NCBI RefSeq assembly: GCF_903645295.1
Contig: NZ_CAHJXM010000003.1
Coordinates: 620,001-684,000, forward strand
DNA length: 64,000 nt
Direction of reading: 5' to 3'
Source of the DNA: Bacillus sp. Marseille-Q1617
Lineage (GTDB): Bacteria; Bacillota; Bacilli; Bacillales; Bacillaceae_B
Positions 1 through 64,000 of the stretch are shown here, piece after piece (positions within the stretch are counted from its first letter, which is position 1; every line of letters begins with the position of its first letter). Below the pieces are notes generated by a model. It was not told the DNA's origin and did not search any database. It saw only the letters and a list, made by a program, of their open reading frames with translations. The translations under genes were made by a program, and so were the position numbers.

Positions 1-419
1 TCGTCGTATCGCGTTTTAATGAATTCATCACATCTAAGCTGCTTGGTGGAGCTGAAGATGCACTAAAGAGACATGGAATCGAGGAAAGTGACATCTCGGT
101 TACTTGGGTACCTGGAGCATTTGAAATCCCGATGATTGCTAAAAAGCTTGCTCGTTCAGGAAAATATGATGCCGTCATCACTCTTGGAACGGTTATCCGC
201 GGCGCCACTGCACACTTTGAATATGTAAGTGGCGAGGTAGCTAAAGGAGTGGCCGGTCTTGCTTTGCAGGAAGACATTCCAGTGATCTTCGGTGTCCTTA
301 CAACGGATACGATTGAGCAGGCAATCGAGCGTGCAGGCACGAAAGCAGGAAACAAAGGATGGGAAGCGGCCGTCTCAGCTATTGAAATGGCTAATCTTGT
401 GCGGGAAATAGAAAAATAA
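1..419 (+). CDS. ribH: 6,7-dimethyl-8-ribityllumazine synthase, 5' truncated
   Basis: This is the C-terminal part of lumazine synthase, which condenses 5-amino-6-ribitylaminouracil with 3,4-dihydroxybutanone phosphate in riboflavin synthesis. The reading frame is open from base 3 ([10 protein letters not shown]) to the stop at 417-419, so the gene starts outside the window. Visible family motifs are WVPGAFEIP, the substrate loop [16 protein letters not shown] with its catalytic histidine, and [20 protein letters not shown]. The usual length is about 155 residues, so roughly the first 15 are missing. It is followed by a terminator, so it is probably the last gene of a riboflavin operon lying to the left; that position is inferred. 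Confidence 0.97.
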
Positions 420-431
420 TCAATGGTGACC

Positions 432-463
432 AAAAGCCGGTTCCGTATTGGGGCCGGCTTTTT
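432..463 (+). terminator. Rho-independent terminator after ribH
   Basis: AAAGCCGG pairs with CCGGCTTT around a 13-base loop and is followed by a T run. It lies 12 bases after the ribH stop. Confidence 0.85.
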
Positions 464-963
464 AATAATAGGGAGTTAGGAGCAGGCTATGTGGTCTGGC
501 AATTCTGATCGGAGATTTTGCATGACTTGAAAAGAGTGACATACGCTCTAAATGAGCAAGGTGAATTCAGAACGAATTACATGTTGGAGAGGTGCTTGAT
601 TAGAATCATTCTTAAAAGATCGTAAATTTCTAAATAGGATCATAAACACTGAAACAGGATCATAAATCGTTTGTCTCTCAGTCAAACCGCGGCTTAACCC
701 TCTTGTTACCTGCCACCAGGCGGGTACTATTTCATAAAGCAGCTCTACAATATACATATTTAAAGAAAAGAAGCTCGCTTTTATTCATAAATGCCGATTC
801 TCGACGGAGATACTCCCCAGCCTGATATTATTTAATGCTCTTCCCATACACTGCATAGCCCGTCTCCCCCTCAATTCTTGGATGAAAAATATAATCTGAG
901 AGGTATGACGCATTCTGTTCATATCTGAGAAAAACAACCGAACTAAACTTTCTATAATTCTTA
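464..963. other. Gene-poor 500-base interval with no convincing gene
   Basis: No reading frame here has a ribosome binding site. Two reverse-strand frames of 69 and 61 codons (548-757 and 785-970) exist but lack Shine-Dalgarno sequences and family resemblance. The interval holds a 20-base tandem repeat (618-669) and a small hairpin, TACC-GCC against GGC-GGTA with one wobble pair, at about 709-728. It may be part of a dispersed intergenic repeat; this is inference only. Confidence 0.5.
618..669. repeat. 20-base tandem repeat, about 2.6 copies
   Basis: GATCGTAAA, GATCATAAA and GATCATAAA start at 618, 638 and 658, giving an exact 20-base period with degenerate sequence between. It lies in the gene-poor interval after ribH. 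The function is unknown. Confidence 0.65.
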
Positions 964-992
964 TTGGCAAATCCTCACCTTTTTGCTAAAAT
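964..992 (+). promoter_or_regulatory. Sigma-A type promoter of the NCS2 permease
   Basis: TTGGCA (964-969), a 17-base spacer, then TAAAAT (987-992). The predicted transcript start near 999 leaves a leader of about 60 bases. I see no purine riboswitch in this leader. Confidence 0.6.
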
Positions 993-1061
993 AATATTTT
1001 GTGGCTCATCCTTTTTGGGGATTGAGCGGGTAGGGAGAGGGCAGTTTTATAGGAAGATTAT

Positions 1062-2351
1062 ATGAAGGAACGTAAAGGTATTTTTCAGTTAAAGGATCAT
1101 GATACCTCGTTCAAGCAAGAGATAATGGCCGGAGCGATAGGTTATTTTACGATTGTGTACATTATCGCAGTAAATGCACTCATTCTTTCTGAAGCTGGAA
1201 TTCCATTCGAAGGGGCAGTCATGGCAACCATACTGGCTTCCTTTGTCGGATGTTTGGTGATGGCCTTTTGGGCGAATGCACCAATTCTTCTGGTTCCGGG
1301 GATGGGCATCAATGCGATGTTTACATTCACTCTGGTTAAATCTTCAGGTTTGACGTGGCAGGAAGCTTTAGCTGTCGTAGTTGTTTCGGGGATACTCTTC
1401 ATGATCATTGCGTTTACTAAGCTTTCTAAAGTATTATCGGAAGCCATCCCGAAGACATTGAAAGAGGCGATTACAGTAGGCCTCGGTATGTTTTTAATGT
1501 TCATCGGTCTTGAAAAGGGCGGTCTGATCCAACGCGGGGACTCAGCTCTCATTACGATCGGAGACTTTGGGGAACTTAAGGTGCTCGCTACCGTGCTCAC
1601 CTTTTTGGTAACGATTTTCCTTTTTATTCGCAACGTAAAAGGTCAATTTTTATGGAGTATCGCATTTGGAACAATGTTAGGGTTTATCTTTGGCATTGAA
1701 CCTTCTATTTCCGGCAGTACGTTTCACTTGAGTGAATACGGTCAGGTATTTGGACAGATTTCATTTGATGCCGTTTTGGAAATACCCTTTTGGATTGCTG
1801 TGTTTTCCGTAACGATGGTACTGGTATTTGAGAACATCGGACTGATACACGGCCATGTAGACATGATCGGACAGCCTCAAAAGTATCCAAAAGCCTTTCA
1901 AGCAAATGCTTTTTCCGCATTTACCTCGGGTTTCTTTGGAACGAGTCCAACTGTATCGACGGTTGAAAGTGCAGCAGCGATGACAGCCGGGGGAAGAACT
2001 GGCCTGACCTCGCTTACAACCGGGGTATTATTCCTTGGATCTGTCTTATTCATTCCGTATTTAAAATGGATTCCGGATCATGCGATCGCCCCGATCCTCA
2101 TCATTATTGGAGGATTGATGATACAAAATATCCGTCATATGGATCTTAGAGATCTGACGGAAGCATTTCCGGCCATCTTCATCATTGCGATGATTCCGTT
2201 TACCTATAGCATTGCAGATGGTATAGCAATCGGGTTCATCATGTATCCGATCTTGAAAATGGCTACAGGTAAAGCAAGAGAAGTATCCATACCGCTTTAC
2301 ATTATTGCCGGATTATTCTTAATGAACTTCTTTGTTCATTCAATACATTGA
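1062..2351 (+). CDS. NCS2 family purine permease (AzgA/PbuG-like)
   Basis: A polytopic membrane protein of 429 residues, close to the 430-440 usual for the adenine/guanine/hypoxanthine branch of the NCS2 (nucleobase:cation symporter 2) family. Typical stretches are YFTIVYIIAVNALILSEAGIP near the N-terminus, VPGMGINAMFTFTLV around residues 75-90, and FGTSPTVSTVESAAAMTAGGRTG around 290-310, which corresponds to the substrate-binding region of AzgA-type permeases. It probably imports hypoxanthine, guanine or adenine with protons. The start ATG has a modest AGGAAG site five bases upstream. It is a single-gene unit between its own promoter and terminator. Exact substrate cannot be read from the sequence. 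Confidence 0.9.
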   Translation: MKERKGIFQLKDHDTSFKQEIMAGAIGYFTIVYIIAVNALILSEAGIPFEGAVMATILASFVGCLVMAFWANAPILLVPGMGINAMFTFTLVKSSGLTWQEALAVVVVSGILFMIIAFTKLSKVLSEAIPKTLKEAITVGLGMFLMFIGLEKGGLIQRGDSALITIGDFGELKVLATVLTFLVTIFLFIRNVKGQFLWSIAFGTMLGFIFGIEPSISGSTFHLSEYGQVFGQISFDAVLEIPFWIAVFSVTMVLVFENIGLIHGHVDMIGQPQKYPKAFQANAFSAFTSGFFGTSPTVSTVESAAAMTAGGRTGLTSLTTGVLFLGSVLFIPYLKWIPDHAIAPILIIIGGLMIQNIRHMDLRDLTEAFPAIFIIAMIPFTYSIADGIAIGFIMYPILKMATGKAREVSIPLYIIAGLFLMNFFVHSIH

Positions 2352-2368
2352 TGTAAATACTGAGTAAG

Positions 2369-2396
2369 GAGGCGACATGGCTGTCGTCTCTTTTTT
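2369..2396 (+). terminator. Terminator after the NCS2 permease
   Basis: GAGGCGACA pairs with TGTCGTCTC (one G-T pair) around a four-base loop, followed by six T. Confidence 0.9.
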
Positions 2397-2594
2397 GCAT
2401 TTTATCGCCAAGTATCTGCTAACTGTTCCACGAATATTCTGACGTGTGACAAAATGCTGTTAAAACATCCATTAATATACATATTTTGTAGACTTTCCAC
2501 ATATTTCTTGATAATATTAAGGAAAAATAAATCGAAATAACCACTTTTAATACATATATTGGTTACGTGCAGGACGAGGGCAGGGGTGGAAAAC

Positions 2595-3836
2595 ATGGAA
2601 GTATTTGTGGCGAGGCAGCCGATTTTTGATGTGAATGAGGAAAAGGCAGCCTACGAGCTTCTTTACAGACAAAGTCAACTGAATATGTTTCCTGATATAG
2701 ATGGAGACACAGCGACAGCGGATGTCATCATTAATAGTTTTCTAAATATAGGAATCGATTCATTATCTTCGGGGAAACCTTGTTTCATAAACTTCACTGA
2801 AAATCTACTGAAATTACGGGTCCCTACTTATTTTAATCCAAGGGAAATCGTGGTGGAAATTCTTGAGTCTGTTGAGCCGAGCAGGGGTGTGGTGGAAATC
2901 TGCCTTGAATTGAAGAAACTCGGGTATAAGATTGCTTTGGATGATTTTATCTTCAATGAATCGAATCCATTCAGTAAAGAGCTTATGAGGACAGCCGATT
3001 TTATTAAAGTTGATTTCCAGGCCACGACTGAGGAAATGAGAAGAAATATAGAGGTATTATCCAATCTATTGGGATATAAGATGATCGCTGAAAAGGTCGA
3101 GACCGAGCTGCAGTACAAGGAGGCAAGACAGAAGGGGTACCATTATTTCCAAGGATACTTCTTTAGTAAGCCGAAGATTATCGCGTCCCACGATGTACCG
3201 GTCTATTTTCATTCCTACTATTCGATCATTCAAAGCCTCGAAATGTCAGAGCCCAGCATTGATGTGATCAGTGGTTTGATCGAGCAGGATCTATCTCTTT
3301 CTTACAAACTCTTAAAGCTCATTAATTCACCGGCATACCGTCCTAAACATAAAATTCATTCTATCCGGCAAGCAATCGTGTTACTCGGATTAATGGAGAT
3401 CAAAAGGTGGATATACGTGCTGGCTGTAAGGGAGCAGGTAGCACACAGGAGAAAATTGGAAAATGAAGTGATTACTTTATGTCTGACGAGAGCCAAAATG
3501 TGTGAGCTTGCAGCGAAGAAAGTAAAAGGCCCCGTTAATACATCCAGTTATTTTCTGGCCGGTATGTTTTCCCTGATGGATACCATCCTATCGGTTCCGA
3601 TGATGCAGATACTCGAAGATTTACCGTTGAATGATGAAATTTGTGATGCATTGATCGGTAAATCAAATGAATTGAAGGATATGCTCGAATTGGTCATTTC
3701 AATCGAAAAGGCTGATTGGGTCGATCTCGACAAGAAAATGAGTTCATTAAATCTGACTGAGCAGGATATATCCGAAAGTTACCAGCAAGCCTGTCAATGG
3801 GCAGAAGAGCTGCTTACACAGGAACTTACCCATTGA
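2595..3836 (+). CDS. EAL-HDOD domain signalling protein (YuxH-like)
   Basis: A 413-residue protein with an N-terminal EAL-like domain (about 1-200) and a C-terminal HDOD domain (about 205-400). The opening MEVFVARQPIFDVNEEKAAY is characteristic of the YuxH group. The EAL motif itself is replaced by EILE, and the metal-binding pattern is incomplete apart from ALDDF and the IKVDF strand. Catalytic cyclic-di-GMP hydrolysis is therefore doubtful, and a binding or scaffold role is more likely. An in-frame start exists 12 codons upstream, but ATG 2595 has the GGGGTGG ribosome site and matches family starts. Its 3' end lies four bases from a convergent gene. Confidence 0.88.
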   Translation: MEVFVARQPIFDVNEEKAAYELLYRQSQLNMFPDIDGDTATADVIINSFLNIGIDSLSSGKPCFINFTENLLKLRVPTYFNPREIVVEILESVEPSRGVVEICLELKKLGYKIALDDFIFNESNPFSKELMRTADFIKVDFQATTEEMRRNIEVLSNLLGYKMIAEKVETELQYKEARQKGYHYFQGYFFSKPKIIASHDVPVYFHSYYSIIQSLEMSEPSIDVISGLIEQDLSLSYKLLKLINSPAYRPKHKIHSIRQAIVLLGLMEIKRWIYVLAVREQVAHRRKLENEVITLCLTRAKMCELAAKKVKGPVNTSSYFLAGMFSLMDTILSVPMMQILEDLPLNDEICDALIGKSNELKDMLELVISIEKADWVDLDKKMSSLNLTEQDISESYQQACQWAEELLTQELTH

Positions 3837-3840
3837 TTGG

Positions 3841-4134
3841 TTACCATACCGGTTTATAGGAACCGGGTTTTAAGAATTTCCTTTGCGGTTTGATATAACG
3901 TTTCAATTCCATCAGTAAAAGCCGTTGTACTTTCCTTGAGGTGACTTGTTTTGCAATATCTGCAGGGTAAGGATAAATGCCAACCGAATTAAATCGAACT
4001 CTGAACAGGCCTTCTTGCAGAAGGTCTTTATTCTGGTCCATTATCCTGCAAAAGACAAGTACATCGCGTGAGTTGTATTCATCCCCCGCATCGCTCACTT
4101 CTTTCACTTGAAACCGAAATAGTAATTCATCCAT
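3841..4134 (-). CDS. Uncharacterised 97-residue protein
   Basis: I do not recognise a family. The predicted 97-residue protein is soluble, with an N-terminal acidic stretch and a basic C-terminal third (RKVQRLLLMELKRYIKPQRKF). No signal peptide or membrane segment is visible. The start ATG is preceded by GGTGGGG at a good distance, which supports translation. It converges with the EAL-HDOD gene, four bases separating the stop codons, with no terminator between. The protein-like composition and clear ribosome site make it a probable real gene of unknown role. Confidence 0.72.
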   Translation of the reverse strand: MDELLFRFQVKEVSDAGDEYNSRDVLVFCRIMDQNKDLLQEGLFRVRFNSVGIYPYPADIAKQVTSRKVQRLLLMELKRYIKPQRKFLKPGSYKPVW

Positions 4135-4440
4135 CGTATCCCCACCTCACTCATTCTCCCAATCCAAAACAGTACAAGTAAAGTGTAACTGTTTTCGCAA
4201 TTATTTTCAGTAAAAAACAGGGTCATAGAACACATCTTGGATTCAATGTAGTAAACTGATAAAGAGTGGTTATAGCACATTGCCAAATGAAATGGTTTAT
4301 GGCAAGCTTAAGTTAAAATTAGATTTTATTAGAAGGTGACTCATTGATTCCTAAACAGATTCTGATGAAATCACCAGCAGTGTTTATCATACCCAAAAAA
4401 TAAATAATAGTCTGATAGATTGTAAGTTACGGAGGTCTTC

Positions 4441-5439
4441 ATGATGAAACTGAATCTTATTAAATGCCACGGTTCTGGAAATGACTTTTTACTGATCGAT
4501 GAAATTTCAAATCGCTATAGTTTTACAGAAGAAGCAAGACAAAACCTTGCCATATCGTTATGCGACAGACAAAAAGGTTTAGGAGCGGATGGTATACTGT
4601 TTGTCCTGGATAGCATGCGCTGTGATGCTGTAATGAGGGTTTTTAATGCAGATGGTTCTGAAGCTTCCATGTGTGGAAATGGTCTCAGATGTGTCGGTCG
4701 GTATGTTTGTGAATTATTGGATAAAGAAGAGATTGTCATTGAAACGATGAAAGCTGATTTAAGAGTCGCTGCAGCACCTGCTATCTATGACGATATCCCG
4801 ACTTATAACGTGGAAATCTCTCCAGTGTATTTTGATCTTGATAAAGTACCGATGAATATGAATTTTTCCCAAGTAATAGATCAAAAGATTCCTGAAATAT
4901 CGGATCGTTTACACTTTACGGTATTAGCTGTTCCGAATCCGCATTTAATCAGTATTGTGGATGCAGACACAATCATTTCCAATGAACAGAAAATGATTTC
5001 AGAAACGGTCAATGGACCGAATAATCTCTTCCCGGACGGGGTGAATGTAAGTTTTGTGCACACCTTGGAGAAAGGCTCCATCTATGTCCGTACATTTGAA
5101 CGGGGGGTCGGATTCACTAATGCATGCGGTACTGCCATGTCAGCATCAAGTCTGGTCACATGTCTGCTTGGCCAGAATGGATTTGGTGATAAAATTGATG
5201 TGTATAATAATGGCGGTAAGGTTCGAGTAGTGGTGAACCGTAAAGAAAACGGTGAGTACTTTATGGAATTAATCGGAAATGCCACCTATATGTTCGAGGC
5301 TGAATTGGATTTATCTTTGACCAATCCTGAGGAATTCGAAGTGACATCCCATACGGACTTCAATGAAGAATCTGCCTATGGTCTCCTTCAAAATCATGCC
5401 AAAAAGGTTGTGGACAGTCAGGTATTTACAAATGCATAA
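4441..5439 (+). CDS. dapF: Diaminopimelate epimerase, long form
   Basis: Converts LL- to meso-diaminopimelate for lysine and peptidoglycan synthesis in the cytoplasm. The two catalytic cysteines are visible: Cys78 in ADGSEASMCGNGLRC and Cys229 in TNACGTAMSAS. The opening KCHGSGNDFLLID is typical. At 332 residues it is about 45-50 longer than most DapF proteins. The excess lies mainly in the region between the halves and in a C-terminal tail (after about residue 290). GGAGG sits eight bases before ATG ATG, so either methionine could initiate. No other lysine gene is adjacent. It ends in its own terminator. Confidence 0.93.
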   Translation: MMKLNLIKCHGSGNDFLLIDEISNRYSFTEEARQNLAISLCDRQKGLGADGILFVLDSMRCDAVMRVFNADGSEASMCGNGLRCVGRYVCELLDKEEIVIETMKADLRVAAAPAIYDDIPTYNVEISPVYFDLDKVPMNMNFSQVIDQKIPEISDRLHFTVLAVPNPHLISIVDADTIISNEQKMISETVNGPNNLFPDGVNVSFVHTLEKGSIYVRTFERGVGFTNACGTAMSASSLVTCLLGQNGFGDKIDVYNNGGKVRVVVNRKENGEYFMELIGNATYMFEAELDLSLTNPEEFEVTSHTDFNEESAYGLLQNHAKKVVDSQVFTNA

Positions 5440-5445
5440 AGGAAC

Positions 5446-5478
5446 GAGCCTGGACGACATCGTTCAGGCTCATTTTTT
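5446..5478 (+). terminator. Terminator after dapF
   Basis: A 12-base-pair stem (GAGCCTGGACGA with TCGTTCAGGCTC, one G-T pair) is followed by six T. It overlaps the last codons of the convergent ligD. The reverse orientation lacks a T tail, so it serves dapF. Confidence 0.92.
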
Positions 5479-7311
5479 GGAGTTTCCTTTGAGAAATTCG
5501 ATTACTTCATGAAAAGGCTGATTCTCCTTTACCCGTTCAAATTGACTAAATGGACATCCCAGTTTTGAAAAACGGCTCAAAACTTCTTCCATCGTAAACT
5601 GCTCCGGGGTTAATTCTTCGTTTACTTCATTCCACCACAGCGGGGCAGCAACAAGAGCTTTGTCGTTCCCTCTTAAAGAATAGGGTGCAATAATCGTTTT
5701 CCCTTCAGCGTGCTGGATGTAATCTACATACAGACGCCCCTTTCTATTTTTTTTCATCCGTTCAATCGTGAAATCATCGGGATAATTGGATACAAGGTAA
5801 TGAGCGATGAATTCAGTGAATATACCTGTGTCCTTCCATGAGTATCCGGCTGGAATAGGGATATAGATCTGGAGCCCTTTGTTTCCTGATGTTTTCACGA
5901 AGCTCTTTAATTTCAAACCTTCGAACAACTCCTTCATGATGAGGGCTGCCTTGACCGCCAAAGGAAATTGTTCCCGGCTTGGGGGATCCAAATCAAATAC
6001 GATTTCATTGACGTCACGCTGTTCCGTTTTCTGAAAAGGTATGTGAAATTCCAATGCGAGTTGATTTCCAAGCCACATCAGACTCTCCAGTTCATTGCAA
6101 ACAATGTATTCGATCCCGTCTTGTACATGTGTTTCAATATAATCGGGCGCATAATCGGGAACGTTCTTCTGATAAAAGGACTCTCCAAACATCCCATGGG
6201 GATATCGAATACAGGTCAATGGACGATTGTGGAGAAAAGGCAGCATGGAAACTGATATCCTGCGAAGGTACCTGATATAATCCAACTTTGTAAGTCGTGG
6301 TTCTTCCCATAGAGGTTTGTCAGGATGTGTGATTTCCACGCTTTGAGGTATACTGGCTTCATTTTGGAGGAATTGTTCCAGCGTACATTCTTCAGGACGG
6401 GAAGCGAACTTGAACTCATGAAAATGCGGTTCCCTTAATTGCTCTTCATACCAATTTAAGTATAATACCTCCACACAAATTGCCGGTTCAATATAATAAT
6501 GACTGCCTTCTTTCCGGGAATGATTTTCTTTTATGATTTCTTTTAGTGTTCTTTTTTCACTTGGAGAAATGCCAAAATGAAATAAACCGATTTTTTTAAT
6601 CTTTTCTTCATCAAAAACGCCGATATGAAAATAATCGTTATTTACATCGACTGACGTGACAAAACACAGGCATTTTTTCCAATTCTTTATTTTAAGCCAC
6701 GAGGAACTCCGTTTACCTTCTTCCCACTTACTTTCTGAAAGCTTGGCGACTACACCCTCACCTTCTTCACTTGTCACACCACTCCATACCTTATTCCAAT
6801 CGGTAAAGAAAGGAATCATTTGAATGACGGCGGGGTTGGCCGGGTCAGGTTTCAATGGTAGATCAAGGGTGGAGCATATATCCTCTAATTCCTTTTTGCG
6901 CTTAGTATATGATTGGCTGCTCCAGAGCTCATTCCCGCTTTGTATAAGGTCGAAAGCCAAAAACTTTACAGGTCTTGCAGATGATGTTTCTTTGATTTTT
7001 TGTTTGTTCTTCATCCTTCCCCTGATTTGAAGTTCGAAAAATTCACTGCTGTATGATGAACGCAGAAGGACAATTTCACCATCCAGCACAAGTGGGAGGG
7101 AAGGTGGAGAAGCGGCCTCCAATAATTCCGCTGCATATTCTTTAATCTCAGGGAAATGAGTTAAGAGATCTTTGTTGTTCCTGCTGGTCAATGATATTCC
7201 TTCAATGGTATCAATCTTTAAAATTCCCCTGAACCCATCATATTTAACTTCATAATTCCATTTTCCTTGTTTGGGGATTTCCTCTGTAAGAGTGGGCAGC
7301 ATCGGTTTCAT
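5470..7311 (-). CDS. ligD: Bifunctional DNA ligase/polymerase LigD
   Basis: ATP-dependent ligase of bacterial non-homologous end joining. From ATG 7311 the protein has 613 residues, matching the two-domain Bacillus form without a nuclease domain. The N-terminal ligase domain carries the adenylated Lys23 in EVKYDGFRG, then LDGEIV and EGVVAKL. The C-terminal primase-polymerase domain (from about residue 320) has THPDKPLW and the catalytic aspartates in FDLDPP. Upstream in-frame GTG and ATG codons (7320, 7317) are possible, but AAGGTG lies six bases before ATG 7311. It is divergent from ku with 140 bases between, and the two act together at double-strand breaks. In B. subtilis the equivalent pair protects spores; no sigma-G promoter is clear here. 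Confidence 0.95.
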   Translation of the reverse strand: MKPMLPTLTEEIPKQGKWNYEVKYDGFRGILKIDTIEGISLTSRNNKDLLTHFPEIKEYAAELLEAASPPSLPLVLDGEIVLLRSSYSSEFFELQIRGRMKNKQKIKETSSARPVKFLAFDLIQSGNELWSSQSYTKRKKELEDICSTLDLPLKPDPANPAVIQMIPFFTDWNKVWSGVTSEEGEGVVAKLSESKWEEGKRSSSWLKIKNWKKCLCFVTSVDVNNDYFHIGVFDEEKIKKIGLFHFGISPSEKRTLKEIIKENHSRKEGSHYYIEPAICVEVLYLNWYEEQLREPHFHEFKFASRPEECTLEQFLQNEASIPQSVEITHPDKPLWEEPRLTKLDYIRYLRRISVSMLPFLHNRPLTCIRYPHGMFGESFYQKNVPDYAPDYIETHVQDGIEYIVCNELESLMWLGNQLALEFHIPFQKTEQRDVNEIVFDLDPPSREQFPLAVKAALIMKELFEGLKLKSFVKTSGNKGLQIYIPIPAGYSWKDTGIFTEFIAHYLVSNYPDDFTIERMKKNRKGRLYVDYIQHAEGKTIIAPYSLRGNDKALVAAPLWWNEVNEELTPEQFTMEEVLSRFSKLGCPFSQFERVKENQPFHEVIEFLKGNSKK

Positions 7312-7450
7312 ATACATCACCTTGACTATTTTTGTATAGTGTAGCCTCGATCACCTGCGATTATTTCCAATTGTTTATGTGAATGAAGCTTAATAAGTAA
7401 TTAAAAGATAAAGTTAACAGGATTTAGTATACAAAAAGGAGGGTATTGTA

Positions 7451-8311
7451 ATGCATACCATATGGAAAGGTTCCATAAGTTTCGGATTGGTAAATATTCC
7501 AATCAAGCTGCACTCAGCCACCGAAGATCGTGATATTAAGCTTCGATCTCTTCATAAGGAATGTCACACGCCGATCAAATATGAAAAAGTCTGCCCGGTC
7601 TGTGATAAAGAAATTGATCACAATGACATCGTTAAGGGTTATGAGGTAACGAAAGGGAAATTTGTGGTATTGGAAGAAGATGAGCTGGCTCAAATTAAAG
7701 AAGCAAATGCAGAAAAAACGGTCGAAATTTTAGATTTTATTAAAATCGACGAAATCGATCCCATTTTCTATGACAGAAGCTACTTTGTTTCACCGAATGA
7801 CGGAGGGAAAAAAGCTTATTCACTTCTGCGAAAAGCCTTAGTGTCTTCTGGTAAAGTAGGCATCGCAAAAATTACGATGAGATCAAAAGAACAATTATCA
7901 GTCGTAAGGGTTTATGAGAACACGTTAGTGATGGAGACGATTCATTACCCTGACGAAGTAAGGACTTCTAAAGATGTACCAAATGTACCTGAGAGCGATG
8001 AAATCTCAGAAAAAGAACTGGAGACGGCTACAATGCTCATTGAACAACTGACATCAGAATTTCAGCCGGAGAATTATCATGATGAATACCGTGAGCGGCT
8101 GAGTCAGTTGATTGAATCCAAGCAAACAGGTGAAAAGATCGTTACTGCAAAAGAAAAGGATCCGAAAGAAAATGTAACGGACTTAATGGCAGCCCTTCAA
8201 GCTTCAATTGATTCGACCAAGCCAGAAAAAGCAGAAAAGCCGGATAAGAAAAAAACCACAAAAAAGAAAGCGCCAAAAAAGAAGGCAACAACAAAGAAAA
8301 AAGCGCAATAA
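7451..8311 (+). CDS. ku: Ku protein for non-homologous end joining
   Basis: Bacterial Ku homodimers bind DNA double-strand ends and recruit LigD. The 286-residue protein begins MHTIWKGSISFGLVNIPIKL, the standard Ku signature. The core spans about residues 1-230, with CHTPIKYEKVCPVCDKEI around 37-55, which resembles a zinc-binding knuckle. The tail from about residue 255 is a lysine-rich repeat (KKKTTKKKAPKKKATTKKK), as known for Ku C-termini that aid DNA threading. AAAGGAGGG lies at a good distance from ATG 7451. It is divergent from ligD. The PAP2 gene follows after 27 bases on the same strand. Confidence 0.96.
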   Translation: MHTIWKGSISFGLVNIPIKLHSATEDRDIKLRSLHKECHTPIKYEKVCPVCDKEIDHNDIVKGYEVTKGKFVVLEEDELAQIKEANAEKTVEILDFIKIDEIDPIFYDRSYFVSPNDGGKKAYSLLRKALVSSGKVGIAKITMRSKEQLSVVRVYENTLVMETIHYPDEVRTSKDVPNVPESDEISEKELETATMLIEQLTSEFQPENYHDEYRERLSQLIESKQTGEKIVTAKEKDPKENVTDLMAALQASIDSTKPEKAEKPDKKKTTKKKAPKKKATTKKKAQ

Positions 8312-8338
8312 TCCAAATGAAAGGGAAGGAGATCCACA

Positions 8339-9007
8339 TTGGAGGAAAGACATTTAAAAAAGGCTGTATTCTTCATTATTTCTTTAATCTGTCTAGGGTT
8401 CTTTACATGGGGCTTTGTTTCCATTCTGGAAGAGTGGAAAGAGAATGAGATTGCGGGATTTGATAATGGAGTTTTCAATGTGGTTCACGGGTTCATTTCT
8501 CCCAAACTGACTACATTGATGACTTCCATTACGTTTATGGGTGGAGTGAAGTGGCTGAGTATCAGTACAATTGGACTCGTCATTGTATTGGTATTCATGA
8601 AAAAGTATCCTCTCGCTTTATTTTTGACATTGACAGTCAGCCTGGGAGCGGGTTTTAATTGGCTGTTAAAATGGATATTCAAACGGGACAGGCCTGATAT
8701 TGAAGCCCTCATCGAGCAGGGGGGGTACAGCTTTCCAAGCGGTCACTCGATGGGTTCCTTCATTTTTTACGGCGCTGTGGCGTTTATGTTATATCGTGCA
8801 CTGGACAGGGCTGTATTTAAGTGGCTGAGCGTACTTGCCTTATCAGTGCTGATTCTTTTTATCGGAATCAGCAGGGTATATTTAGGGGTTCATTATCCGA
8901 GTGATATCGTTGGGGGATTTTCAGCCGGAGGAGGCTGGCTGACTCTCTGCATAGCCGTTTATATCTATTTCTACAAACGAAGTGATTGGAAATATGTTGA
9001 TGAATGA
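8339..9007 (+). CDS. PAP2 superfamily phosphatase, membrane-bound
   Basis: A 222-residue membrane phosphatase with the three-part PAP2 signature: KWIFKRDRP (motif 1), SFPSGHS (motif 2 with its histidine) and SRVYLGVHYPSDIVGG (motif 3 with the nucleophilic histidine). Five or six hydrophobic segments are apparent, with the active site facing the outside. Likely substrates are undecaprenyl diphosphate, phosphatidylglycerophosphate or other lipid phosphates, as in YodM/PgpB relatives; the sequence does not separate these. The start is TTG 8339, because AAGGAG lies seven bases upstream and no in-frame ATG is near. It may be co-transcribed with ku. Confidence 0.9.
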   Translation: MEERHLKKAVFFIISLICLGFFTWGFVSILEEWKENEIAGFDNGVFNVVHGFISPKLTTLMTSITFMGGVKWLSISTIGLVIVLVFMKKYPLALFLTLTVSLGAGFNWLLKWIFKRDRPDIEALIEQGGYSFPSGHSMGSFIFYGAVAFMLYRALDRAVFKWLSVLALSVLILFIGISRVYLGVHYPSDIVGGFSAGGGWLTLCIAVYIYFYKRSDWKYVDE

Positions 9008-9008
9008 A

Positions 9009-9047
9009 AAGACCTGAAACGGGGAATCCCGTTTCAGGTCTTTGTTT
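9009..9047 (+). terminator. Strong terminator after the PAP2 gene
   Basis: AAGACCTGAAACGGG pairs perfectly with CCCGTTTCAGGTCTT around GAAT, with a T-rich tail. The symmetry may also help stop the convergent gene. Confidence 0.93.
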
Positions 9048-9074
9048 CTTATCGGTATACTGAATGCTTACCTT

Positions 9075-10625
9075 TTAAAATAGGTTAAAGATATATGGGC
9101 CGAAGGAAGTGACGTAAAGAAGGATGTATACGCCCATAAAATAAAATACTCCGCCAAATGTACCCCAATCCGGATTTCTGCCAATCTTCCAGATCAGAGC
9201 GGACAGCAAGGTGATGACTATGATACCTACATACCCGCTTCCTGTAAATGTAAGGTATTCGGGAGCTGCAAAATAAAAGTATCCATTCAAGGCTTTATTC
9301 ATGAAAGTAAGGGGCATGACCAGGAAAATAAGTATCGAAGCATATTCAACCCAATTAATGCCTTCTTTTTCAAAGATGTTCGGTTTTAACATATAAAGAA
9401 GGATCAGCAGGAATAATGAAGGGAGCACCCAATAGAAGGATGTCAGGATGGTGATCACACTGCTGAATATCATCATTATACTGTTATTGACAGCTTCTTT
9501 TACGTTTCGCTGGTTGAGTTCAACACTTGCTGAGATGACTTCACGGTCCTGCGACGCACCAAACAGTTCATACATATCTCCATCATAGTCAAGCCAGGCG
9601 ATACTTTTTTGAGTCAACTGAAACGGAAGATAGGAATAGTGTTTGGTCGTTCCCAGCGGTTCAGCCTGTAACCTCGATGCATCTTCTAAAGGGGCCAAAT
9701 ATACGCTCACTGCGTTATGGTCACTGACTTTATGGCCTTCAGACGTGAAGAGGATGGAATTCTTTCCATCAATCATCACTAATTTTGCAGAACGCGGCCC
9801 CTGCAGCATCTCACCTGAATCTGTATTAAGAAACTTAAGGCTTTCAGGTTTGAGTGCGCCTTTTCCGATTTCGTCCAATGAGGATTCCAGTTTCATGATT
9901 TTATAGCTTAAAACACCTTGAGCTCTCATTTCCTCATTATAAAGGACTGTCAGAGTATTGTTTTCTACTCCATAGGTAAGGCCGTCAATATGTTGATTCG
10001 TTGAGATGTTGACCGTTGCAAAAGGTTCACCTACTATTTTCTCATTTTCATCCATATAATGTAGAACAGCTGTATTATTATTAAGTTGTTCCTGAACAAT
10101 CGCACTGCCGTTATTTCCTTGATAAACATCCATTATATTTTTAGAAAACACTTGGAGGCTCTTGCTGGATAAATCGGCTGGATTCAATGTGAACAGCTCA
10201 TTGTCCACCCAGTAATAGATTTTATTGCTCGCTGTACTCAAGCCGGCAGCATTCTCTGAAATGACGACATCCTTGTTGTCTTCAGTTGCTACCAATTGTC
10301 CTGATTTCATTTGAATAAAGACAGAACCGTCAGTCCAGAAAGGGTGGCCCCGCGTTATTTTCGTATTCTGGACAGAATCCTGAGTGATATTGAACTGATC
10401 ATCAAATGCAAGCTGCCGCACTTTTCCTTCATCTGTTAAGAAAAGGCTGCCGTTGTTGAAGAATGCCTGAGGACGTTCTTCAGATGTGAATCCCAACGGA
10501 ACCGAACGGCTCCATTCCGGTTGAGGCTGTTTCTTGACCTCCAATAATTGGTGGATAAACAGTGCACCCAAAAGCAGTAAGATGATCATCAAAGGCACAC
10601 CGAATGACTTTAGTTTTTCTTTCAC
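9075..10625 (-). CDS. Uncharacterised membrane protein with large extracytoplasmic domain
   Basis: I cannot assign a function. From GTG 10625 the protein has 516 residues. It has one N-terminal membrane segment (about 10-27, VPLMIILLLLGALFIH), then an extracytoplasmic region of about 330 residues rich in short strand-like phrases (GSLFLTDEGKV, GSVFIQMKSG) that could form a beta-propeller-like fold. The last 130 residues hold four hydrophobic segments. GAGGGGG lies about seven bases before GTG 10625; TTG codons five and one codons earlier are less well placed. It is convergent with the PAP2 gene. A sensor or transport accessory role is possible but unproven. Confidence 0.82.
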   Translation of the reverse strand: MKEKLKSFGVPLMIILLLLGALFIHQLLEVKKQPQPEWSRSVPLGFTSEERPQAFFNNGSLFLTDEGKVRQLAFDDQFNITQDSVQNTKITRGHPFWTDGSVFIQMKSGQLVATEDNKDVVISENAAGLSTASNKIYYWVDNELFTLNPADLSSKSLQVFSKNIMDVYQGNNGSAIVQEQLNNNTAVLHYMDENEKIVGEPFATVNISTNQHIDGLTYGVENNTLTVLYNEEMRAQGVLSYKIMKLESSLDEIGKGALKPESLKFLNTDSGEMLQGPRSAKLVMIDGKNSILFTSEGHKVSDHNAVSVYLAPLEDASRLQAEPLGTTKHYSYLPFQLTQKSIAWLDYDGDMYELFGASQDREVISASVELNQRNVKEAVNNSIMMIFSSVITILTSFYWVLPSLFLLILLYMLKPNIFEKEGINWVEYASILIFLVMPLTFMNKALNGYFYFAAPEYLTFTGSGYVGIIVITLLSALIWKIGRNPDWGTFGGVFYFMGVYILLYVTSFGPYIFNLF

Positions 10626-10780
10626 CAAAATCCCCCTCAATCTTTCTCTATCTATTTTGATTTCAATTTAGAATTTTACCACAATTCAATCATATTAGCA
10701 CCAAATATTTCCTTTGATGAAGACTTTATTTTTTTGCTGGGATCCAGTCAAAATTCGCAAAGACAAGGGAGTGGATCATT

Positions 10781-11524
10781 ATGTTCTCACCCGAAAAGAT
10801 GATGTACTTTCAATTGTTTTCAGGCGAACATCTTTTGACCTTATTATTGTTTGTGCTGTTTGCTTCAGGAATCTTATGGTGCTTCTCGAGATATACAGAC
10901 TTTAAATGGCTGGGGACCATACTTGCGGGTACTTTATGTATTTCCGAAACCAGCTATCAGATTTGGATGGCATACCATGGGCTATGGGCGATCCAGACAG
11001 CGCTGCCCCTGCAACTTTGCAGCATCAGTACATTTATAGGCATATATTTGTATTTCAAACGTAACAGCAGGTTGTTTTACCTTTTTCTCTATATAGGTTT
11101 TATTCCTCCCATTTTGGCACTGATCACTCCTGACAATCCTTATTCCTTTCCCCATTTTCGATATATAAAATATTTCATTCATCACATGGCAATTCCACTT
11201 ATGGTCCTGTATTTATTTTATTTTGACCATTATCCGCTTCGGAAGAGATCCATACTTTATGGCTTTGGCCTGTTGAATTGTTTAGCGGTGCCCATTTACA
11301 TCTTGAATAAATTAATCGGGTCTAACTATTTCTTTTTGTCCGGGCCGCCTGAAGGAAACACTCCTTTATTATGGTTCGGTGATGGGATCGTTTATATTTT
11401 CAACTTGGAAATTGCTGCGTTATTCGTTTTTTCATTGAATTACCTGATGTTTAAAATGCTGGCCGGCAGAAGAAAGAATCAAAAAATGTCAAGGCTTAGG
11501 AGCCATGAAACGAATGAAACGTAA
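10781..11524 (+). CDS. TIGR02206 (YwaF) family integral membrane protein
   Basis: A 247-residue polytopic membrane protein with seven hydrophobic segments. Family landmarks are FQLFSGEHLLTLLLF at the start, WAIQTALPLQLCSIS near residues 70-84, the HFRYIKYFIHH phrase and the C-terminal FLSGPPEGNTPL. These match the YwaF family, whose function is not known. GGGAG precedes the ATG by about ten bases. The C-terminal tail (RRKNQKMSRLRSHETNE) is polar and cytoplasmic. A candidate small RNA gene begins right after it, and its promoter is independent. Confidence 0.82.
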   Translation: MFSPEKMMYFQLFSGEHLLTLLLFVLFASGILWCFSRYTDFKWLGTILAGTLCISETSYQIWMAYHGLWAIQTALPLQLCSISTFIGIYLYFKRNSRLFYLFLYIGFIPPILALITPDNPYSFPHFRYIKYFIHHMAIPLMVLYLFYFDHYPLRKRSILYGFGLLNCLAVPIYILNKLIGSNYFFLSGPPEGNTPLLWFGDGIVYIFNLEIAALFVFSLNYLMFKMLAGRRKNQKMSRLRSHETNET

Positions 11525-11541
11525 AAAGTTATCTTTTATTG

Positions 11542-11592
11542 TTGACAAAACCAGAGAGAGGAATTACAATGATATTGAAAATCATTCTCAAT
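11542..11592 (+). promoter_or_regulatory. Sigma-A promoter overlapped by a Fur box
   Basis: TTGACA (11542-11547), a 17-base spacer, and TACAAT (11565-11570) form a near-consensus promoter. Directly downstream, 11574-11592 reads ATTGAAAATCATTCTCAAT, a 19-base near-palindrome. Its core TGAAAATCATTCTCA matches the Fur consensus TGATAATNATTATCA at all but two defined positions. Fur bound here would cover the transcript start, so the downstream RNA should be made when iron is scarce. Confidence 0.82.
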
Positions 11593-11710
11593 GAAAACAC
11601 AAGAGTTTCCCCCTCTTTCTTTTTATATTCGAGAATGGTTCATGATTACCCCCCTTTAATAAATCGTAAAGACAATCCCGGAGTGCAAAGCTCCGGGATT
11701 TTCTTTTTTT
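11577..11710 (+). ncRNA. Candidate Fur-regulated C-rich small RNA (FsrA-like)
   Basis: A transcript of about 134 bases is bounded by the Fur-box promoter and a strong terminator. It contains two pyrimidine-rich C-runs, CCCCC at 11609-11613 and CCCCCC at 11649-11654, suited to pairing with Shine-Dalgarno sequences. CATTCTC (11583-11589) can pair with GAGAATG (11631-11637), which places the first C-run in a large loop; the second is single-stranded before the terminator. This is the arrangement known for FsrA, the iron-sparing small RNA of B. subtilis. A 65-codon frame starting ATG at 11569 has a possible AGAGAGG site, but both lie upstream of the predicted transcript start. The assignment rests on promoter, operator and layout, not sequence alignment. 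Confidence 0.72.
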
Positions 11711-11711
11711 C
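11674..11711 (+). terminator. Terminator of the candidate small RNA
   Basis: AATCCCGGAG pairs perfectly with CTCCGGGATT around a seven-base loop, followed by TTCTTTTTTT. Confidence 0.93.
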
Positions 11712-11731
11712 TTCTGAAAAGAGGGAAGTTA

Positions 11732-11760
11732 TTGCAATTCACTGTCACCTGTCGTAAATT
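11732..11760 (+). promoter_or_regulatory. Probable sigma-A promoter of yhdT-panF
   Basis: TTGCAA (11732-11737), a 17-base spacer and TAAATT (11755-11760), 45 bases before the yhdT start. Confidence 0.5.
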
Positions 11761-11804
11761 GTAAAAGAATGTTCACATCGGAATGATAAAGGAGTGATAA
11801 GAGA

Positions 11805-12083
11805 GTGAATGAAAAAGAAGATAAACGGTTTCATATCGCTCATCGCGAAGCTTTAATCGGAATTGGGCTTGTTGTGATAAATTTTTTATGGTGGTACGGC
11901 TTTGCGTTCGGACTTGGCGGGGGTCCTGTTACAGAATATGACTGGATCCTGGGGATGCCAGCGTGGTTCTTTTATAGCTGTATTGCAGGTTTCCTGCTGA
12001 TGGTTATGTTAGTGGTATTGGTTGTAAGATATATGCTTACAGATATCCCTTTTGATGGAGATGAGGGGGATTATCATGAATAG
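11805..12083 (+). CDS. yhdT: YhdT family small membrane protein, PanF partner
   Basis: A 92-residue protein with two membrane segments (about 15-35 and 48-72). The phrases NFLWWYGFAFGLG and EYDWILGMPAWFFYSC are characteristic of the YhdT/DUF997 family. YhdT is typically encoded next to the sodium/pantothenate symporter, as it is here, but its molecular role is unknown. The start is GTG 11805, with AAAGGAG ten bases upstream. Its stop codon lies inside the panF start region (eight-base overlap), which shows translational coupling. Confidence 0.88.
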   Translation: MNEKEDKRFHIAHREALIGIGLVVINFLWWYGFAFGLGGGPVTEYDWILGMPAWFFYSCIAGFLLMVMLVVLVVRYMLTDIPFDGDEGDYHE

Positions 12084-13506
12084 TATGGCATTGATTCCCA
12101 TGATTGTATTTTTGATCATCATTTTTATTGTTGGGGTCTATTCCTCAAGGAAGATCGGCAAAGCAGATTCTTTCGTACAGGATTACTTCCTGGGCAGCAG
12201 GCAGCTTGGCGGTTTCATTCTGGCTATGACCATGATTGCTACATATGGAAGTGCAAGCAGTTTCATCGGCGGTCCCGGTGCAGCGTATTCATATGGTTTA
12301 TCATGGGTGCTTCTTGCAATGTCTCAAGTCGTAACCGGCTACTTCGTCCTTCTTGTACTCGGTAAAAAGTTTGCGATCATGTCACGTAAATACAATGCTG
12401 TGACGTTGGTCGATTACTTGCAGGGCCGATATCGAAATCATTACATAACGATTCTTTCCGCTCTAAGCATCATGATCTTCCTTTTTTCCGCGATGATTGC
12501 GCAGTGGGTCGGGGGAGCTAGATTAATAGAATCGCTAACAGGTCTGTCCTATAAGAGCGCATTATTTCTATTTGCCGTTTCAGTGCTTGTTTATGTCATC
12601 ATCGGAGGATTCAGGGCTGTGGCCGTCACCGATGCGATACAAGGGGTCGTAATGCTTGGAGGTACGATCATCTTACTGATTGCAACGATCATAGCAGGAG
12701 GCGGCATGGAAAATATCATGATGGATCTAAAAGCGGAAAATCCCAATCTCTTAAGCCCGAATGGTGCAAATGGAGAGTTGAGTGCCAGGTATATTTCATC
12801 CTTTTGGATCCTCGTAGGGGTTGGGGTTATCGGTCTTCCTCAAGTTGCTGTCAGGGCCATGAGTTATAAAAATTCACGCTCCATGCACAGGGCCCTGATC
12901 ATCGGTACGATTGTAGTCGGTTCGATTATGCTCGGAATGCATTTAATCGGGGTTCTTGCACGTGCGGTGATGCCCGGAGTGGAGGTTGCCGATAAAGTCA
13001 TGCCGCTGCTTGCCTTGGAAGTACTCCCTCCGTGGCTTGCAGGCATCGTACTTGCCGCCCCGATGGCTGCCATCATGTCTACAGTCGATTCCCTTTTGTT
13101 GATTGTTTCTTCTGCCATCGTCAAAGATCTTTATATGAATTTCATAAATAAAGATGCAGGGGAAAAAAAAGTGAAAAAAATGAGCTTCCTTGTGACATCC
13201 ATCACCGGGATTGCTGTATTCCTTATGGCTTTAAGTCCACCAGAGTTAATCATCTGGCTGAATCTATTTTCCTTTGGAGGCTTGGAAGCGGTGTTTATCT
13301 GGCCGATTGTGCTCGGTCTATACTGGAAGACTGGAAATGCCTATGGAGCGCTGGCCTCCATGCTGTCGGGATTGATTTCATATATCTTATTTCACAGCTT
13401 CCTCCCAAACTACCTGGATATGCACACCGTCGTATTCCCGATACTCATATCCTTTTTCATGTATATAACAGTTTCGTTGATGACAAAACAAAAATTATTA
13501 AATTAG
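12076..13506 (+). CDS. panF: Sodium/pantothenate symporter
   Basis: A sodium:solute symporter (SSS family) of 476 residues with about 12-13 membrane segments. It takes up pantothenate for coenzyme A synthesis. PanF-type landmarks include DYFLGSRQLGGFILAMT, YGSASSFIGGPGAAY and GLPQVAVRAMSYKNSRSMHRA. The start ATG 12076 is chosen because GAGGGGG is four bases upstream; an in-frame ATG eight codons earlier lies within yhdT and lacks a ribosome site. It overlaps yhdT by eight bases, and the YhdT neighbour supports pantothenate over other SSS substrates. A terminator follows. Confidence 0.92.
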   Translation: MNSMALIPMIVFLIIIFIVGVYSSRKIGKADSFVQDYFLGSRQLGGFILAMTMIATYGSASSFIGGPGAAYSYGLSWVLLAMSQVVTGYFVLLVLGKKFAIMSRKYNAVTLVDYLQGRYRNHYITILSALSIMIFLFSAMIAQWVGGARLIESLTGLSYKSALFLFAVSVLVYVIIGGFRAVAVTDAIQGVVMLGGTIILLIATIIAGGGMENIMMDLKAENPNLLSPNGANGELSARYISSFWILVGVGVIGLPQVAVRAMSYKNSRSMHRALIIGTIVVGSIMLGMHLIGVLARAVMPGVEVADKVMPLLALEVLPPWLAGIVLAAPMAAIMSTVDSLLLIVSSAIVKDLYMNFINKDAGEKKVKKMSFLVTSITGIAVFLMALSPPELIIWLNLFSFGGLEAVFIWPIVLGLYWKTGNAYGALASMLSGLISYILFHSFLPNYLDMHTVVFPILISFFMYITVSLMTKQKLLN

Positions 13507-13513
13507 AGTGTTT

Positions 13514-13557
13514 GAAGAGAGATTCCATAAGTCCATTAGAGGAATCTCTCTTCTTTT
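13514..13557 (+). terminator. Terminator after panF
   Basis: GAAGAGAGATTCC pairs with GGAATCTCTCTTC, followed by TTTTATT. Confidence 0.92.
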
Positions 13558-13610
13558 ATTTAAAGGAAAATGATAGAAGAAGATAGAATTCTAAAGAAGG
13601 GGTGAGGAAA

Positions 13611-14477
13611 ATGAGTTGGAAGCTGACAAAATATAAAGATATAAATGGTTTTTACAGCCGTATATATCCGTTTCTTTTAAAGAAGGAAGCAGAAAATAAT
13701 CTGCCACTTGGACTGTTGAATAGTATCAAAACGGGTAACAAATATAAAAACCCTCTTCTTATAAGCATAGAGGGGGAGGGATCCCAGGTGAAGGGTGTAT
13801 TCATTATGACACCTCCGCATCATTTGGTGACAGTTCTTGAAGTGGATGAGAAAGATTACCGCACCGTTGCAGAAGAATTGAATAAACTTCTTAGTGAGGA
13901 AGGAATTACCGTGCCGGGATTTGTTTGCGAAAAGGCTGCCGCACAAAAATTGACCGAAGTCTGGTGCGGGCTTAAAGGCTGCCATTACGAAATCGGGATG
14001 AATCAGCGAATATATAAATTGGATCATGTAAATGACATTGCATCCCCTGAAGGCAGATTGGTGACGCCCAAGGAGGAAAATCTCCAGCTGCTGACAGAAT
14101 GGATAGCAGCTTTTACGATTGAAACCGGGGTACACACGTTAACCGAAAATGACGCTCTCGAAAGGGCCAAAGATATGATTTCGAATGAAAAATATCTATA
14201 TTTTTGGGAAGTTGACGGGAAACCTGTATCGATGGCAAGGGGAGGTCGATGGACGGATAACGGCATCACCGTGAATTTCGTTTACACCCCTAAACCATAT
14301 AGAAAAAACGGATATGCATCTGCGGTTGTCGCAGGGTTGAGCAGGATACTGCTGAAAGAGTTTGAATTCTGTACCTTGTATACTGACTTGGAGAATCCGA
14401 CCTCCAACAAAATCTATATGGAGATTGGATATGAGCCTATATGTGATTCCCTTATGATAAACCTGACTGATTCTTAG
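13611..14477 (+). CDS. GNAT family N-acetyltransferase
   Basis: A 288-residue protein with a C-terminal GNAT fold (about 165-288). Visible elements are VNFVYTPKPYRKNGYASAVV, which fits the acetyl-CoA binding motif A, and LYTDLENPTSNKIYMEIGYE, which is the usual end of the domain. The first half resembles the extra N-terminal region of FR47/COG3393-like predicted acetyltransferases. Substrate is unknown. ATG 13611 is preferred because AAGGGG lies eight bases upstream; GTG 13602 is also in frame. The trp leader promoter begins 28 bases after the stop, with no clear terminator between. Confidence 0.85.
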   Translation: MSWKLTKYKDINGFYSRIYPFLLKKEAENNLPLGLLNSIKTGNKYKNPLLISIEGEGSQVKGVFIMTPPHHLVTVLEVDEKDYRTVAEELNKLLSEEGITVPGFVCEKAAAQKLTEVWCGLKGCHYEIGMNQRIYKLDHVNDIASPEGRLVTPKEENLQLLTEWIAAFTIETGVHTLTENDALERAKDMISNEKYLYFWEVDGKPVSMARGGRWTDNGITVNFVYTPKPYRKNGYASAVVAGLSRILLKEFEFCTLYTDLENPTSNKIYMEIGYEPICDSLMINLTDS

Positions 14478-14504
14478 AAATTTTTATGGATTATAACTTT
14501 TTTA

Positions 14505-14533
14505 TTGACATCTCTGATGAAACGAATTAGTAT
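14505..14533 (+). promoter_or_regulatory. Sigma-A promoter of the trp leader
   Basis: TTGACA (14505-14510), a 17-base spacer and TAGTAT (14528-14533). The transcript would begin near 14540, just ahead of the first T-box. Confidence 0.75.
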
Positions 14534-14539
14534 ATTAAA

Positions 14540-14826
14540 CAATAAATAAATGAGCGAACGGCTTTGACGAAGAGGAGTACCCTTTGCAGACACTTAAGAG
14601 AGCTAGTGGCTGGTGAGAACTAGTGTGAATGCTTTGGGGAATGGACTTCCGAGCCTCCAAACCGAAATCCTTTGGAGAGTAGGCTTTGGCGAATGTCTTA
14701 TCGTTATAAAAGACACGCATTCAAGCTATGGGCTTCGATGCGGAAGAGTGGACTGTTCAGGCAGTCAACAAAGGTGGCACCACGGGTATCTCGTCCTTTT
14801 TATAAGGAATGAGATGCCCTTTTTTA
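14540..14826 (+). promoter_or_regulatory. T-box leader 1, tryptophan-specific
   Basis: A complete T-box. Stem I contains GGTGAGAACTAG and a specifier loop reading GAA-TGG-ACTTCCGAG, with the Trp codon TGG at 14642-14644. The T-box motif AAGGTGGCACCACGG lies at 14771-14785. Its TGGC would pair with the GCCA end of tRNA-Trp, whose discriminator base is G. A terminator, GGGTATCTCGTCCTT against AAGGAATGAGATGCCC, with a T run ends at 14826. Uncharged tRNA-Trp should favour the antiterminator and allow transcription to continue into the second leader. Confidence 0.94.
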
Positions 14827-14859
14827 TTTGTTTCTAAAATACCCATATAGTAAATCGTC

Positions 14860-15136
14860 GAATAAGAGTAGTAAGCTTAAGTGAAGCTTTACAGAGAGTT
14901 AAGGACCGGTGAGACCTTGACAGGATAGCTTAAGTCGAATGGACTTATGAGAGATGACTTGAATGATGAAGTAGGGTCATACGGTTTTCCGCCGTTATAC
15001 GGATAGAATATCGGGTTTTAACCCCTGTATTCGAAATGAAGAGGGAGTATATTTATTACTCCAATCTGAGGTGGCACCGCGGTCAGCATCGTCCTCTATG
15101 AGCACATCACATCTGTGCTTATAGGGGACTTTTTTA
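14860..15136 (+). promoter_or_regulatory. T-box leader 2, tryptophan-specific, in tandem
   Basis: A second, independent T-box follows the first terminator. The specifier loop reads GAA-TGG-ACTTATGAG, with TGG at 14940-14942. The conserved T-box sequence TGAGGTGGCACCGCGG is at 15067-15082, again with TGGC for the tRNA-Trp end. The terminator GTCCTCTATGAGCACA against TGTGCTTATAGGGGAC with a T run ends just before the trpE ribosome site. Two serial T-boxes make trp expression conditional on two binding events. This arrangement is known for trp operons in some Bacillus species; B. subtilis uses TRAP instead. Confidence 0.95.
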
Positions 15137-15156
15137 TTTGATTGGAGGAATGGAAA

Positions 15157-16542
15157 GTGAAACAGCAGGAAGCAGTCAATTATGCAGTGAAAGAATTAAA
15201 TGGTGATTTATATACACCCATTTCGCTTTTTCAATCTTTGAAGGGGTCGAAAAAGTTTTTGCTCGAAAGTTCTTTGAAGCATGAGCAGTCAGGAAGATAT
15301 TCATTCGTTGGATGCGATCCTTTTTTAGAATGCAAAGCACGCGGCGATGATGTGCAAATCATTAATCACCATACAGGTGAAAAAGAAAATCGCAAAGGGC
15401 GTCCCATAGAGATTATCCAACAACTTATACCCAGAGTGGATCAACAGGAACTTGATTTGCCATTTGCAGGGGGAGGCATCGGGTATCTCGGTTATGATTC
15501 GATCCGCGAGTATGAAGATATTGGATCTGTACCTCATGATGAAATGAATATGCCTGATATACATTTAATGTTTTACGAAAAAGTGATTGTGTTCGATCAT
15601 GCTGAACAGAAAATGTATCTCGTAGTTCTCGGCTCTGAAAAAGGCAAGCTGGAAGAAAAGCTGAGGGAAGTGGAGAATCAGATTACAAACGTCTACCTTG
15701 ATGTAAAAAAGGTGCAGCTGAAAGGCTTGCAGTTTCAATCTCAACTATCTGAACAGGAATTTATCGAAAAAGTAAAAGCGGCCAAAGAATATATCAGGAA
15801 CGGGGATATTTTCCAGGTCGTACTTTCTCAAAGAATGCAGGCAGATTTTACTGAAGATTCGTTCAGCTTTTACAGAAGGCTGCGTCAATCCAACCCGTCT
15901 CCTTACATGTTCTTCATAGATTTCGAGGATTATGTGGTGCTCGGGGCTTCTCCTGAAAGTCTGGTGAAAGTTCAAGGCCGGAAGATTACAACCAATCCAA
16001 TAGCCGGTACGAGAAAAAGAGGAACGAATGAGGAGGAAGACCATCTTTTAGAAATTGAACTGTCTTCTGATGAAAAGGAAGTAGCTGAGCACAGGATGCT
16101 GGTCGATTTAGGAAGAAACGATTTAGGAAAGGTGTGCGAACCGGGTTCGATCAAATTATCAAAATATATGCTGGTAGAGCGGTATAAGTATGTCATGCAT
16201 TTGGTTTCAGAAGTGAAAGGGGTCCTGAAAGAAGAAGTGACCCCGCTTGAAGCACTGGTAAGCTGCTTACCGGCCGGAACAGTAAGCGGTGCTCCCAAGA
16301 TTCGGGCCATGCAGATCATCAATGAGCTTGAGGTAAAGAAAAGAGGGGTTTATTCCGGAGCCATCGGTTATATAGGGGTGAATGGCAACCTGGATTTTGC
16401 TTTGGCCATCAGGACACTGATATTGAAGGATCATACCGCTTATGTTCAGGCTGGTGCCGGTATTGTTTATGATTCTGACCCTAAAAGTGAATATGAAGAA
16501 ACACTCAATAAAGCAAAATCCCTATTGGAGGTGGGAGAATGA
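15157..16542 (+). CDS. trpE: Anthranilate synthase component I
   Basis: Converts chorismate and ammonia (or glutamine with TrpG) to anthranilate, the first step of tryptophan synthesis. The 461-residue protein has the chorismate-binding domain in its second half, with NPSPYMFFIDF, PIAGTRKRG, DLGRNDLGKV and LPAGTVSGAPKIRAMQII. The N-terminal regulatory region has LLESS near residue 37, the motif used for tryptophan feedback inhibition. GTG 15157 is chosen because GGAGG lies nine bases upstream; an in-frame TTG at 15142 overlaps that site. It is the first gene of the operon and overlaps trpG by four bases (ATGA). Confidence 0.96.
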   Translation: MKQQEAVNYAVKELNGDLYTPISLFQSLKGSKKFLLESSLKHEQSGRYSFVGCDPFLECKARGDDVQIINHHTGEKENRKGRPIEIIQQLIPRVDQQELDLPFAGGGIGYLGYDSIREYEDIGSVPHDEMNMPDIHLMFYEKVIVFDHAEQKMYLVVLGSEKGKLEEKLREVENQITNVYLDVKKVQLKGLQFQSQLSEQEFIEKVKAAKEYIRNGDIFQVVLSQRMQADFTEDSFSFYRRLRQSNPSPYMFFIDFEDYVVLGASPESLVKVQGRKITTNPIAGTRKRGTNEEEDHLLEIELSSDEKEVAEHRMLVDLGRNDLGKVCEPGSIKLSKYMLVERYKYVMHLVSEVKGVLKEEVTPLEALVSCLPAGTVSGAPKIRAMQIINELEVKKRGVYSGAIGYIGVNGNLDFALAIRTLILKDHTAYVQAGAGIVYDSDPKSEYEETLNKAKSLLEVGE

Positions 16543-17150
16543 TCCTGCTTATCGACAATTATGATTCCTTCACATATAACCTGTATCAGTATGTAAAGGA
16601 ACTTGGTGAGGAAGTCCAGATTAAAAGAAATGATCAAATCACGATCGAAGAAATTCAGGAACTAAAACCATCCGGAATCATCCTGTCTCCTGGACCCGGT
16701 ACACCTGAGAATGCGGGTATCTGCATCGATATTATACAGAATCTTCACACTAGCGTGCCGATTCTGGGTGTGTGCCTGGGCCATCAGGCAGTCGGAGCGG
16801 CCTTTGGTGCAAACATCGTGATTGCAGAACGTATCATGCATGGTAAAACATCGTTGATCAGCCATAACGGTCATGGACTATTTCAATATTTAAGTCAGCC
16901 ACTCGGCGTGATGAGGTATCATTCACTGGTCATTGAAAAAGGTTCCCTTCCGCCTCAGTTAGAAATAACCGCTGTGTCGATGGATGACAAAGAGATCATG
17001 GCCATTAAGCATATGCGTTACCCCGTTTTCGGGGTTCAATTTCACCCGGAATCGATAGGGACCGAGACTGGCAGGAAAATGCTGAAAAATTTCATAGATG
17101 AGATGAGAAAGGGGAATAACCGTGAAACAGTTTCTGCAAAAGCTATCTAA
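16539..17150 (+). CDS. trpG: Anthranilate synthase component II, glutamine amidotransferase
   Basis: Supplies ammonia from glutamine to TrpE. It is a 203-residue class I amidotransferase with catalytic Cys79 in LGVCLGHQAVG and His169/Glu171 in VQFHPES. The oxyanion loop LSPGPGTPENAG is present. The same type of protein can serve as PabA in folate synthesis; position between trpE and trpD argues for TrpG, possibly dual use. B. subtilis has no trpG in its trp operon, so this operon is more complete. It starts inside the trpE stop and overlaps trpD by 29 bases. Confidence 0.94.
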   Translation: MILLIDNYDSFTYNLYQYVKELGEEVQIKRNDQITIEEIQELKPSGIILSPGPGTPENAGICIDIIQNLHTSVPILGVCLGHQAVGAAFGANIVIAERIMHGKTSLISHNGHGLFQYLSQPLGVMRYHSLVIEKGSLPPQLEITAVSMDDKEIMAIKHMRYPVFGVQFHPESIGTETGRKMLKNFIDEMRKGNNRETVSAKAI

Positions 17151-18147
17151 CGGACATTCATTAGAGCGAGATGAGATGAGAAGAGCTGCACATGAATTAT
17201 TCAGTGAAGAAACGACTGACAGTCAAATCGCGTGTTTCTTGACACTGTTGAAAATGAAAGGTGAATCGGTGGATGAAATTACAGGCCTGGTCCAGGTGCT
17301 CAGAGAGAAGGCCTTGCCGGTAAGTAACAAAATGTGCGGAGTATTGGATAACTGCGGAACCGGTGGAGACGGTTCAAACAGTTTCAATATCAGTACAACG
17401 AGTGCCTTTGTACTGGCAGGTGCGGGAGTGAAAGTTGCTAAGCACGGAAACAGGAGCATTTCAAGTAGAACGGGCAGTGCCGATGTTCTGGAGCACCTGG
17501 GAGTATCACTGGATTTCAATGCAAATGAAATCAACACCCTTTTGGCAGAATGTAATATCGCATTTCTTTACGCCCCCCATATCCATGCCGGGCTCAAAAG
17601 GATCATGAAAGTCAGAAAGGAGATAAAAATTCCTACGATCTTTAATCTGATCGGTCCTTTAACAAATCCAGTGGAGCTGGAAACTCAGCTGATCGGGGTG
17701 TACAGAAGAGATAAGCTTGAAACGATGGCAGAGGTATTGAATCAACTAGGAAGAAAAAGGGCAATTGTTTTAAACGGTGCGGATCACATGGATGAGGCAT
17801 CTCTTGCAGGAGAAAATCATCTGGTGCTGCTCGATAAAGGCAGAATCACTCCTATTACGGTCAAAGGTGAAGATGTCGGTCTGCCCCATTATCCCAATTC
17901 AATGATTAAAGGGGGAGAAGCAGCTGATAACGCGCTAATTCTTCAAGCGGTCTTAGAAGGAAAAGAAGGGCCTTACCTTGACACCGTTTTATTCAATGCA
18001 GGAATCGCTTTATACGCACATGGAAGTGTATCCACTATAGCAGAAGGAATCAAAGAAGCACGGAAAAGCATAACCTCAGGTAAAGCGAAAGAAATTCTTC
18101 ACTCGCTGATCACGTTCAGTGGGCAAAAGAGAAAGCAGGTGATTTAA
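17122..18147 (+). CDS. trpD: Anthranilate phosphoribosyltransferase
   Basis: Joins anthranilate to phosphoribosyl pyrophosphate. The 341-residue protein has the glycine-rich PRPP loop DNCGTGGDGSNSFNIST (about residues 74-90), KHGNRSISSRTGSADVLE and the later RRDKLETMAEVL region. It starts at GTG 17122, preceded by AAAGGGG, and overlaps the end of trpG by 29 bases. This is longer than the overlaps elsewhere in the operon but still consistent with coupling. The stop is immediately followed by the trpC start. Confidence 0.96.
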   Translation: MKQFLQKLSNGHSLERDEMRRAAHELFSEETTDSQIACFLTLLKMKGESVDEITGLVQVLREKALPVSNKMCGVLDNCGTGGDGSNSFNISTTSAFVLAGAGVKVAKHGNRSISSRTGSADVLEHLGVSLDFNANEINTLLAECNIAFLYAPHIHAGLKRIMKVRKEIKIPTIFNLIGPLTNPVELETQLIGVYRRDKLETMAEVLNQLGRKRAIVLNGADHMDEASLAGENHLVLLDKGRITPITVKGEDVGLPHYPNSMIKGGEAADNALILQAVLEGKEGPYLDTVLFNAGIALYAHGSVSTIAEGIKEARKSITSGKAKEILHSLITFSGQKRKQVI

Positions 18148-18936
18148 GTGGCTGACATTCTTCAAGAAATCATAGATAAGAAAATGAGTGAAGTGAAAGA
18201 ACTGAAAGAACGGGGTTTCAAAACATATAATCAATCATTTAAGCAATCACGCGGTTTATATGACTCTCTAATGAAAGCAGACAGACTACAGGTGATAGCA
18301 GAGATAAAACGGGCTTCGCCATCAAAGGGTGATATCAAAGTGGAGGTGGAACCCGTCGCTCAGGCGAAGGATTATGAACAAGCAGGCGCAGCCGCCATTT
18401 CAGTATTAACGGACACCCCATTCTTCAAAGGAACGATGGATGATCTGGCAGAGGTCAGGAAGCAGGTCAGTCTCCCGATCCTGTGCAAAGATTTCATCAT
18501 AGATCCCATACAAATCGACAGGGCTCATGATGCTGGTGCCAACATCATCCTTCTGATCGTGGCCGCCCTTGATAAAGCAACTCTTCACTCTTTGTTCGAC
18601 TATGCAGGAAATCTGGGGCTTGAAGTATTAGTAGAAGTCCACAATGAAGAAGAAATGAGAATTGCTTTGGATATGGGTGCGAGCATCATCGGAATCAATA
18701 ATCGCAATTTAAAAACGTTTGAAGTCAGTTTGGATGTAACGGAGAACCTGGCAGCCATGATTAAAAATAAAAAAACCGTCCTCATCAGTGAAAGCGGGAT
18801 TAAAAATAAATCTGATTGTGAAAGAGCGGCAAAAGCCGGTGCTCACGGAGTATTGGTCGGAGAGACCTTGATGAGAAGTGAAGACAGTGGAAAGACCCTC
18901 TCCTCCCTTCAAGTGTCAAGGAGCGGAGTGTTATGA
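18148..18936 (+). CDS. trpC: Indole-3-glycerol phosphate synthase
   Basis: Ring closure and decarboxylation of the carboxyphenylamino-deoxyribulose phosphate to indole-3-glycerol phosphate. It is a 262-residue TIM barrel with IAEIKRASPSKGDI, the catalytic lysine in LCKDFIIDPIQI, LVEVHNEEE, IGINNRNLKTF and ISESGI. The GTG start begins directly after the trpD stop, with AGGTG nearby. It overlaps trpF by four bases, so the two activities are separate proteins here rather than the TrpCF fusion of enterobacteria. Confidence 0.96.
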   Translation: MADILQEIIDKKMSEVKELKERGFKTYNQSFKQSRGLYDSLMKADRLQVIAEIKRASPSKGDIKVEVEPVAQAKDYEQAGAAAISVLTDTPFFKGTMDDLAEVRKQVSLPILCKDFIIDPIQIDRAHDAGANIILLIVAALDKATLHSLFDYAGNLGLEVLVEVHNEEEMRIALDMGASIIGINNRNLKTFEVSLDVTENLAAMIKNKKTVLISESGIKNKSDCERAAKAGAHGVLVGETLMRSEDSGKTLSSLQVSRSGVL

Positions 18937-19571
18937 CAAAAGTAAAAGTGTGTGGAATACAAGATTTGAAAGCGGCTCAATGGGCGGTGGATGCAGGAGC
19001 AGACGCTGTGGGATTCATCTTTGCCGAAAGCAGACGAAGAATTTCAGTGGAAAAGGCGGCTGCCATCTCTAATTCAATTCACGAAGGTATTCTTAAAATC
19101 GGTGTATTCGTGAATGCCTCTAAGGAGGAACTGGAAGACATTGTAGAAAAGGTGAAACTCGACTATGTTCAACTGCATGGAGATGAAAGTCCTGCTTTTT
19201 GCAATAGCCTAAACGTTCCTTATATCAAGGCAGTCGCGGTCACGGAAGAGAGAGATTTAAATATCCTGCCGGAATATAGTGGTGAATTCGTGCTTGTCGA
19301 CAGTGGAAAAGGACCGTACAGGGGAGGCAACGGGACCTCTTTCGACTGGGAATATCTTAAAGACTATCAATCCAGTAATCATAAATTGATACTCGCAGGT
19401 GGCTTGAAGAAGGACAACGTAAGAATGGCAGTCAGCATAGCAAAACCTTATATGGTCGACGTTTCAAGCGGAGTGGAAAGCGGCGGTATCAAAGATAAAG
19501 AAAAGATATTGGATTTCATTAATGAAGTAAGAGCCATAAAAACTGATAGTGAAAGCGGGGAGTTACAATGA
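18933..19571 (+). CDS. trpF: Phosphoribosylanthranilate isomerase
   Basis: Amadori rearrangement of phosphoribosylanthranilate. It is a 212-residue TIM barrel. The catalytic cysteine lies in [11 protein letters not shown], the catalytic aspartate in FVLVDSGKG, and the phosphate-binding region is [10 protein letters not shown] and [14 protein letters not shown]. The start overlaps the trpC stop by four bases, and its own stop overlaps the trpB start by four bases. Confidence 0.96.
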
Positions 19572-20770
19572 TTTATGCACAGCCGAACCAAAAAGGGTTA
19601 TTTGGACAGTTTGGTGGAAAATATGTTCCGGAAACATTAATGAAAGCAGTGAAGGAACTTGAAGCGGCTTATAATGAAGCTTCAAAAGACGACGAATTCC
19701 AGCACAAACTCAGGTACTATCTTAAGGAGTATGTAGGCAGGGAAAATCCTCTTTACTTTGCAGAAAACTTAACGAAAAAAGTCGGCGGGGCAAAATTGTA
19801 TCTGAAAAGGGAAGATCTAAACCATACCGGAGCCCACAAGATCAATAATACAATCGGCCAGGCATTACTTGCCGAACGGATGGGCAAGCGGAAGATAGTA
19901 GCCGAAACAGGGGCGGGTCAACATGGGGTAGCCACTGCTACAGTCTGTGCGCTTTTGAACCTTGAATGTGTCATCTTTATGGGCGAAGAAGATATCAGGA
20001 GGCAGAAATTGAATGTTTTCCGAATGGAACTGCTAGGTGCCAAAGTGGTCAGTGTTACGGCAGGAAGCGCCACATTGAAAGATGCAGTAAACGAAGCCCT
20101 CCGATACTGGGTCGCAAATGTGGAGGATACTCACTATATCATCGGCTCGGTTCTTGGTCCGCATCCGTTCCCTAAAATGGTTCGGGATTTTCAAAGTGTG
20201 ATAGGACATGAAACAAAGAAACAATTTTTTGAAAAAGAAAAATCCCTTCCTCAGGCGATTGTGGCGTGCGTAGGGGGAGGAAGTAACGCAATCGGGATGT
20301 TCCACCCATTCATTGAAGATAAAGATGTTGAATTGTATGGGGTAGAAGCAGCCGGTTCCGGCCTCGATTCAGATAAACATGCGGCAACACTCACGAAAGG
20401 AACTCCGGGGATCCTGCACGGGAGCTTGATGTATCTCCTCCAGGATGACGACGGCCAGATTCAGGAAGCCCATTCCGTCTCTGCCGGCCTCGATTATCCC
20501 GGGGTCGGTCCTGAACACAGCTATTTGAAGGATATTAATAGAGTCCAATATACTTCAATCTCTGACAAAGAAGCATTGGATGCGTTCAAGAAGTTGTCAC
20601 AAACGGAAGGGATCATTCCCGCATTGGAAAGCTCACATGCTGTTGCATATGCGTTGAAACTGGCAAAGGAAATGAAAGCTGACGAATCGGTCGTCATTTG
20701 TCTGTCGGGAAGAGGAGATAAAGACGTGGAACAAGTGAAGGAATTGCTGGGAGGTAATGAGAATGGGTAA
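19568..20770 (+). CDS. trpB: Tryptophan synthase beta subunit
   Basis: Condenses indole with serine in a pyridoxal phosphate reaction. The protein has 400 residues. The cofactor lysine is Lys91 in [11 protein letters not shown], the phosphate loop is [12 protein letters not shown], and [12 protein letters not shown] is the catalytic loop. GGGGAG is placed just before ATG 19568. The start is coupled to the trpF stop, and trpA begins inside the trpB 3' end. Confidence 0.97.
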
Positions 20771-21560
20771 GGTGTTCATGGAACAGGCATTTCAATATGA
20801 ATTGGATAAAGGAAATAAATTGTTCATCCCCTATATCATGGCAGGAGATGGAGGGATCGAGAGTTTTATAGATACATTGAAACAACTAGAGGAAGCCGGG
20901 GCGACGGCCATCGAAGTCGGCATCCCCTTCTCAGATCCTGTCGCTGATGGCCCTACAATCCAGAAAGCAGGAATAAGGGCTCTCGAAAAAGGAGTCAATT
21001 TGCAGCAGGTATTGGATGAGCTGGTCCGGAGAAGAGAAGAAATCGGTGTACCATTAGTGTTCATGACGTACATCAATCCGGTTTTTAAATATGGCATCGA
21101 CCGCTTTTTTACTCGATGTGAAGAAGCTGGAGTGGACGGGCTGATTATCCCGGATCTGCCAGTCGAGCACCTTGATCTGATATCCGCGCCTGCAGAGAAA
21201 CATGGGATAGCGATCATCCAGCTTGCCACCTTGACCAGTTCACGTGAACGGATCAGTGAACTTGCAAACCTGACGGAAGGATTTTTGTATGCCGTGACCA
21301 TAAACGGCACGACAGGGGCGAGAAATGCTGTTAATGAAAAGATCGGCGATCATCTGCAAATACTAAAAGAATATAGTAAAGTCCCTGTCCTTGCCGGCTT
21401 TGGTATTTCCACCCCGGAGCATGTAACGGAAATGACCGAGAATTGTGACGGAGTTGTAGTCGGAAGCCGGATCATCGACCTCCTTCAGGAGAACAGGCTC
21501 AGCGAAATAAAAGAATTAATCGATGCCGTAAAAATTAATTCGCTGCAAAGTAAGAGATAG
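20763..21560 (+). CDS. trpA: Tryptophan synthase alpha subunit
   Basis: Cleaves indole-3-glycerol phosphate to indole, which is channelled to TrpB. It has about 265 residues, with [17 protein letters not shown] containing the catalytic aspartate, DGLIIPDLP, and [10 protein letters not shown] and VVGSRI for phosphate binding. ATG 20763 is preferred because GGGAGG lies eight bases upstream; ATG 20757 would be too close and ATG 20778 is possible. It overlaps trpB by eight bases. It is the last gene of the operon. No simple hairpin terminator follows; the dispersed repeat at 21629 may do that job. Confidence 0.96.
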
Positions 21561-21628
21561 ACTTAAAAGTCTGTTAATCAATTTGTTAAGGATATGTTAA
21601 AGGTCCTTATGGAGTTTAAGGAGACTCC

Positions 21629-21708
21629 AGCTGTTGATTGGAGTGCAAGACGAAGACTCCTGCGGGAGAAGTGGCCAATGTGAGACCCCGCAGGAGCGCA
21701 GCGACGAG
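21629..21708 (+). repeat. Left half of a dispersed Bacillus intergenic repeat
   Basis: Contains AGCTGTTGATTGGAGTG, ACTCCTGCGGGAGAAG and GTGAGACCCCGCAGGAGCG, a pattern I recognise as a common non-coding repeat of Bacillus and relatives. It breaks off after GCGACGAG, where the insertion sequence begins. The matching right half resumes at 23357. Confidence 0.82.
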
Positions 21709-21821
21709 TTATCATGAACAAAACTAGCTCCTTATTCGTAACTTCGTAGGTTAACTGGGTATATGAAAGTAAGCACAATCAAACCCAATCAGAGCTACAT
21801 TACGAAAGGAGCTAGCTTATT

Positions 21822-22931
21822 ATGAAGAATACCACAAAATTTATTGGTTTAGACGTATCTAAAGAAAAAATTTCAGTTGCCATCGCAGATGTAGGACGTG
21901 AAGCTCCAAGGTACTATGGCATGATTCCTCATACTGCTGAAGCCCTCCGGTCTCTCGTGAAAAAGCTTGGTCAATCTGAAAACCTGTACATGTGTTATGA
22001 AGCTGGACCAACAGGCTATCCACTCTATCGCTTACTGACTTCAATGGGTGTGCATTGTGATATTATTGCGCCATCACTCATTCCTCAAAAGCCTGGGGAG
22101 CGTGTGAAAACAGATAAAAGAGACGCCATCCGACTCGCTCAGCTCTATAGAGCTGGTGAGTTAACAACGATCCATGTGCCTTCAGAAGAAGGTGAAGCAC
22201 TGCGTGATCTGGTTCGCTGCCGTGAAGATGCAAAAGAAGATGAGCTGCGTGCCAGACACCGGCTGACTAAATTCCTGATGCGTCACGAAATCCGGCCACC
22301 CGATGGTGTGAATCGTTGGACAATTAAATACTACAGGTGGCTTGATACACTGAAGTTCGAGTATTCATCTGCGCGTGTTGTATTTCAGGAATACTATCAT
22401 CAACTCAAAGAGCTTCAACAGCGGGTGATTAGACTTGAAGAAGAGATTCGCGAACAGTCCACAAAAAATGTGCACGCACCGATGATCCAGGCTTTTCAAT
22501 CACTACGGGGCATCGCACTGATTACGGCGACCAGCCTTGTCGCAGAAGTAGCGTGTTTCCAACGCTTTCAGACGGCGCCTCAATTTATGGCTTACGCCGG
22601 ATTGATTCCGAGTGAGTACTCAAGTGGTGAACGCAGACACCAGGGGCAAATCACAAAAGCCGGTAACCGACATTTGAGAAAACTGTTAATTGAAGCTGCC
22701 TGGAGTTACCGATATTCACCTGCCGTTAAAGGTGATTTAAAAAAGCGTCAACAAGGAAGTCCGCTTACTGTGAAGGAAATCTCCTGGAAAGCGCAAAACA
22801 GACTCCATAAAAAATATTACCGATTGGTTTCTAAAGGGAAAGAAAAAAATAAAGCCATTACCGCTGTCGCCAGGGAACTAGCTGGGTTTATTTGGGCGAT
22901 TTCGCAAGAAATCAAACCGATTCATCAGTAA
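21822..22931 (+). CDS. IS110-family transposase (DEDD/serine recombinase)
   Basis: A 369-residue transposase. The N-terminal RuvC-like DEDD domain opens with KFIGLDVSKEKISVAIAD, and further acidic residues follow at YEAGPTGYPLYR and TDKRDAIRLAQLYRAGEL. A central helical region joins it to the C-terminal Transposase_20 domain with LRGIALITATSLVAEV, YAGLIPSEYSSGERRHQGQ and ITKAGNRHLRKLL, which contains the catalytic serine region. These enzymes move DNA with a structured guide RNA encoded in the element's non-coding end. AAAGGAG lies about ten bases before the ATG. The gene is full length with no frameshift, so the element may be active. Confidence 0.94.
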   Translation: MKNTTKFIGLDVSKEKISVAIADVGREAPRYYGMIPHTAEALRSLVKKLGQSENLYMCYEAGPTGYPLYRLLTSMGVHCDIIAPSLIPQKPGERVKTDKRDAIRLAQLYRAGELTTIHVPSEEGEALRDLVRCREDAKEDELRARHRLTKFLMRHEIRPPDGVNRWTIKYYRWLDTLKFEYSSARVVFQEYYHQLKELQQRVIRLEEEIREQSTKNVHAPMIQAFQSLRGIALITATSLVAEVACFQRFQTAPQFMAYAGLIPSEYSSGERRHQGQITKAGNRHLRKLLIEAAWSYRYSPAVKGDLKKRQQGSPLTVKEISWKAQNRLHKKYYRLVSKGKEKNKAITAVARELAGFIWAISQEIKPIHQ

Positions 22932-22989
22932 ATCCTTTGTTTCAAGTGATCTAGTGTTCCTTGTATACAGTTTTGCCCAAACGAAACGA

Positions 22990-23200
22990 AGATGAGATGA
23001 GCTTAGGGCTCGAAGGCAAAGATCAACACCGGGAAGGAACATCCACGTGCCTCCTCTGTGCTAGTCTGATTCGTCAGATGAATGCACGTTACGAGTTAGT
23101 GGGAAAGTCCTTCATACGGAAAGATAAAATGTGTGAATCCACGAATATCAGAGTGCTAACCGCAGTCGAACATTTTTGCCTTCGTGCCGTGTGCTTACCT
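22990..23200 (+). ncRNA. Candidate bridge (seek) RNA of the IS110-family element
   Basis: The long non-coding right end folds locally. GAGC-TTAGG-GCTC forms a hairpin at 22999-23011. A stem ACGTGC (23045-23050) with GCACGT (23084-23089) encloses an inner hairpin TCTGA-TTCG-TCAGA, leaving an asymmetric internal loop. GCCTCCTC (23049-23056), in the 5' side of that loop, is exactly complementary to the rejoined target core GAGGAGGC. Further on, ATATCAG (23145-23151) matches the right terminus of the element. A target-binding loop followed by a donor-binding loop is the order known for bridge RNAs. The exact ends are guesses. Confidence 0.55.
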
Positions 23201-23356
23201 TTAGTTTCATCCTAAATGAAAGGAGAAAACCAGTAGGAAACGCACAGTCAAAGCAAAGTTTAAAAGAAGCTGTAGGGGCTTCGCTTCTTAAAGGCGGACA
23301 AAAATAATTCAAAATCGAATGGGGAGCACCTGTATTGACAGTTTTGTTCATATCAG

Positions 23357-23409
23357 GAGGCTCACGGGTCACCCGCGGAAAGCGAAGTCTTGCACGGAAA
23401 TCAACAGCG
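23357..23409 (+). repeat. Right half of the interrupted intergenic repeat
   Basis: GAGGCTCACGGGTCACCCGCGG, then AAAGCGAAGTC and GGAAATCAACAGC, continues the element broken at 21708. The two ends GTTGATT and AATCAAC are inverted relative to each other, as in intact copies. Confidence 0.82.
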
Positions 23410-23541
23410 GTGTTAGGAAGCTGGGACAAATGTAAAGACGCTTTAAAGAAAAGTTAATTTATGGTAAAAATCCTTCTCTATCGTCAAAAAATCGATATGA
23501 TAGAGGTGTATTACAAATGCATCTTATCAGGAGGTCTTTAC

Positions 23542-23715
23542 ATGAAATCAATGAAGAAATGGTTATTAATGCTTTTGACGTCGGTATCAGTAATCGGATT
23601 TGCAGCAGGATGCAGCGGTGAAACGGAAGAAGACACGGGAACAGAAGAACAAATGGAAGAAGAATCGAATACGGATGAAGAGTCAAATACTGGAGAAAGC
23701 AACACTGAAGAATAA
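23542..23715 (+). CDS. Small acidic lipoprotein, 57 residues
   Basis: ATG 23542 follows AGGAGGT at six bases. The first 20 residues form a lipoprotein signal peptide (MKKWLLMLLTSVSVIGFAAG), with the lipobox AAGC and lipidated Cys24. The mature part is only about 33 residues, almost all Glu, Asp, Ser, Thr, Asn and Gly, with a repeated EESNT unit. It should be attached to the outer face of the membrane. No family or function is recognised. The next base run downstream is its own terminator, so it is a single-gene unit placed just after the insertion sequence and repeat. Confidence 0.82.
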   Translation: MKSMKKWLLMLLTSVSVIGFAAGCSGETEEDTGTEEQMEEESNTDEESNTGESNTEE

Positions 23716-23724
23716 AAAGCTGAA

Positions 23725-23753
23725 CGGCCAGTCCTTAGGGGCTGGCTGTTTCT
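23725..23753 (+). terminator. Terminator after the small lipoprotein
   Basis: GGCCAGTCC pairs with GGGGCTGGCT (one G-T pair) around TTA, followed by GTTTCTT. Confidence 0.75.
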
Positions 23754-23881
23754 TACTGTCCGGAGGTTATTGATCATAGGAACTTGTTTCATTCTCATAA
23801 GGGAAAATAAATACTCCATGTTTCTAGGCTTTGATCATCCTTTAATATTAATGAAATTGGCAGATATTTTTGTCACAAAAT

Positions 23882-23927
23882 ATACGTATGGGGGTATGTT
23901 GATTTTTCATCGGCAGGTACATATAAT
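23882..23927 (+). promoter_or_regulatory. Promoter of the CoA-disulfide reductase gene, with a CsoR/CstR-like half site
   Basis: TTGATT (23899-23904), a 17-base spacer and TATAAT (23922-23927) form a strong promoter. Immediately upstream, 23882-23897 reads ATACGTATGGGGGTAT. Its right half GGGGTAT matches the CsoR/CstR operator type and its left half ATAC only partly. The promoter is well supported; the operator is a suggestion, made because CstR controls persulfide genes. Confidence 0.6.
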
Positions 23928-23947
23928 AAAAGTGTGAAGGGAATCAA

Positions 23948-25651
23948 ATGCTGCACTTTGTGAAATGTTTAACAAATTCTTTTATGGAAGAAAGAAGGGG
24001 AATTTCAAATGAAGAAAAAATAGTGATCGTAGGCGGGGTTGCCGGGGGAGCTACAGCGGCAGCAAGACTGCGCCGGTTAAGTGAAGAAGATGAAATTGTT
24101 TTGCTGGAAAAGGGAGAATACATTTCTTTTGCCAATTGTGGTCTCCCTTATTATATCGGAGAGGTAATTACGAACAGAGAAGCTTTATTAGTTCAGACAG
24201 TGGAAGGTATGTCCAAAAAATTTAACCTTGATATTCGCAACTTAAGTGAGGCCGTTGAAATTAATCGGGAACGCAAAACCGTTTCGATCAAAAAAGTTGA
24301 AACCGGTGAGATTTATGAAGAAAGCTACGATACTCTCATACTATCACCTGGGGCACGTCCTATCATTCCTCCACTGGATGGTCTATCTGACGCCGGGAAT
24401 GTTTTTACTCTGCGAAATGTGCCGGATACCGATAAGATTAAAGCATGGGTGGATGAAAAGAAACCACAAGAAGCATTGATTATCGGCGGCGGCTTCATCG
24501 GGCTTGAAATGGCGGAAAATTTACACCATCGAGGTGTCAATGTATCTGTAGTGGAATTAGGGAATCAGGTAATGGCACCAATCGATAGTGAAATGGCTGC
24601 TATTGTACACCGGGAACTGGATAATGAAGGTGTTAAATTATATCTTAACGATGGAGTTAACGCACTTAAAAATGGCGGAAGAACAATCGTGCTTCAGAGC
24701 GGCAAGGAATTAACGAGTGATCTTACCATTTTATCGATAGGTGTCCGACCTGAAAATGAGCTTGCAGAAAGAGCAGGATTAGCATTGGGGGAGCGTGGAG
24801 GTATAGTGGTAAATCAACACTTGCAAACAGATGACCCAACCATCTACGCTATCGGAGATGCGATAGAAGTAAGGGATTTTGTACAGGGAACCCCGGCTAT
24901 GATTCCCCTTACCTGGCCAGCCAATCGCCAGGGACGACTGGCTGCAGATCATATTAATGGAAGAAAGGCTATTTATAAAGGAAGTTTGGGAACCTCGGTT
25001 GCAAAGGTATTTGGCTTGACCGTCGCAGCAACAGGTAATAATGAAAAATTATTAAAACGGCTGGGAGTAAACTATGAAGCGGTACACATCCATCCGAACT
25101 CCAATGCCACCTACTATCCTGGAGGCAGCCAGCTTTCTTTAAAGTTGGTCTTCCAACCTGAGACAGGTGAAATATTCGGTGCCCAGGCTGTGGGGTATAA
25201 ATGGGTAGAGAAACGGATTGATGTCATTGCAACTGCCTTAAAAGGGAAGCTGACAGTATGGGATCTTGCAGATCTCGAATTAGCGTATGCCCCGCCTTAT
25301 TCATCTGCAAAAGACCCTGTAAACATGGCTGGATATGTTGCCGGAAACGTAGTGGATAAGGATTTAAGTCTTGTACATCATGATGAAATCGACGGGGTTA
25401 TCAGAAAGGGCGGAGTGCTTGTAGACGTCAGGGAACCTGAAGAAAGAGAGTTTGGTTTTATAACGGGATCGGTTAACATCCCTTTGGGAGAACTAAGAGA
25501 TCGACTAAGCGAACTTCCTGAACAAGAGCACATTTATGTCAATTGTCAGGTAGGATTGAGAGGATATCTCGCTGTAAAAATATTAACCAACAATGGTTTT
25601 AAAGCAAGTAATTTAAGCGGCGGCTACAAAACATATCTATTAGGAAAGTAA
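23948..25651 (+). CDS. FAD-dependent CoA-disulfide reductase with C-terminal rhodanese domain
   Basis: A 567-residue flavoprotein (from ATG 23948) that reduces CoA disulfide or CoA persulfide with NAD(P)H. The FAD-binding motif is VIVGGVAGGATAAARLRR, the single catalytic cysteine is in FANCGLPYYIG, the NAD(P)H motif is ALIIGGGFIGLEMAENL, and the second FAD motif is TIYAIGDA. The last 100 residues are a rhodanese domain with active-site cysteine in YVNCQVGLRG. Start choice is uncertain. ATG 23948 has GAAGGG seven bases upstream but adds about 20 unusual residues. The family's normal start (MKKKIVIVGG) would be ATG 24009, which has an AAGGGG site but is out of frame by one A in the run at 24015-24020. 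Confidence 0.9.
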   Translation: MLHFVKCLTNSFMEERRGISNEEKIVIVGGVAGGATAAARLRRLSEEDEIVLLEKGEYISFANCGLPYYIGEVITNREALLVQTVEGMSKKFNLDIRNLSEAVEINRERKTVSIKKVETGEIYEESYDTLILSPGARPIIPPLDGLSDAGNVFTLRNVPDTDKIKAWVDEKKPQEALIIGGGFIGLEMAENLHHRGVNVSVVELGNQVMAPIDSEMAAIVHRELDNEGVKLYLNDGVNALKNGGRTIVLQSGKELTSDLTILSIGVRPENELAERAGLALGERGGIVVNQHLQTDDPTIYAIGDAIEVRDFVQGTPAMIPLTWPANRQGRLAADHINGRKAIYKGSLGTSVAKVFGLTVAATGNNEKLLKRLGVNYEAVHIHPNSNATYYPGGSQLSLKLVFQPETGEIFGAQAVGYKWVEKRIDVIATALKGKLTVWDLADLELAYAPPYSSAKDPVNMAGYVAGNVVDKDLSLVHHDEIDGVIRKGGVLVDVREPEEREFGFITGSVNIPLGELRDRLSELPEQEHIYVNCQVGLRGYLAVKILTNNGFKASNLSGGYKTYLLGK

Positions 25652-25654
25652 CAA

Positions 25655-25684
25655 AAAAGGAAGGGTTTAAACCCTTCCATTTTT
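25655..25684 (+). terminator. Terminator after the CoA-disulfide reductase
   Basis: GGAAGGGTTT pairs perfectly with AAACCCTTCC, flanked by A and T runs. Confidence 0.93.
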
Positions 25685-25771
25685 GTTGTTTCATTTGGAA
25701 AATTAAGTTAGTGTTAAAGTGAACATCCAGTTCTAAGGCGTATTTTTTTGGAAAAAAAGGAGGATTTGATA

Positions 25772-26137
25772 TTGATAGTAAATAAAATTAATACTGTATT
25801 CATTCCTGTTGCAGACTTAAGAAAATCTGTGGATTGGTACGGGCAGACACTGGGATTGAGGATTGATCAACAGCAATATCGTGAAATAGATGATCTCCCT
25901 GTCTATACGTTTTCCATGGGGGACACATCTCTGACATTGGAAAGAGAAGAGTCGTTCATACCTTCACCATCCACCGTACCCATTTGTAATATCCATACAG
26001 CAGATATTGAAAAGGTAAGGGAAGATTTCCTTTCAAGTGGAGTAGCGGTAGAGTCAGAAATTATCACATTTCCTGACTTTTCCTATTTTAACTTCCGTGA
26101 TTTGAACGGTAATCTGTTGATGATTTGCACAGGATAA
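25772..26137 (+). CDS. VOC superfamily (glyoxalase-like) protein
   Basis: A 121-residue single-domain protein of the vicinal oxygen chelate superfamily. The opening INTVFIPVADLRKSVDWYGQTLGL and the closing YFNFRDLNGNLLMIC are the usual two half-motifs of bleomycin-resistance/glyoxalase relatives. Substrate and reaction cannot be inferred. TTG 25772 is chosen because AAGGAGG lies eight bases upstream; another in-frame TTG is only two bases from that site. It is flanked by terminators and is a single-gene unit. Confidence 0.85.
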   Translation: MIVNKINTVFIPVADLRKSVDWYGQTLGLRIDQQQYREIDDLPVYTFSMGDTSLTLEREESFIPSPSTVPICNIHTADIEKVREDFLSSGVAVESEIITFPDFSYFNFRDLNGNLLMICTG

Positions 26138-26162
26138 TGGATGTTTACATTGCTGCTGCATG

Positions 26163-26193
26163 AAAAAACCTCCCTAAAGGATCCATGGAGGTT
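26163..26193 (-). terminator. Terminator of the methyltransferase (reverse strand)
   Basis: AACCTCC and GGAGGTT form a stem; on the reverse strand it is followed by TTTTTTC, seen as AAAAAA at 26163-26168. Confidence 0.78.
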
Positions 26194-26198
26194 CACTA

Positions 26199-26795
26199 TC
26201 ATTTAGTGCACTTTACGGAAACAGTCAAGGCAGGCCGTACTTTTTTGTAGGATTTCTGAATGCTTTTAAATCCTGCAAAGATCAATTCGTCCGTAATTTG
26301 TTCCGCGTACATGTGGGCTCTGCTGTCTTTTTCTTCATCACCCCTGGGTTGTACAGTGATCACAAGGGTTCCGCCAGGCTTGAGCATGCGATATATATGG
26401 GACAGCGCTTTTTCAGAGTCATTCCAGAGCGGATAATTATTAACCGAGAAAATATGGTCATACTCGTCACCTGTGTGGAATTGAGAGATGTCATGGACAA
26501 ATAAACGGACTCTCCCTTCCTCGATGGCTGCCTTGTTTTTGTGATGGGCAGCCTCTTGCATCGTGGATGATATATCGACTCCGTCTACCTTCGAGCCCGG
26601 GTAATCTTTTATGATCTTATTAATGCAATAACCAGGACCGAATCCTATTTCTAGAATGTGGTCTCCTTTTTTGATGGGCAGCCGCTGAATGGACCACTTA
26701 TTGATTCTCCGGTTGTCGAACTCCATTACCTTTCCGACGATCCATCCCAGGAATCCCTTCGGTTGCTTGAATTGTTTTTGCAGTGAAAATAGCAT
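26199..26795 (-). CDS. Class I SAM-dependent methyltransferase
   Basis: A 198-residue cytoplasmic methyltransferase. The SAM-binding glycine motif is ILEIGFGPGYCINKI (motif I), followed by KVDGVDISSTM (motif II) and LKPGGTLVITVQPRG (motif post III). The substrate is unknown; the general architecture resembles small-molecule or quinone-type methyltransferases. ATG 26795 is chosen because GAGGGG lies eight bases upstream; the longer frame to 26846 has no ribosome site. It is divergent from the phosphoesterase gene, with about 110 bases between. Confidence 0.88.
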   Translation of the reverse strand: MLFSLQKQFKQPKGFLGWIVGKVMEFDNRRINKWSIQRLPIKKGDHILEIGFGPGYCINKIIKDYPGSKVDGVDISSTMQEAAHHKNKAAIEEGRVRLFVHDISQFHTGDEYDHIFSVNNYPLWNDSEKALSHIYRMLKPGGTLVITVQPRGDEEKDSRAHMYAEQITDELIFAGFKSIQKSYKKVRPALTVSVKCTK

Positions 26796-26907
26796 ATGAT
26801 CCCCTCGTTTATGCGTGATAATTCCATCTTTCCACCAACCAGCCAATTTGAAACATTAGCCGTTCCAAACATGATATGACTTTTACGATCGAGAAAGGAG
26901 AAAATGG

Positions 26908-27402
26908 ATGAAAATTACGATACTTTCGGACACACATTTGCCAAAGAAGGGAAAAGGATTTCCAGATGATCTAATAAATGATCTTAAAGAATGTGAATGT
27001 ATTATTCATGCAGGTGATTTTCAAACTGTCGACACGTATAACCGTTTGAAGGAATTCGGGGAAGTGACCGGTGTGGCAGGTAACGTAGATGAAGAGAAAT
27101 TAAAAGACATACTCCCCAAGAAAATAACATTACTAGTAAATGGAATGAAAATAGGGATCGTTCATGGAGATGGAAGCGGTAAAACAACTGAAAAAAGAGC
27201 AGAGGAAGCTTTTAGTGATGAGCCGGTTGATCTGGTAGTCTTCGGTCATTCCCATATTCCTTATTTACGGTACCATCAGGGTGTTTTATTATTTAATCCG
27301 GGTTCACCGACAGACAAACGCAGGCAGCCGATGTATTCTCATGGGGTGCTTACTATTGAGGATGAATCCAAGTGGTCCATTCAGCATAAATTTTACTCAT
27401 GA
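26908..27402 (+). CDS. YfcE/MJ0936 family metallophosphoesterase
   Basis: A 164-residue calcineurin-like phosphoesterase. The metal-binding motifs are complete: SDTHLP (D-x-H), HAGDF (GD), GNVDEE (GN[HD]), VHGDG and FGHSHIP (GHxH). The length and NPGSPTDKR phrase fit the YfcE/YsnB group, which act on phosphodiesters in vitro with unclear physiological substrates. AAAGGAG precedes the ATG at a good distance. It converges with the acetyltransferase gene across a shared terminator. Confidence 0.91.
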   Translation: MKITILSDTHLPKKGKGFPDDLINDLKECECIIHAGDFQTVDTYNRLKEFGEVTGVAGNVDEEKLKDILPKKITLLVNGMKIGIVHGDGSGKTTEKRAEEAFSDEPVDLVVFGHSHIPYLRYHQGVLLFNPGSPTDKRRQPMYSHGVLTIEDESKWSIQHKFYS

Positions 27403-27403
27403 A

Positions 27404-27447
27404 AAAGGGTGGTAATGGGTCAGCATTCATTTTTACCACCCTTTGAT
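27404..27447. terminator. Bidirectional terminator between convergent genes
   Basis: AAAGGGTGGTAA (27404-27415) pairs with TTACCACCCTTT (27433-27444). T-rich sequence follows in both orientations. Confidence 0.85.
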
Positions 27448-27452
27448 GAAAG

Positions 27453-28277
27453 TCAAATAGTGTATCGATAATAATCCTGGCTGTATATAGTTCTAAACCC
27501 GCTTCTTTCATAGAGTTTCAAAGCATTGCTGTTTGTTGCTGAGACATCAAGGAATATATCCTCTGTCCATTGGGATTCTTCCCTGACTGTACGAGAAAGT
27601 GCTTTTCGACCGATCCCAATACCTTGAAGTGAAGGGTCAACCGCAAATCCATAGATGAAACTCTGCCCCTTCAGTCGCTGTACACGGATTTTTCCGACAG
27701 TTCTGCCGTCAGCTTCGATCATCAAGCTTTTTTGTGTTGACTCTTCACTGATCTGTTTCATCATGGTTTCAGCATCAGAGTGGTTTTGACCGAAACATTC
27801 CACGTCTAATTTGATACAGAATGGAATATCTTCTTCCTGCATTTCTCTCGTCGTCACCTCTTCAGACAAAGGGAAGTGACTTGAGGGGTCCCATTTCATT
27901 TCATATTCGGTGAAGTCATATACTGCCATGATGGAGGAAGCAAATGTTTTTCCTGGACCAGATGTACCTGGCACGTTGATGAGAAGGGACCTGGCATCAC
28001 GGTCTTTCAAAGAAATGACCGCCTTCGAGAGCAATTGAGTAAAGGTTCCTTTTCCCCTGAATTCGGGATGAACCATTCCACATAATTCATACTGATCACC
28101 GAAACCGTAAAGAGCAAGATACCCCGATAACTGATCGTTCTCATAATGGAAGAAATCATTATTAAGTGGACCCCTTTCTTCAAGCATGTCCCAATTTAAT
28201 TTCAACCTTATCTCATCGTGGTCCTCACAAATGTTCTGCAGGGTTCTAATATCATTTAGCTGCTTCTTATTTAACAT
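27453..28277 (-). CDS. Tandem GNAT N-acetyltransferase
   Basis: A 274-residue protein with two GNAT folds. The first (about 1-130) has CGMVHPEFRGKGTFTQLL as its acetyl-CoA motif. The second (about 145-274) has YGFAVDPSLQGIGIGRKALSR and ends with ALKLYERSGFRTIYSQDYY. Both cofactor motifs look intact, so both halves may bind acetyl-CoA. The acceptor is unknown. The ATG is preceded by AGGAGAG. The gene lies between terminators. Confidence 0.9.
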   Translation of the reverse strand: MLNKKQLNDIRTLQNICEDHDEIRLKLNWDMLEERGPLNNDFFHYENDQLSGYLALYGFGDQYELCGMVHPEFRGKGTFTQLLSKAVISLKDRDARSLLINVPGTSGPGKTFASSIMAVYDFTEYEMKWDPSSHFPLSEEVTTREMQEEDIPFCIKLDVECFGQNHSDAETMMKQISEESTQKSLMIEADGRTVGKIRVQRLKGQSFIYGFAVDPSLQGIGIGRKALSRTVREESQWTEDIFLDVSATNSNALKLYERSGFRTIYSQDYYRYTI

Positions 28278-28396
28278 GGTTACTCTCCTGTAATAGATAG
28301 AATTTTCTTACTAATTTTATTTGATTTCCTCATGTATAACAACTGTTTTTCGAAAAAAAACATGACGCTTGATTAGGTCCGATAGTTGTATCATAA

Positions 28397-28427
28397 AGAA
28401 AACGTCACGGAACTAAGCCGTGACGTT
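28397..28427 (-). terminator. Terminator of the 353-residue protein gene
   Basis: AACGTCACGG and CCGTGACGTT form a perfect stem around seven bases; on the reverse strand TTTTCTTT follows. Confidence 0.9.
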
Positions 28428-28433
28428 TGTGGG

Positions 28434-29495
28434 TCATTCTTTTGATTCTATCCTTTGGATCACTTCATGAAGGTCGTCTGGTTTTAAAAATTCCAGCGGT
28501 GAAAACCCTTTTTCGAACATCACCGACTCGCTTTCGATCATAAGGATATATTTGCCGTTCACTTTTGCTAAATGGATACTGTCACCGAAGTCCGAAAGAA
28601 GAGCTTTTACAGAAACATGATCAAGCTTTACCTTAAGCTCGACTTCAGGTGATTGCTCGACGATCTGGGAGGTGGCTTCCACCACTTGTTCAGTTGTGAA
28701 CCTTTCCTGCAGCTCCCGTTTGGGACTGATTGCCCATTCTTCCATTGCCTGCTCAAACTCAACCCGCTCTTCGCTTTCTTCTACATATGATTCTTCAATA
28801 TGTTCCTTCACCATGCCGTAAACTTGGGACTTCACAATCTCGGGCATTGATTTCTCATACTCTACCCATTTAAGGAAATCCTCAAAGTAGCGGGCATGTG
28901 AAGCTTGGTGGATTTTCAGTTCAGCGGAATCCATCATTCCTTCTTCAGGCATATAAGGGTATTGAATTGATTTCATATTTTTGGTGGTTATGGCCATTTC
29001 GACATTATGAATCAAAGTGGATGCATCTGTAATTCTCGCCACCTTTGGTTCAAAGTCGCATTTCATAATGAAGACAAATGGATCATCGAAGAATTTAGTC
29101 AGTTTAGCGGTCGCCACTAATAAAGCTCCACCCCGAATCGCACTCGTCTCGATATACATTTGAACAATTTGGTCACAAGCTTCCCTGAATGTTTCCTTAT
29201 CTTCCGCAAATCTCGTTTTATGAAATAAATTGTAGTTTGGGTTTGAAGTTAATTCGTGGCCGGGTTCTACAATAAACCGTCCGATTTTCGTTGGGGATGA
29301 ATCCGACTTGGCGTGACGATCAACCTTCCTTTTTACGATTTTTGTCAGTTCTCCATCCAGGAAAGTCTTCAGGTGGCTTTCCTCATACTGTTCTGTGGAA
29401 AGTGTTTGAAAGTGTTTAAAATGTTTATCTGCTTCTTCGCCTTTTCCATCTACTTGAATCAAATAAAATGAAAGGTGTTGAATCGTAAAATCCAT
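28434..29495 (-). CDS. Conserved protein of unknown function (possibly DUF3900)
   Basis: A 353-residue cytoplasmic protein without membrane segments. The sequence IQHLSFYLIQVDGKGEEADKHF at the start and the general length recall the Bacillus-restricted DUF3900 family, but I hold that name loosely. The middle (KSQVYGMVKEHIEESYVEESEERVE) is acidic and probably helical. The C-terminal 60 residues form a compact alpha/beta stretch, LHEVIQRIES at the end. The ATG is preceded by a weak GGAG site. No neighbour suggests a role. It is a single-gene unit with its own terminator. Confidence 0.75.
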   Translation of the reverse strand: MDFTIQHLSFYLIQVDGKGEEADKHFKHFQTLSTEQYEESHLKTFLDGELTKIVKRKVDRHAKSDSSPTKIGRFIVEPGHELTSNPNYNLFHKTRFAEDKETFREACDQIVQMYIETSAIRGGALLVATAKLTKFFDDPFVFIMKCDFEPKVARITDASTLIHNVEMAITTKNMKSIQYPYMPEEGMMDSAELKIHQASHARYFEDFLKWVEYEKSMPEIVKSQVYGMVKEHIEESYVEESEERVEFEQAMEEWAISPKRELQERFTTEQVVEATSQIVEQSPEVELKVKLDHVSVKALLSDFGDSIHLAKVNGKYILMIESESVMFEKGFSPLEFLKPDDLHEVIQRIESKE

Positions 29496-29701
29496 TTTTG
29501 TGCTCCATTTCTATGCGGGTGATTTTCTCTCTGAGAATTCCTTATATTTTTTCAGTATAAGAAAGCAAAAATGGTTCGTCAATTGACTAATGAAACTAAT
29601 TCTTTGGAGAGATACTAAACTTGATTGAAGTCTTGTTATCCAAACTGGAGTTAAATCAATACTCGAAGATAATGGAGTGTTTGAAAGATAGGGGTGATCA
29701 T

Positions 29702-30682
29702 TTGAGTAAGCAATCGATATGGGAATTAGTGAAAAAAGGGAATAAGTCCTCTTTATACGCGATGATTGGAAATACTGTACTTGCTGTAGCTAAAGGGTTT
29801 GCATATGTGGTCAGCGGAAGCGGGGCGATGTTTGCTTCGGCCATGCATTCATTGGCCGACTCGGTAAACCAGGGATTTGTGTTCATAGGGAGTGTTCTGT
29901 CCGAGAAGGAACCCACCAAGAAATTTCCGACAGGCTTTGGCCGCGTCATCAATCTTTTCTGTATGATTGCCGTCATTGTTGTATCCATCATGGCTTATGA
30001 AACAATTAAAGAAGGTGTTCACCTGATTAATCACCCCGCAGAAGTAAAGGGGATTCTGCTGAATCTATCCATATTACTATTAAATATCATTATCGATGGA
30101 GCGATTTTAGTAAAGGTGATGAAAGAAATTGGGGTGGAAGCCAGGGATATTCGAAAGGGCATGGGAATCATACCGGGAGCAATCAAAAATGTAAAAAAGG
30201 CTTCACCTCCTACCAGGCTTGTCTTTTATGAAGATGTCGTCGCAGTTAGTGGAGCTGTACTTGCTCTCACTGCTGTACTCGTCTCCTACTTCACAGCGTT
30301 TCAGCTGCTTGATGGGATCGTGACGATTATTATCGGGTTCCTGATGGTCGGTGTGGCCTTCAGAGTGGGGTATGACAATATGGTGGGGCTTATAGGTGTG
30401 GCTGCCCCAAAAGATGTTGAAGACAAGGTTGCCAATATGATATTAAAACATGATATGGTCATGGATATATTCAAAATGAGGATTATTCAAGAAGGAAGAT
30501 ATTATCATGTTGAAGCATATCTCGAACTGAAAAAAGGACTGCCGTTATCACAAGCGGATGACATCAAATTTGAAATTCAGGAAAATCTGATAGCTGACCC
30601 CGATATAACCGATGTCACACTGGGTATCATCGAAGACGATGGAATTGAGAGATGGGAAAGAGATGACACAACGAAAATATAA
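29702..30682 (+). CDS. Cation diffusion facilitator family transporter
   Basis: A 326-residue divalent metal/proton antiporter. Six membrane segments are followed by a cytoplasmic C-terminal domain (about 230-310, EVQENLIADPDITDVT-like fold). The metal-site region of segment 2 is ASAMHSLADSVNQGFVFIG, with the conserved serine, aspartate and asparagine; segment 5 has QLLDGIVTIIIG. It probably exports zinc, manganese or iron. The TTG at 29702 has GGGGTGA upstream and gives a family-like start (MSKQSIWELVKKGNKSS). An in-frame TTG at 29621 with GGAGAG is a possible longer start. Confidence 0.88.
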   Translation: MSKQSIWELVKKGNKSSLYAMIGNTVLAVAKGFAYVVSGSGAMFASAMHSLADSVNQGFVFIGSVLSEKEPTKKFPTGFGRVINLFCMIAVIVVSIMAYETIKEGVHLINHPAEVKGILLNLSILLLNIIIDGAILVKVMKEIGVEARDIRKGMGIIPGAIKNVKKASPPTRLVFYEDVVAVSGAVLALTAVLVSYFTAFQLLDGIVTIIIGFLMVGVAFRVGYDNMVGLIGVAAPKDVEDKVANMILKHDMVMDIFKMRIIQEGRYYHVEAYLELKKGLPLSQADDIKFEIQENLIADPDITDVTLGIIEDDGIERWERDDTTKI

Positions 30683-30690
30683 AGATGCTA

Positions 30691-30722
30691 AAAGCGGCAA
30701 TCATGTTAATGCCGCTTTTTTG
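30691..30722 (+). terminator. Terminator after the CDF transporter
   Basis: AAAGCGGCA pairs with TGCCGCTTT, followed by a T run. Confidence 0.92.
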
Positions 30723-30803
30723 CTGAAGGAACATGAATCTTATCATTTGGTCCGTTACCTTGTTCATATTATAATAAAGAAATAGAAGAATGGGGGTGGA
30801 GAA

Positions 30804-31433
30804 ATGAATGGGGACGATATCATTCAATCAATAAAGGGACGAACCCCAAAGGTACTGGGCAGTGAAAACTTCAATGAATATGCCATTTTAGTTCCTTTAA
30901 TAGAAGTGGATAAAGAAACACACATATTGTTTGAAGTAAGATCTTACAAACTGCGAAGACAACCGGGGGAAATTTGTTTTCCAGGTGGAAAAATCGATAA
31001 AGCAGATAAAGATGCAAAGTCTGCTGCCAAACGTGAAACCTCGGAAGAATTGGGGATTTCACAGAAGTTCATCACCGATGTCCACCCATTGGATTACCTT
31101 GTTTCTCCTTTTGGTACGATCATTTACCCATTTGCAGGGAAGCTGAATACCGGGATAAAGGATTTGAAGCCAAATGGTGATGAAGTGGGAGAAGTGTTCA
31201 CCACCCCTTTATTGGATCTTCAAAAAAAAGAACCGGAGTTATATGACATTAAATTTTCAATGGAACCTGAAGAAAACTTTCCATATAAAAGCATTCCGGG
31301 CGGTGAGAATTATGATTTCCAGCCAAGGAATTTGAAGGAACACTTTTACTATTATGAGGACAAAGTGATTTGGGGATTGACTGCAAGGATACTTCATCAT
31401 TTCATTGGAATCGTTTCAGACAAAAAATATTAA
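30804..31433 (+). CDS. Nudix hydrolase, coenzyme A pyrophosphatase type
   Basis: A 209-residue Nudix enzyme. The Nudix box reads GGKIDKADKDAKSAAKRETSEELGI, beginning in FPGGK with REx2EELG conserved. The preceding FEVRSYKLRRQPGEICFPGG matches the signature of CoA pyrophosphatases (YeaB/NudL), which split coenzyme A or its oxidised forms to phosphopantetheine and adenosine diphosphate. GGGGTGG lies a few bases before the ATG. No terminator is obvious after it. Confidence 0.9.
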   Translation: MNGDDIIQSIKGRTPKVLGSENFNEYAILVPLIEVDKETHILFEVRSYKLRRQPGEICFPGGKIDKADKDAKSAAKRETSEELGISQKFITDVHPLDYLVSPFGTIIYPFAGKLNTGIKDLKPNGDEVGEVFTTPLLDLQKKEPELYDIKFSMEPEENFPYKSIPGGENYDFQPRNLKEHFYYYEDKVIWGLTARILHHFIGIVSDKKY

Positions 31434-31617
31434 TTTGTTTTCTACAAAATCTATATAGAAAAGACGCAATCAGCTCATTTTTACTTTCTTCAACAAAGAA
31501 ATTTGTCGGGGAAAGTATTTTTATTTGCCTTGATGTCGGTATTTGTTTGGTTTGTATCTGATTCAAATGAGGTAAACATAAGACAAGAGAAAGAACGAAT
31601 CAGGAGGAGGGAAAAAA

Positions 31618-31728
31618 ATGATCATTCGTGCAAAATCATGGAGAATGCTGAGTGTTCAAGAAAAAATGTTTATATTAAAAGCAGTTTGCAATAAAACCAT
31701 ACATCCTGGTAAGATGGCGGTGAAATAG
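31618..31728 (+). CDS. Small basic ORF, 36 residues
   Basis: ATG 31618 is preceded by AGGAGGAGGG at an ideal distance, one of the strongest ribosome sites in the window. The peptide is basic and starts MIIRAKSWRMLSVQEKMF, with one central hydrophobic stretch (EKMFILKAVC) too short and charged to be a sure membrane helix. I do not recognise a family. It is a free-standing unit between the Nudix gene and the RsbR paralogue. The translation signal, not homology, is the reason to list it. Confidence 0.55.
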   Translation: MIIRAKSWRMLSVQEKMFILKAVCNKTIHPGKMAVK

Positions 31729-31762
31729 TATCCTACATGTGACAAGCCGCAAAATAAATAGG

Positions 31763-31817
31763 AGAGAGAATTTTATTGAATCACTCTAGATAAGTACATC
31801 CATCTAAAATTCTCTCT
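31763..31817. repeat. Perfect 13-base inverted repeat with 29-base loop
   Basis: AGAGAGAATTTTA (31763-31775) and TAAAATTCTCTCT (31805-31817) are exact complements. There is no T tail on either side, so it is not a standard terminator. Confidence 0.7.
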
Positions 31818-32007
31818 AAAATCATGCTCTTTCAGTACCTTTTACCCGGTCAACACGATCCCCCTATTTAACCCCAATTATTTTAATCCCGCTAAAAGAT
31901 CAGCCTGCAGATTGTTGAAATCATTTTTGTCAGATTAATACTTTTTTGAAGAAACAGATTTTTTCTTGTGATAAAATAAAAGGAGATGAATTTGACGGAG
32001 GAAACTA

Positions 32008-32850
32008 ATGAACGAGAATTTTAAAAAAATCGGACAAGCAATCATTAATAAAAAATCAGAGATAGCCAAAGAAGTTCATGAGGAAAGATTCAGCAAGATA
32101 CCAGCTGAAGAGAGAGAAAAGATTGCATCAATAGAGAAAGAAATTCTTGAAATACGTGCTGGGTTTATTCATATATTTGGAGAAGCACTCATTGATTTTC
32201 AGAACAAGGAACACTATCTGGATGTCCTGACTCAATGGGGTAAAGATACTGGAGAACGTATATATAATATGGGAGCCCCTTTAGATGAAGCGCTGAAAGA
32301 TACCAACCAATACAGAAGAGGGATCTGGAAAGAGATTAAACACCAGGCCCAGAAATATAATATGTCATTGGATACAGTGTTTGAGGCTCAGGAAATTTTG
32401 GATCCTCTCCTCGATCAGGCTGTTTATTCGTTCAGTCTGACGTATGTGACATACCATAAAGAAACACTCGATAGAGCCAAAAGTGCTTTTTTGGAATTGT
32501 CTGTTCCGGTCGTACCGTTGATCACCGGAGTCGCTGTCCTGCCGCTCATCGGAAACATCGATACCCAAAGAGCCCGGCTTATCATGGAGGAAGCGCTTCT
32601 GCAGGCAAATAAATTAAAATTAACTAAACTCTTTATTGATCTTTCAGGTGTCGCCATTGTGGATACAATGGTTGCTGACCGTATCTTCATGGTCATTTCT
32701 GCGTTAAAGCTGCTCGGTGTTAAAACCATCCTGACGGGCATTCGTCCGGAAATTGCCCAAACCATCACTCAGATCGGGATCAACTTCAATCAAGTCGAAA
32801 TAAGGGCAAATCTTCAACAAGCGATAGAAGAAATGAAAGCTCTCGTGTAA
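32008..32850 (+). CDS. RsbR-type stressosome protein (N-globin-like/STAS)
   Basis: A 280-residue paralogue of RsbR proteins, which form the stressosome that senses stress and releases RsbT to activate sigma-B. The N-terminal half (about 1-145) is a helical globin-like domain. The C-terminal STAS domain begins at about residue 165 with VPVVPLITGVAVLPLIGNIDT. Thr186 (in GNIDTQRAR) and Thr220 (in IVDTMVADR) are 34 residues apart, the same spacing as the RsbT phosphorylation sites Thr171 and Thr205 of B. subtilis RsbRA. Both sites therefore appear conserved. GGAGG precedes the ATG. It stands alone, away from rsbS and rsbT. Confidence 0.9.
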   Translation: MNENFKKIGQAIINKKSEIAKEVHEERFSKIPAEEREKIASIEKEILEIRAGFIHIFGEALIDFQNKEHYLDVLTQWGKDTGERIYNMGAPLDEALKDTNQYRRGIWKEIKHQAQKYNMSLDTVFEAQEILDPLLDQAVYSFSLTYVTYHKETLDRAKSAFLELSVPVVPLITGVAVLPLIGNIDTQRARLIMEEALLQANKLKLTKLFIDLSGVAIVDTMVADRIFMVISALKLLGVKTILTGIRPEIAQTITQIGINFNQVEIRANLQQAIEEMKALV

Positions 32851-33004
32851 TTTAAGAGAATTAAGACATTGGAATCTTTCATATTATTGATTTCAATGTT
32901 TTTGTTGTGGAAGGCGTTTTGTTCGTAAAAAATGTCGTTTTGCATGGAACCCAACCGTGGCAGACAACAGCTTTTACATAAGTACTTTGCAGGGGGATAA
33001 TCAA

Positions 33005-33448
33005 TTGAAGAAGAAAGCAGCAGTCATCGCACTATTATTTGTCATCATTTTATCGGGTTGTAATCGAAACGCAGCCGAGATGATCACCGGTGGAAAAGTA
33101 ATTATTAACAAGGCAGATCAAACCATTACGTTCCAAGGAAAACTGACAGATCGGACTTTAGAGGCGGAAACATCATTCCAGGCACGTTTTTTCCTTCAAG
33201 GAAGCACGATCAGGAATGCTGTGGGGACCGATTTAGTTTATACAGATAAAGAATTGAAGAGTGATGCAGATTTGAAAAAATCTGAAGAATATGAAGTTCA
33301 AGCCACTCTCAAAATTAAACAGCCTGATAAAATGGATGAGTTAATCCGAGTGATCAAAGATAAGGAAGAGAAAGCTGTCACGATTGAAGTCATAAATGAA
33401 GACGGGCGGATAGATGATCAGATCATACATCAGGTAGAAGAAAAGTAG
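33005..33448 (+). CDS. Uncharacterised lipoprotein, 147 residues
   Basis: TTG 33005 with GGGGGA eight bases upstream gives a clean lipoprotein signal peptide (KKKAAVIALLFVIILSGC), with lipidated Cys19. A frame extending to GTG 32957 would put 16 polar residues ahead of the signal, which is unlikely. The mature protein is about 129 residues of charged, strand-rich sequence ending IIHQVEEK, with no recognised domain. It should sit on the outer face of the membrane. A terminator overlaps the stop codon. Confidence 0.82.
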   Translation: MKKKAAVIALLFVIILSGCNRNAAEMITGGKVIINKADQTITFQGKLTDRTLEAETSFQARFFLQGSTIRNAVGTDLVYTDKELKSDADLKKSEEYEVQATLKIKQPDKMDELIRVIKDKEEKAVTIEVINEDGRIDDQIIHQVEEK

Positions 33449-33477
33449 GGCCGATAAGCTCTACTTTTCTGTTTTTA
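33441..33477 (+). terminator. Terminator overlapping the lipoprotein stop
   Basis: AAAAGTAGGGC pairs with GCTCTACTTTT around CGATAA, with a T-rich tail. The stop codon lies inside the stem. Confidence 0.82.
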
Positions 33478-33593
33478 TTTATGTTGCAAAGGTCTTTTCA
33501 AAGCATACAAATATTCACAAAAACATATTAGAGGAAGGAAATGGGTTACTTTTATCTAATAGTATACAAGGGGATTTGAAAGGGGACATGACA

Positions 33594-34145
33594 ATGGAGC
33601 ACGATTCAATTTTTTTAATCAAGGAAAAGTATGGAATGAAAAAAGATTTTGGCCTTTTGGTATCGATGATGGACTATGCGAGGGTAACAACGATACAGGA
33701 AGTTGAAAATCTCTCCGTGGAAGAACTGGACTACAGGGCGCATGACGAAGCGAATTCAACCGGAATGCTTTTGGCTCATTTTGATGCAGTCGAAAAAATC
33801 TATCAGGCGCTGACCTTCTCTGATCTGAGTGATGAAGAAGTGGACCGTTATGCGGAAACGTTGGAACCTGCTTTAAGTTTGGGGAAAGCTGCGGAAGTGA
33901 TCAGAGGAAAGGAAGTCGGTGAGTATCTCGACAGGTTAAACGAAACGAGAAATAAAACGCTGGACCACTTCAAGCAATTGCCTGAAGAATGGCTTTATGT
34001 AGAAACCGATTGGTGGTATGGCAAGAAAGGCAATAACTTCTTTAAATGGTTTCATGTCTTTGAAGATGAAATCAATCATCGCGGTCAGATCCGCATGATT
34101 AAAAAACTTCACTCCAAAGAGAGGGAAATGGAAAAAATCGATTAA
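33594..34145 (+). CDS. DinB family protein
   Basis: A 183-residue four-helix bundle protein of the DinB/YfiT superfamily. The three metal-binding histidines can be placed: one in LLAHFDAVEKI (about residue 62) and two in FHVFEDEINHRGQIRMI (about residues 153-162). Members are metal-dependent thiol transferases or of unknown function. ATG 33594 has AAGGGG eight bases upstream; ATG 33588 and TTG 33576 are less well spaced. The gene lies ahead of the cold shock gene, which has its own promoter. Confidence 0.88.
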   Translation: MEHDSIFLIKEKYGMKKDFGLLVSMMDYARVTTIQEVENLSVEELDYRAHDEANSTGMLLAHFDAVEKIYQALTFSDLSDEEVDRYAETLEPALSLGKAAEVIRGKEVGEYLDRLNETRNKTLDHFKQLPEEWLYVETDWWYGKKGNNFFKWFHVFEDEINHRGQIRMIKKLHSKEREMEKID

Positions 34146-34178
34146 ACACAGTAGTTTGACCTATTTTTTTTCCTTTTC

Positions 34179-34325
34179 TTGAGTTTTGAAGAGCAGTCTG
34201 TTATAGTATAAATAATTATTTTTGTTCGGTTAATTCACATGATAGAAGAACATTCGTCTTGAAGCTTAATCGAAGCAAGAATATTAATATTTTTATGTGC
34301 AACTGCACTAGGAGGTACTTGTTTT
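34179..34325 (+). promoter_or_regulatory. Promoter and long structured 5' leader of the cold shock gene
   Basis: TTGAGT (34179-34184), a 17-base spacer and TATAGT (34202-34207) predict a transcript start near 34214 and a leader of about 112 bases. The leader holds small self-complementary parts, including GCTTAATCGAAGC, AATATTAATATT and GTGCAACTGCAC just before the AGGAGGT site. Long structured leaders are typical of cold shock mRNAs and allow temperature-dependent translation. Confidence 0.68.
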
Positions 34326-34523
34326 ATGCTACAAGGTAAAGTGAAATGGTTTAACGCAGAAAAAGGTTTCGGTTTCATCGAAGTTGAAGGTCAAGACGAT
34401 GTTTTTGTTCACTTCTCTGCTATCCAAGGCGAAGGCTACAAATCACTAGAAGAAGGACAAGACGTTACATTTGAAATCGTTGAAGGTGCTCGTGGACCAC
34501 AAGCAGCTAACGTTCAAAAGTAA
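34326..34523 (+). CDS. Cold shock protein, CspA/CspB family
   Basis: A 65-residue single-stranded nucleic acid chaperone that opens mRNA structure at low temperature. RNP1 is KGFGFIEV and RNP2 is VFVHFSAI. The start [17 protein letters not shown] and the end [19 protein letters not shown] are standard. AGGAGGT lies ten bases before the ATG. Codon use is strongly biased, as in highly expressed genes. Which of the several Bacillus Csp paralogues it equals cannot be told. Confidence 0.97.
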
Positions 34524-34540
34524 TTAAATAGTAAAACTTC

Positions 34541-34574
34541 AAACAGAGTACGTTTAACGTACTCTGTTTTTTTT
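34541..34574 (+). terminator. Terminator after the cold shock gene
   Basis: ACAGAGTACG and CGTACTCTGT form a perfect stem, followed by eight T. Confidence 0.94.
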
Positions 34575-34657
34575 GATGATTATTTTCTAAAGTGTACATA
34601 ATCGTATTTTCTAAACCTTGCTCAGCTTTCAAAATATTAACAGAGGAGTGATGGAGT

Positions 34658-34888
34658 TTGTGGAGCTATTTTAAGAAGTTTTTTATCTTTGCAGGAGTTT
34701 TTGTGGGAACGAGCATACTATTAAGCATCATTACAGGGTTGATACTTACTTATTTCTATACAGAGGACGGCTTTTCTGGTCATCCGTTCATCAGTATATT
34801 GATTAATGTTATTGCGGCTGCAGTGGCTGTTGTGTTCGCTTACAGACCATTCAATAAAAAGGATAAACCTGCTGACAGTTTAAAATAA
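34658..34888 (+). CDS. Small membrane protein with two predicted helices
   Basis: A 76-residue protein with two hydrophobic segments (about 8-32, FFIFAGVFVGTSILLSIITG, and 45-64, ISILINVIAAAVAVVFAY) and a lysine-rich C-terminus. Orientation would put the tail in the cytoplasm. It starts at TTG 34658, with GAGGAGTG about nine bases upstream; no in-frame ATG exists. No family is recognised. Confidence 0.7.
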   Translation: MWSYFKKFFIFAGVFVGTSILLSIITGLILTYFYTEDGFSGHPFISILINVIAAAVAVVFAYRPFNKKDKPADSLK

Positions 34889-34921
34889 TTTTCCTTTTAT
34901 AAACGGCAAATCATGAATGAA

Positions 34922-34962
34922 AAAGAGCAAGGGACCGGAATAAACCGGTCCCTTACTCTTTC
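34922..34962. terminator. Strong bidirectional terminator
   Basis: A stem of about 17 base pairs (AAAGAG-AAGGGACCGG against CCGGTCCCTT-CTCTTT) around AATAAA. It has A and T runs on both sides and serves both the membrane protein gene and the convergent spore protein gene. Confidence 0.92.
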
Positions 34963-34994
34963 ATTAAGTATACACCTTTGAATTATATGTCTGA

Positions 34995-35135
34995 TTACTT
35001 ATTGTTTTGGTTCTGCTGCTGTTGTTGCTGTTGAGCAGCTTTACGAGCTTTTTGAGCCGCGTTTTGCTCTTGAGCGAATTCAGCTTCATTTTTTTGTTGT
35101 TGTGGCTTTTGGTTGTTTTGGTTGTTGTTTGTCAT
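34995..35135 (-). CDS. Gamma-type small acid-soluble spore protein, short form
   Basis: A 46-residue Asn/Gln-rich protein. The central part NEAEFAQEQNAAQKARKAA resembles the TEFASETNAQQVRKQN repeat of SspE-type gamma SASPs, which serve as amino acid stores in the spore core and are degraded on germination. Only one such unit is present and it is followed by seven glutamines, so it is about half the usual length. GGAGGTGAT lies six bases before the ATG, a consensus ribosome site. A sigma-G promoter is placed correctly upstream. The frame is short but the signals are very good. Confidence 0.8.
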   Translation of the reverse strand: MTNNNQNNQKPQQQKNEAEFAQEQNAAQKARKAAQQQQQQQNQNNK

Positions 35136-35157
35136 GTATATCACCTCCGTCCTCCAT

Positions 35158-35186
35158 TAAGATGCCCGGATGAAGTGAAATTATTC
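35158..35186 (-). promoter_or_regulatory. Sigma-G promoter of the spore protein gene
   Basis: On the reverse strand GAATA (35186-35182), 17 bases, then CATCTTA (35164-35158). This matches the forespore consensus GHATR and CATNHTA. It begins about 25 bases upstream of the ribosome site. Confidence 0.8.
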
Positions 35187-35214
35187 TATTAAATTTTTAT
35201 TTTTATCCAGCTTT

Positions 35215-36396
35215 TCACCATATCGCATCGACCCACTCCGGATGGTCTATGAATGGGTTTCTGTTCCCCTGATAACGCTCAAAAATAAGTTGATTTCTCC
35301 TCATTTCAAATGAATCAACCGGATCCTCTTGATGCCACTCCAATAATACTGACAATTTTCCATGCAGTGGTTTTTTGTTATTTTCAACTTCATTATTCAA
35401 TTCAAGATCCAGTTCGCCACTGTCTCCTTCATATCTTACATCCATGTAAAAGAGCATACGTGCGACATCCCCTTTGATGGTATCCTTCGGTTCCCAGGAA
35501 TCCTTGTCATAGAATGTAAGGGGCGCCTCAGGGTGAGGAGAACCGCCATTATCAAAATCCAGGTTGCTTCTTGATGAGTTGACGGTCACATCAGTCGGTC
35601 TTAAATGATGCAGGTCGGTCCCCGGTCCTTGAGACGTACCAAAATCTCCGTGCGATTTGGCCCATACATGTTCACGGTTCCAGTCATCCACTTTCCCGCC
35701 ATTATGCGTTTTGGATTGGGAGCGTCCTGTATAAAAAAGGATGACGCGTGTGGAATCTGACGGATCTTCATCTGTATTCCTGAGAGCTTCCCAAACCGCA
35801 CTGTAAGTAAGTTCATGGTGATCATCAATGATGTCATGAAGCGTACGTTTTAATTCCTGGCCAGTTTTTCCTTCTGCCTGGCGATAATAGTCTTCAAGCT
35901 GGGGAGGATCGGGATGCTCAGGTTCTTCAATTGGATCAGAATCATTTGCCAATGCAAAATCGTCAGGAGCCTTCAGACCCGGCTGTGAAAAATAATTGGT
36001 TAATGTTCCTGAAATGGAGAGCTTCTGCCCGAGAAGGGAAGGATTGCTTCTAAGGCCGAATGCAGGCCGGAATCCGGAAGGTACTTGAACAAGTAGGATC
36101 TTATTCATTTCTGTCTCGTCAGGTGAATCCGCAATAGCGATTGCGTAATCACTGGGATAATCTGTTTTCACAATCGTGGAATCCGATATAGGCTGGCCGA
36201 TTACATACCCTGTAACGGTTTCCCGGCTTCCATCCTGCTTTTTCAAGGCTTCACTTACAGACAACTCCTTAGAGGTATCCTCTCCACCCGAACGCAAAGA
36301 GATGTCAGGCTGTGTTTCCTGAAAGTTGGAGCAGCCTGTGAATGGAAATGCAATAAGGATCAGTACCACTGTTTTGAGAAATAGGCAGTTTTTCAA
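35215..36396 (-). CDS. Secreted endonuclease I family lipoprotein
   Basis: A 393-residue exported nuclease. The signal peptide ends in the lipobox FTGC (Cys22). Residues about 40-150 form an OB-like domain (VTGYVIGQPI, LSISGTLTNYF), as in YhcR-type nucleases. Residues about 165-390 are an endonuclease I domain with the catalytic region WNREHVWAKSHGDFGT and DLHHLRPTDVTVNSSRSN, which holds the metal-binding His and Asn. It should degrade extracellular DNA or RNA for nutrient use. The start is TTG 36396, with AAGGAGGT eight bases upstream. Confidence 0.92.
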   Translation of the reverse strand: MKNCLFLKTVVLILIAFPFTGCSNFQETQPDISLRSGGEDTSKELSVSEALKKQDGSRETVTGYVIGQPISDSTIVKTDYPSDYAIAIADSPDETEMNKILLVQVPSGFRPAFGLRSNPSLLGQKLSISGTLTNYFSQPGLKAPDDFALANDSDPIEEPEHPDPPQLEDYYRQAEGKTGQELKRTLHDIIDDHHELTYSAVWEALRNTDEDPSDSTRVILFYTGRSQSKTHNGGKVDDWNREHVWAKSHGDFGTSQGPGTDLHHLRPTDVTVNSSRSNLDFDNGGSPHPEAPLTFYDKDSWEPKDTIKGDVARMLFYMDVRYEGDSGELDLELNNEVENNKKPLHGKLSVLLEWHQEDPVDSFEMRRNQLIFERYQGNRNPFIDHPEWVDAIW

Positions 36397-36711
36397 CTCA
36401 TTTACCTCCTTATTAAATCAGCAGCGCCTTTTTTAAAAGCGTACCTTAATAAAGGAGAGGATGGGGAATTTTTAATTGAGAATCTAAGAAAATGATACAA
36501 ACGGCTCATGATACCCCCTGGAGAGGGCAGTCAATTACATATATATTCAACCTAGGACAATTTAAGAAAGGACGAGGTTAAGATTGTAAGAGCTGCACAG
36601 CCCTCTTTGACGACTGGTTAATCCTGTACAGATTTGGGAATTACTAAGTTCGTGCATGTATGTTTATCCTTACGAGAAGATTTAACATTCTGAAGGAAAG
36701 GGGAAGTAATT
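36397..36711. other. 315-base intergenic region upstream of both flanking genes
   Basis: It separates divergent genes and should hold both promoters. TTGACG at about 36607 is a possible -35 for the transporter, but no matching -10 is convincing. No reading frame with a ribosome site, riboswitch or clear operator is visible. Confidence 0.4.
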
Positions 36712-38196
36712 TTGAAGAAATTCACATCTATGTTTTGGATATCAATCTCTATCGGTATCATTTTTGTCCTCTGGGGAGTGATATTCCCGGATAACCTGGT
36801 TTCTGTCATGTCTAACCTTCAGGGAATCCTTCTTGATAAGTTTGGGTGGTTTTATCAGTTTTCTGCCACTTTCTTTTTTGTGGTGGCATTATTCTTCGCA
36901 TTCAGTAAATATGGAAAAATCAAACTTGGAAAAGACGATGATAAACCTGAATATTCAAGAGCGACCTGGTTTGCTATGTTATTCAGTGCCGGAATGGGAA
37001 TCGGTCTCCTTTTCTATGGTGTATCAGAGCCTGTCTCCCATTATGCCACTCCGCCGTTCGGGGAAGGGAATACAATCGGATCCGCGCAAATCGGTCTTCG
37101 CTATACATATTTGCACTGGGGGTTTCATGCCTGGGCAATTTATGCCGTAGTAGCCCTAGCTCTTGCTTATTATAAATTCAGGAAAGATATGCCGGGACTG
37201 ATGAGTGCCACATTATACCCTGTGATCGGAAATAGAATCAAAGGACCGATCGGTTATATTGTCGATATCATAGCGGTTTTTGCAACGATATTCGGTGTAG
37301 CGATCTCACTTGGAATCGGGGCACAGCAAATCAACAGCGGTTTGAACTATCTTTTCGATATTCCAATCAGCTTTTCTGTGCAGCTTATCATTATGGGAAT
37401 AGCCACTGTCCTATTCATTTCATCTGCTGCGACAGGGCTCTCAAAAGGGATCAAATACTTGAGTAATGCCAATATGGTCCTGGCAGTTATTTTATTCTTT
37501 AGTTTCTTACTATTGGGCCCTGCACAATTCGCCCTTGAACTATTCTTGACGACGTTCGGGAGTTATGTACAGAAGCTTCCCAGCATGGGGCTCAGGTTCT
37601 CTCCCTTTGTAAAGGAAGATAATCAATGGGTAAAGGATTGGACCATTTTCTATTGGGCTTGGTGGATTTCCTGGACTCCATTTGTCGGAACATTCATTGC
37701 GAGAGTTTCAAGAGGAAGGACAGTGCGTGAGTTCATTGTAGCCGTCATCATCGTGCCGACACTGGTGTGTGCATTGTGGTTCGGTGTCTTTGGCGGGACA
37801 GGACTGTACTTCGATGTGGTCAAAGGGATGGACGTAGCCGGGCAGAGTCTGGAAACTGCTTTATTCTACGTATATGATCTCATGCCGTTAAGCGGCCTTT
37901 TATCCATCGTTTCGTTATTCCTGATCATTACATTCTTTGTCACGTCTGCAGATTCTGCCACCTTTGTACTCGGTATGCAAACCTCAAATGGCAGTCTGAA
38001 TCCGCCATTTTTCGTGAAATTCAGCTGGGGGATCATCCTGGCTGCGATTGCGGCAATCCTGATGGGAACTGGTGGAATAAGCGGACTGCAGGCAGCAACG
38101 ATCATCACTGCTCTTCCACTTGGAGTCATCCTGTTAGTGATGACCTACGGAATGGTTCTCTCATTCCAGAAAGAGCTCAAAGCTTCAAAGAAATAA
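36712..38196 (+). CDS. BCCT family transporter (glycine betaine/choline type)
   Basis: A 494-residue sodium-coupled transporter of the betaine/choline/carnitine family with about 12 membrane segments. Landmarks are SAGMGIGLLFYGVSEPVSHY near residues 98-117 and the BCCT signature WWISWTPFVGTFIARVSRGRT near 322-342. The GMGIGL form of the glycine motif is seen in sodium-dependent betaine carriers such as OpuD/BetP, so osmoprotectant uptake is likely. The C-terminus is short (FQKELKASKK), without the long osmosensing tail of BetP. TTG 36712 has AAAGGGG about nine bases upstream. It is divergent from the nuclease gene. Confidence 0.92.
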   Translation: MKKFTSMFWISISIGIIFVLWGVIFPDNLVSVMSNLQGILLDKFGWFYQFSATFFFVVALFFAFSKYGKIKLGKDDDKPEYSRATWFAMLFSAGMGIGLLFYGVSEPVSHYATPPFGEGNTIGSAQIGLRYTYLHWGFHAWAIYAVVALALAYYKFRKDMPGLMSATLYPVIGNRIKGPIGYIVDIIAVFATIFGVAISLGIGAQQINSGLNYLFDIPISFSVQLIIMGIATVLFISSAATGLSKGIKYLSNANMVLAVILFFSFLLLGPAQFALELFLTTFGSYVQKLPSMGLRFSPFVKEDNQWVKDWTIFYWAWWISWTPFVGTFIARVSRGRTVREFIVAVIIVPTLVCALWFGVFGGTGLYFDVVKGMDVAGQSLETALFYVYDLMPLSGLLSIVSLFLIITFFVTSADSATFVLGMQTSNGSLNPPFFVKFSWGIILAAIAAILMGTGGISGLQAATIITALPLGVILLVMTYGMVLSFQKELKASKK

Positions 38197-38246
38197 CCTG
38201 AATCCCGGCCATTGACAAGGATCGATTAACGACTGGGGTGCTAATT

Positions 38247-38282
38247 AAAAAAGTTACAACCATTGAGGTTGTAACTTTTTTA
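38247..38282. terminator. Bidirectional terminator between BCCT and AI-2E genes
   Basis: AAAAAAGTTACAACC and GGTTGTAACTTTTTT are perfect complements around a five-base loop, giving a T tail in both directions. Confidence 0.95.
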
Positions 38283-38286
38283 GGTT

Positions 38287-39390
38287 TTATTCCCGTCTCA
38301 ATTCATCAAAACCTGAACGGCGGAGCTTGATAAACTTAATCAGATTCAAGATAATCGTTTTCGCGACCGCATAGGTAGGGATTGCCAATATCATTCCCAA
38401 AATACCTGCTAAGTTTCCTGCGACAAGCAATAGAATGATGATCGTTGCAGGATGTGTATCCAACCGTTTTCCAAGTATCAGTGGTGAAAGGACGTTTCCT
38501 TCGATTTGCTGTGCGATCGTGATGACGACAATGACAAGGATCGCTTTGGTAGGTGAATCAAAAAGGGCGATGATTACTGCCGGAGCAGCACCAAGGAATG
38601 GTCCCAGATAAGGAATGATGTTCGTAACTGCCCCAATTAACGCCATGACGAGGGCAAAAGGGAGCCCGATGATCAAATAACCGATAAAGGTGAGCGTTCC
38701 TACAAACAATGCAACCAGTAACTGACCTTGGATATAGGCAGCAAGTGTTTCATTGGTATCCTTTAACGTCTTAAGCCCTTCTTCGCGATAAGAAGGAGGA
38801 AGAAACTTAGAAATAGCCTTTGGAAGCTTATGTCCGTCCTTGAACATGAAGAATAACAAGAAAGGAACCGTCACAATGGTTATGGCAATGCTTGTCAGGA
38901 TACTGAAAAAGCCTTTGATTCCCGCTGTTATATTGTCAGGAAGGGTATTGGCGAAATCAGCCAGCTGTTTCTCGATATCTTTTATGGAAACATAGTCCTG
39001 ATTCATCATCCATTTGAATTGTTCTGTTTGAGATAAGTATTCGATAAAATCCCGGGTTTGTTTCACATATTCGGGCAATTCATTGATCAGACCCGTCACC
39101 TGTCTTGAAATGATCGGTGCGACATTTCCGATGATCAATGCCAGAAGGCCGATAATTAAAGCATAAAGGACAATGATGGCATGGGTCCTCGGAAGCTTTG
39201 CCTTTTCCAGCAGGTTGACTAAAGGGTTTAACAAGAAGTATAGAAAGCCCGATATGATGATCGGAAAAAACAGTGTTGAGAAAAGGACGCCTATTGGTTG
39301 AAATAAAAAAGAAATCTTCGTTCCTACATAAATAATCGTTAAGATGATGAGGACTTGCAGACTCCATGTGTAAAATTTCTTCCTGTTCAA
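38287..39390 (-). CDS. AI-2E family transporter
   Basis: A 367-residue polytopic protein of the AI-2 exporter/PerM superfamily. Family landmarks are GFLYFLLNPLVNLLEK, PFLLFFMFKDGHKLPKAI, ALIGAVTNIIPYLGPFLGAAPAVIIAL and QQIEGNVLSPLILGKRLDTHP. Roles in the family include autoinducer export and sodium/proton exchange; neither can be assigned here. TTG 39390 is preferred because GAGGTG lies six bases upstream; GTG 39399, three codons earlier, overlaps that site. It lies divergent from the nucleotidyltransferase gene. Confidence 0.9.
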   Translation of the reverse strand: MNRKKFYTWSLQVLIILTIIYVGTKISFLFQPIGVLFSTLFFPIIISGFLYFLLNPLVNLLEKAKLPRTHAIIVLYALIIGLLALIIGNVAPIISRQVTGLINELPEYVKQTRDFIEYLSQTEQFKWMMNQDYVSIKDIEKQLADFANTLPDNITAGIKGFFSILTSIAITIVTVPFLLFFMFKDGHKLPKAISKFLPPSYREEGLKTLKDTNETLAAYIQGQLLVALFVGTLTFIGYLIIGLPFALVMALIGAVTNIIPYLGPFLGAAPAVIIALFDSPTKAILVIVVITIAQQIEGNVLSPLILGKRLDTHPATIIILLLVAGNLAGILGMILAIPTYAVAKTIILNLIKFIKLRRSGFDELRRE

Positions 39391-39540
39391 TCGTTTCACC
39401 TCTGAATCTGATTAGTAATGACAGCCAGCTATGTAAGGTTCCTATGCCATATGCTGGATTTATAATGTTGCTATCAAGTATAACAAAATGATGGGTTAAA
39501 CTACTACTAATATCTATCAAGAAAGGAACGAAGCCGCCTT

Positions 39541-40326
39541 ATGGTCCGAATACTGAGTGAATTGATGGAAATTGAAGAGCGGTACGGGGTGAAAATCCTT
39601 TATGCCGTGGAGGCAGGCAGCAGAGCCTGGGGGTATGAATCAAAACGAAGTGACTACGATATCAGGTTTTTATATGTACACCCTGTACGACATTATTTGT
39701 CTCTTAATCATGAAAAAGATGTTATTGAAATCCACCGTAACAAGGCTGAATTCGTCGGGTGGGATATTAAGAAGGCATTATCGCTCCTCCACAAGTCGAA
39801 TCCATCCATTATGGAATGGTTGACAGAAGAAAACATATATCTGGAGTACGCCGCAGTAAAAGGAATAAGAAAACTGGCGACAAATGGTTTTTCACCCTTC
39901 ACTGTAATGAATCATTATTACCAAATGGCGAAGAAGAATATGAATCTAGCCTCTCGGCAGCCTTTGGTCGATCTCAAAAGATATTTAAATGTCATAAGAC
40001 CGCTTCTCTCATGTATATGGGTGTGGGAATCTTACACTTTTCCCCCTAATGACCTTTGGATTATGTTAAATGAACTGGAGCTGAATGAAACGTTTAAAGA
40101 TAATATCGAAAGAGTACTGACTCTAAAAAAGAAAGGCATCGTCGAGGTTTCTACTAAAACGATTCGTTCTTTATTTGAGGAGATCCAATATGAGTTAGTC
40201 CGAATAGAGAACCACTTACAGAACTGCTGCGGAAAAAAACAAGGAAACATTGATGAATTCAATGAAGTCTTTCACCTCATTCTCGAGGAAATATGGGAAG
40301 TGCAAGGGTTACGTTCAAACAATTAA
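39541..40326 (+). CDS. Predicted nucleotidyltransferase (COG3541/YcgL-like)
   Basis: A 261-residue protein with a polymerase-beta-type nucleotidyltransferase core. The sequence EAGSRAWGYESKRSDYDIRFLYVHP contains the GS motif and the DxD metal-binding pair (residues about 27-45). The rest is helical and resembles the COG3541 family found in bacteria and phages. The substrate is unknown. The first ATG (39541) has only a distant AAAGGA site; ATG 39565 is a possible alternative start. It stands between the AI-2E and germination genes. Confidence 0.85.
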   Translation: MVRILSELMEIEERYGVKILYAVEAGSRAWGYESKRSDYDIRFLYVHPVRHYLSLNHEKDVIEIHRNKAEFVGWDIKKALSLLHKSNPSIMEWLTEENIYLEYAAVKGIRKLATNGFSPFTVMNHYYQMAKKNMNLASRQPLVDLKRYLNVIRPLLSCIWVWESYTFPPNDLWIMLNELELNETFKDNIERVLTLKKKGIVEVSTKTIRSLFEEIQYELVRIENHLQNCCGKKQGNIDEFNEVFHLILEEIWEVQGLRSNN

Positions 40327-40412
40327 GTATCGATGGTGATTGAAAAGGAGATGCATAACTGCCTATTTCATGGAGAACCTATTTAGAAACAAGACCAATT
40401 GAAGGTGTTAGG

Positions 40413-41930
40413 ATGAGTGGATTTGAAAGGAAGAATAAAAGAAGGGTTAAGCAGCTTATAGATACAGAAAAGGTGTATTCAAAGAACCTTGAAGAGAAGA
40501 TCGAAGAAATTAAACAGGGTTTATTTGACACGCAGGATTTTAAGATCAGGGAACTGACTTTCAATGAAAAGGCTCTCATCATCTTGTTCGTTGATTCTGT
40601 AATAGATAATAAGAATTTACAATCATATATTATCAAACCTATCAATGAAAATAGACATGGAGAGCTACAATATGTCATAAGCGCAAACTCGATCATCGAA
40701 ACACATAGTATGGACGAAGCTTTGGATGCAATGGTGGACGGTCATTGTCTGATTATGACAGAAGGGTCGGAGTCCATGTACTTGGTCTCCTTGCCGAAAA
40801 TCGATGACACACTCAATGAACCTCTCAATGAAAAAGTGATCAGAGGTTCACATCAGGGATTTGGCGAAAGTATTACGAAGAATATTCACTATATAAGAGA
40901 AAGAATTTCAAATCCGCAAGTGACGGTAAAATATGCGACTGTGGGTGAAACGACTAAAACGAAATATGCGTTGATATATATATCCAATCTAACCGATCCT
41001 GACTTATTAAAAACCATTGAGAATCGCATCAGTTATATAAAAGCGGATTCGATCCAATCACCGGGGTATTTTGAGGAGTATTTGGAAGATGATTCATTTT
41101 CACCCTTTCCACAATTTCTGAATACGGAAAGACCTGACCGGGTTGCGGCGAATTTAATGGAGGGAAGAGTGGCACTTGTTATGGAAGGAAGCCCCACGGT
41201 TCTGTTATTTCCCGTGACGTTTTTCAGCTTCCTGCAGACAACCGAAGATTATAATAACCGTTCCTTCATCAGTTCTTTTTTTCGGATCGTCAGATTATTC
41301 AGCTTTATCATTGCGCTTTGTCTGCCTGCCGTCTATATTGCGGTCATCTCCTTTAATTATGAAATCATCCCGGTTGAGATCATCTTTTCCATTAAAAGTT
41401 CACTGGAATATGTACCTTTTCCTCCTCTGGTTGAAGCTGCGATCATGCAGCTGACGCTTGAATTGCTGCGTGAAGCTTCCATCAGACTACCAAACCCGAT
41501 TGCACAGACGATCGGTGTAGTCGGAGGACTCGTGATTGGGACGGCTGTGGTGGAAGCAAATCTTGTATCCAACACGATGGTTATCGTTGTAGCACTCACC
41601 GCCATTTCTTCATTTGTCATTCCTTCCAATGAGCTGAGTACCTCGCTTAGGATATTAGGTTTCCCGCTCATGTTGATGGCGGCCTTCTTTGGAATCTTTG
41701 GAATCGTCATCGGATTGATGATCATCTTCATTCATCTGTCTAAAATAAAATCTTTGGGACACCCGTACCTATATCCGGTTGCACCTTTGGACATAGGCAG
41801 GCTGAAAGATATACTCATCAGGGTGCCGATTTGGAAACTAGAGAGAAGACCGGACGACTTGAAAACTCAATATAAATGGAGGGCAACATCAGCCTCAAGA
41901 GGATGGAAACAAGATGAAAAAACAGACTAA
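40413..41930 (+). CDS. Spore germination receptor A subunit (GerAA/GerKA family)
   Basis: A 505-residue inner spore membrane protein, subunit A of a germinant receptor. The N-terminal soluble domain (about 1-240) contains SVIDNKNLQSYIIKP and LVMEGSPTVLLFPVTFF. It is followed by five or so membrane segments and a soluble C-terminus ending GWKQDEKTD. Together with B and C subunits it binds nutrients such as amino acids or sugars. ATG 40413 has GAAGGTG five bases upstream. The frame stays open upstream to a CTG at 40359 that has a better-spaced AAGGAG site. It overlaps the B gene by 17 bases. Confidence 0.92.
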   Translation: MSGFERKNKRRVKQLIDTEKVYSKNLEEKIEEIKQGLFDTQDFKIRELTFNEKALIILFVDSVIDNKNLQSYIIKPINENRHGELQYVISANSIIETHSMDEALDAMVDGHCLIMTEGSESMYLVSLPKIDDTLNEPLNEKVIRGSHQGFGESITKNIHYIRERISNPQVTVKYATVGETTKTKYALIYISNLTDPDLLKTIENRISYIKADSIQSPGYFEEYLEDDSFSPFPQFLNTERPDRVAANLMEGRVALVMEGSPTVLLFPVTFFSFLQTTEDYNNRSFISSFFRIVRLFSFIIALCLPAVYIAVISFNYEIIPVEIIFSIKSSLEYVPFPPLVEAAIMQLTLELLREASIRLPNPIAQTIGVVGGLVIGTAVVEANLVSNTMVIVVALTAISSFVIPSNELSTSLRILGFPLMLMAAFFGIFGIVIGLMIIFIHLSKIKSLGHPYLYPVAPLDIGRLKDILIRVPIWKLERRPDDLKTQYKWRATSASRGWKQDEKTD

Positions 41931-43023
41931 ACTGACGTCCGTCCAATTAACCTTCTTTATCATTCAGACACAAATCGGTGTAGGGATACTCGGGCTTCCT
42001 TTCAACGTGTTTTCAGTCTCGAAAGGGGATGCCTGGATTTCTGTATTGATCGCGGGGGGGATGGTACAAGTCATCATCACCCTGCTGTGGCTGCTGGGGC
42101 GGAGATTTCCTTCGAAATCAATATTTGAATACTCCAAGCTGCTGGTGGGGAATGTTGCAGGGGTGTTGATCAATATCGGTTACCTCATCTATGGAATACT
42201 TGTAACCAGTCTTGTCATGATGTATGCGACTGCCATCATTAAATTATGGGCTCTGAACCTGACACCGGAATGGGTCGTCATGCTGCTGCTGCTGCTGCCA
42301 GGAATCTATTTGGGGAAAGAAAAGGTAATGGAGATCAGCAACGTGTATGTGGTAGTATCCGGCCTGATCTTTTTGCTGATCATCGTTTCGATTGTCGTGT
42401 TGTTCATCTACCCTGTTGATTGGCGCTATCTGTTCCCGATAGCGGCCTCAGGGGGCGTGACAATGCTGAAGGGTGCGAAGGAAGCGTATTTTTCGATGCT
42501 GGGTTTTGAGCTGCTGTTAATCTTATACCCGTATTTCAAACACAATGGAAGTCCGGCGGTATTGAAATCTGTCAGCATAGCTAATTTGTTTGTTACAGTG
42601 GTCTATACGTTCTTGACCATTTCAAGCTTGGTCACATTTAGTCCTGAAGAATTGAAAATCGTTCCCCAGCCCGTTCTCTATTATGTTAAATCTCTTTACT
42701 TCCAGGTCATTGAGAGGATCGACCTCTTGTTTGCCTCCCTCTGGATCGTAAACGTCATCACATCCTTGACCAGTTACTTGTTTCTATGTACAGAGAACTG
42801 CAGCTATCTATTCAGGAGGTTTAAAAAGCTCAAAAGAGTTCACTGTACAGTATTTTGGGGTTTTTTCGCTTATATCATTGCACTATTGCCAGGAAAGCCG
42901 GAGGAAATGGACATATTTAATACATGGGTTCTCAATATCGCTTATGTGTTTGTGCTGGCTATCCCCATTCTGTTTTTGGGTATATCGTTTATCTTCAAGA
43001 AGAAGGAGGGTAAAAGTGCATGA
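41914..43023 (+). CDS. Spore germination receptor B subunit (GerAB/GerKB family)
   Basis: A 369-residue APC-superfamily membrane protein with ten predicted segments, the subunit that binds the germinant. Typical features are QIGVGILGLPFNVFSVSKGDAW at the start, FEYSKLLVGNVAGVLINIGY, and LKGAKEAYFSMLGFELLLI in segment 6, the ligand site in the GerAB model. The start overlaps gerA by 17 bases, and the stop overlaps gerC by four bases. The ligand cannot be predicted from the sequence alone. Confidence 0.93.
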   Translation: MKKQTKLTSVQLTFFIIQTQIGVGILGLPFNVFSVSKGDAWISVLIAGGMVQVIITLLWLLGRRFPSKSIFEYSKLLVGNVAGVLINIGYLIYGILVTSLVMMYATAIIKLWALNLTPEWVVMLLLLLPGIYLGKEKVMEISNVYVVVSGLIFLLIIVSIVVLFIYPVDWRYLFPIAASGGVTMLKGAKEAYFSMLGFELLLILYPYFKHNGSPAVLKSVSIANLFVTVVYTFLTISSLVTFSPEELKIVPQPVLYYVKSLYFQVIERIDLLFASLWIVNVITSLTSYLFLCTENCSYLFRRFKKLKRVHCTVFWGFFAYIIALLPGKPEEMDIFNTWVLNIAYVFVLAIPILFLGISFIFKKKEGKSA

Positions 43024-44126
43024 GTAAAAAGTTCAGAATAGCGGGAGTTTTACTCTTATTCCACCTTGCGCTTACAGGCTGCTGGGATCAAAGATTGTTG
43101 AAAGATTCAAGACTCATTTATTCTTCATCATTCGATCTGATAGAAGATGATAAAATTTTCACTACTGCGATTACACGGGATTTCCATGGGGAAATGGGTG
43201 CCAATGTAGAGATCACGGGGGAGGGGAAAACCATAAGAGAAACGAGAATGAGCATGGACCGGAAAATCAATGGTAATTTCGAACCTTCCAAGAACAGGGT
43301 TTTTTTACTTGGGGAAGATTTGGCGAAAAAAGATATTTACCAATTCCTCGATGTATTTTACCGGGATCCATCCAGCTCCATTTCTGCCAAGATTGCGGTT
43401 GCAGAAGGACGCGGGTCTGATTTTCTCTCTAAGTTAAGAGAGAAAAATACATTCATTTCTGAATTTCTAACAGAAGCGATTGAAAGTGCGGAAGGGGCGA
43501 CAGAAGTTGAAGAACAAAATCTTCAAACTATATGTACGCTGATGTTCGACCCAGGAAAAGATTTTATTCTCCCATTGTTTACTCTTGAAGATGAAGAAAT
43601 TAATCTAGAAGGGAATGCGATTTTCCATAAGCACTCCATGACTGGGAAATTAAGCATCATGCAGTCTACTTTATATCTTGTCTTAGCAGATAAGAAAGCT
43701 AAAAGAGCGAGGTTCATTTCAGAGGTGGAGAAGGAAAACAAGTCACCACTTGACGATTACATTTCATATAACATAATAAAACCAAAGGCTAAAATGAAAA
43801 TTCTTTCCGATTCCCCGGATGATATCAAGGTTGAAATCAGTCTTAAAGCCGGAATAACCATCAGTGAATATCCTGCTGATAAATTAAAAGATAAGAAAAA
43901 TATAAAGAAGATCAATAAAAAAATCGAAAAAGATTTAGTGAAGCGATCCAAAAAGCTGGTGGAAACCATCCAGACAGCCAATGCAGATCTGTTTGGAATT
44001 GGAAGGGAATTGATCGCTTTCCATCCGAAAACATGGGAAAAGCTGAATTGGGAAGAAGATTATAAGGAGATCACGATCATCCCGAAGATCGAAACCGAGA
44101 TTGTCGGTAATGGAATCATAAATTAA
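43020..44126 (+). CDS. Spore germination receptor C subunit, lipoprotein (Ger(x)C family)
   Basis: A 368-residue lipoprotein with the signal peptide ending in LALTGC (Cys21) and the classic following CWDQRLLKD. The rest is three alpha/beta domains ending in the family's C-terminal ETIQTANADLFGIGRELIAFHP region. It sits on the outer face of the inner spore membrane and is needed for receptor function. Its start overlaps the B subunit stop (ATGA), completing a coupled A-B-C operon that ends at a strong terminator. Confidence 0.94.
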   Translation: MSKKFRIAGVLLLFHLALTGCWDQRLLKDSRLIYSSSFDLIEDDKIFTTAITRDFHGEMGANVEITGEGKTIRETRMSMDRKINGNFEPSKNRVFLLGEDLAKKDIYQFLDVFYRDPSSSISAKIAVAEGRGSDFLSKLREKNTFISEFLTEAIESAEGATEVEEQNLQTICTLMFDPGKDFILPLFTLEDEEINLEGNAIFHKHSMTGKLSIMQSTLYLVLADKKAKRARFISEVEKENKSPLDDYISYNIIKPKAKMKILSDSPDDIKVEISLKAGITISEYPADKLKDKKNIKKINKKIEKDLVKRSKKLVETIQTANADLFGIGRELIAFHPKTWEKLNWEEDYKEITIIPKIETEIVGNGIIN

Positions 44127-44156
44127 AGTGTCCAGCGCTAACTGGACACTTTTTAT
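44125..44156. terminator. Terminator after the germination operon
   Basis: AAAGTGTCCAG pairs with CTGGACACTTT around CGCTAA, followed by T. It overlaps the stop of the convergent SMR gene and can act on both strands. Confidence 0.92.
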
Positions 44157-44467
44157 GATACAGTCTTCAGGCCGATGATACTGAAGATGATCAGACTGAT
44201 GAAGAATATCCTTACAGGATTTTTTTCCTCTTTAAAAAAGAGCATTCCGATCAATACCGCACCGGCTGAACCGATACCGGTCCAAATCCCATAACCGGTT
44301 GATACAGGAATGTGAATAAGGGAAAGTGACAATAAATAAAAGCTCAGTGCACCTGCAGAAAAGCTGATTAAAGAAGGGAACAATTTTTTATATCCATCTG
44401 ACAACTTCATGAATGTCACCATGACCACCTCTGATAAGCCTGCGGCAATTAATACGATCCAGGCCAT
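44153..44467 (-). CDS. SMR family drug efflux subunit (YvdR-like)
   Basis: A 104-residue small multidrug resistance protein with four membrane helices. The essential glutamate is in helix 1 (AAGLSEVVMVTFMKLSDGY). It overlaps the preceding SMR gene by 19 bases, and such pairs form heterodimeric pumps. The order tetR-SMR-SMR is the same as yvdT-yvdS-yvdR in B. subtilis. Likely substrates are cationic compounds or guanidinium-like ions. Confidence 0.9.
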   Translation of the reverse strand: MAWIVLIAAGLSEVVMVTFMKLSDGYKKLFPSLISFSAGALSFYLLSLSLIHIPVSTGYGIWTGIGSAGAVLIGMLFFKEEKNPVRIFFISLIIFSIIGLKTVS

Positions 44468-44811
44468 CCCTCAGACCTCCTTTGATCTTGGTTTTCCTTG
44501 TCACTCATCTTAAGTCCGATCACTCCGCTGAGAAGAAGAATGATGAACCCGATTTTCAGCATATTTACTTCTTCCTGCAGAAAGGTCATCCCTACTATGG
44601 CTGTCCCTGCAGCCCCGATTCCTGTAAATACCGCATAGGCAGTTCCGATCGGCAGCAGTTTCATCGAATTTGAAAAAAAATAGAAACTGATCACGATTAG
44701 AGATGCAGTAATGATGCTGGGAAGCAGCTCCGTAAAGCCTTTTGATAAAGAAAGACCGGTTGCCCAGCCAATCTCAAGCAGCCCCCCAATGATGACATAA
44801 ATCCAGCCCAT
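44449..44811 (-). CDS. SMR family drug efflux subunit (YvdS-like)
   Basis: A 120-residue SMR protein with four helices; the membrane glutamate is in IGGLLEIGWATGLSLSKGF. It has a 15-residue polar tail (SDKENQDQRRSEGWPG) that the partner lacks. AAAGGAG precedes the ATG, and the tetR stop lies three bases upstream. It is the first structural gene of the efflux operon, paired with the overlapping second SMR gene. Confidence 0.9.
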   Translation of the reverse strand: MGWIYVIIGGLLEIGWATGLSLSKGFTELLPSIITASLIVISFYFFSNSMKLLPIGTAYAVFTGIGAAGTAIVGMTFLQEEVNMLKIGFIILLLSGVIGLKMSDKENQDQRRSEGWPGSY

Positions 44812-44814
44812 ATT

Positions 44815-45411
44815 TCATTCTCCTTTTCCATTAAAAATCCCTAAAGTATATACTCTCCAAACAGCATTCATTCTTTGTTTGAAGATATCTTCACTGTAGT
44901 AATGATGCTCAAGAAAAATCCCATCAACCAAACATAAAAATGAGGCCACAAAGTCCTTCTTGTCGACTTTTTGCAAAATATCCAATTCAAGGGCATCTTC
45001 ATAGATGGCAGATAAAATGCCCGTTATCGCATCTTCGAATTGAAAGAACTTTTCTTCAATGAACTCCTTGAATTGCGGAGGCGGAAAAAAGGTGACCCGC
45101 TTCCATAGCAATGCTTCTTCGGTTGTCATCAATCGACTGCAATAAAGATCGAATAAACGTTTGAGATTCGCTTTTGGCAATCCTTGTTCCATTTCCTGCT
45201 GAAGCTGGTGATAAGCGGTTGTTTCGGTGATCAGCAAATCATCTAATACAGCAGAAAAAATATCTTCTTTATTTGCAAAATGGTTGTAAATGGATGGCTT
45301 TTTAATACCGACCGAGCTTGCGATTTCATGAAGGGAAGTGTCTTCATATCCTTTTTGTCCAAATAACCGTAAAGCAGCTTTTTTAATTCTATTTTTGTTT
45401 CCGTGTTTCAT
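44815..45411 (-). CDS. TetR/AcrR family repressor of the SMR pair
   Basis: A 198-residue regulator. The N-terminal helix-turn-helix is ALRLFGQKGYEDTSLHEIAS and VGIKKPSIYNHFANKEDIF (residues about 13-50). The C-terminal ligand domain is helical. It is the first gene of its operon and ends three bases before the first SMR gene, so it most likely represses itself and the pump genes through the operator at 45433-45456. GGAGGT precedes the ATG. The inducer is unknown. Confidence 0.92.
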   Translation of the reverse strand: MKHGNKNRIKKAALRLFGQKGYEDTSLHEIASSVGIKKPSIYNHFANKEDIFSAVLDDLLITETTAYHQLQQEMEQGLPKANLKRLFDLYCSRLMTTEEALLWKRVTFFPPPQFKEFIEEKFFQFEDAITGILSAIYEDALELDILQKVDKKDFVASFLCLVDGIFLEHHYYSEDIFKQRMNAVWRVYTLGIFNGKGE

Positions 45412-45432
45412 ACTATGAATACCTCCAACATA

Positions 45433-45487
45433 AAACTAACTACCGTTCGTTAGTTTAGATTCTACCTTCTATTTCTCTGAAATGCAA
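45433..45487 (-). promoter_or_regulatory. Promoter and palindromic operator of the tetR-SMR operon
   Basis: On the reverse strand TTGCAT (45487-45482), 17 bases, TAGAAT (45464-45459). Directly downstream is AAACTAAC-8-GTTAGTTT (45433-45456), a perfect 8+8 palindrome covering the transcript start. Its size suits a TetR dimer. Confidence 0.75.
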
Positions 45488-45566
45488 CCCGAAAATAATT
45501 GTCATCAGTTATGTTGGAAATTCATATAATGGCTCTGTTGATTTCAAACAGAAAGGCCGGGAGATC

Positions 45567-45902
45567 ATGAAGAAAGAAAAAGTGAAAATTGCGGTTTTAT
45601 GTCTTTCGCTGGTGTGTTTAACCTTCCTGCTGAATTTCAAAGGACTGATTCCTTCTAAAGGTGAGAGGTGGATGACAATTGAAGAAAAGTATTATCCCCG
45701 GGATGATTCAGGATTTCTAAAAGGGATCAGCTCCGGTGGTGAAATTAAAAGAGATGGTTCAGGTTGTGCTTTTAAGTTCAAAGATCACCGTATATCAGCC
45801 ATTTACAGTATCGATTGTGACAGGTATGCAGACTACCGGATTGGCGAGAAGGTAAAGGTGACCGTACATCAAGATAAAGTAGAGAAAATCAGAAGAAAAT
45901 AA
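45567..45902 (+). CDS. Uncharacterised exported or membrane-anchored protein
   Basis: A 111-residue protein with an N-terminal hydrophobic segment (about 8-24, IAVLCLSLVCLTFLLNF) that serves as anchor or signal; no lipobox is seen. The outer part of about 80 residues contains two cysteines (SGCAFKF and SIDCDRY) that could form a disulfide, and ends in a strand-rich region VKVTVHQDKVEKIRR, which resembles an OB-like barrel. No family is recognised. GGGAG precedes the ATG. Confidence 0.72.
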   Translation: MKKEKVKIAVLCLSLVCLTFLLNFKGLIPSKGERWMTIEEKYYPRDDSGFLKGISSGGEIKRDGSGCAFKFKDHRISAIYSIDCDRYADYRIGEKVKVTVHQDKVEKIRRK

Positions 45903-45994
45903 TCTCTCTTTGAGTTTCCTTTCTTCCATGAAAAACGCTAGTATTGTTATATAATCACATTGGATTACCTATTGATGAAAGGGGGTAAAGGATA

Positions 45995-46360
45995 GTGGCA
46001 AATAGAGATCTTGTCCAATATTTTGTCGTAAATAAAGAATTGAACATGTCTAAAGGAAAAACCGCCGCACAAGTGGCACATGCAGCAACACTCAGCACCA
46101 TCGAAATGGCCATGACCAACACCTCATTTAAAGATAGACAGTCCGATTTCGTTGAGTGGTTACAATCAGGAATGAAAAAAATCATTCTAAAAGGAAAACA
46201 AGCTGATCTTGAAAAAATGGAGGGGAATGGATTTTTCAGTATCCGGGACAGCGGGTTAACGGAGATTCAAAAAGGTTCATTAACGGTAGTCGCTCTGCCC
46301 CCGATGGATAAATGGGAAGCGAAAGAGCTTGTTGGGCACCTGACTTTATTAAAGAATTAA
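45995..46360 (+). CDS. PTH2 family peptidyl-tRNA hydrolase-like protein
   Basis: A 121-residue protein of the archaeal/eukaryotic peptidyl-tRNA hydrolase 2 fold. It has MSKGKTAAQVAHAA with the catalytic lysine and histidine near residues 20-28, and IRDSGLTEIQKGSLTVVALPP with the C-terminal LVGHLTLLKN, all typical of PTH2. In the family it frees tRNA from peptidyl-tRNA. Bacteria normally rely on the unrelated Pth1, so this would be an accessory enzyme. The start is GTG 45995, with GGGGTAAAGGA upstream. The VOC gene follows after 25 bases. Confidence 0.85.
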   Translation: MANRDLVQYFVVNKELNMSKGKTAAQVAHAATLSTIEMAMTNTSFKDRQSDFVEWLQSGMKKIILKGKQADLEKMEGNGFFSIRDSGLTEIQKGSLTVVALPPMDKWEAKELVGHLTLLKN

Positions 46361-46385
46361 CCTATTTTAGAAGGAGTGATATCAA

Positions 46386-46726
46386 TTGTTTTCGAAAATA
46401 GACACGGTACATATTTCCGTCAGTGATTTAAATCGTGCCCGGGAGTGGTATAAGACGGTGCTTGAACTCGAGGAAATCTTTCAGAAGGGAGCTATATTGT
46501 GTTTAAGGTGGGGGCGGGAGAAACTCCAATAACCATTCAGGAGGGAGAGGCGCGTCCTTCTTCAACAAAAACGATTTTGTTTTCAGATGCTTTGGAAGAA
46601 ACAAGATTAAAGCTGCTCAATCGCAATGTGAAGGCCGGGGAAGTGCTGACCGACGAGGGAGTGACGTATTTTGAATTCATGGATTTGGATGGTAATCAAT
46701 TTGAAGTGTGTCACTACCTCTCATAA
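46386..46726 (+). pseudogene. Frameshifted VOC superfamily gene
   Basis: The first part begins at TTG 46386, with AAGGAG eight bases upstream, and encodes a normal VOC start, FSKIDTVHISVSDLNRAREW and YKTVLELEEIFQKG. At about 46495-46500 the frame shifts by one base. The second part, in the +2 frame, continues FKVGAGETPITIQEGE and ends FEFMDLDGNQFEVCHYLS, the usual VOC C-terminus. Adding one base would give a continuous protein of about 113 residues. Either the gene is broken, or a sequence error is present. Its position directly after the PTH2 gene suggests one transcript. Confidence 0.82.
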
Positions 46727-46811
46727 ACTTATGGTAAATAGTAAGCCTACTGCCATTTTAATGTAAATATGAATCGTTTTTCTATATAATATGGATATGG
46801 AGGTGGAATGA

Positions 46812-47048
46812 ATGGAAACAGGCATGGGTATGGAAGGAATCGGCATCTTTTTTGGACTTTTTAGTATTCTGTATTTAGGAATTGCTCTATTTATCATTGT
46901 TTTGACAATTGTGTTCATCTTTAAAGCCATGAGTTTTATGAAACATAAAACCGAGAGTGACCGCAAGCTGATCCAAGCAATTGAAAGATTAGATCCGACT
47001 TATAAGACAAACGGCACGGAAACTCCATTTGATAGCGACATACGTTGA
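46812..47048 (+). CDS. Small membrane protein with one helix
   Basis: A 78-residue protein with a hydrophobic helix at about 11-36 (IFFGLFSILYLGIALFIIVL) and a charged cytoplasmic tail with a short coiled-coil-like stretch (ESDRKLIQAIERLD). GGAGGTGG lies a few bases before ATG 46812. No family is recognised. A terminator follows directly. Confidence 0.7.
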   Translation: METGMGMEGIGIFFGLFSILYLGIALFIIVLTIVFIFKAMSFMKHKTESDRKLIQAIERLDPTYKTNGTETPFDSDIR

Positions 47049-47056
47049 TTGAAATG

Positions 47057-47094
47057 ACCCAATGAAGCGTCTTTGCTTCTTGGGTTTTATTATT
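47057..47094 (+). terminator. Terminator after the small membrane protein
   Basis: ACCCAATGAAGC pairs with GCTTCTTGGGT (one bulge), followed by TTTTATTATTTT. Confidence 0.82.
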
Positions 47095-47125
47095 TTATAC
47101 ATAGTGATAGAAGGGAAGTGCGTCG

Positions 47126-47596
47126 ATGGGTTATATAGAGGAATTAAGAAAACTGGTAGGGACCCGGCCTCTCATTCTTCCGGGCTCGGTGGTGCTCATA
47201 CTGGATGACAATAAAAATGTTCTTCTTCAGCAGAGGAGATTTCCAAGCGGGAAATGGGGGCTGCCTGGAGGTTTGATGGAGCTCGCAGAATCCACTGAAG
47301 AAACTGCACGACGAGAAGTAAAAGAAGAAACCAATCTACAATTGGGTGATCTGCACCTGTTAAATGTATACTCCGGGAAAGATCAATTCATAAAAGCAGA
47401 AAATGGCGATGAATTTTATGTTGTGGCCACCGCTTACTTCACAAAGGAATTTGACGGTGAAATGAAAGCCGAGCAGTCTGAATCCATCAAACTAGAATTT
47501 CACCCGCTCAGTAACCTTCCTGCAAATATGGTAGGGAGTCATAAAGAAATGATAGAAGAATATAGAAATCGATATTGCATCAATGAGCAAGAATAA
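47126..47596 (+). CDS. Nudix hydrolase
   Basis: A 156-residue Nudix protein. The Nudix box is GGLMELAESTEETARREVKEETNL, with the REVxEE core intact. The RFPSGKWGLPGG phrase upstream is common in ADP-ribose or nucleotide pyrophosphatases (MutT-like group). The substrate is not predictable. GAAGGGAAG precedes the ATG. No neighbour gives a role. Confidence 0.9.
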   Translation: MGYIEELRKLVGTRPLILPGSVVLILDDNKNVLLQQRRFPSGKWGLPGGLMELAESTEETARREVKEETNLQLGDLHLLNVYSGKDQFIKAENGDEFYVVATAYFTKEFDGEMKAEQSESIKLEFHPLSNLPANMVGSHKEMIEEYRNRYCINEQE

Positions 47597-47713
47597 TATC
47601 AGTTTTTAGAACTTTTCTAATTGATAACTTTATTTATAGAAATACTTTTGAAATCCAATTTTGCAGGATTTATCCTATTAACTTCAATAAGAACACAGAG
47701 TATAATGTAGCGG

Positions 47714-47812
47714 AAGGCACTTGACTCCGACGGGAAATAGAGGAAAAGTCGAGACCCCGCAGACGGTACGTCGAGGAGGCTTGACTTCCTCCCCGCGGAA
47801 AGGAACGGTCCT
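47714..47812. repeat. Second copy of the dispersed intergenic repeat family
   Basis: AAGGCACTTGACTCC at one end and AGGAACGGTCCTT at the other flank GAGACCCCGCAG, then GTCGAGGAGGCTTGAC and CCCCGCGGAAAGG. The GAGGAGGC core at 47773-47780 is the same as the site used by the insertion sequence at 21708/23357, and this copy is intact. The sequences differ enough to be a related variant. Confidence 0.75.
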
Positions 47813-47955
47813 TGTTTATTTTACTCACCTAGAAAAGAACTTATAAAAAAATAAAATACCCCCAAAAATGATCTGACATGAACGAACAATGTATTATCAA
47901 CTACTTCATGAAATGAAGAAAGATCATATTAACAACCGGGGGAGGTACTTTAAGT

Positions 47956-48069
47956 ATGAATATAGATGAAATACTGGAAGATACCGCAGAACTTGCACAA
48001 GAAGATATTCACACGCCAATTTATAGATTTGACATAGATCGATTATTAGAACAGACAGATGATCTTTAA
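47956..48069 (+). CDS. Small acidic ORF, 37 residues
   Basis: ATG 47956 is preceded by GGGGGAGGT about nine bases upstream. The peptide MNIDEILEDTAELAQEDIHT and YRFDIDRLLEQTDDL is acidic and probably helical, with no membrane segment. No family is recognised. A terminator follows 70 bases downstream. Listed because of the very strong ribosome site and protein-like composition. Confidence 0.6.
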   Translation: MNIDEILEDTAELAQEDIHTPIYRFDIDRLLEQTDDL

Positions 48070-48135
48070 TGATCAAAAGCAACCTGTAAGGAAATCCGCT
48101 CTCAACGGAATAGACAGGAGCGGTTAACAGAAAAC

Positions 48136-48173
48136 AAAAGGAAAGTCCCAAGCGTGCGGGGCTTTCCTTTTTG
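48136..48173. terminator. Terminator between the 37-residue ORF and a convergent small gene
   Basis: AAAAGGAAAGTCCC pairs with GGGGCTTTCCTTTT around about seven bases, with T or A runs on both sides. It can act in both directions. Confidence 0.9.
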
Positions 48174-48186
48174 TTTGCCATCCGGT

Positions 48187-48387
48187 TTAGTCATGGCGTT
48201 TATGTTTATTGACCATTTCTTTCATCATATTGATGATCGTGGCTCTTTCTTCCTTATTGAAGTGCTGTACCCAATTGTTGATGAGCAGATTTTCTTCCAT
48301 TGTAAGGTCCCTCTGCAATGCATCTACAAATATTTCCTTTATTTCAGATCCTTTTCTATGATTATCAATCCCTACTTCAGGTCTCAT
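48187..48387 (-). CDS. Small helical protein, 66 residues
   Basis: The ATG is preceded on the reverse strand by AAGGAGGT at about ten bases. The peptide has a helical core, EIFVDALQRDLTMEENLLIN and the following NWVQHFNKEERATIINMM, with basic ends. No family is recognised. It has no membrane segment. The convergent terminator at 48136-48173 serves it. Confidence 0.7.
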   Translation of the reverse strand: MRPEVGIDNHRKGSEIKEIFVDALQRDLTMEENLLINNWVQHFNKEERATIINMMKEMVNKHKRHD

Positions 48388-48569
48388 AATCTTTATAACC
48401 TCCTTGTTTTCTAATTATTTTCCCTTTAATAAAGAAACAAAACATCCGGATGTGTAAGAAAAAATCATGAATCGAACAGGCATATGCTATTTCTTATCCA
48501 TTCGTGTTTCGGATGTGATAAAATCAGTAAAACATCTAAACTGATAAGTGATAAAAGGGGAGAGTAAGA

Positions 48570-49151
48570 ATGACTCAAATTTGTATCGTCCGCCATGGTC
48601 AAACCGACTGGAATCTGAAGGGCAGACTTCAGGGACAGACGGATATCCCGCTTAATGATACGGGTAGGAAGCAAGCTGGGGAGTGCAGGGAGTTTCTGAA
48701 GGACATGGACTGGGATGTGGTCGTCACTACTTCCCTGATGAGAGCGAAAGAAACAGCTGAAATCATCAATGAAGCCCTTAACCTTCCGATGATCGAAATG
48801 AATGATTTCAAAGAACGGTATTTTGGCGAAGGTGAAGGTTTGACAAGAGAGGTAAGGGAGAAGGAATATCCCGGTTTCGTCTTTCCGGGGATGGAAACGA
48901 AAGAGGAGCTTGACGAAAGGATAGAAGCAGGGTTGAAAGAGATCAGTAAACAATTCCCGGATAAAAAAGTCTTGATGGTTTCACATGGTGCCGTCATCCA
49001 TGCAATCATTAAAAAGTATCATTTAGATGGCAGTAAGCTGAAGGATTTCCGGCTGTTTAACGGATGCTTAACCAACCTCTTTTTCAAAGAGGAGGCCTGG
49101 AATGTGGATGGCTATAATGTCACAGATCATTTAATGGAATGTAAGAAATAA
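48570..49151 (+). CDS. Histidine phosphatase family protein (phosphoglycerate mutase-like)
   Basis: A 193-residue protein with the catalytic RHG in CIVRHGQTDWNLKGRLQGQ, the SLMRAKETAEI arginine, and the second catalytic histidine in VLMVSHGAVIHAII. PHOSPHO1/PhoE-like broad-specificity phosphatases have this layout; a mutase is unlikely at this length. GGGGAGAG precedes the ATG. The substrate is unknown. Confidence 0.93.
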   Translation: MTQICIVRHGQTDWNLKGRLQGQTDIPLNDTGRKQAGECREFLKDMDWDVVVTTSLMRAKETAEIINEALNLPMIEMNDFKERYFGEGEGLTREVREKEYPGFVFPGMETKEELDERIEAGLKEISKQFPDKKVLMVSHGAVIHAIIKKYHLDGSKLKDFRLFNGCLTNLFFKEEAWNVDGYNVTDHLMECKK

Positions 49152-49190
49152 CCTCTCAGACAATAAATACAGAGGTGAGGTGTTGGAATA

Positions 49191-49577
49191 GTGGGAATCA
49201 TTTTATTCGACGGGATTTGTAACTTATGTAATAACTCTGTGCGTTTTATCATGCAAAGGGATCCAATGCAGGAATTCAAGTTTGCTTCTCTGCAGAGCGA
49301 GGCCGGAAAACGCTTCAGGGAGCAATATCACATTCCTGAATCCACTGACAGTATCGTGTTGATCATGGAGGGGGAAGTTTATTTGGAATCGACTGCGGCT
49401 TTAAAAATAGCATCGCGATTAAAGTGGCCATGGAAGATTTTCCGTATTTTATTCATGATTCCGAAGCCGGTCAGGGACAGATTGTATAAGTGGATAGCCG
49501 CAAATCGTTATAAATGGTTCGGGCGTAAGGATGCCTGTATGATTCCAAGTAAAGATGAGCGAGACAGGTTTCTTTAA
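49191..49577 (+). CDS. DCC family thiol-disulfide oxidoreductase-like protein (YuxK)
   Basis: A 128-residue protein of the DUF393 family. The defining DxxCxxC motif is FDGICNLCNNSV at residues 6-17. The WPWKIFRILFMIPKPVRDRLY stretch is a membrane-associated helix or a hydrophobic turn. The function is not known, but a thioredoxin-like fold is predicted. The start is GTG 49191, with GAGGTG about eleven bases upstream. It lies 40 bases after the phosphatase and may be co-transcribed. Confidence 0.88.
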   Translation: MGIILFDGICNLCNNSVRFIMQRDPMQEFKFASLQSEAGKRFREQYHIPESTDSIVLIMEGEVYLESTAALKIASRLKWPWKIFRILFMIPKPVRDRLYKWIAANRYKWFGRKDACMIPSKDERDRFL

Positions 49578-49607
49578 GAAAAGACTCCGGATTGAACACC
49601 GGAGTCT
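49576..49607 (-). terminator. Terminator of the YjbQ gene (reverse strand)
   Basis: AGACTCCGG and CCGGAGTCT form a stem around eight bases; the T-rich tail is on the reverse strand only. Confidence 0.82.
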
Positions 49608-49623
49608 GTGTCCAAAATGGATT

Positions 49624-50022
49624 CTATGCACCAATGATGGTAACTGCAAATTTACGGTTTCGCGGGCCATCAAATTCGCAGAAATAAATTCCTTGCCAAG
49701 TACCCAGCAATAATCGTCCATCTTTAATCATAACTGTTTGGGAATGCCCTACCGTACTCGTCTTTAAATGAGCCGCTGTATTCCCTTCACCGTGGAGGTC
49801 TTTGGAGTGATTCCAGGGATATATTTCATCAAGCCGTCTTATAAAGTCCGTCTTTACATCGGGATCGGCATTCTCATTTACTGTAATTCCAGCGGTGGTA
49901 TGCAGTGACTGTACGACGGCCAGTCCATCTGAAATATCGGATTGGCCGACGTACTCCTGAACGCTGCGTGTGATGTCAATCATTTCATCACGTTTGTGAG
50001 TTTCTAAGTCGATTATTCTCAT
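49624..50022 (-). CDS. YjbQ family (UPF0047) protein
   Basis: A 132-residue protein of the YjbQ/UPF0047 family, some members of which have thiamin phosphate synthase activity. Conserved motifs are [20 protein letters not shown] (with a catalytic-type histidine), [14 protein letters not shown] and [18 protein letters not shown] 50022 is chosen because GGAAGGAG lies eight bases upstream; a longer frame begins at TTG 50040 inside that site. It is followed by a terminator on its own strand. Confidence 0.9.
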
Positions 50023-50096
50023 TCGAATGACTCCTTCCAAAAAATATCTTCTCCAGATTTCTATCCAACATGATCCCTGTTTAAACTTTTCAGGTA

Positions 50097-50825
50097 TTAT
50101 CCCAGTTTTTCCCTAAGCCTCTTAGCCAGGCTGACACCCTCAATATTATCCCCATGTAAGCAAATCGTGTCAGCTTGAATGAAAATGACTTCTCCCGTTA
50201 TGGTATTGACTTCCTGATGCTCAACCATTCTCAATACTTGTTCCTCCACTTTGTCAACATCATGAAGGACGGCACCTGTAAGAGACCTTGGAGTGAGAGT
50301 TCCATCTGCTTGGTAAGAGCGGTCTGCAAAGACCTCGTGGGCAACTGGAAGACCTGCCTCTGAACCTGCATCGGTCAATTGGCTTCCAGAAAGACCGAAT
50401 AATACGAGACTCTTGTCTATATCAAATACTGATTTCGCTATAGAGTTTGCAAGGTCCCTGTCTTTTGCTGCCATATTATATAATGCACCGTGCGGTTTTA
50501 CATGAGTTAGCTTTCCGCCCTGTGCTATTACCATTGCCTGCAACGCGCCGACTTGATATTGAACCAGGGCATAAGCTTCCTGCGGGGTGATATGGATGTT
50601 TCTCCGTCCGAATCCCTGGAGATCTGGCAATCCAGGATGCGCCCCTATCCTCAGGTCATGCTCAAGAGCCTTTTCTACTGTCCGCATCATGACGAGGGGA
50701 TCACCGGCATGGAAACCGCATGCTATATTGACAGAAGTTACATATTTCATCATTTCTTCATCTTGCCCGATTGTATAGGCACCAAAGCTTTCTCCCAAAT
50801 CACAATTTAAATCAATTCTCACCAT
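50097..50825 (-). CDS. pxpA: LamB/YcsF family protein, 5-oxoprolinase subunit A
   Basis: A 242-residue subunit of the ATP-dependent 5-oxoprolinase PxpABC. The start [33 protein letters not shown] and [13 protein letters not shown] are the family signatures. PxpA needs PxpB and PxpC, and neither gene is adjacent here; they must be elsewhere, or the protein acts alone. AAAGGGTG lies a few bases before ATG 50825; the in-frame GTG next to it is also possible. The longer frame to 50891 lacks a ribosome site. Confidence 0.92.
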
Positions 50826-51013
50826 GAACACCCTTTCAAGTATTTTAGTAGTATTTATCTTATCATATGGATGCTGTTCAATCACTTTCAAGGGCTGAAT
50901 AGGGCTCAGGTTATCTGGCCGCGTACCTGCTTTAAGAAACTTTGATAGAATGATAAGAACAATCGAAGGAATTGTTGTCAGCCATTTGGTTTCAACGTTA
51001 TATCACTCCCCAA

Positions 51014-51048
51014 AAGAAAAAGCTTAATCCTAGGAAGGACTAAGCTTT
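51014..51048 (-). terminator. Terminator overlapping the end of the 56-residue gene
   Basis: On the reverse strand AAAGCTTAGTCC pairs with GGATTAAGCTTT (one mismatch) around TTCCTA, then TTCTTTT. Confidence 0.8.
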
Positions 51049-51200
51049 AATTTAACCTTTTTATAAAGGGATTTTATTTTTCCTTCTTTGGCTTTATGAT
51101 TATTTTCTATTACTCTCGTACGCAGGATAAAATAAATTACTTCCTCAACGATGGCAAAAAAGATAATTAAAGACAGGATCAGTATGAGCCACACCATCAT
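51030..51200 (-). CDS. Small single-helix membrane protein, 56 residues
   Basis: ATG 51200 (or the next, 51197) is preceded by AAAGGAGAG at about nine bases. The first 24 residues are a membrane helix (MVWLILILSLIIFFAIVEEV), and the rest is a basic cytoplasmic tail (KEGKIKSLYKKVKLKLSPS). A reading frame extending to 51356 lacks a site and overlaps the divergent gene. No family is recognised. Confidence 0.7.
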   Translation of the reverse strand: MMVWLILILSLIIFFAIVEEVIYFILRTRVIENNHKAKEGKIKSLYKKVKLKLSPS

Positions 51201-51301
51201 ATACTTCTCTCCTTTCTTTAAAGTAAAGGTAATATATATATATGGATATAAATACCTCTTCATGAAAATAATTAAACGTTCAAATGAAAGGAAGAAAAGT
51301 A

Positions 51302-51958
51302 TTGAAGGCGATTCTTTTTGACTTAGATGAAACCCTGCTGAATAGGGAACGATCATTATTGAATTTCATCAGAGACCAATACGACCGTTTATTTGCTGAA
51401 TATGATGTGAACAAAGAAGAGTTCTGTTCGAAGTTTATGGAGTGGGACCAAAGAGGGTATGTGTGGAAGGATGTCGTCTATGAACAGATAATCAAGTTCT
51501 TTTCTCTGGACCATTTTTGTACGGAAGAATTAGTAAGGGATTATGTATTGAATTTTGCGAGCCACGCAGCAGCTTTTCCCGGTCTGCATCATGTATTATC
51601 GACATTGAAAAGAGAAGGATACTATTTAGGGCTGATCACCAATGGCAGGGTAGATTTACAGACCAGTACGATTGAGGCACTTAAGATAGCTCCTTTTTTT
51701 GATATCATATTAATTTCAGAAAGCTTCGGAATCAAAAAACCGGACCCCCGAATCTTTAAGCATGCTTTGAATCAACTAGGCGTCGAACCTTCCAGTGCCG
51801 TTTATGTAGGGGATCATCCAATAAATGATGTAAAGGCTGCCAAGCAGTGTGGAATGAAAGGCATATGGAGAAAAACGGCACATTGGGATGGGGAGGGGAT
51901 TCAATATGAAATTGAAGAACTTCCTGATTTACTCGAATTGATAAAAAACATAAAATGA
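51302..51958 (+). CDS. HAD family hydrolase
   Basis: A 218-residue HAD hydrolase. The motifs are LFDLDETLLNRERS (motif I, Asp nucleophile), LITNGRVD (motif II), a conserved lysine in FGIKKPDPRIF (motif III) and YVGDHPINDVKAA (motif IV). The cap domain is helical, as in C1-type YfnB/pyrimidine 5'-nucleotidase relatives. TTG 51302 is preferred because AAAGGA lies nine bases upstream; ATG 51284 is the longer choice. The substrate is unknown. Confidence 0.9.
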   Translation: MKAILFDLDETLLNRERSLLNFIRDQYDRLFAEYDVNKEEFCSKFMEWDQRGYVWKDVVYEQIIKFFSLDHFCTEELVRDYVLNFASHAAAFPGLHHVLSTLKREGYYLGLITNGRVDLQTSTIEALKIAPFFDIILISESFGIKKPDPRIFKHALNQLGVEPSSAVYVGDHPINDVKAAKQCGMKGIWRKTAHWDGEGIQYEIEELPDLLELIKNIK

Positions 51959-52079
51959 AGTTACGATAATTAAATTATGTTAACTTCATTTGTTTTAGAA
52001 AATTTTTACCGTTTTCTCATCAGATTTTAATACTTAGAGAGGATGATTAACCCGAGAGTTAAAAAAGGGAGGTAATCAT

Positions 52080-52196
52080 ATGATGTGGATTCGCTTCATA
52101 CCCATCCTGTTTTTTAGTTTCACTGCTTTGTCATTGTTCACTTATCAGGGAATTGAAATTTTTCAGTCGTTCAATGACTTCTTCACAAAGAAATAA
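52080..52196 (+). CDS. Small hydrophobic ORF upstream of the two-component genes, 38 residues
   Basis: ATG 52080 follows GGGAGGT by about six bases. The peptide MMWIRFIPILFFSFTALSLF and TYQGIEIFQSFNDFFTKK has one hydrophobic helix and a polar C-terminus. The response regulator starts 29 bases after its stop, so it probably shares a transcript. Small membrane peptides next to sensor kinases sometimes modulate them; this is conjecture. Confidence 0.6.
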   Translation: MMWIRFIPILFFSFTALSLFTYQGIEIFQSFNDFFTKK

Positions 52197-52225
52197 TGTA
52201 ATCAGTATATTTAGCAGGTGAGTGA

Positions 52226-52906
52226 ATGAAAAGAGTTTTAGTAATTGAAGATGAAAAAAATCTATCACGCTTTATTGAATTAGAACTTAAATATGAAGGA
52301 TATGATACTGGTCTCGCATTTACCGGGAGAGATGGCCTTGATATGGCTTTAAATGAAGAATGGGATGTTATACTGCTCGACCTGATGCTGCCTGGCCTCA
52401 ACGGCCTCGAAGTATGCAGGAGGATCAGGCAGTCCAATGAAACCCCCATCCTCATGATCACAGCACGGGATAGTGTGATGGATAGAGTATCGGGACTTGA
52501 TAGCGGGGCAGATGATTATATCGTAAAACCATTTGCGATAGAAGAGCTCCTCGCAAGACTGAGAGCGGTTTTTCGCAGGTCTCAAAACGATTTGCCTCAA
52601 TCAACGGTCACTACTCTTGGACATAAGGACCTGACAGTCTATAAAGAATCACGACAAGTTTATAAAGATGGTAACGAGATCATCGTGACAAAAAGAGAAT
52701 ATGACCTGCTTCTTGCATTTTTGGAAAATAAAAACATAGTGCTGACCCGTGAGGTCCTTCTGAATAAAGTATGGGGCTATGAGTCGGAAGTGGAAACCAA
52801 TGTTGTAGACGTATATGTCCGTTACCTCCGTAATAAACTGGATTCCACAGCTGATGAGAGCATCATTCAAACGGTGAGAGGCACCGGATATGTGATGAGG
52901 ACATGA
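52226..52906 (+). CDS. OmpR/PhoB family response regulator
   Basis: A 226-residue regulator. The receiver domain (1-115) has the phosphorylated Asp52 in VILLDLMLPGLNG, with the conserved acidic pair in VIEDEKN, T/S in MITARD and Lys in DDYIVKPFA. The winged-helix domain (about 130-226) includes VTKREYDLLLAFLENKN and VVDVYVRYLRNKLD. The sequence is closest in general pattern to ArlR/YkoG. AAAGAG-like spacing precedes ATG 52226. Its stop overlaps the histidine kinase start by four bases. Confidence 0.94.
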   Translation: MKRVLVIEDEKNLSRFIELELKYEGYDTGLAFTGRDGLDMALNEEWDVILLDLMLPGLNGLEVCRRIRQSNETPILMITARDSVMDRVSGLDSGADDYIVKPFAIEELLARLRAVFRRSQNDLPQSTVTTLGHKDLTVYKESRQVYKDGNEIIVTKREYDLLLAFLENKNIVLTREVLLNKVWGYESEVETNVVDVYVRYLRNKLDSTADESIIQTVRGTGYVMRT

Positions 52907-54330
52907 ACACATTAAAAAGGTGGTTTACACCATCCTCATTAAAGGTCAAGTGGGCACTGGCAGCCGGATCTGCCATATTTTTCGCATTCTTTTTGTTCAG
53001 TTTCTTTCAGTATCATGCTATCAGTAAATGGATGATTGATGAAGAAGAGAACAATTTCAATCGTGTTCTGGATGAAATCACGGTTTTTTTAAAACAGCGA
53101 GGCCAGGATATCCAACTGGTCGATATTCATGACAGCAGAGATCTCATGAAGCAGATTGCAGAAAAGGATCAGACCATCAGGATCCTTGACCAGCGTGGTG
53201 AACAGGTATTGGAAATCAGAGGGGAAAACGAGCCCTCCTTCTATATACCTTTTCAGCCAGTCAAAGATAAAACAGTCAAAATGATTGAATCGGATGGAAG
53301 GAAGATATTGATTGGACATTCCCCAATACGATCGAGACAATTCGACGGGTATGTAGAGATCATCCAGCCGCTCAATCGTTATGAGAAAATCATGAAGAAC
53401 TTATTTTGGATGATGACGATAACCGGTTCCGCCGCATTGCTTCTAAGTGCACTATTCGGTTATTTAATGGCCAGAAACTTCATACGGCCGTTGAATAAAT
53501 TATCAGAGGCGATGAGATCCATTGAACAAGGTGGATTTCAGAGGCGGGTAGAAAACACGAACGCTCACGACGAAATAAGTGATTTATCACAAATATTTAA
53601 TAAGATGATGAGCGAGATTGAAAAGTCATTCAAGCAGCAGCAGCAGTTCGTGGAAGATGCCTCACATGAATTAAGAACTCCGATTCAAGTACTGGAGGGA
53701 CATCTGGCCTTATTAAACAGATGGGGGAAGAAGGACCCATCGATATTAGAAGAATCCTTACAGGTCTCATTAAAAGAGCTTGAAAGAGTAAAACGGCTTG
53801 TCGATGAACTCCTCGAGTTATCAAGAGCGGACCGAGAAATGAAAGATCATGAAAATTCAAAAGTTCATATAAAGTCTGCAGCGGAAAAAATCGTCCGTGA
53901 TTTTGCCTTCCTGCATGAAGATTATGTATTTCAGGTCAGAAGTGAAATGAAACAGAACAACAAAGCGTTAATATTGAAAAGGCATCTTGAACAAGTTTTG
54001 GTTATATTATTGGACAATGCAGTAAAGTATTCCGAACCTGACACATGCATAGAAGTTAAATTATCAGAACTAAATGAACACCTTGTCATCGATGTGAAGG
54101 ATGAAGGAATGGGAATACCTGAAGCCGATCTGGAAAAAGTCTTTGATCGTTTCTATCGGGTAGATAAAGCAAGGAGCAGAGAAAAAGGCGGATACGGATT
54201 AGGCTTGGCAATTGCATCAAAGTTAATTTATAACTATGGAGGGACGATCGAAGCCAAGAGGAATGAACCGGCAGGGACAATCATCCGTGTTTCCCTGAAA
54301 AAGGTGAATGAGCAAAACACAGAAATGTAG
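52903..54330 (+). CDS. Sensor histidine kinase (ArlS/YkoH-like)
   Basis: A 475-residue sensor. Membrane segments at about 15-37 and 165-190 enclose an extracytoplasmic region of about 125 residues. A HAMP domain follows (about 190-243), then the dimerisation domain with phospho-acceptor His255 in ASHELRTPIQVLEGHLALL. The ATP domain has the N box (LDNAVKYS), G1 (DEGMGIP), and G2 (GYGLGLAIA). It forms a coupled pair with the regulator before it. The SHELRTPIQ-EGHL form is typical of ArlS-like kinases, which respond to cell envelope or metabolic signals; the ligand here is unknown. Confidence 0.94.
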   Translation: MNTLKRWFTPSSLKVKWALAAGSAIFFAFFLFSFFQYHAISKWMIDEEENNFNRVLDEITVFLKQRGQDIQLVDIHDSRDLMKQIAEKDQTIRILDQRGEQVLEIRGENEPSFYIPFQPVKDKTVKMIESDGRKILIGHSPIRSRQFDGYVEIIQPLNRYEKIMKNLFWMMTITGSAALLLSALFGYLMARNFIRPLNKLSEAMRSIEQGGFQRRVENTNAHDEISDLSQIFNKMMSEIEKSFKQQQQFVEDASHELRTPIQVLEGHLALLNRWGKKDPSILEESLQVSLKELERVKRLVDELLELSRADREMKDHENSKVHIKSAAEKIVRDFAFLHEDYVFQVRSEMKQNNKALILKRHLEQVLVILLDNAVKYSEPDTCIEVKLSELNEHLVIDVKDEGMGIPEADLEKVFDRFYRVDKARSREKGGYGLGLAIASKLIYNYGGTIEAKRNEPAGTIIRVSLKKVNEQNTEM

Positions 54331-54357
54331 ACGTCTCAATATTTATCTGAGACGTCT
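54329..54357. terminator. Hairpin overlapping the ends of two convergent genes
   Basis: AGACGTCTCA and TGAGACGTCT form a perfect stem around nine bases, covering the stop of the kinase and of the Hsp20-like gene. The T tails are weak but present on the plus strand. Confidence 0.72.
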
Positions 54358-54851
54358 ATTTCTGTATATTGCATGTCAATGCTTTTTGGAATCTTTAATT
54401 CAAGGATGCCATCCCTGAATTGTGCAACCGCTCCTTTCCTTTTTACCAGTGAAGGAAGAGTGAGTACTTGCCGGTCACCATGTTCAGGGATATTTTCAAT
54501 GATGGCCTGATTGGATGTATGATAGATCTTCAATTGTTTCATCCACTCATCATTAGGGATTTTCAATCGGATATAGACATCTTCAAACGTCTCAAAAATA
54601 TTGACTGGAATTGAATGCGAAGGTGACGAACCCTTTGAATCCTGATGATGATGATTTGGTTCGTTACTCATTGGATGTATGAAAGGTTGATGACCTTTCA
54701 TTGTTTCAGCAGGGTTCATCATGTTATTCCATCCGCCGGGAAACATTTTTTTCATCATATCCTGAACATAGGAATCAATTTCTTTCGGGTTCATCTGATT
54801 CATTTGTTCCTTCATATCTTTACTGAATGGAAAAAGGCTCCAAGGGAACAT
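54336..54851 (-). CDS. Hsp20/alpha-crystallin-like protein, possible spore coat protein (GerT/CotM type)
   Basis: A 171-residue protein. The C-terminal 90 residues form an alpha-crystallin-like domain (VNIFETFEDVYIRLKIP, GILELKIPKSI). The N-terminal half contains Met, Pro and Asn/Gln-rich sequence (FPFSKDMKEQMNQMNPKEI, MKKMFPGGWNN) resembling GerT and related Hsp20 proteins of Bacillus spores. A role in the coat or germination is suggested but unproven. ATG 54851 has AAAGGTG six bases upstream; the longer frame to 54884 lacks a site. Confidence 0.8.
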   Translation of the reverse strand: MFPWSLFPFSKDMKEQMNQMNPKEIDSYVQDMMKKMFPGGWNNMMNPAETMKGHQPFIHPMSNEPNHHHQDSKGSSPSHSIPVNIFETFEDVYIRLKIPNDEWMKQLKIYHTSNQAIIENIPEHGDRQVLTLPSLVKRKGAVAQFRDGILELKIPKSIDMQYTEIDVSDKY

Positions 54852-55040
54852 AAGCATCACCTTTCTTAAGTACACTCTAAGCAAACCGCCAGCAGCAAGC
54901 TCATCATAAACCGGAATCTTTAGGATGTAATATTCTATGCAAGTATGGGCGAAGAGTTCAAATGCTTTGGTGTTAATCTATAGACCAAGGGCGTTAATTG
55001 AATCATATTGGTTTCGATTGTTTCCATTCATTGTTTGGAG

Positions 55041-55100
55041 TGACAGTCATACCCTGGGGGAGAGCGGGCGGCTTGCCCGCCATGGGGAAAGTTGTGACTT
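55041..55100 (+). other. Unassigned multi-part hairpin, possible structured RNA
   Basis: AGTCA (55045-55049) can pair with TGACT (55095-55099). CCC (55052-55054) can pair with GGGG (55084-55087). The inner GCGGGC (55064-55069) pairs with GCCCGC (55075-55080) around GGCTT. The GC content contrasts with the surrounding AT-rich DNA. No protein frame covers it and no riboswitch class I recognise fits. Confidence 0.45.
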
Positions 55101-55308
55101 TCATTGAAATCCAGAGAGGTGTTTAACAGAGTTAACAATAAGGGAAAGAGTGTAATAACTTCGCTTTATGAAACACTTCTAATATACAATTCTTACAAAT
55201 AATAAAAATTAGTGAAAATGATAAAAAGTATTTGGTTTTTTTTAGTAAGAGTAGTAAGATGGTTTATGAAAAAAAGTTACCTTATTAGGCATTCATAAGA
55301 GGGTGAGT

Positions 55309-55323
55309 AAGAAAGCGCTTAAT
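55309..55323 (+). promoter_or_regulatory. Weak cre-like site
   Basis: AAGAAAGCGCTTAAT contains the AAAGCGCTT core of cre but departs from the fixed positions at two places. Confidence 0.35.
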
Positions 55324-55463
55324 ATAAAGTTATTTCAGAATAATCGTTTTTTATATGAAGTTTTTCACAATCTATTATGGGAATATAAGTTAAATGGATA
55401 GCTTGCAGAGTAGAAAACAAAATTTTAAGAAATTTGTCATTAAGACTTTATATTACTACTGTA

Positions 55464-55494
55464 CAGTGATAAAATATCCTTGTAAGCGTTTTAA
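55464..55494 (+). promoter_or_regulatory. odhA promoter with overlapping CcpA (cre) site
   Basis: Extended -10 TGATAAAAT ends at 55475. TTGTAAGCGTTTTAA (55480-55494) matches WTGNAANCGNWNNCW with one mismatch and covers the expected transcript start. CcpA bound here should repress 2-oxoglutarate dehydrogenase in glucose-grown cells, as known for odhAB in B. subtilis. Confidence 0.65.
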
Positions 55495-55600
55495 TGCTTT
55501 GTTAATTACTATTCTTGCATAACAATAAACCACTGTTGAAATGGAAGAATACCTGATACCCAAATTATACTAACTGGCAAATAGTTGGAGGTTTTTCACA

Positions 55601-58450
55601 ATGAAAAAGCAATCGACAAACCAAGGCGAGCCATGGCATTCCTTTTATGGACCAAATCTGGGCTACGTGATGGAGGTTTATGAACAATTCCTTGAGGATC
55701 CGGCAGGAGTAGATCCTGAATTGAGGGAATTATTTGAACAATGGGGGCCTCCTACTGCTGAAGATGCCGCAGTGATGGCGAGTGCACAAAAAGCAGATAC
55801 TTCTTTTACTTTGCCTGCACAGCCTACAGCATTAAGTAAGATGGTAGCAGCTGTTAAGCTGGCGGATAATATTCGTACATATGGACATTTAGCGGCAGAT
55901 ATCAATCCGCTGAATGATCGGAATAAAGATACAAGAAGGATTGAGTTGTCAGAATTCGATTTAACCGAAGAAGACTTGAAAAGTATCCCTGTAGAGTTTT
56001 TATGTCCGGATGCCCCCTCTCATATCAAAGACGGACTTCAGGCTGTAAATCACTTGAAGGAAGTTTATACACAAAAGCTGGCATTTGAATATGCTCACGT
56101 GCATGAATTGGAAGAGAAAAATTGGCTGAGGGAAAAAATTGAATCAGGTTCTTATTTTTCACCGCTGTCAAAAGATCAAAAAATTTCATTATTAAAGCGT
56201 CTGGCGGAAGTCGATGGATTTGAGAAATATGTCCATCGTACATTTGTTGGCCAAAAACGTTTTTCCATAGAAGGCTTGGATACGATGGTGCCGCTATTGG
56301 ATGAATTAATACGCTATTCGGTTGAGACCGGGGCCAAAACGGTGAATATCGGGATGGCTCACCGCGGTCGATTGAATGTCCTCGCACATGTAATCGGTAA
56401 ACCATATGAGATGATATTTGCTGAATTCCAGCACGCTCCAAGCAAAGACCTGATTCCTTCAGAGGGATCGATCGGAATCACTTTCGGCTGGACCGGTGAT
56501 GTGAAATACCATCTGGGAGCAGACAGGGAAATCTCACCGCAGGCAATGCCTACTGCAAGAGCCCGTGTTACTTTGGCAAACAACCCAAGCCACTTGGAGG
56601 TTGTAAGCCCGATTGTGGCAGGATACACACGTGCGGCGCAGGAGAACCGTGAAGACAACGGATACCCTGTACAGTCATCTGAAACATCTTATGCTGTGAT
56701 GATTCACGGGGATGCTGCTTTCCCTGGTCAGGGAGTAGTGGCAGAAACACTTAATATGAGTCGATTGAGAGGGTATAACACCGGGGGATCGATTCATTTA
56801 ATCGCCAACAATATGATTGGATTCACGACAGAAAGCCGTGATTCACGTTCTACGAAATATGCATCTGATACAGCGAAAGGCTTTGAAGTGCCAATCGTGC
56901 ACGTCAACGCTGATGATCCGGAAGCTTGTTTGGCTGCAGCCGTTTTAGCCTATGAATATCGTAAAACATTCGGCAAGGATTTTGTCATCGATTTGATCGG
57001 CTATCGCAGATTCGGTCATAACGAAATGGATGAACCGATGGTCACGAATCCGCAAATGTATTCAATCATTCAGAACCACCCCAATGTCAAAAAACTGTAT
57101 GCTGAGAAGCTGGTTTCCGAAGGCATTGTAACCCAGGAAGATATCAATAAGATGGACACCGAGATTGAAGAAGTACTGAAGGCAGCTTATGAAAAGGTGC
57201 CTGCAAAAGATGAAGATCCAGATACGGTGCTTGCTCCTCCAGAAGATGTAGCAAATGGACTGCCTGAACTGGACACCTCAGTTGAATTCAATAAGCTTCA
57301 GGGAATAAATGAAGAATTACTGCAATGGCCTGAAGGTTTCAATGTCTTCAAGAAGCTTGAGAAGATCTTGAAAAGACGCAGCCAAGTATTTGAGGGTAAA
57401 GGTAAAATCGATTGGGCACATGCGGAAACACTCGCATTTGCATCGATATTAAAAGATGGAACGCCGATTCGTTTAACCGGTCAGGATTCTGAGAGAGGGA
57501 CTTTTGCACAGCGCCACCTCGTCTTACACGATGAAAAGTCCGGTGAGGAATATATCCCATTGCACCATATCCAGGACAGCAATGCATCATTTGTTGTGCA
57601 TAATAGTCCATTAACGGAGACAGCAGTTGTGGGATACGAATATGGATACAATGTGTTTGCACCTGAAACACTGGTCCTCTGGGAAGCCCAATTTGGTGAT
57701 TTTTCCAATATGGCTCAGGTAATGTTCGATCAGTTCATTTCTGCAGGCCGAGCTAAATGGGGTCAAAAAACAGGACTTGTCATGCTTCTTCCTCACGGTT
57801 ATGAAGGACAGGGGCCGGAGCACTCGAGTGCCCGTCTGGAAAGGTTCCTCCAATTAGGCGGAGAATATAACTGGACAGTTGCTAACTGTTCTACTGCAGG
57901 ACAGTACTTCCATATCCTGCGTCGTCAAGCGGCAATCCTTCAAAAGGAAGAAGTACGTCCGCTCGTTATCATGACTCCTAAGAGCTTGTTAAGGAATCAA
58001 TTTGCCGCTGTTACGGCAGAAGAACTCGCTAGTGGTGAATTCCACTCCGTTTTAGAACAAAAGGGATTGGGCGAAAACCATGAAGCAGTAGAGCGAATCG
58101 TGATGGGAAGCGGAAAGATCGCGATCGACCTTGAAGAGAAGCTTCAGGGTATCGAAGAAACAGAATGGCTTCATATCCTTCGATTAGAAGAAATTTACCC
58201 ATTCCCTAAGAATGACTTAGAAGGCATCCTGGGCAGATATCCAAATCTAAAAGAACTAGTATGGATTCAAGAAGAACCTAAAAATATGGGAGCTTGGACA
58301 TTCGTTGAACCAAGACTTCGTGATTTGGCACCAGAAGGCGTTGAAGTTCAATATGTAGGGCGCCGAAGACGTTCAAGTCCTTCAGAAGGTGAACCGACTG
58401 TACACAAAAAAGAACAAGCACGTATCATTAATGAAGCGTTAACTCGATAA
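55601..58450 (+). CDS. odhA: 2-oxoglutarate dehydrogenase E1 component
   Basis: The thiamin-diphosphate-dependent decarboxylase of the TCA cycle, converting 2-oxoglutarate to the succinyl-lipoyl group on E2. The protein has 949 residues. Landmarks are [36 protein letters not shown] and NNMIGFTT (thiamin-binding region), [12 protein letters not shown], and [21 protein letters not shown] in the transketolase-like domain. TTGGAGG lies about eight bases before the ATG. It forms an operon with odhB, 19 bases apart. E3 (lipoamide dehydrogenase) is not in the window. Confidence 0.97.
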
Positions 58451-58469
58451 GAAAGAGGAGGACATCACA

Positions 58470-59717
58470 GTGGCAGAAATCAAAGTTCCAGAATTGGCAG
58501 AATCAATTACAGAGGGTACGATTGCTCAATGGTTGAAGCAACCGGGTGATTACGTTGAAAAAGGCGAATACATTGTCGAACTTGAGACAGATAAAGTAAA
58601 TGTTGAAGTGATCTCTGAAGAAGCAGGAACCATTCAAGAGCTGAAAGCGGATGAAGGTGATACTGTTGAAGTAGGGCAGGTCATTGCCATTGTAGGAGAA
58701 GGCGGGGAAGCTCCTGCACCATCTGAACAAAAAGGTGAAGAGAAGGAAGCTCCAAAACAAGAGGAGAAAGCGGAAGAAAAATCTCCTCAAGAAGAAGCAC
58801 CAGCTGCAAAAGATGATAAGAAAAATCGTCCAATCGCATCACCTGCTGCACGAAAGCTCGCTCGTGAAAAAGGGATCGATCTTTCACAAGTTCCTACCGA
58901 TCCACTTGGCCGAGTGCGCAAACAGGATATTGAAGCTTATGAAAACAAGCCTGCTTCTGCTCCATCAAAACCTGCACAGGAAGCTAAAAAAGCTCCAGCA
59001 AAGAAAGATGATGGAAAGCCGGTCGAACGGGAAAAAATGTCACGCCGCAGACAAACCATTGCAAAACGCCTGGTGGAAGTACAGCAGACAGCTGCAATGT
59101 TAACCACTTTCAATGAAATTGATATGTCAGCAGTAATGGAATTGCGTAAACGCAAGAAGGATAAATTCTTTGAAAGTCACGATGTGAGATTAGGGTTCAT
59201 GAGCTTCTTTACAAAAGCTGTAGTAGCTGCCCTTAAGAAATATCCTTACGTGAATGCTGAAATTGATGGTGATGAAATCGTCCTTAAGAAATATTATGAT
59301 GTTGGCGTGGCTGTTTCAACTGACGATGGTCTTGTCGTACCGATCGTAAGGGATTGTGACCGCAAAAACTTCGCAGAAATCGAAGGGGAAATCATGGAGC
59401 TGGCGACGAAAGCAAGAAATAACAAGCTTTCACTCTCAGACTTACAAGGCGGTTCCTTCACAATAACAAACGGCGGGGTATTTGGATCTTTACTTTCCAC
59501 TCCTATCTTAAACGGACCACAGGTTGGGATTTTAGGGATGCATACCATTCAACTTCGCCCTGTAGCTATTGATAAGGAAACAATGGAAAATCGTCCAATG
59601 ATGTATATCGCTCTATCCTATGATCATCGAATCATTGATGGTAAAGAAGCGGTAGGATTCCTTGCAATGGTTAAGAACTTACTGGAAAACCCTGAAGATT
59701 TACTTTTAGAGGGTTAA
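58470..59717 (+). CDS. odhB: 2-oxoglutarate dehydrogenase E2, dihydrolipoamide succinyltransferase
   Basis: The 415-residue core of the complex. The lipoyl domain (1-78) carries the lipoylated Lys42 in [12 protein letters not shown] flexible linker rich in Glu, Lys, Ala and Pro follows (about 80-110). The E3-binding peripheral domain is [20 protein letters not shown] (about 120-150). The catalytic domain (about 185-415) ends with the active-site histidine in [19 protein letters not shown] 58470 has AGAGGAGG about eight bases upstream. It is co-transcribed with odhA and ends in a terminator. Confidence 0.97.
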
Positions 59718-59751
59718 GCCTTTTGTTTGAAATATAGATGAATGATTGTTG

Positions 59752-59786
59752 GCTGATACATGAACCATGTATCAGCTCTTTTTTTG
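59752..59786 (+). terminator. Terminator after odhB
   Basis: GCTGATACATG and CATGTATCAGC are perfect complements around three bases, followed by TC and eight T. Confidence 0.95.
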
Positions 59787-59920
59787 TTCAGCCGATTTCC
59801 CGGCTGCAGATTCCTCATAATCCACTCTTTTTTCACTCTTTTTTACCTTCAACATAAAATATAGTAAAACGAAAACTTTTTTCCTTAAGGAAAGATTTGG
59901 ACGAAAGGAGCTTTTCAAAA

Positions 59921-60049
59921 ATGAACCCTCGCCATGCAAAAAAAATAATTTATTATACTTATTTATTTCATAAGCTCGGTCTTTTAAATGGTCAACAAAA
60001 ACAGCAAATAGAGGACTACTATATCCAGAAGCGCAGTAACTTTGAATGA
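59921..60049 (+). CDS. Small basic ORF, 42 residues
   Basis: ATG 59921 is preceded by AAAGGAGC at about nine bases. The peptide MNPRHAKKIIYYTYLFHKLG and LLNGQQKQQIEDYYIQKRSN is basic and probably helical, without a membrane segment. No family is recognised. It resembles the short helical peptides seen near Bacillus sporulation genes, but that is only a general likeness. It lies opposite the Sda-like gene (convergent). Confidence 0.55.
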   Translation: MNPRHAKKIIYYTYLFHKLGLLNGQQKQQIEDYYIQKRSNFE

Positions 60050-60051
60050 GG

Positions 60052-60084
60052 AAAAAAAAGACAGACTCTTTAAAGGAGTCTGTC
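60052..60084 (-). terminator. Terminator of the Sda-like gene (reverse strand)
   Basis: GACAGACTC and GAGTCTGTC form a stem; on the reverse strand it is followed by eight T (A run at 60052-60059). Confidence 0.85.
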
Positions 60085-60141
60085 CAGCGATATTCTCAGG
60101 GGGTGAGAATGAATGATTTCATTTTATCTTTATTCCCAGTG

Positions 60142-60276
60142 TCATGATTTCCTAAAAGGTTTTAATCCGCGATTGCGGATTTCTTTTCTTAATAATTGAA
60201 TCCAGTCCTGATCATTCCCTTGTTTCTCAGCATCGCGATAAGCTGCCACTAACTGTTCATTACTTAAGATTTTCAT
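60142..60276 (-). CDS. Sda-like sporulation checkpoint protein
   Basis: A 44-residue two-helix peptide, MKILSNEQLVAAYRDAEKQG and NDQDWIQLLRKEIRNRGLKP. The layout LSxExLxxxYxxAxxxxxDxDWIxLLxxEIxxRGL follows that of Sda, the small protein that binds sporulation kinases (KinA/KinB) and stops phosphate transfer when replication is disturbed. In B. subtilis Sda the corresponding aromatic is Phe25; here it is Trp25. AGGAGGT is six bases before the ATG. I see no DnaA boxes upstream, unlike the B. subtilis gene, so this may be a paralogue with different control. Confidence 0.75.
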   Translation of the reverse strand: MKILSNEQLVAAYRDAEKQGNDQDWIQLLRKEIRNRGLKPFRKS

Positions 60277-60596
60277 GACCAACCTCCTAGAATGTTTAAA
60301 ATATAGAATTTTCTATATTTTCTATATATTTTACATAGAAAATATGATTTTGAAAAGTGTTTTTGTTTAAATCCATCCAAAGTAGTATTTTAAGGATATT
60401 TGTAGAAATTGGTTTAATTGATCATTATTTTGTCTAAATAAAAAGTTTAGGTTAACTTGGAGCAATATAAGATATCTGATAAGGATATTTTTCTGGTTAT
60501 ATTAGTTTGAAAATTTTAATTTTTGTGATAATATACACGCATAGAACAACATTTGCATGTACACAAACGATATTTATAACAAAGGGGGATATTCGT

Positions 60597-62240
60597 TTGA
60601 CCGACATTTTACAAACTACTATTGGAGCTTTACTTGAGGAGAAAGCCCGTATACAGCCCAACAATGAGGCTGTGGTTTATGCTGACAGAGGATTAAGATG
60701 GACATATGAAGAATTGAATCGCAAATGCAGACAAGCTGCCAAAGGTTTCATGAAGCTCGGTGTGGAAAAAGGGGATCACATCGCAATCTGGGCATCCAAT
60801 ACCCCCGAATGGATTTTAAGTCAGTTTTCCACTGGGAAGATGGGAGCGGTATTAGTAACGGTTAATACGAATTATCGCACAGCTGAGCTGGAATATTTAT
60901 TAAGGCAGTCGGACAGTACAACCATCATCCTGATGGAAGACTACCGGGGTGAATCTTATATTGATATGCTTTATGAAATCTGTCCTGAACTGAATAGTTC
61001 AGAACCTGGTAAGTTACATAGTGCAAAGCTTCCCAAATTGAAGAATGTCATTGTATTGGGAAATAAGAAATATCCCGGTACATTCAATTGGGAAGAAATC
61101 ATGGAAATGGGAAATGGAGTGGAGGATGAAGAGTTAGACAACAGGATGAAAAACCTGTCACCTCATGAAGTGATAAATATGCAGTATACATCAGGAACAA
61201 CGGGTTTTCCAAAAGGGGTGATGCTCACTCATTCAAATATTGTCAATAACGCCTATAATGTGGCTGGCTGTATGAGACTGACAAATGAAGATCGATTGTG
61301 TATACCCGTACCATTCTTTCATTGCTTCGGATGCGTGATGGGAACCTTGGCCTGTGTAACTGTTGGTGCTGTAATGGTACCTGTACAGGAATTTAATCCC
61401 TCACAAGTTCTTCAGGTTGTACAGGATGAAAGATGTACAGCTTTACATGGTGTACCAACCATGTTCATTGGAGAATTGAATCTTTCTGATTTCGATGACT
61501 ATGATCTGAGCAGTCTGCGGACAGGAATAATGGCCGGCAGTAACTGTCCGATTGAAGTAATGAAGGATGTAATGAATAAAATGGGGGCTGAAGAAATCAC
61601 AATTGCATATGGACAGACTGAATCTTCACCAGTCATCACTCAAACGCGCACACACGATCCCATCGAATTAAAGGTCGAGACAGTGGGAAGAGGACTTCCT
61701 CATGTAGAAGTTAAAATTGTAGAGCCCGGCACCGACCGGGAAGTGCCCAACGGGACACAGGGAGAGCTTTGTACCAGGGGATACCATGTGATGAAAGGGT
61801 ATTATAAGAACGAAGAAGCAACCAAAGCTGCCATTGATCACGATAATTGGCTGCATACAGGTGACTTGGCTGTAATGGATGAGTATGGATACTGCCGGAT
61901 TACCGGAAGATTAAAGGACATGATCATAAGAGGCGGTGAAAATATTTATCCTCGTGAAATAGAAGAGTTTTTGTATTCACACCCTAAAATACTCGATGTT
62001 CAGGTGATTGGAATTCCGGACGAAACTTTCGGGGAGGAAGTTATGGCCTGGGTCATCCTTAAAGAAGGCCAGAAGGCTTCAGCCGATGAAATCAAGGAAT
62101 ACTGCAGAGGGAAAATATCACGGCATAAGATTCCGAGATACATTGAATTCACGGATGCATATCCGATGACAGCTTCAGGTAAAATTCAAAAGTTCAGATT
62201 GAAAGAACAAGCCCAAAAAGCGATTGCCCCAAAAGGATAA
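60597..62240 (+). CDS. AMP-binding acyl-CoA synthetase (long/medium-chain, YngI-like)
   Basis: Activates a carboxylic acid with ATP and CoA. From TTG 60597 the protein has 547 residues. Motifs are YTSGTTGFPKGVMLTHSN (A3), AYGQTESSP (A5), HTGDLAVMDEYGYCRITGR (A7), MIIRGGENIYPREIEEFL (A8) and the catalytic lysine in ASGKIQKFRL (A10). The length and wording are close to YngI and related fatty acyl-CoA ligases. AAAGGGGG lies about eight bases upstream of TTG 60597; the longer frame to 60507 has no site. The substrate chain length cannot be inferred. It is a single-gene unit. Confidence 0.92.
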   Translation: MTDILQTTIGALLEEKARIQPNNEAVVYADRGLRWTYEELNRKCRQAAKGFMKLGVEKGDHIAIWASNTPEWILSQFSTGKMGAVLVTVNTNYRTAELEYLLRQSDSTTIILMEDYRGESYIDMLYEICPELNSSEPGKLHSAKLPKLKNVIVLGNKKYPGTFNWEEIMEMGNGVEDEELDNRMKNLSPHEVINMQYTSGTTGFPKGVMLTHSNIVNNAYNVAGCMRLTNEDRLCIPVPFFHCFGCVMGTLACVTVGAVMVPVQEFNPSQVLQVVQDERCTALHGVPTMFIGELNLSDFDDYDLSSLRTGIMAGSNCPIEVMKDVMNKMGAEEITIAYGQTESSPVITQTRTHDPIELKVETVGRGLPHVEVKIVEPGTDREVPNGTQGELCTRGYHVMKGYYKNEEATKAAIDHDNWLHTGDLAVMDEYGYCRITGRLKDMIIRGGENIYPREIEEFLYSHPKILDVQVIGIPDETFGEEVMAWVILKEGQKASADEIKEYCRGKISRHKIPRYIEFTDAYPMTASGKIQKFRLKEQAQKAIAPKG

Positions 62241-62246
62241 AGTAAT

Positions 62247-62261
62247 TTGTAAGCGCATTCT
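62247..62261 (+). promoter_or_regulatory. Perfect cre-consensus match after the acyl-CoA synthetase stop
   Basis: TTGTAAGCGCATTCT fits WTGNAANCGNWNNCW at every fixed position. It lies six bases after the stop codon and before the terminator, an unusual place for a cre site. Confidence 0.5.
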
Positions 62262-62263
62262 TA

Positions 62264-62300
62264 AAAGCCGATCCGTTTTCATCAGGATCGGCTTTTTTTA
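62264..62300 (+). terminator. Terminator after the acyl-CoA synthetase
   Basis: AAAGCCGATCC pairs with GGATCGGCTTT around ten bases, followed by a T run. Confidence 0.94.
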
Positions 62301-62414
62301 TTGCCTTTTATGAAAAATCCTGCTTTTGAACAATCGAAGGCACATATTACTGAAAAATCAAAACGAGTTTGATAAAATAAATCTAATCATCAATATCGCA
62401 AGAGGAGAGATAGC

Positions 62415-63299
62415 GTGAACGTATTTGTTTATGGGACATTAAGAAGACATGAAGTGAATCATTCGCTTCTAAATGAAGCTCAATTGCAGTATGAACAAGC
62501 ATGGATAGAAGGGAAGCTTTTTGATACCGATAAAGGTTATCCAGCTCTTAAAGAAGGTGAAGGTACAGTATATGGCGAAGTATATAAAATAAATGATGTC
62601 CAGCTTGCCAAACTCGATGAGATTGAGGATTACATCGAAGGCAGGGAAGAAAATCTATATAATCGTCAACTTTGCAAAGTGAGTACGGATCAAGGTCCAA
62701 TTGAAGCTTTCGTATACTTTGGGTTAGAGGAAAAAATGTTTCAATCCGAAATATCCTCGGGAGATTGGAAAGTACATCAATTTATTAATAAAAAGCCTCA
62801 GCGGATATTATATTTTGCATATGGTTCGTGTATGGACGATGCACGATTCAAATTGGCAAAGGTAGAACATCACTTTCAAAATTGTCTTGGGGCGGGAACG
62901 TTGAAGGGATATTCCATGAGGTATTTATTTAAAGTAGATGATGGCGGCCGGGGGGATATCATTGAAGATGGAGGAACAATGGAAGGCGTCGTTTATGATG
63001 TGCCTCAAGAAGCGGTTGAATATCTGTTTACAAGAGAAGGAGTCGCTCCTGGCTGGTACAGGGCAGCTTTTGTAGATGTCACCATTGGCGGGAAACTGTA
63101 TGAGGATGTGCTTACTTTTATTGTTAAGACCAAGTTCGACGAAGTACTTCCTCCGGAACATTATGCACAGGAAATCTTAAGAGGGAGCCTTCCGCATGTC
63201 AGTGCAGCATATCACTCAAAGTTACAGCAGCAGCTTATTGACCTCGGAATGGTTGAAGAGCAAGTGAAAAGTCTGCTAAAAGCGCCAAAGTCCTCATAA
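62415..63299 (+). CDS. Double-domain gamma-glutamylcyclotransferase family protein (YkqA-like)
   Basis: A 294-residue protein with two GGCT/AIG2-type domains. The first (about 1-115) begins NVFVYGTLRRHEVNHSLL; the second (about 130-270) begins RILYFAYGSCMDDARF, the two forms of the conserved [YF]GT/YGS substrate loop. The usual catalytic glutamate can be placed in IEDYIEGREENLY of the first domain; in the second it is less clear. The two-domain layout is that of B. subtilis YkqA, whose reaction (release of 5-oxoproline from gamma-glutamyl compounds) is predicted. The start is GTG 62415, with GAGGAGAG seven bases upstream. Confidence 0.88.
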   Translation: MNVFVYGTLRRHEVNHSLLNEAQLQYEQAWIEGKLFDTDKGYPALKEGEGTVYGEVYKINDVQLAKLDEIEDYIEGREENLYNRQLCKVSTDQGPIEAFVYFGLEEKMFQSEISSGDWKVHQFINKKPQRILYFAYGSCMDDARFKLAKVEHHFQNCLGAGTLKGYSMRYLFKVDDGGRGDIIEDGGTMEGVVYDVPQEAVEYLFTREGVAPGWYRAAFVDVTIGGKLYEDVLTFIVKTKFDEVLPPEHYAQEILRGSLPHVSAAYHSKLQQQLIDLGMVEEQVKSLLKAPKSS

Positions 63300-63461
63300 T
63301 ATAAATCACTGCAATTAAAATAAGTTTAACAACCAGAATAGCATCTTGTAAGAACCATCATTTTCTCGAATTGATTGCTTGTTTTCTTCAATCCAGTAAT
63401 GGGTAAAGGAAGCTTGTGGGAACATTTTTACTGAGCCTTTTTTACAGAAAAGGGGTGCTTC

Positions 63462-64000
63462 ATGGAGACCTTACTTGATCTAGTCGACCAATTCGGATAT
63501 ATAGCCATGTTTCTTTTTAGCTGGATCGTTTTTTTGGGCCTGCCTGTCCCTAATGAAATAGCAGCTGCTTTTGCGGGATATATTTCTGAATGGAGGCATT
63601 TCAATCCATACACCTCTTTTCTGTTCATGTACAGCGGATTAATAAGCTATGGTATGTTCGGCTTTCTTATAGGAAAGCGATATGGAACCAGACTGCTGCT
63701 TCGTTTCTTTAAAAGCAGTAAGACACAGGGGCTTATCCTGAAAAGTGAGACATGGATTGATAAATATGGATTATTTGCTATTTCCATCAGTTATTTCATA
63801 CCCGGTATCCGTCTTGTAATGCCTTATATAGCAGGTACTGGTAAGGGCATCACATTATTAAAATTTTTGTTGTATGCCGTACCTTCTGCAGGCATTTGGG
63901 CACTGGTTTATTTTCAGATAGGAAGATACTTTCCTGTGAGTTTTCAATCAATCGTGGAAGAAGTCAGTTTAAAAGCTGGAATGATAGCCGGGGTAATCGT
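63462..64000 (+). CDS. DedA family membrane protein, 3' truncated by the window
   Basis: The frame starts at ATG 63462, with AAAAGGGG about eight bases upstream, and stays open to the window end (179 complete codons). The sequence WIVFLGLPVPNEIAAAFAGYI, GKRYGTRLLLRFF, and the family core FAISISYFIPGIRLVMPYIAGTG are typical of DedA/VTT proteins, which act as lipid scramblases or flippases for undecaprenyl phosphate or phosphatidylethanolamine. About 20-40 residues should be missing at the C-terminus. Confidence 0.9.
   Translation, partial: METLLDLVDQFGYIAMFLFSWIVFLGLPVPNEIAAAFAGYISEWRHFNPYTSFLFMYSGLISYGMFGFLIGKRYGTRLLLRFFKSSKTQGLILKSETWIDKYGLFAISISYFIPGIRLVMPYIAGTGKGITLLKFLLYAVPSAGIWALVYFQIGRYFPVSFQSIVEEVSLKAGMIAGVI

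What the first reader, a model, noticed from the sequence alone, without database searches (positions are those of the whole stretch)
11542..11711. Candidate iron-responsive C-rich small RNA, probable functional counterpart of FsrA
A near-consensus promoter (TTGACA-17-TACAAT) is overlapped by a 19-base Fur-like palindrome. A perfect terminator lies about 100 bases later. Between them are two single-stranded C-runs (11609-11613 and 11649-11654) suited to masking Shine-Dalgarno sequences. The only frame has its start codon and ribosome site upstream of the predicted transcript start. Fur-regulated C-rich RNAs of this kind are known in B. subtilis (FsrA). This one lies after a ywaF-type gene and before yhdT-panF. 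Recognition rests on architecture.
Basis: partly seen in the sequence, partly recalled or inferred. Interest (0 to 1): 0.82.

Follow-up and report, generated by a model that had tools for sequence, protein, structure and literature searches.

The report
IsrR-type iron-sparing RNA outside staphylococci
A short, likely non-coding RNA gene with a predicted iron-controlled switch, conserved across the Bacillus-like genus Rossellomorea, shares its layout, parts of its sequence and a neighbouring gene family with IsrR, the iron-saving RNA described so far only in staphylococci, and it would probably shut down iron-rich enzymes such as succinate dehydrogenase and aconitase when iron runs out.

Summary
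The interpretation needs one correction. It is not FsrA: Rfam FsrA fails here and in 10 of 10 genomes tested, 6 of them carriers. It resembles staphylococcal IsrR: an arm of the Fur palindrome folds into the main stem, one C-run sits in that stem's loop, the second follows the stem. A model built from Rossellomorea and its order lands on the isrR locus in 6 of 6 tsr25-positive genomes that it hits and matches 20 of 20 isrR loci picked by Rfam, though Fur boxes supply much of that score. A PAP2 gene lies near both. A 2026 review says IsrR has no homology to iron-regulated sRNAs of other species, Bacillales included. C-run 2 is complementary to the sdhC ribosome site in 12 of 12 relatives and C-run 1 to that of acnA in 13 of 13, but G-rich sdhC sites occur without the RNA too. 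Expression and iron control are untested.

The parts
11542..11547 (+). -35 hexamer TTGACA
   Evidence: a promoter in place in 22 of 22 sequences
11565..11570 (+). -10 hexamer TACAAT
11570..11590 (.). Fur-type operator: two overlapping 7-1-7 motifs offset by 6 (11570-11584 and 11576-11590)
   Evidence: consensus recalled; 14 nt TGAAAATCATTCTC invariant in 22 sequences; Fur binding itself untested
11577..11710 (+). predicted small RNA, about 125-135 nt
   Evidence: promoter and terminator positions, fold z -6.4, conservation; transcript not observed
11580..11589 (+). 5' arm of stem H1 (AATCATTCTC), also part of the Fur operator
   Evidence: predicted:
11601..11617 (+). inner hairpin presenting C-run 1 (CRR1, CCCCC at 11609-11613)
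   Evidence: predicted:
11631..11640 (+). 3' arm of stem H1 (GAGAATGGTT)
   Evidence: predicted:
11641..11657 (+). C-run 2 region (CRR2): CATGATTACCCCCCTTT, complementary to AAAGGGGGG-spacer-ATG ribosome sites
11674..11710 (+). intrinsic terminator (stem 11674-11700 and T tract)
8339..9007 (+). PAP2 phosphatase gene, of the family that also neighbours isrR
   Evidence: PF01569; gene order and controls
11732..11760 (+). separate promoter-like site of yhdT-panF (TTGCAA-17-TAAATT), downstream of the RNA's terminator
   Evidence: 23 of 26 sequences

Best explanation
Bases 11542-11710 likely encode a Fur-repressed small RNA that would be made when iron is scarce and is predicted to cover the ribosome sites of sdhC and acnA with two exposed C-runs, and it is probably a relative by descent of staphylococcal IsrR. 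Shown by sequence: the promoter, the operator-like palindrome at the start site, the terminator, the lack of a conserved reading frame, the conservation across Rossellomorea, the similarity to isrR loci, and the complementarity. Predicted: the fold, in which the transcribed part of the operator forms the 5' arm of the main stem, presents C-run 1 in a hairpin loop and leaves C-run 2 single-stranded straight after the stem. Inferred: with iron, Fur sits on the start site and keeps the gene off; without iron the RNA is made, C-run 2 with its CAU (anti-start-codon) pairs with the sdhC Shine-Dalgarno and start codon, C-run 1 pairs with the acnA Shine-Dalgarno, and translation of these iron-rich enzymes falls. 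Common descent with IsrR is inferred from model cross-detection, intermediate sequences and a PAP2 neighbour.
For: Conservation of the unit. Fold and helix support: 97% of 264 cells paired, 5 pairs with two-sided change against 0.9 in shuffles (that alignment was fitted to the structure). IsrR link: R2, built from 18 sequences of Rossellomorea and its order, hits 16 of 398 genomes of the class; 6 of these also have an Rfam tsr25 (=IsrR) match, and in all 6 both models name the same place (5 of 6 over the Rfam cut-off). On 20 isrR loci chosen by Rfam, R2 matches the RNA in 20 of 20. Rfam's tsr25 model has its only match (E <= 1) in the L003 genome on this RNA (18.9 bits). R3, sequence only and without the Fur box, gives 6 matches (5 distinct places) in 31 isrR-type loci, all on the RNA. 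Six intermediates carry the same CRR1 core beside a PAP2 gene, three of them (those listed) between murG-like/PAP2 and a response regulator, the isrR neighbourhood. PAP2 lies beside 6 of 6 intermediates and 17 of 20 isrR loci (3-kb loci), and 0.05-3.0 kb upstream in 17 of 20 Rossellomorea panF loci (13-kb loci; directly upstream in L007, L018, and in L059); 3-kb controls: 0 of 106, 0 of 30, 0 of 10. Targets: AAGGGGGGT-N2-6-ATG occurs 30 times in 10 genomes and sdhC is hit in 10 of 10, being the only hit in two; AGAGGGGGAA-N3-9-ATG hits acnA in 10 of 10. With accessibility, sdhC ranks 0-2 of 90 background starts, acnA 1-11 of 90. IsrR is reported to bind acnA and sdhC (PMC12607789, passage).
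Against: No transcript, Fur binding or regulation was seen. Rfam tsr25 cut-off is not reached in the window (17.6 against 63 bits), and IsrR's third C-run with stem H2 is missing here. Much of R2's score is Fur box: at the isrR-type loci it also matches the opposite strand across the Fur boxes, at up to 27.4 bits, against 23.6-36.0 bits for the RNA itself in the Rfam-picked loci. R3 matched only 1 of the 20 Rfam-picked loci, and also matched 8 of 12 loci that I had set aside as unsupported. tsr25 makes better chance matches elsewhere (27.6 bits in the G001 genome, where L028 shows no Fur box or C-run). Within 1.5 kb of the RNA only 1 of 13 order-level loci with yhdT/panF has PAP2, other genes having come between; L016, L017 and L019 show none, and L009 is cut short. 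The five distant forms L045, L046, L048, L052 and L055 have no PAP2 neighbour within 1.5 kb. No model showed the PAP2 genes to be orthologues. The G-rich sdhC site also occurs in 26 of 28 sdhC loci from 27 genomes without a detected relative, so it may predate the RNA; carriers pair better (-26.5 to -29.7 kcal/mol against -9.7 to -26.6) but the gap is small. acnA pairing is only moderately better than background. The window's own acnA and sdhC were not available.
Confidence: 0.74

Rival explanations
1. Convergence: an unrelated Fur-controlled C-rich RNA that resembles IsrR only because a Fur box at the start site gives any such RNA a palindromic 5' end and because C-runs are the obvious way to mask Shine-Dalgarno sites.
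For: The published view is convergence among iron-sparing RNAs (PMC9410917 and PMC13343841, passages). Fur boxes alone give R2 up to 27.4 bits at the isrR-type loci, and R3 without the Fur box matched 1 of 20 Rfam-picked loci. Distant forms lie at other loci.
Against: In whole genomes R2 named the isrR place in 6 of 6 tsr25-positive genomes it hit; the CRR1 core AGAGTTCCCCCTCT is identical in intermediates beside PAP2; PAP2 near both, with 3-kb controls at 0 of 106, 0 of 30 and 0 of 10.
Confidence: 0.22
2. A cis-acting leader or attenuator of yhdT-panF: the Fur promoter would read into yhdT and the terminator would be conditional.
For: It lies about 95 bases upstream of yhdT in the same direction. 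The panF ribosome site in the window is itself complementary to CRR2 (-26.6 kcal/mol).
Against: yhdT-panF has its own promoter-like site after the terminator (23 of 26 sequences). In L019 the RNA is about 5 kb from panF, and the five distant forms have no yhdT or panF in their 3-kb loci. The panF complementarity is weaker in several relatives.
Confidence: 0.06
3. An FsrA orthologue.
For: Same presumed job, similar predicted targets (sdhC, citB).
Against: Rfam FsrA matches only the wrong strand below cut-off (21-22 against 80 bits); 0 of 10 genomes reached through these loci are over cut-off; 10 of 397 genomes of the order are, and none of those is an R1 hit.
Confidence: 0.02
4. A Fur-regulated small protein gene.
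For: A 72-codon frame (TTG) or a 62-codon frame (ATG) runs through it in the window.
Against: The start lies before the predicted transcript start, and the ATG-led frame shrinks to 8 codons in 9 of 22 sequences and to under 30 codons in 16 of 22 while the RNA core stays fixed.
Confidence: 0.02

Closest known systems
IsrR (S596, Tsr25; Rfam RF02578) of Staphylococcus
   Same: Fur box at the transcript start; long stem H1; C-run 1 in its loop; C-run 2 next to the stem; terminator; a PAP2 gene nearby (pgpB in S. aureus); predicted targets acnA and sdhC, which IsrR is reported to bind (PMC9410917, PMC12607789 passages).
   Different: About 130 nt instead of 174; no stem H2 with C-run 3; only the operator at +1, without the further Fur box in the isrR promoter; an inner CRR1 hairpin; no arlR-like neighbour seen; below the Rfam cut-off.
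FsrA (Rfam RF02273) of the Bacillus subtilis group
   Same: Fur-controlled, C-rich, iron-sparing role; sdhC and citB among its targets (PMC11257911 passage).
   Different: No sequence-model match on the right strand; not found over cut-off in the carrier genomes tested.
RsaE/RoxS (Rfam RF01820)
   Same: C-rich stretches that pair with ribosome sites (PMC12871923 passage).
   Different: 15.6 bits against a cut-off of 79; not described as Fur-controlled (recalled).

Membership tests
IsrR (RF02578) | Rfam tsr25 gathering score (63 bits) | tested here: not met
   17.6 bits over the full model length; 18.9 bits in L003, the only match at E <= 1 in that genome; 27.6 bits at an unrelated place in G001
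IsrR (RF02578) | Fur operator at promoter/transcript start | tested here: met
   motif only; binding untested; no second, upstream Fur box as in isrR
IsrR (RF02578) | long H1 stem with C-run 1 in its loop and C-run 2 near it | tested here: met
   predicted folds; IsrR description read in passages and compared
IsrR (RF02578) | third C-run in stem-loop H2 | tested here: not met
   absent in the window; by eye also absent in the six intermediates
IsrR (RF02578) | locus between arlR and pgpB | tested here: inconclusive
   PAP2 gene nearby; no arlR-like gene recognised nearby; orthology of the PAP2 genes undecided
IsrR (RF02578) | represses acnA and sdhC translation | not testable with these tools
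   complementarity only
FsrA (RF02273) | Rfam FsrA gathering score (80 bits) | tested here: not met
   wrong strand, 21-22 bits; genomes:
FsrA (RF02273) | dependence on FbpA, FbpB, FbpC | not tested
RsaE/RoxS (RF01820) | Rfam gathering score (79 bits) | tested here: not met
   15.6 bits

The most novel reading that the evidence does not exclude
IsrR is not a staphylococcal invention but one branch of an old Bacillales family of Fur-operator-hairpin RNAs: the DNA palindrome that Fur reads is transcribed and becomes the 5' arm of the RNA's main stem, so repressor site and RNA scaffold are one element; the two-C-run form seen in Rossellomorea is the ancestral one, Staphylococcus added C-run 3, and FsrA replaced it in the Bacillus subtilis group.
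Probability: 0.47. Interest if true: 0.76.

Novelty: new variant of a known kind. Interest (0 to 1): 0.66.

Why it matters
Iron-sparing RNAs are a standard example of convergence, and a 2026 review says that IsrR has no homology to iron-regulated RNAs of other species, close Bacillales included (PMC13343841, passage). A relative in Rossellomorea with intermediates would turn at least this part of the story into descent, give non-pathogenic hosts in which to study IsrR-type control, and explain why H1 is so rigid in IsrR: its 5' arm must also be a Fur operator.

Tried and rejected
Rfam at gathering threshold found only two T-boxes in the window; the low-scoring leader, MicC and miRNA matches were dropped as below cut-off and resting mostly on the terminator hairpin. 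The first target pattern AAAGGGGGN{2,6}TCATG is too general: of 77 matches in 10 genomes, 30 loci were read and most are ordinary genes or the RNA's own opposite strand. Of the 43 order-level matches of R1 in 42 genomes, 13 had no locus and were not read; of the 30 with a locus, 18 were kept (13 with yhdT/panF beside them: L033-L044 and L059; and L045, L046, L048, L052, L055) and 12 set aside: L049, L050, L051, L053, L054, L056, L057, L058, L060, L061 and L062 as unsupported, L047 as ambiguous (C-run in a Fur hairpin upstream of a gene, no terminator seen). L048 has no clear T-run terminator and R3 does not match it. Of the 16 R2 matches in the class sample, L197, L199, L202 and L203 were rejected by eye. 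E-values of R1-R3 on loci that were picked by those same models are not independent; R3 matched 8 of the 12 set-aside loci. The target background (172 starts, 90) comes partly from homologous loci and is not independent. A second aconitase-type gene in G166 (L128) lacks the acnA site. The tsr25 match in G001 (L028, 27.6 bits) shows no Fur box or C-run and was taken as chance. An NCBIfam comparison did not decide whether the PAP2 genes are orthologues. Presence of FbpABC and Fur in the carriers was not tested.

Full report
What is there. The window carries TTGACA-17-TACAAT at 11542-11570, a strong terminator at 11674-11710 and two C-runs at 11609-11613 and 11649-11654. Two overlapping 7-1-7 Fur-type motifs, offset by six bases, cover 11570-11590, that is, the predicted transcript start (the consensus is recalled, not from a call). 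Alone these signals are weak: promoter-like sites are no more frequent than in shuffles and a 12-of-14 Fur motif is expected about once per 64 kb. The predicted RNA folds far better than its shuffles (-40 against -20.5 +/- 3.0 kcal/mol, 0 of 200).

Conservation. A scan of bacterial genomes with the neighbouring PanF protein returned 25 loci; 13 have Rossellomorea in the record title, the others Bacillus or Lederbergia. The unit is present in 21 of 25: L001-L019, L024 and L025, among them all 13 titled Rossellomorea; it was not found in the fetched flanks of L020-L023. I call the carriers Rossellomorea for short; the window's own species is not told. In L019 the RNA lies about 5 kb from panF, so it is not tied to that operon. 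All 22 sequences (window included) have a promoter at the right distance, and the 14 bases TGAAAATCATTCTC are invariant. I folded the window and six relatives: a terminator-type hairpin follows in all but L019, whose 3' end is unclear, and all but L019 fold far better than shuffles (z -5.9 to -10.5; L019 -1.2). The yhdT-panF operon has its own promoter-like site downstream of the RNA's terminator in 23 of 26 sequences, which argues against a leader of that operon.

Shape. In the predicted fold the transcribed part of the Fur operator (AAUCAUUCUC) pairs with GAGAAUGGUU to form a ten-pair stem H1. Inside it a small hairpin, AAGAG/CUCUU in the window and AAAGAG/CUCUUU in most relatives, shows C-run 1 in its loop; straight after H1 comes CAUGAnnACCCCCCUUU with C-run 2, single-stranded. 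In L018 H1 is shorter. On an alignment of 18 near and distant sequences 97% of 264 cells pair and five pairs show two-sided changes (shuffles 0.9; slid controls at most 55% paired), all five in the inner hairpin and none in H1, with the caution that this alignment was fitted to the structure. On the 22-sequence alignment without such fitting no pair shows a two-sided change.

Not FsrA. Rfam's FsrA model matches only the opposite strand, at 21-22 bits against a cut-off of 80. In 10 genomes reached through the panF loci (6 of them carriers of the RNA) FsrA is over cut-off in 0 of 10; the one weak hit in a carrier, L026, is a terminator-like hairpin by eye. In 397 genomes of the order it is over cut-off in 10, and none of those is among the 42 genomes with an R1 match. 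Both large searches used strict filters and may miss weak copies.

The IsrR link. IsrR of Staphylococcus (also S596 and Tsr25, Rfam RF02578) is described with one Fur box in the promoter and one just after the start site, a conserved stem H1 with C-run 1 in its loop, C-run 2 and C-run 3 around a second stem, and lies between arlR and pgpB (PMC9410917, passages; PMC11257911, passages). Rfam's tsr25 model aligns end to end with the window (17.6 bits, below cut-off), and its only match at E <= 1 in the L003 genome is this RNA; in the other nine genomes it gave other places or none, one of them at a higher score (27.6 bits in G001, L028, no Fur box or C-run). In the other direction, model R2, built from 18 sequences of Rossellomorea and its order, was run on 398 genomes of the class: 16 matched at E <= 0.01. 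One is G001 itself. Six (G634, G627, G650, G489, G721, G410) also have a tsr25 match, and in all six both models name the same place. Five more (G666, G690, G477, G519, G682) carry the same layout beside a PAP2 gene. Four look spurious. tsr25 matched 30 of 398 genomes, so R2 reached 6 of those 30 under strict filters; given 20 isrR loci selected by Rfam it matched the RNA in 20 of 20 (23.6 to 36.0 bits, E 1.9e-6 to 3.5e-3 in 99 kb). Against over-reading: at many isrR-type loci R2 also matches the opposite strand across the Fur boxes, at up to 27.4 bits, so the Fur boxes supply much of the score. Model R3, sequence only and without the Fur box, made from carriers alone, gave six matches in 31 isrR-type loci (96 kb), all on the RNA; they are five distinct places, four of them intermediates and one an Rfam-picked isrR (L195 = L220), so 19 of the 20 Rfam-picked loci were missed. 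R3 also matched 8 of the 12 loci that I had set aside, so its E-values on model-picked loci mean little.

Gene order. The PAP2 phosphatase gene of the window (8339-9007, PF01569) has homologues in 17 of 20 isrR loci and 6 of 6 intermediates (3-kb loci). In 17 of 20 panF loci (13-kb loci) it lies upstream on the same strand, 0.05 to 3.0 kb from the RNA: directly next to it in L007 and L018 (and L059), with one or two genes in between in the others; L016 and L017 show none, L009 is cut short, and L019, not among the 20, shows none. Within 1.5 kb only 1 of 13 order-level loci with yhdT/panF has it. Controls, all about 3 kb: of 116 other loci from these genomes 10 turned out to be this RNA's own locus (PAP2 in 1 of 10) and 0 of the other 106 have PAP2; 0 of 30 sdhC loci; 0 of 10 FsrA loci. 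The 13-kb loci have no size-matched control apart from L020-L023 (0 of 4). In the three intermediates whose neighbours I listed (L189, L191, L196) the order is murG-like, PAP2, RNA, response regulator (with a further gene before the regulator in L189 and L191); families were checked for L196 and for the isrR locus L209. In Rossellomorea PAP2 is upstream in the RNA's direction, as in those intermediates; in L209 it is downstream on the other strand. Family models could not show that the PAP2 genes are orthologues. Distant forms in other genomes of the order (L045, L046, L048, L052, L055) have no PAP2 neighbour within 1.5 kb; L045 carries a GCCC after C-run 2 as IsrR does.

Likely targets. The complement of C-run 2 with its CAU reads AAAGGGGGG-spacer-AUG, a ribosome site. 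AAGGGGGGT-N2-6-ATG occurs 30 times in 10 genomes: sdhC in 10 of 10 (the only match in G001 and G166), the RNA's own opposite strand 5 times, and 15 scattered others. AGAGGGGGAA-N3-9-ATG, the complement of C-run 1, occurs 72 times; acnA is hit in 10 of 10 (by position), an oppA-like gene in at least 5 (30 of 72 loci read). In wider sets the sdhC site is complementary in 12 of 12 and the acnA site in 13 of 13 genomes where the gene was found (13 genomes searched; sdhC was not found in G003); a second aconitase-type gene in G166 lacks it. With accessibility counted, sdhC with C-run 2 ranks 0-2 of 90 background starts and acnA with C-run 1 ranks 1-11 of 90; by duplex energy alone acnA is only in the best 9-13% of 172. 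Against over-reading: 26 of 28 sdhC loci from 27 genomes without a detected relative of the RNA also have five or more Gs at the site, although their duplexes with the window's C-run 2 are weaker (-9.7 to -26.6 against -26.5 to -29.7 kcal/mol in 12 carriers; two other R1-positive genomes gave -26.5 and -23.7). Five of those 27 genomes carry FsrA, and four (G007-G010) may not have been searched with R1. The sdhC site may therefore be an old G-rich site used by several iron-sparing RNAs. IsrR is reported to bind acnA and sdhC (PMC12607789, passage).

What is known. Searches for IsrR, FsrA and Rossellomorea RNAs (the listings are capped) showed no report of an IsrR relative outside staphylococci; only passages of five papers were read (PMC12871923, PMC9410917, PMC11257911, PMC13343841, PMC12607789), so other papers could hold one. 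[quoted passage not shown] PMC12871923 says in passing that FsrA homologues occur in Bacilli, Staphylococci and Listeria; the Rfam tests here found it over cut-off in 10 of 397 genomes of this order and did not look elsewhere.

Verdict. A real, conserved, very probably Fur-controlled small RNA, most likely iron-sparing, and more likely than not a shorter, two-C-run relative of IsrR. It is not filed as a full IsrR because the Rfam cut-off and the third C-run are not met; the intermediates lack the third C-run as well (by eye), which suggests that it was added later in Staphylococcus. Steps that remain inferred: transcription, Fur repression, pairing in the cell, and descent.

Noticed in passing
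window 14555-15099: Two T-box leaders in tandem (128.8 and 137.5 bits) directly upstream of a trp operon (trpEGDCFBA order by Pfam, 15142-21560).
   Followed up: partly
window 12052-12090: The panF ribosome site (GAGGGGGATTATCATGAA) is itself complementary to the RNA's C-run 2 (-26.6 kcal/mol), weaker in several relatives; a possible cis target.
   Followed up: partly
L079, L081, L090, L094 (near base 1513): A 107-108-aa protein of unknown function (MMKSISMKVNPLYSD...) starts at the site AAAGGGGGCTTCATG; that string occurs in 10 of 10 genomes searched, the gene was read in these four.
   Followed up: no
window 5470-9007: LigD (minus strand) and Ku genes next to the PAP2 gene: a two-gene end-joining repair set.
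   Followed up: no
L048 and L047, around base 1500: Fur-box hairpins with a C-run in the loop lie about 230 bases upstream of a ferritin-like gene (L048) and about 110 bases upstream of a nitroreductase-like gene (L047); gene names by eye. Possibly leader versions of the same element.
   Followed up: no
L019 and L046: In both loci the RNA lies upstream of a fruR-fruK-like pair (by eye), a second recurring location for this RNA.
   Followed up: no
window 21822-22931: IS110-type transposase gene just after the trp operon.
   Followed up: no
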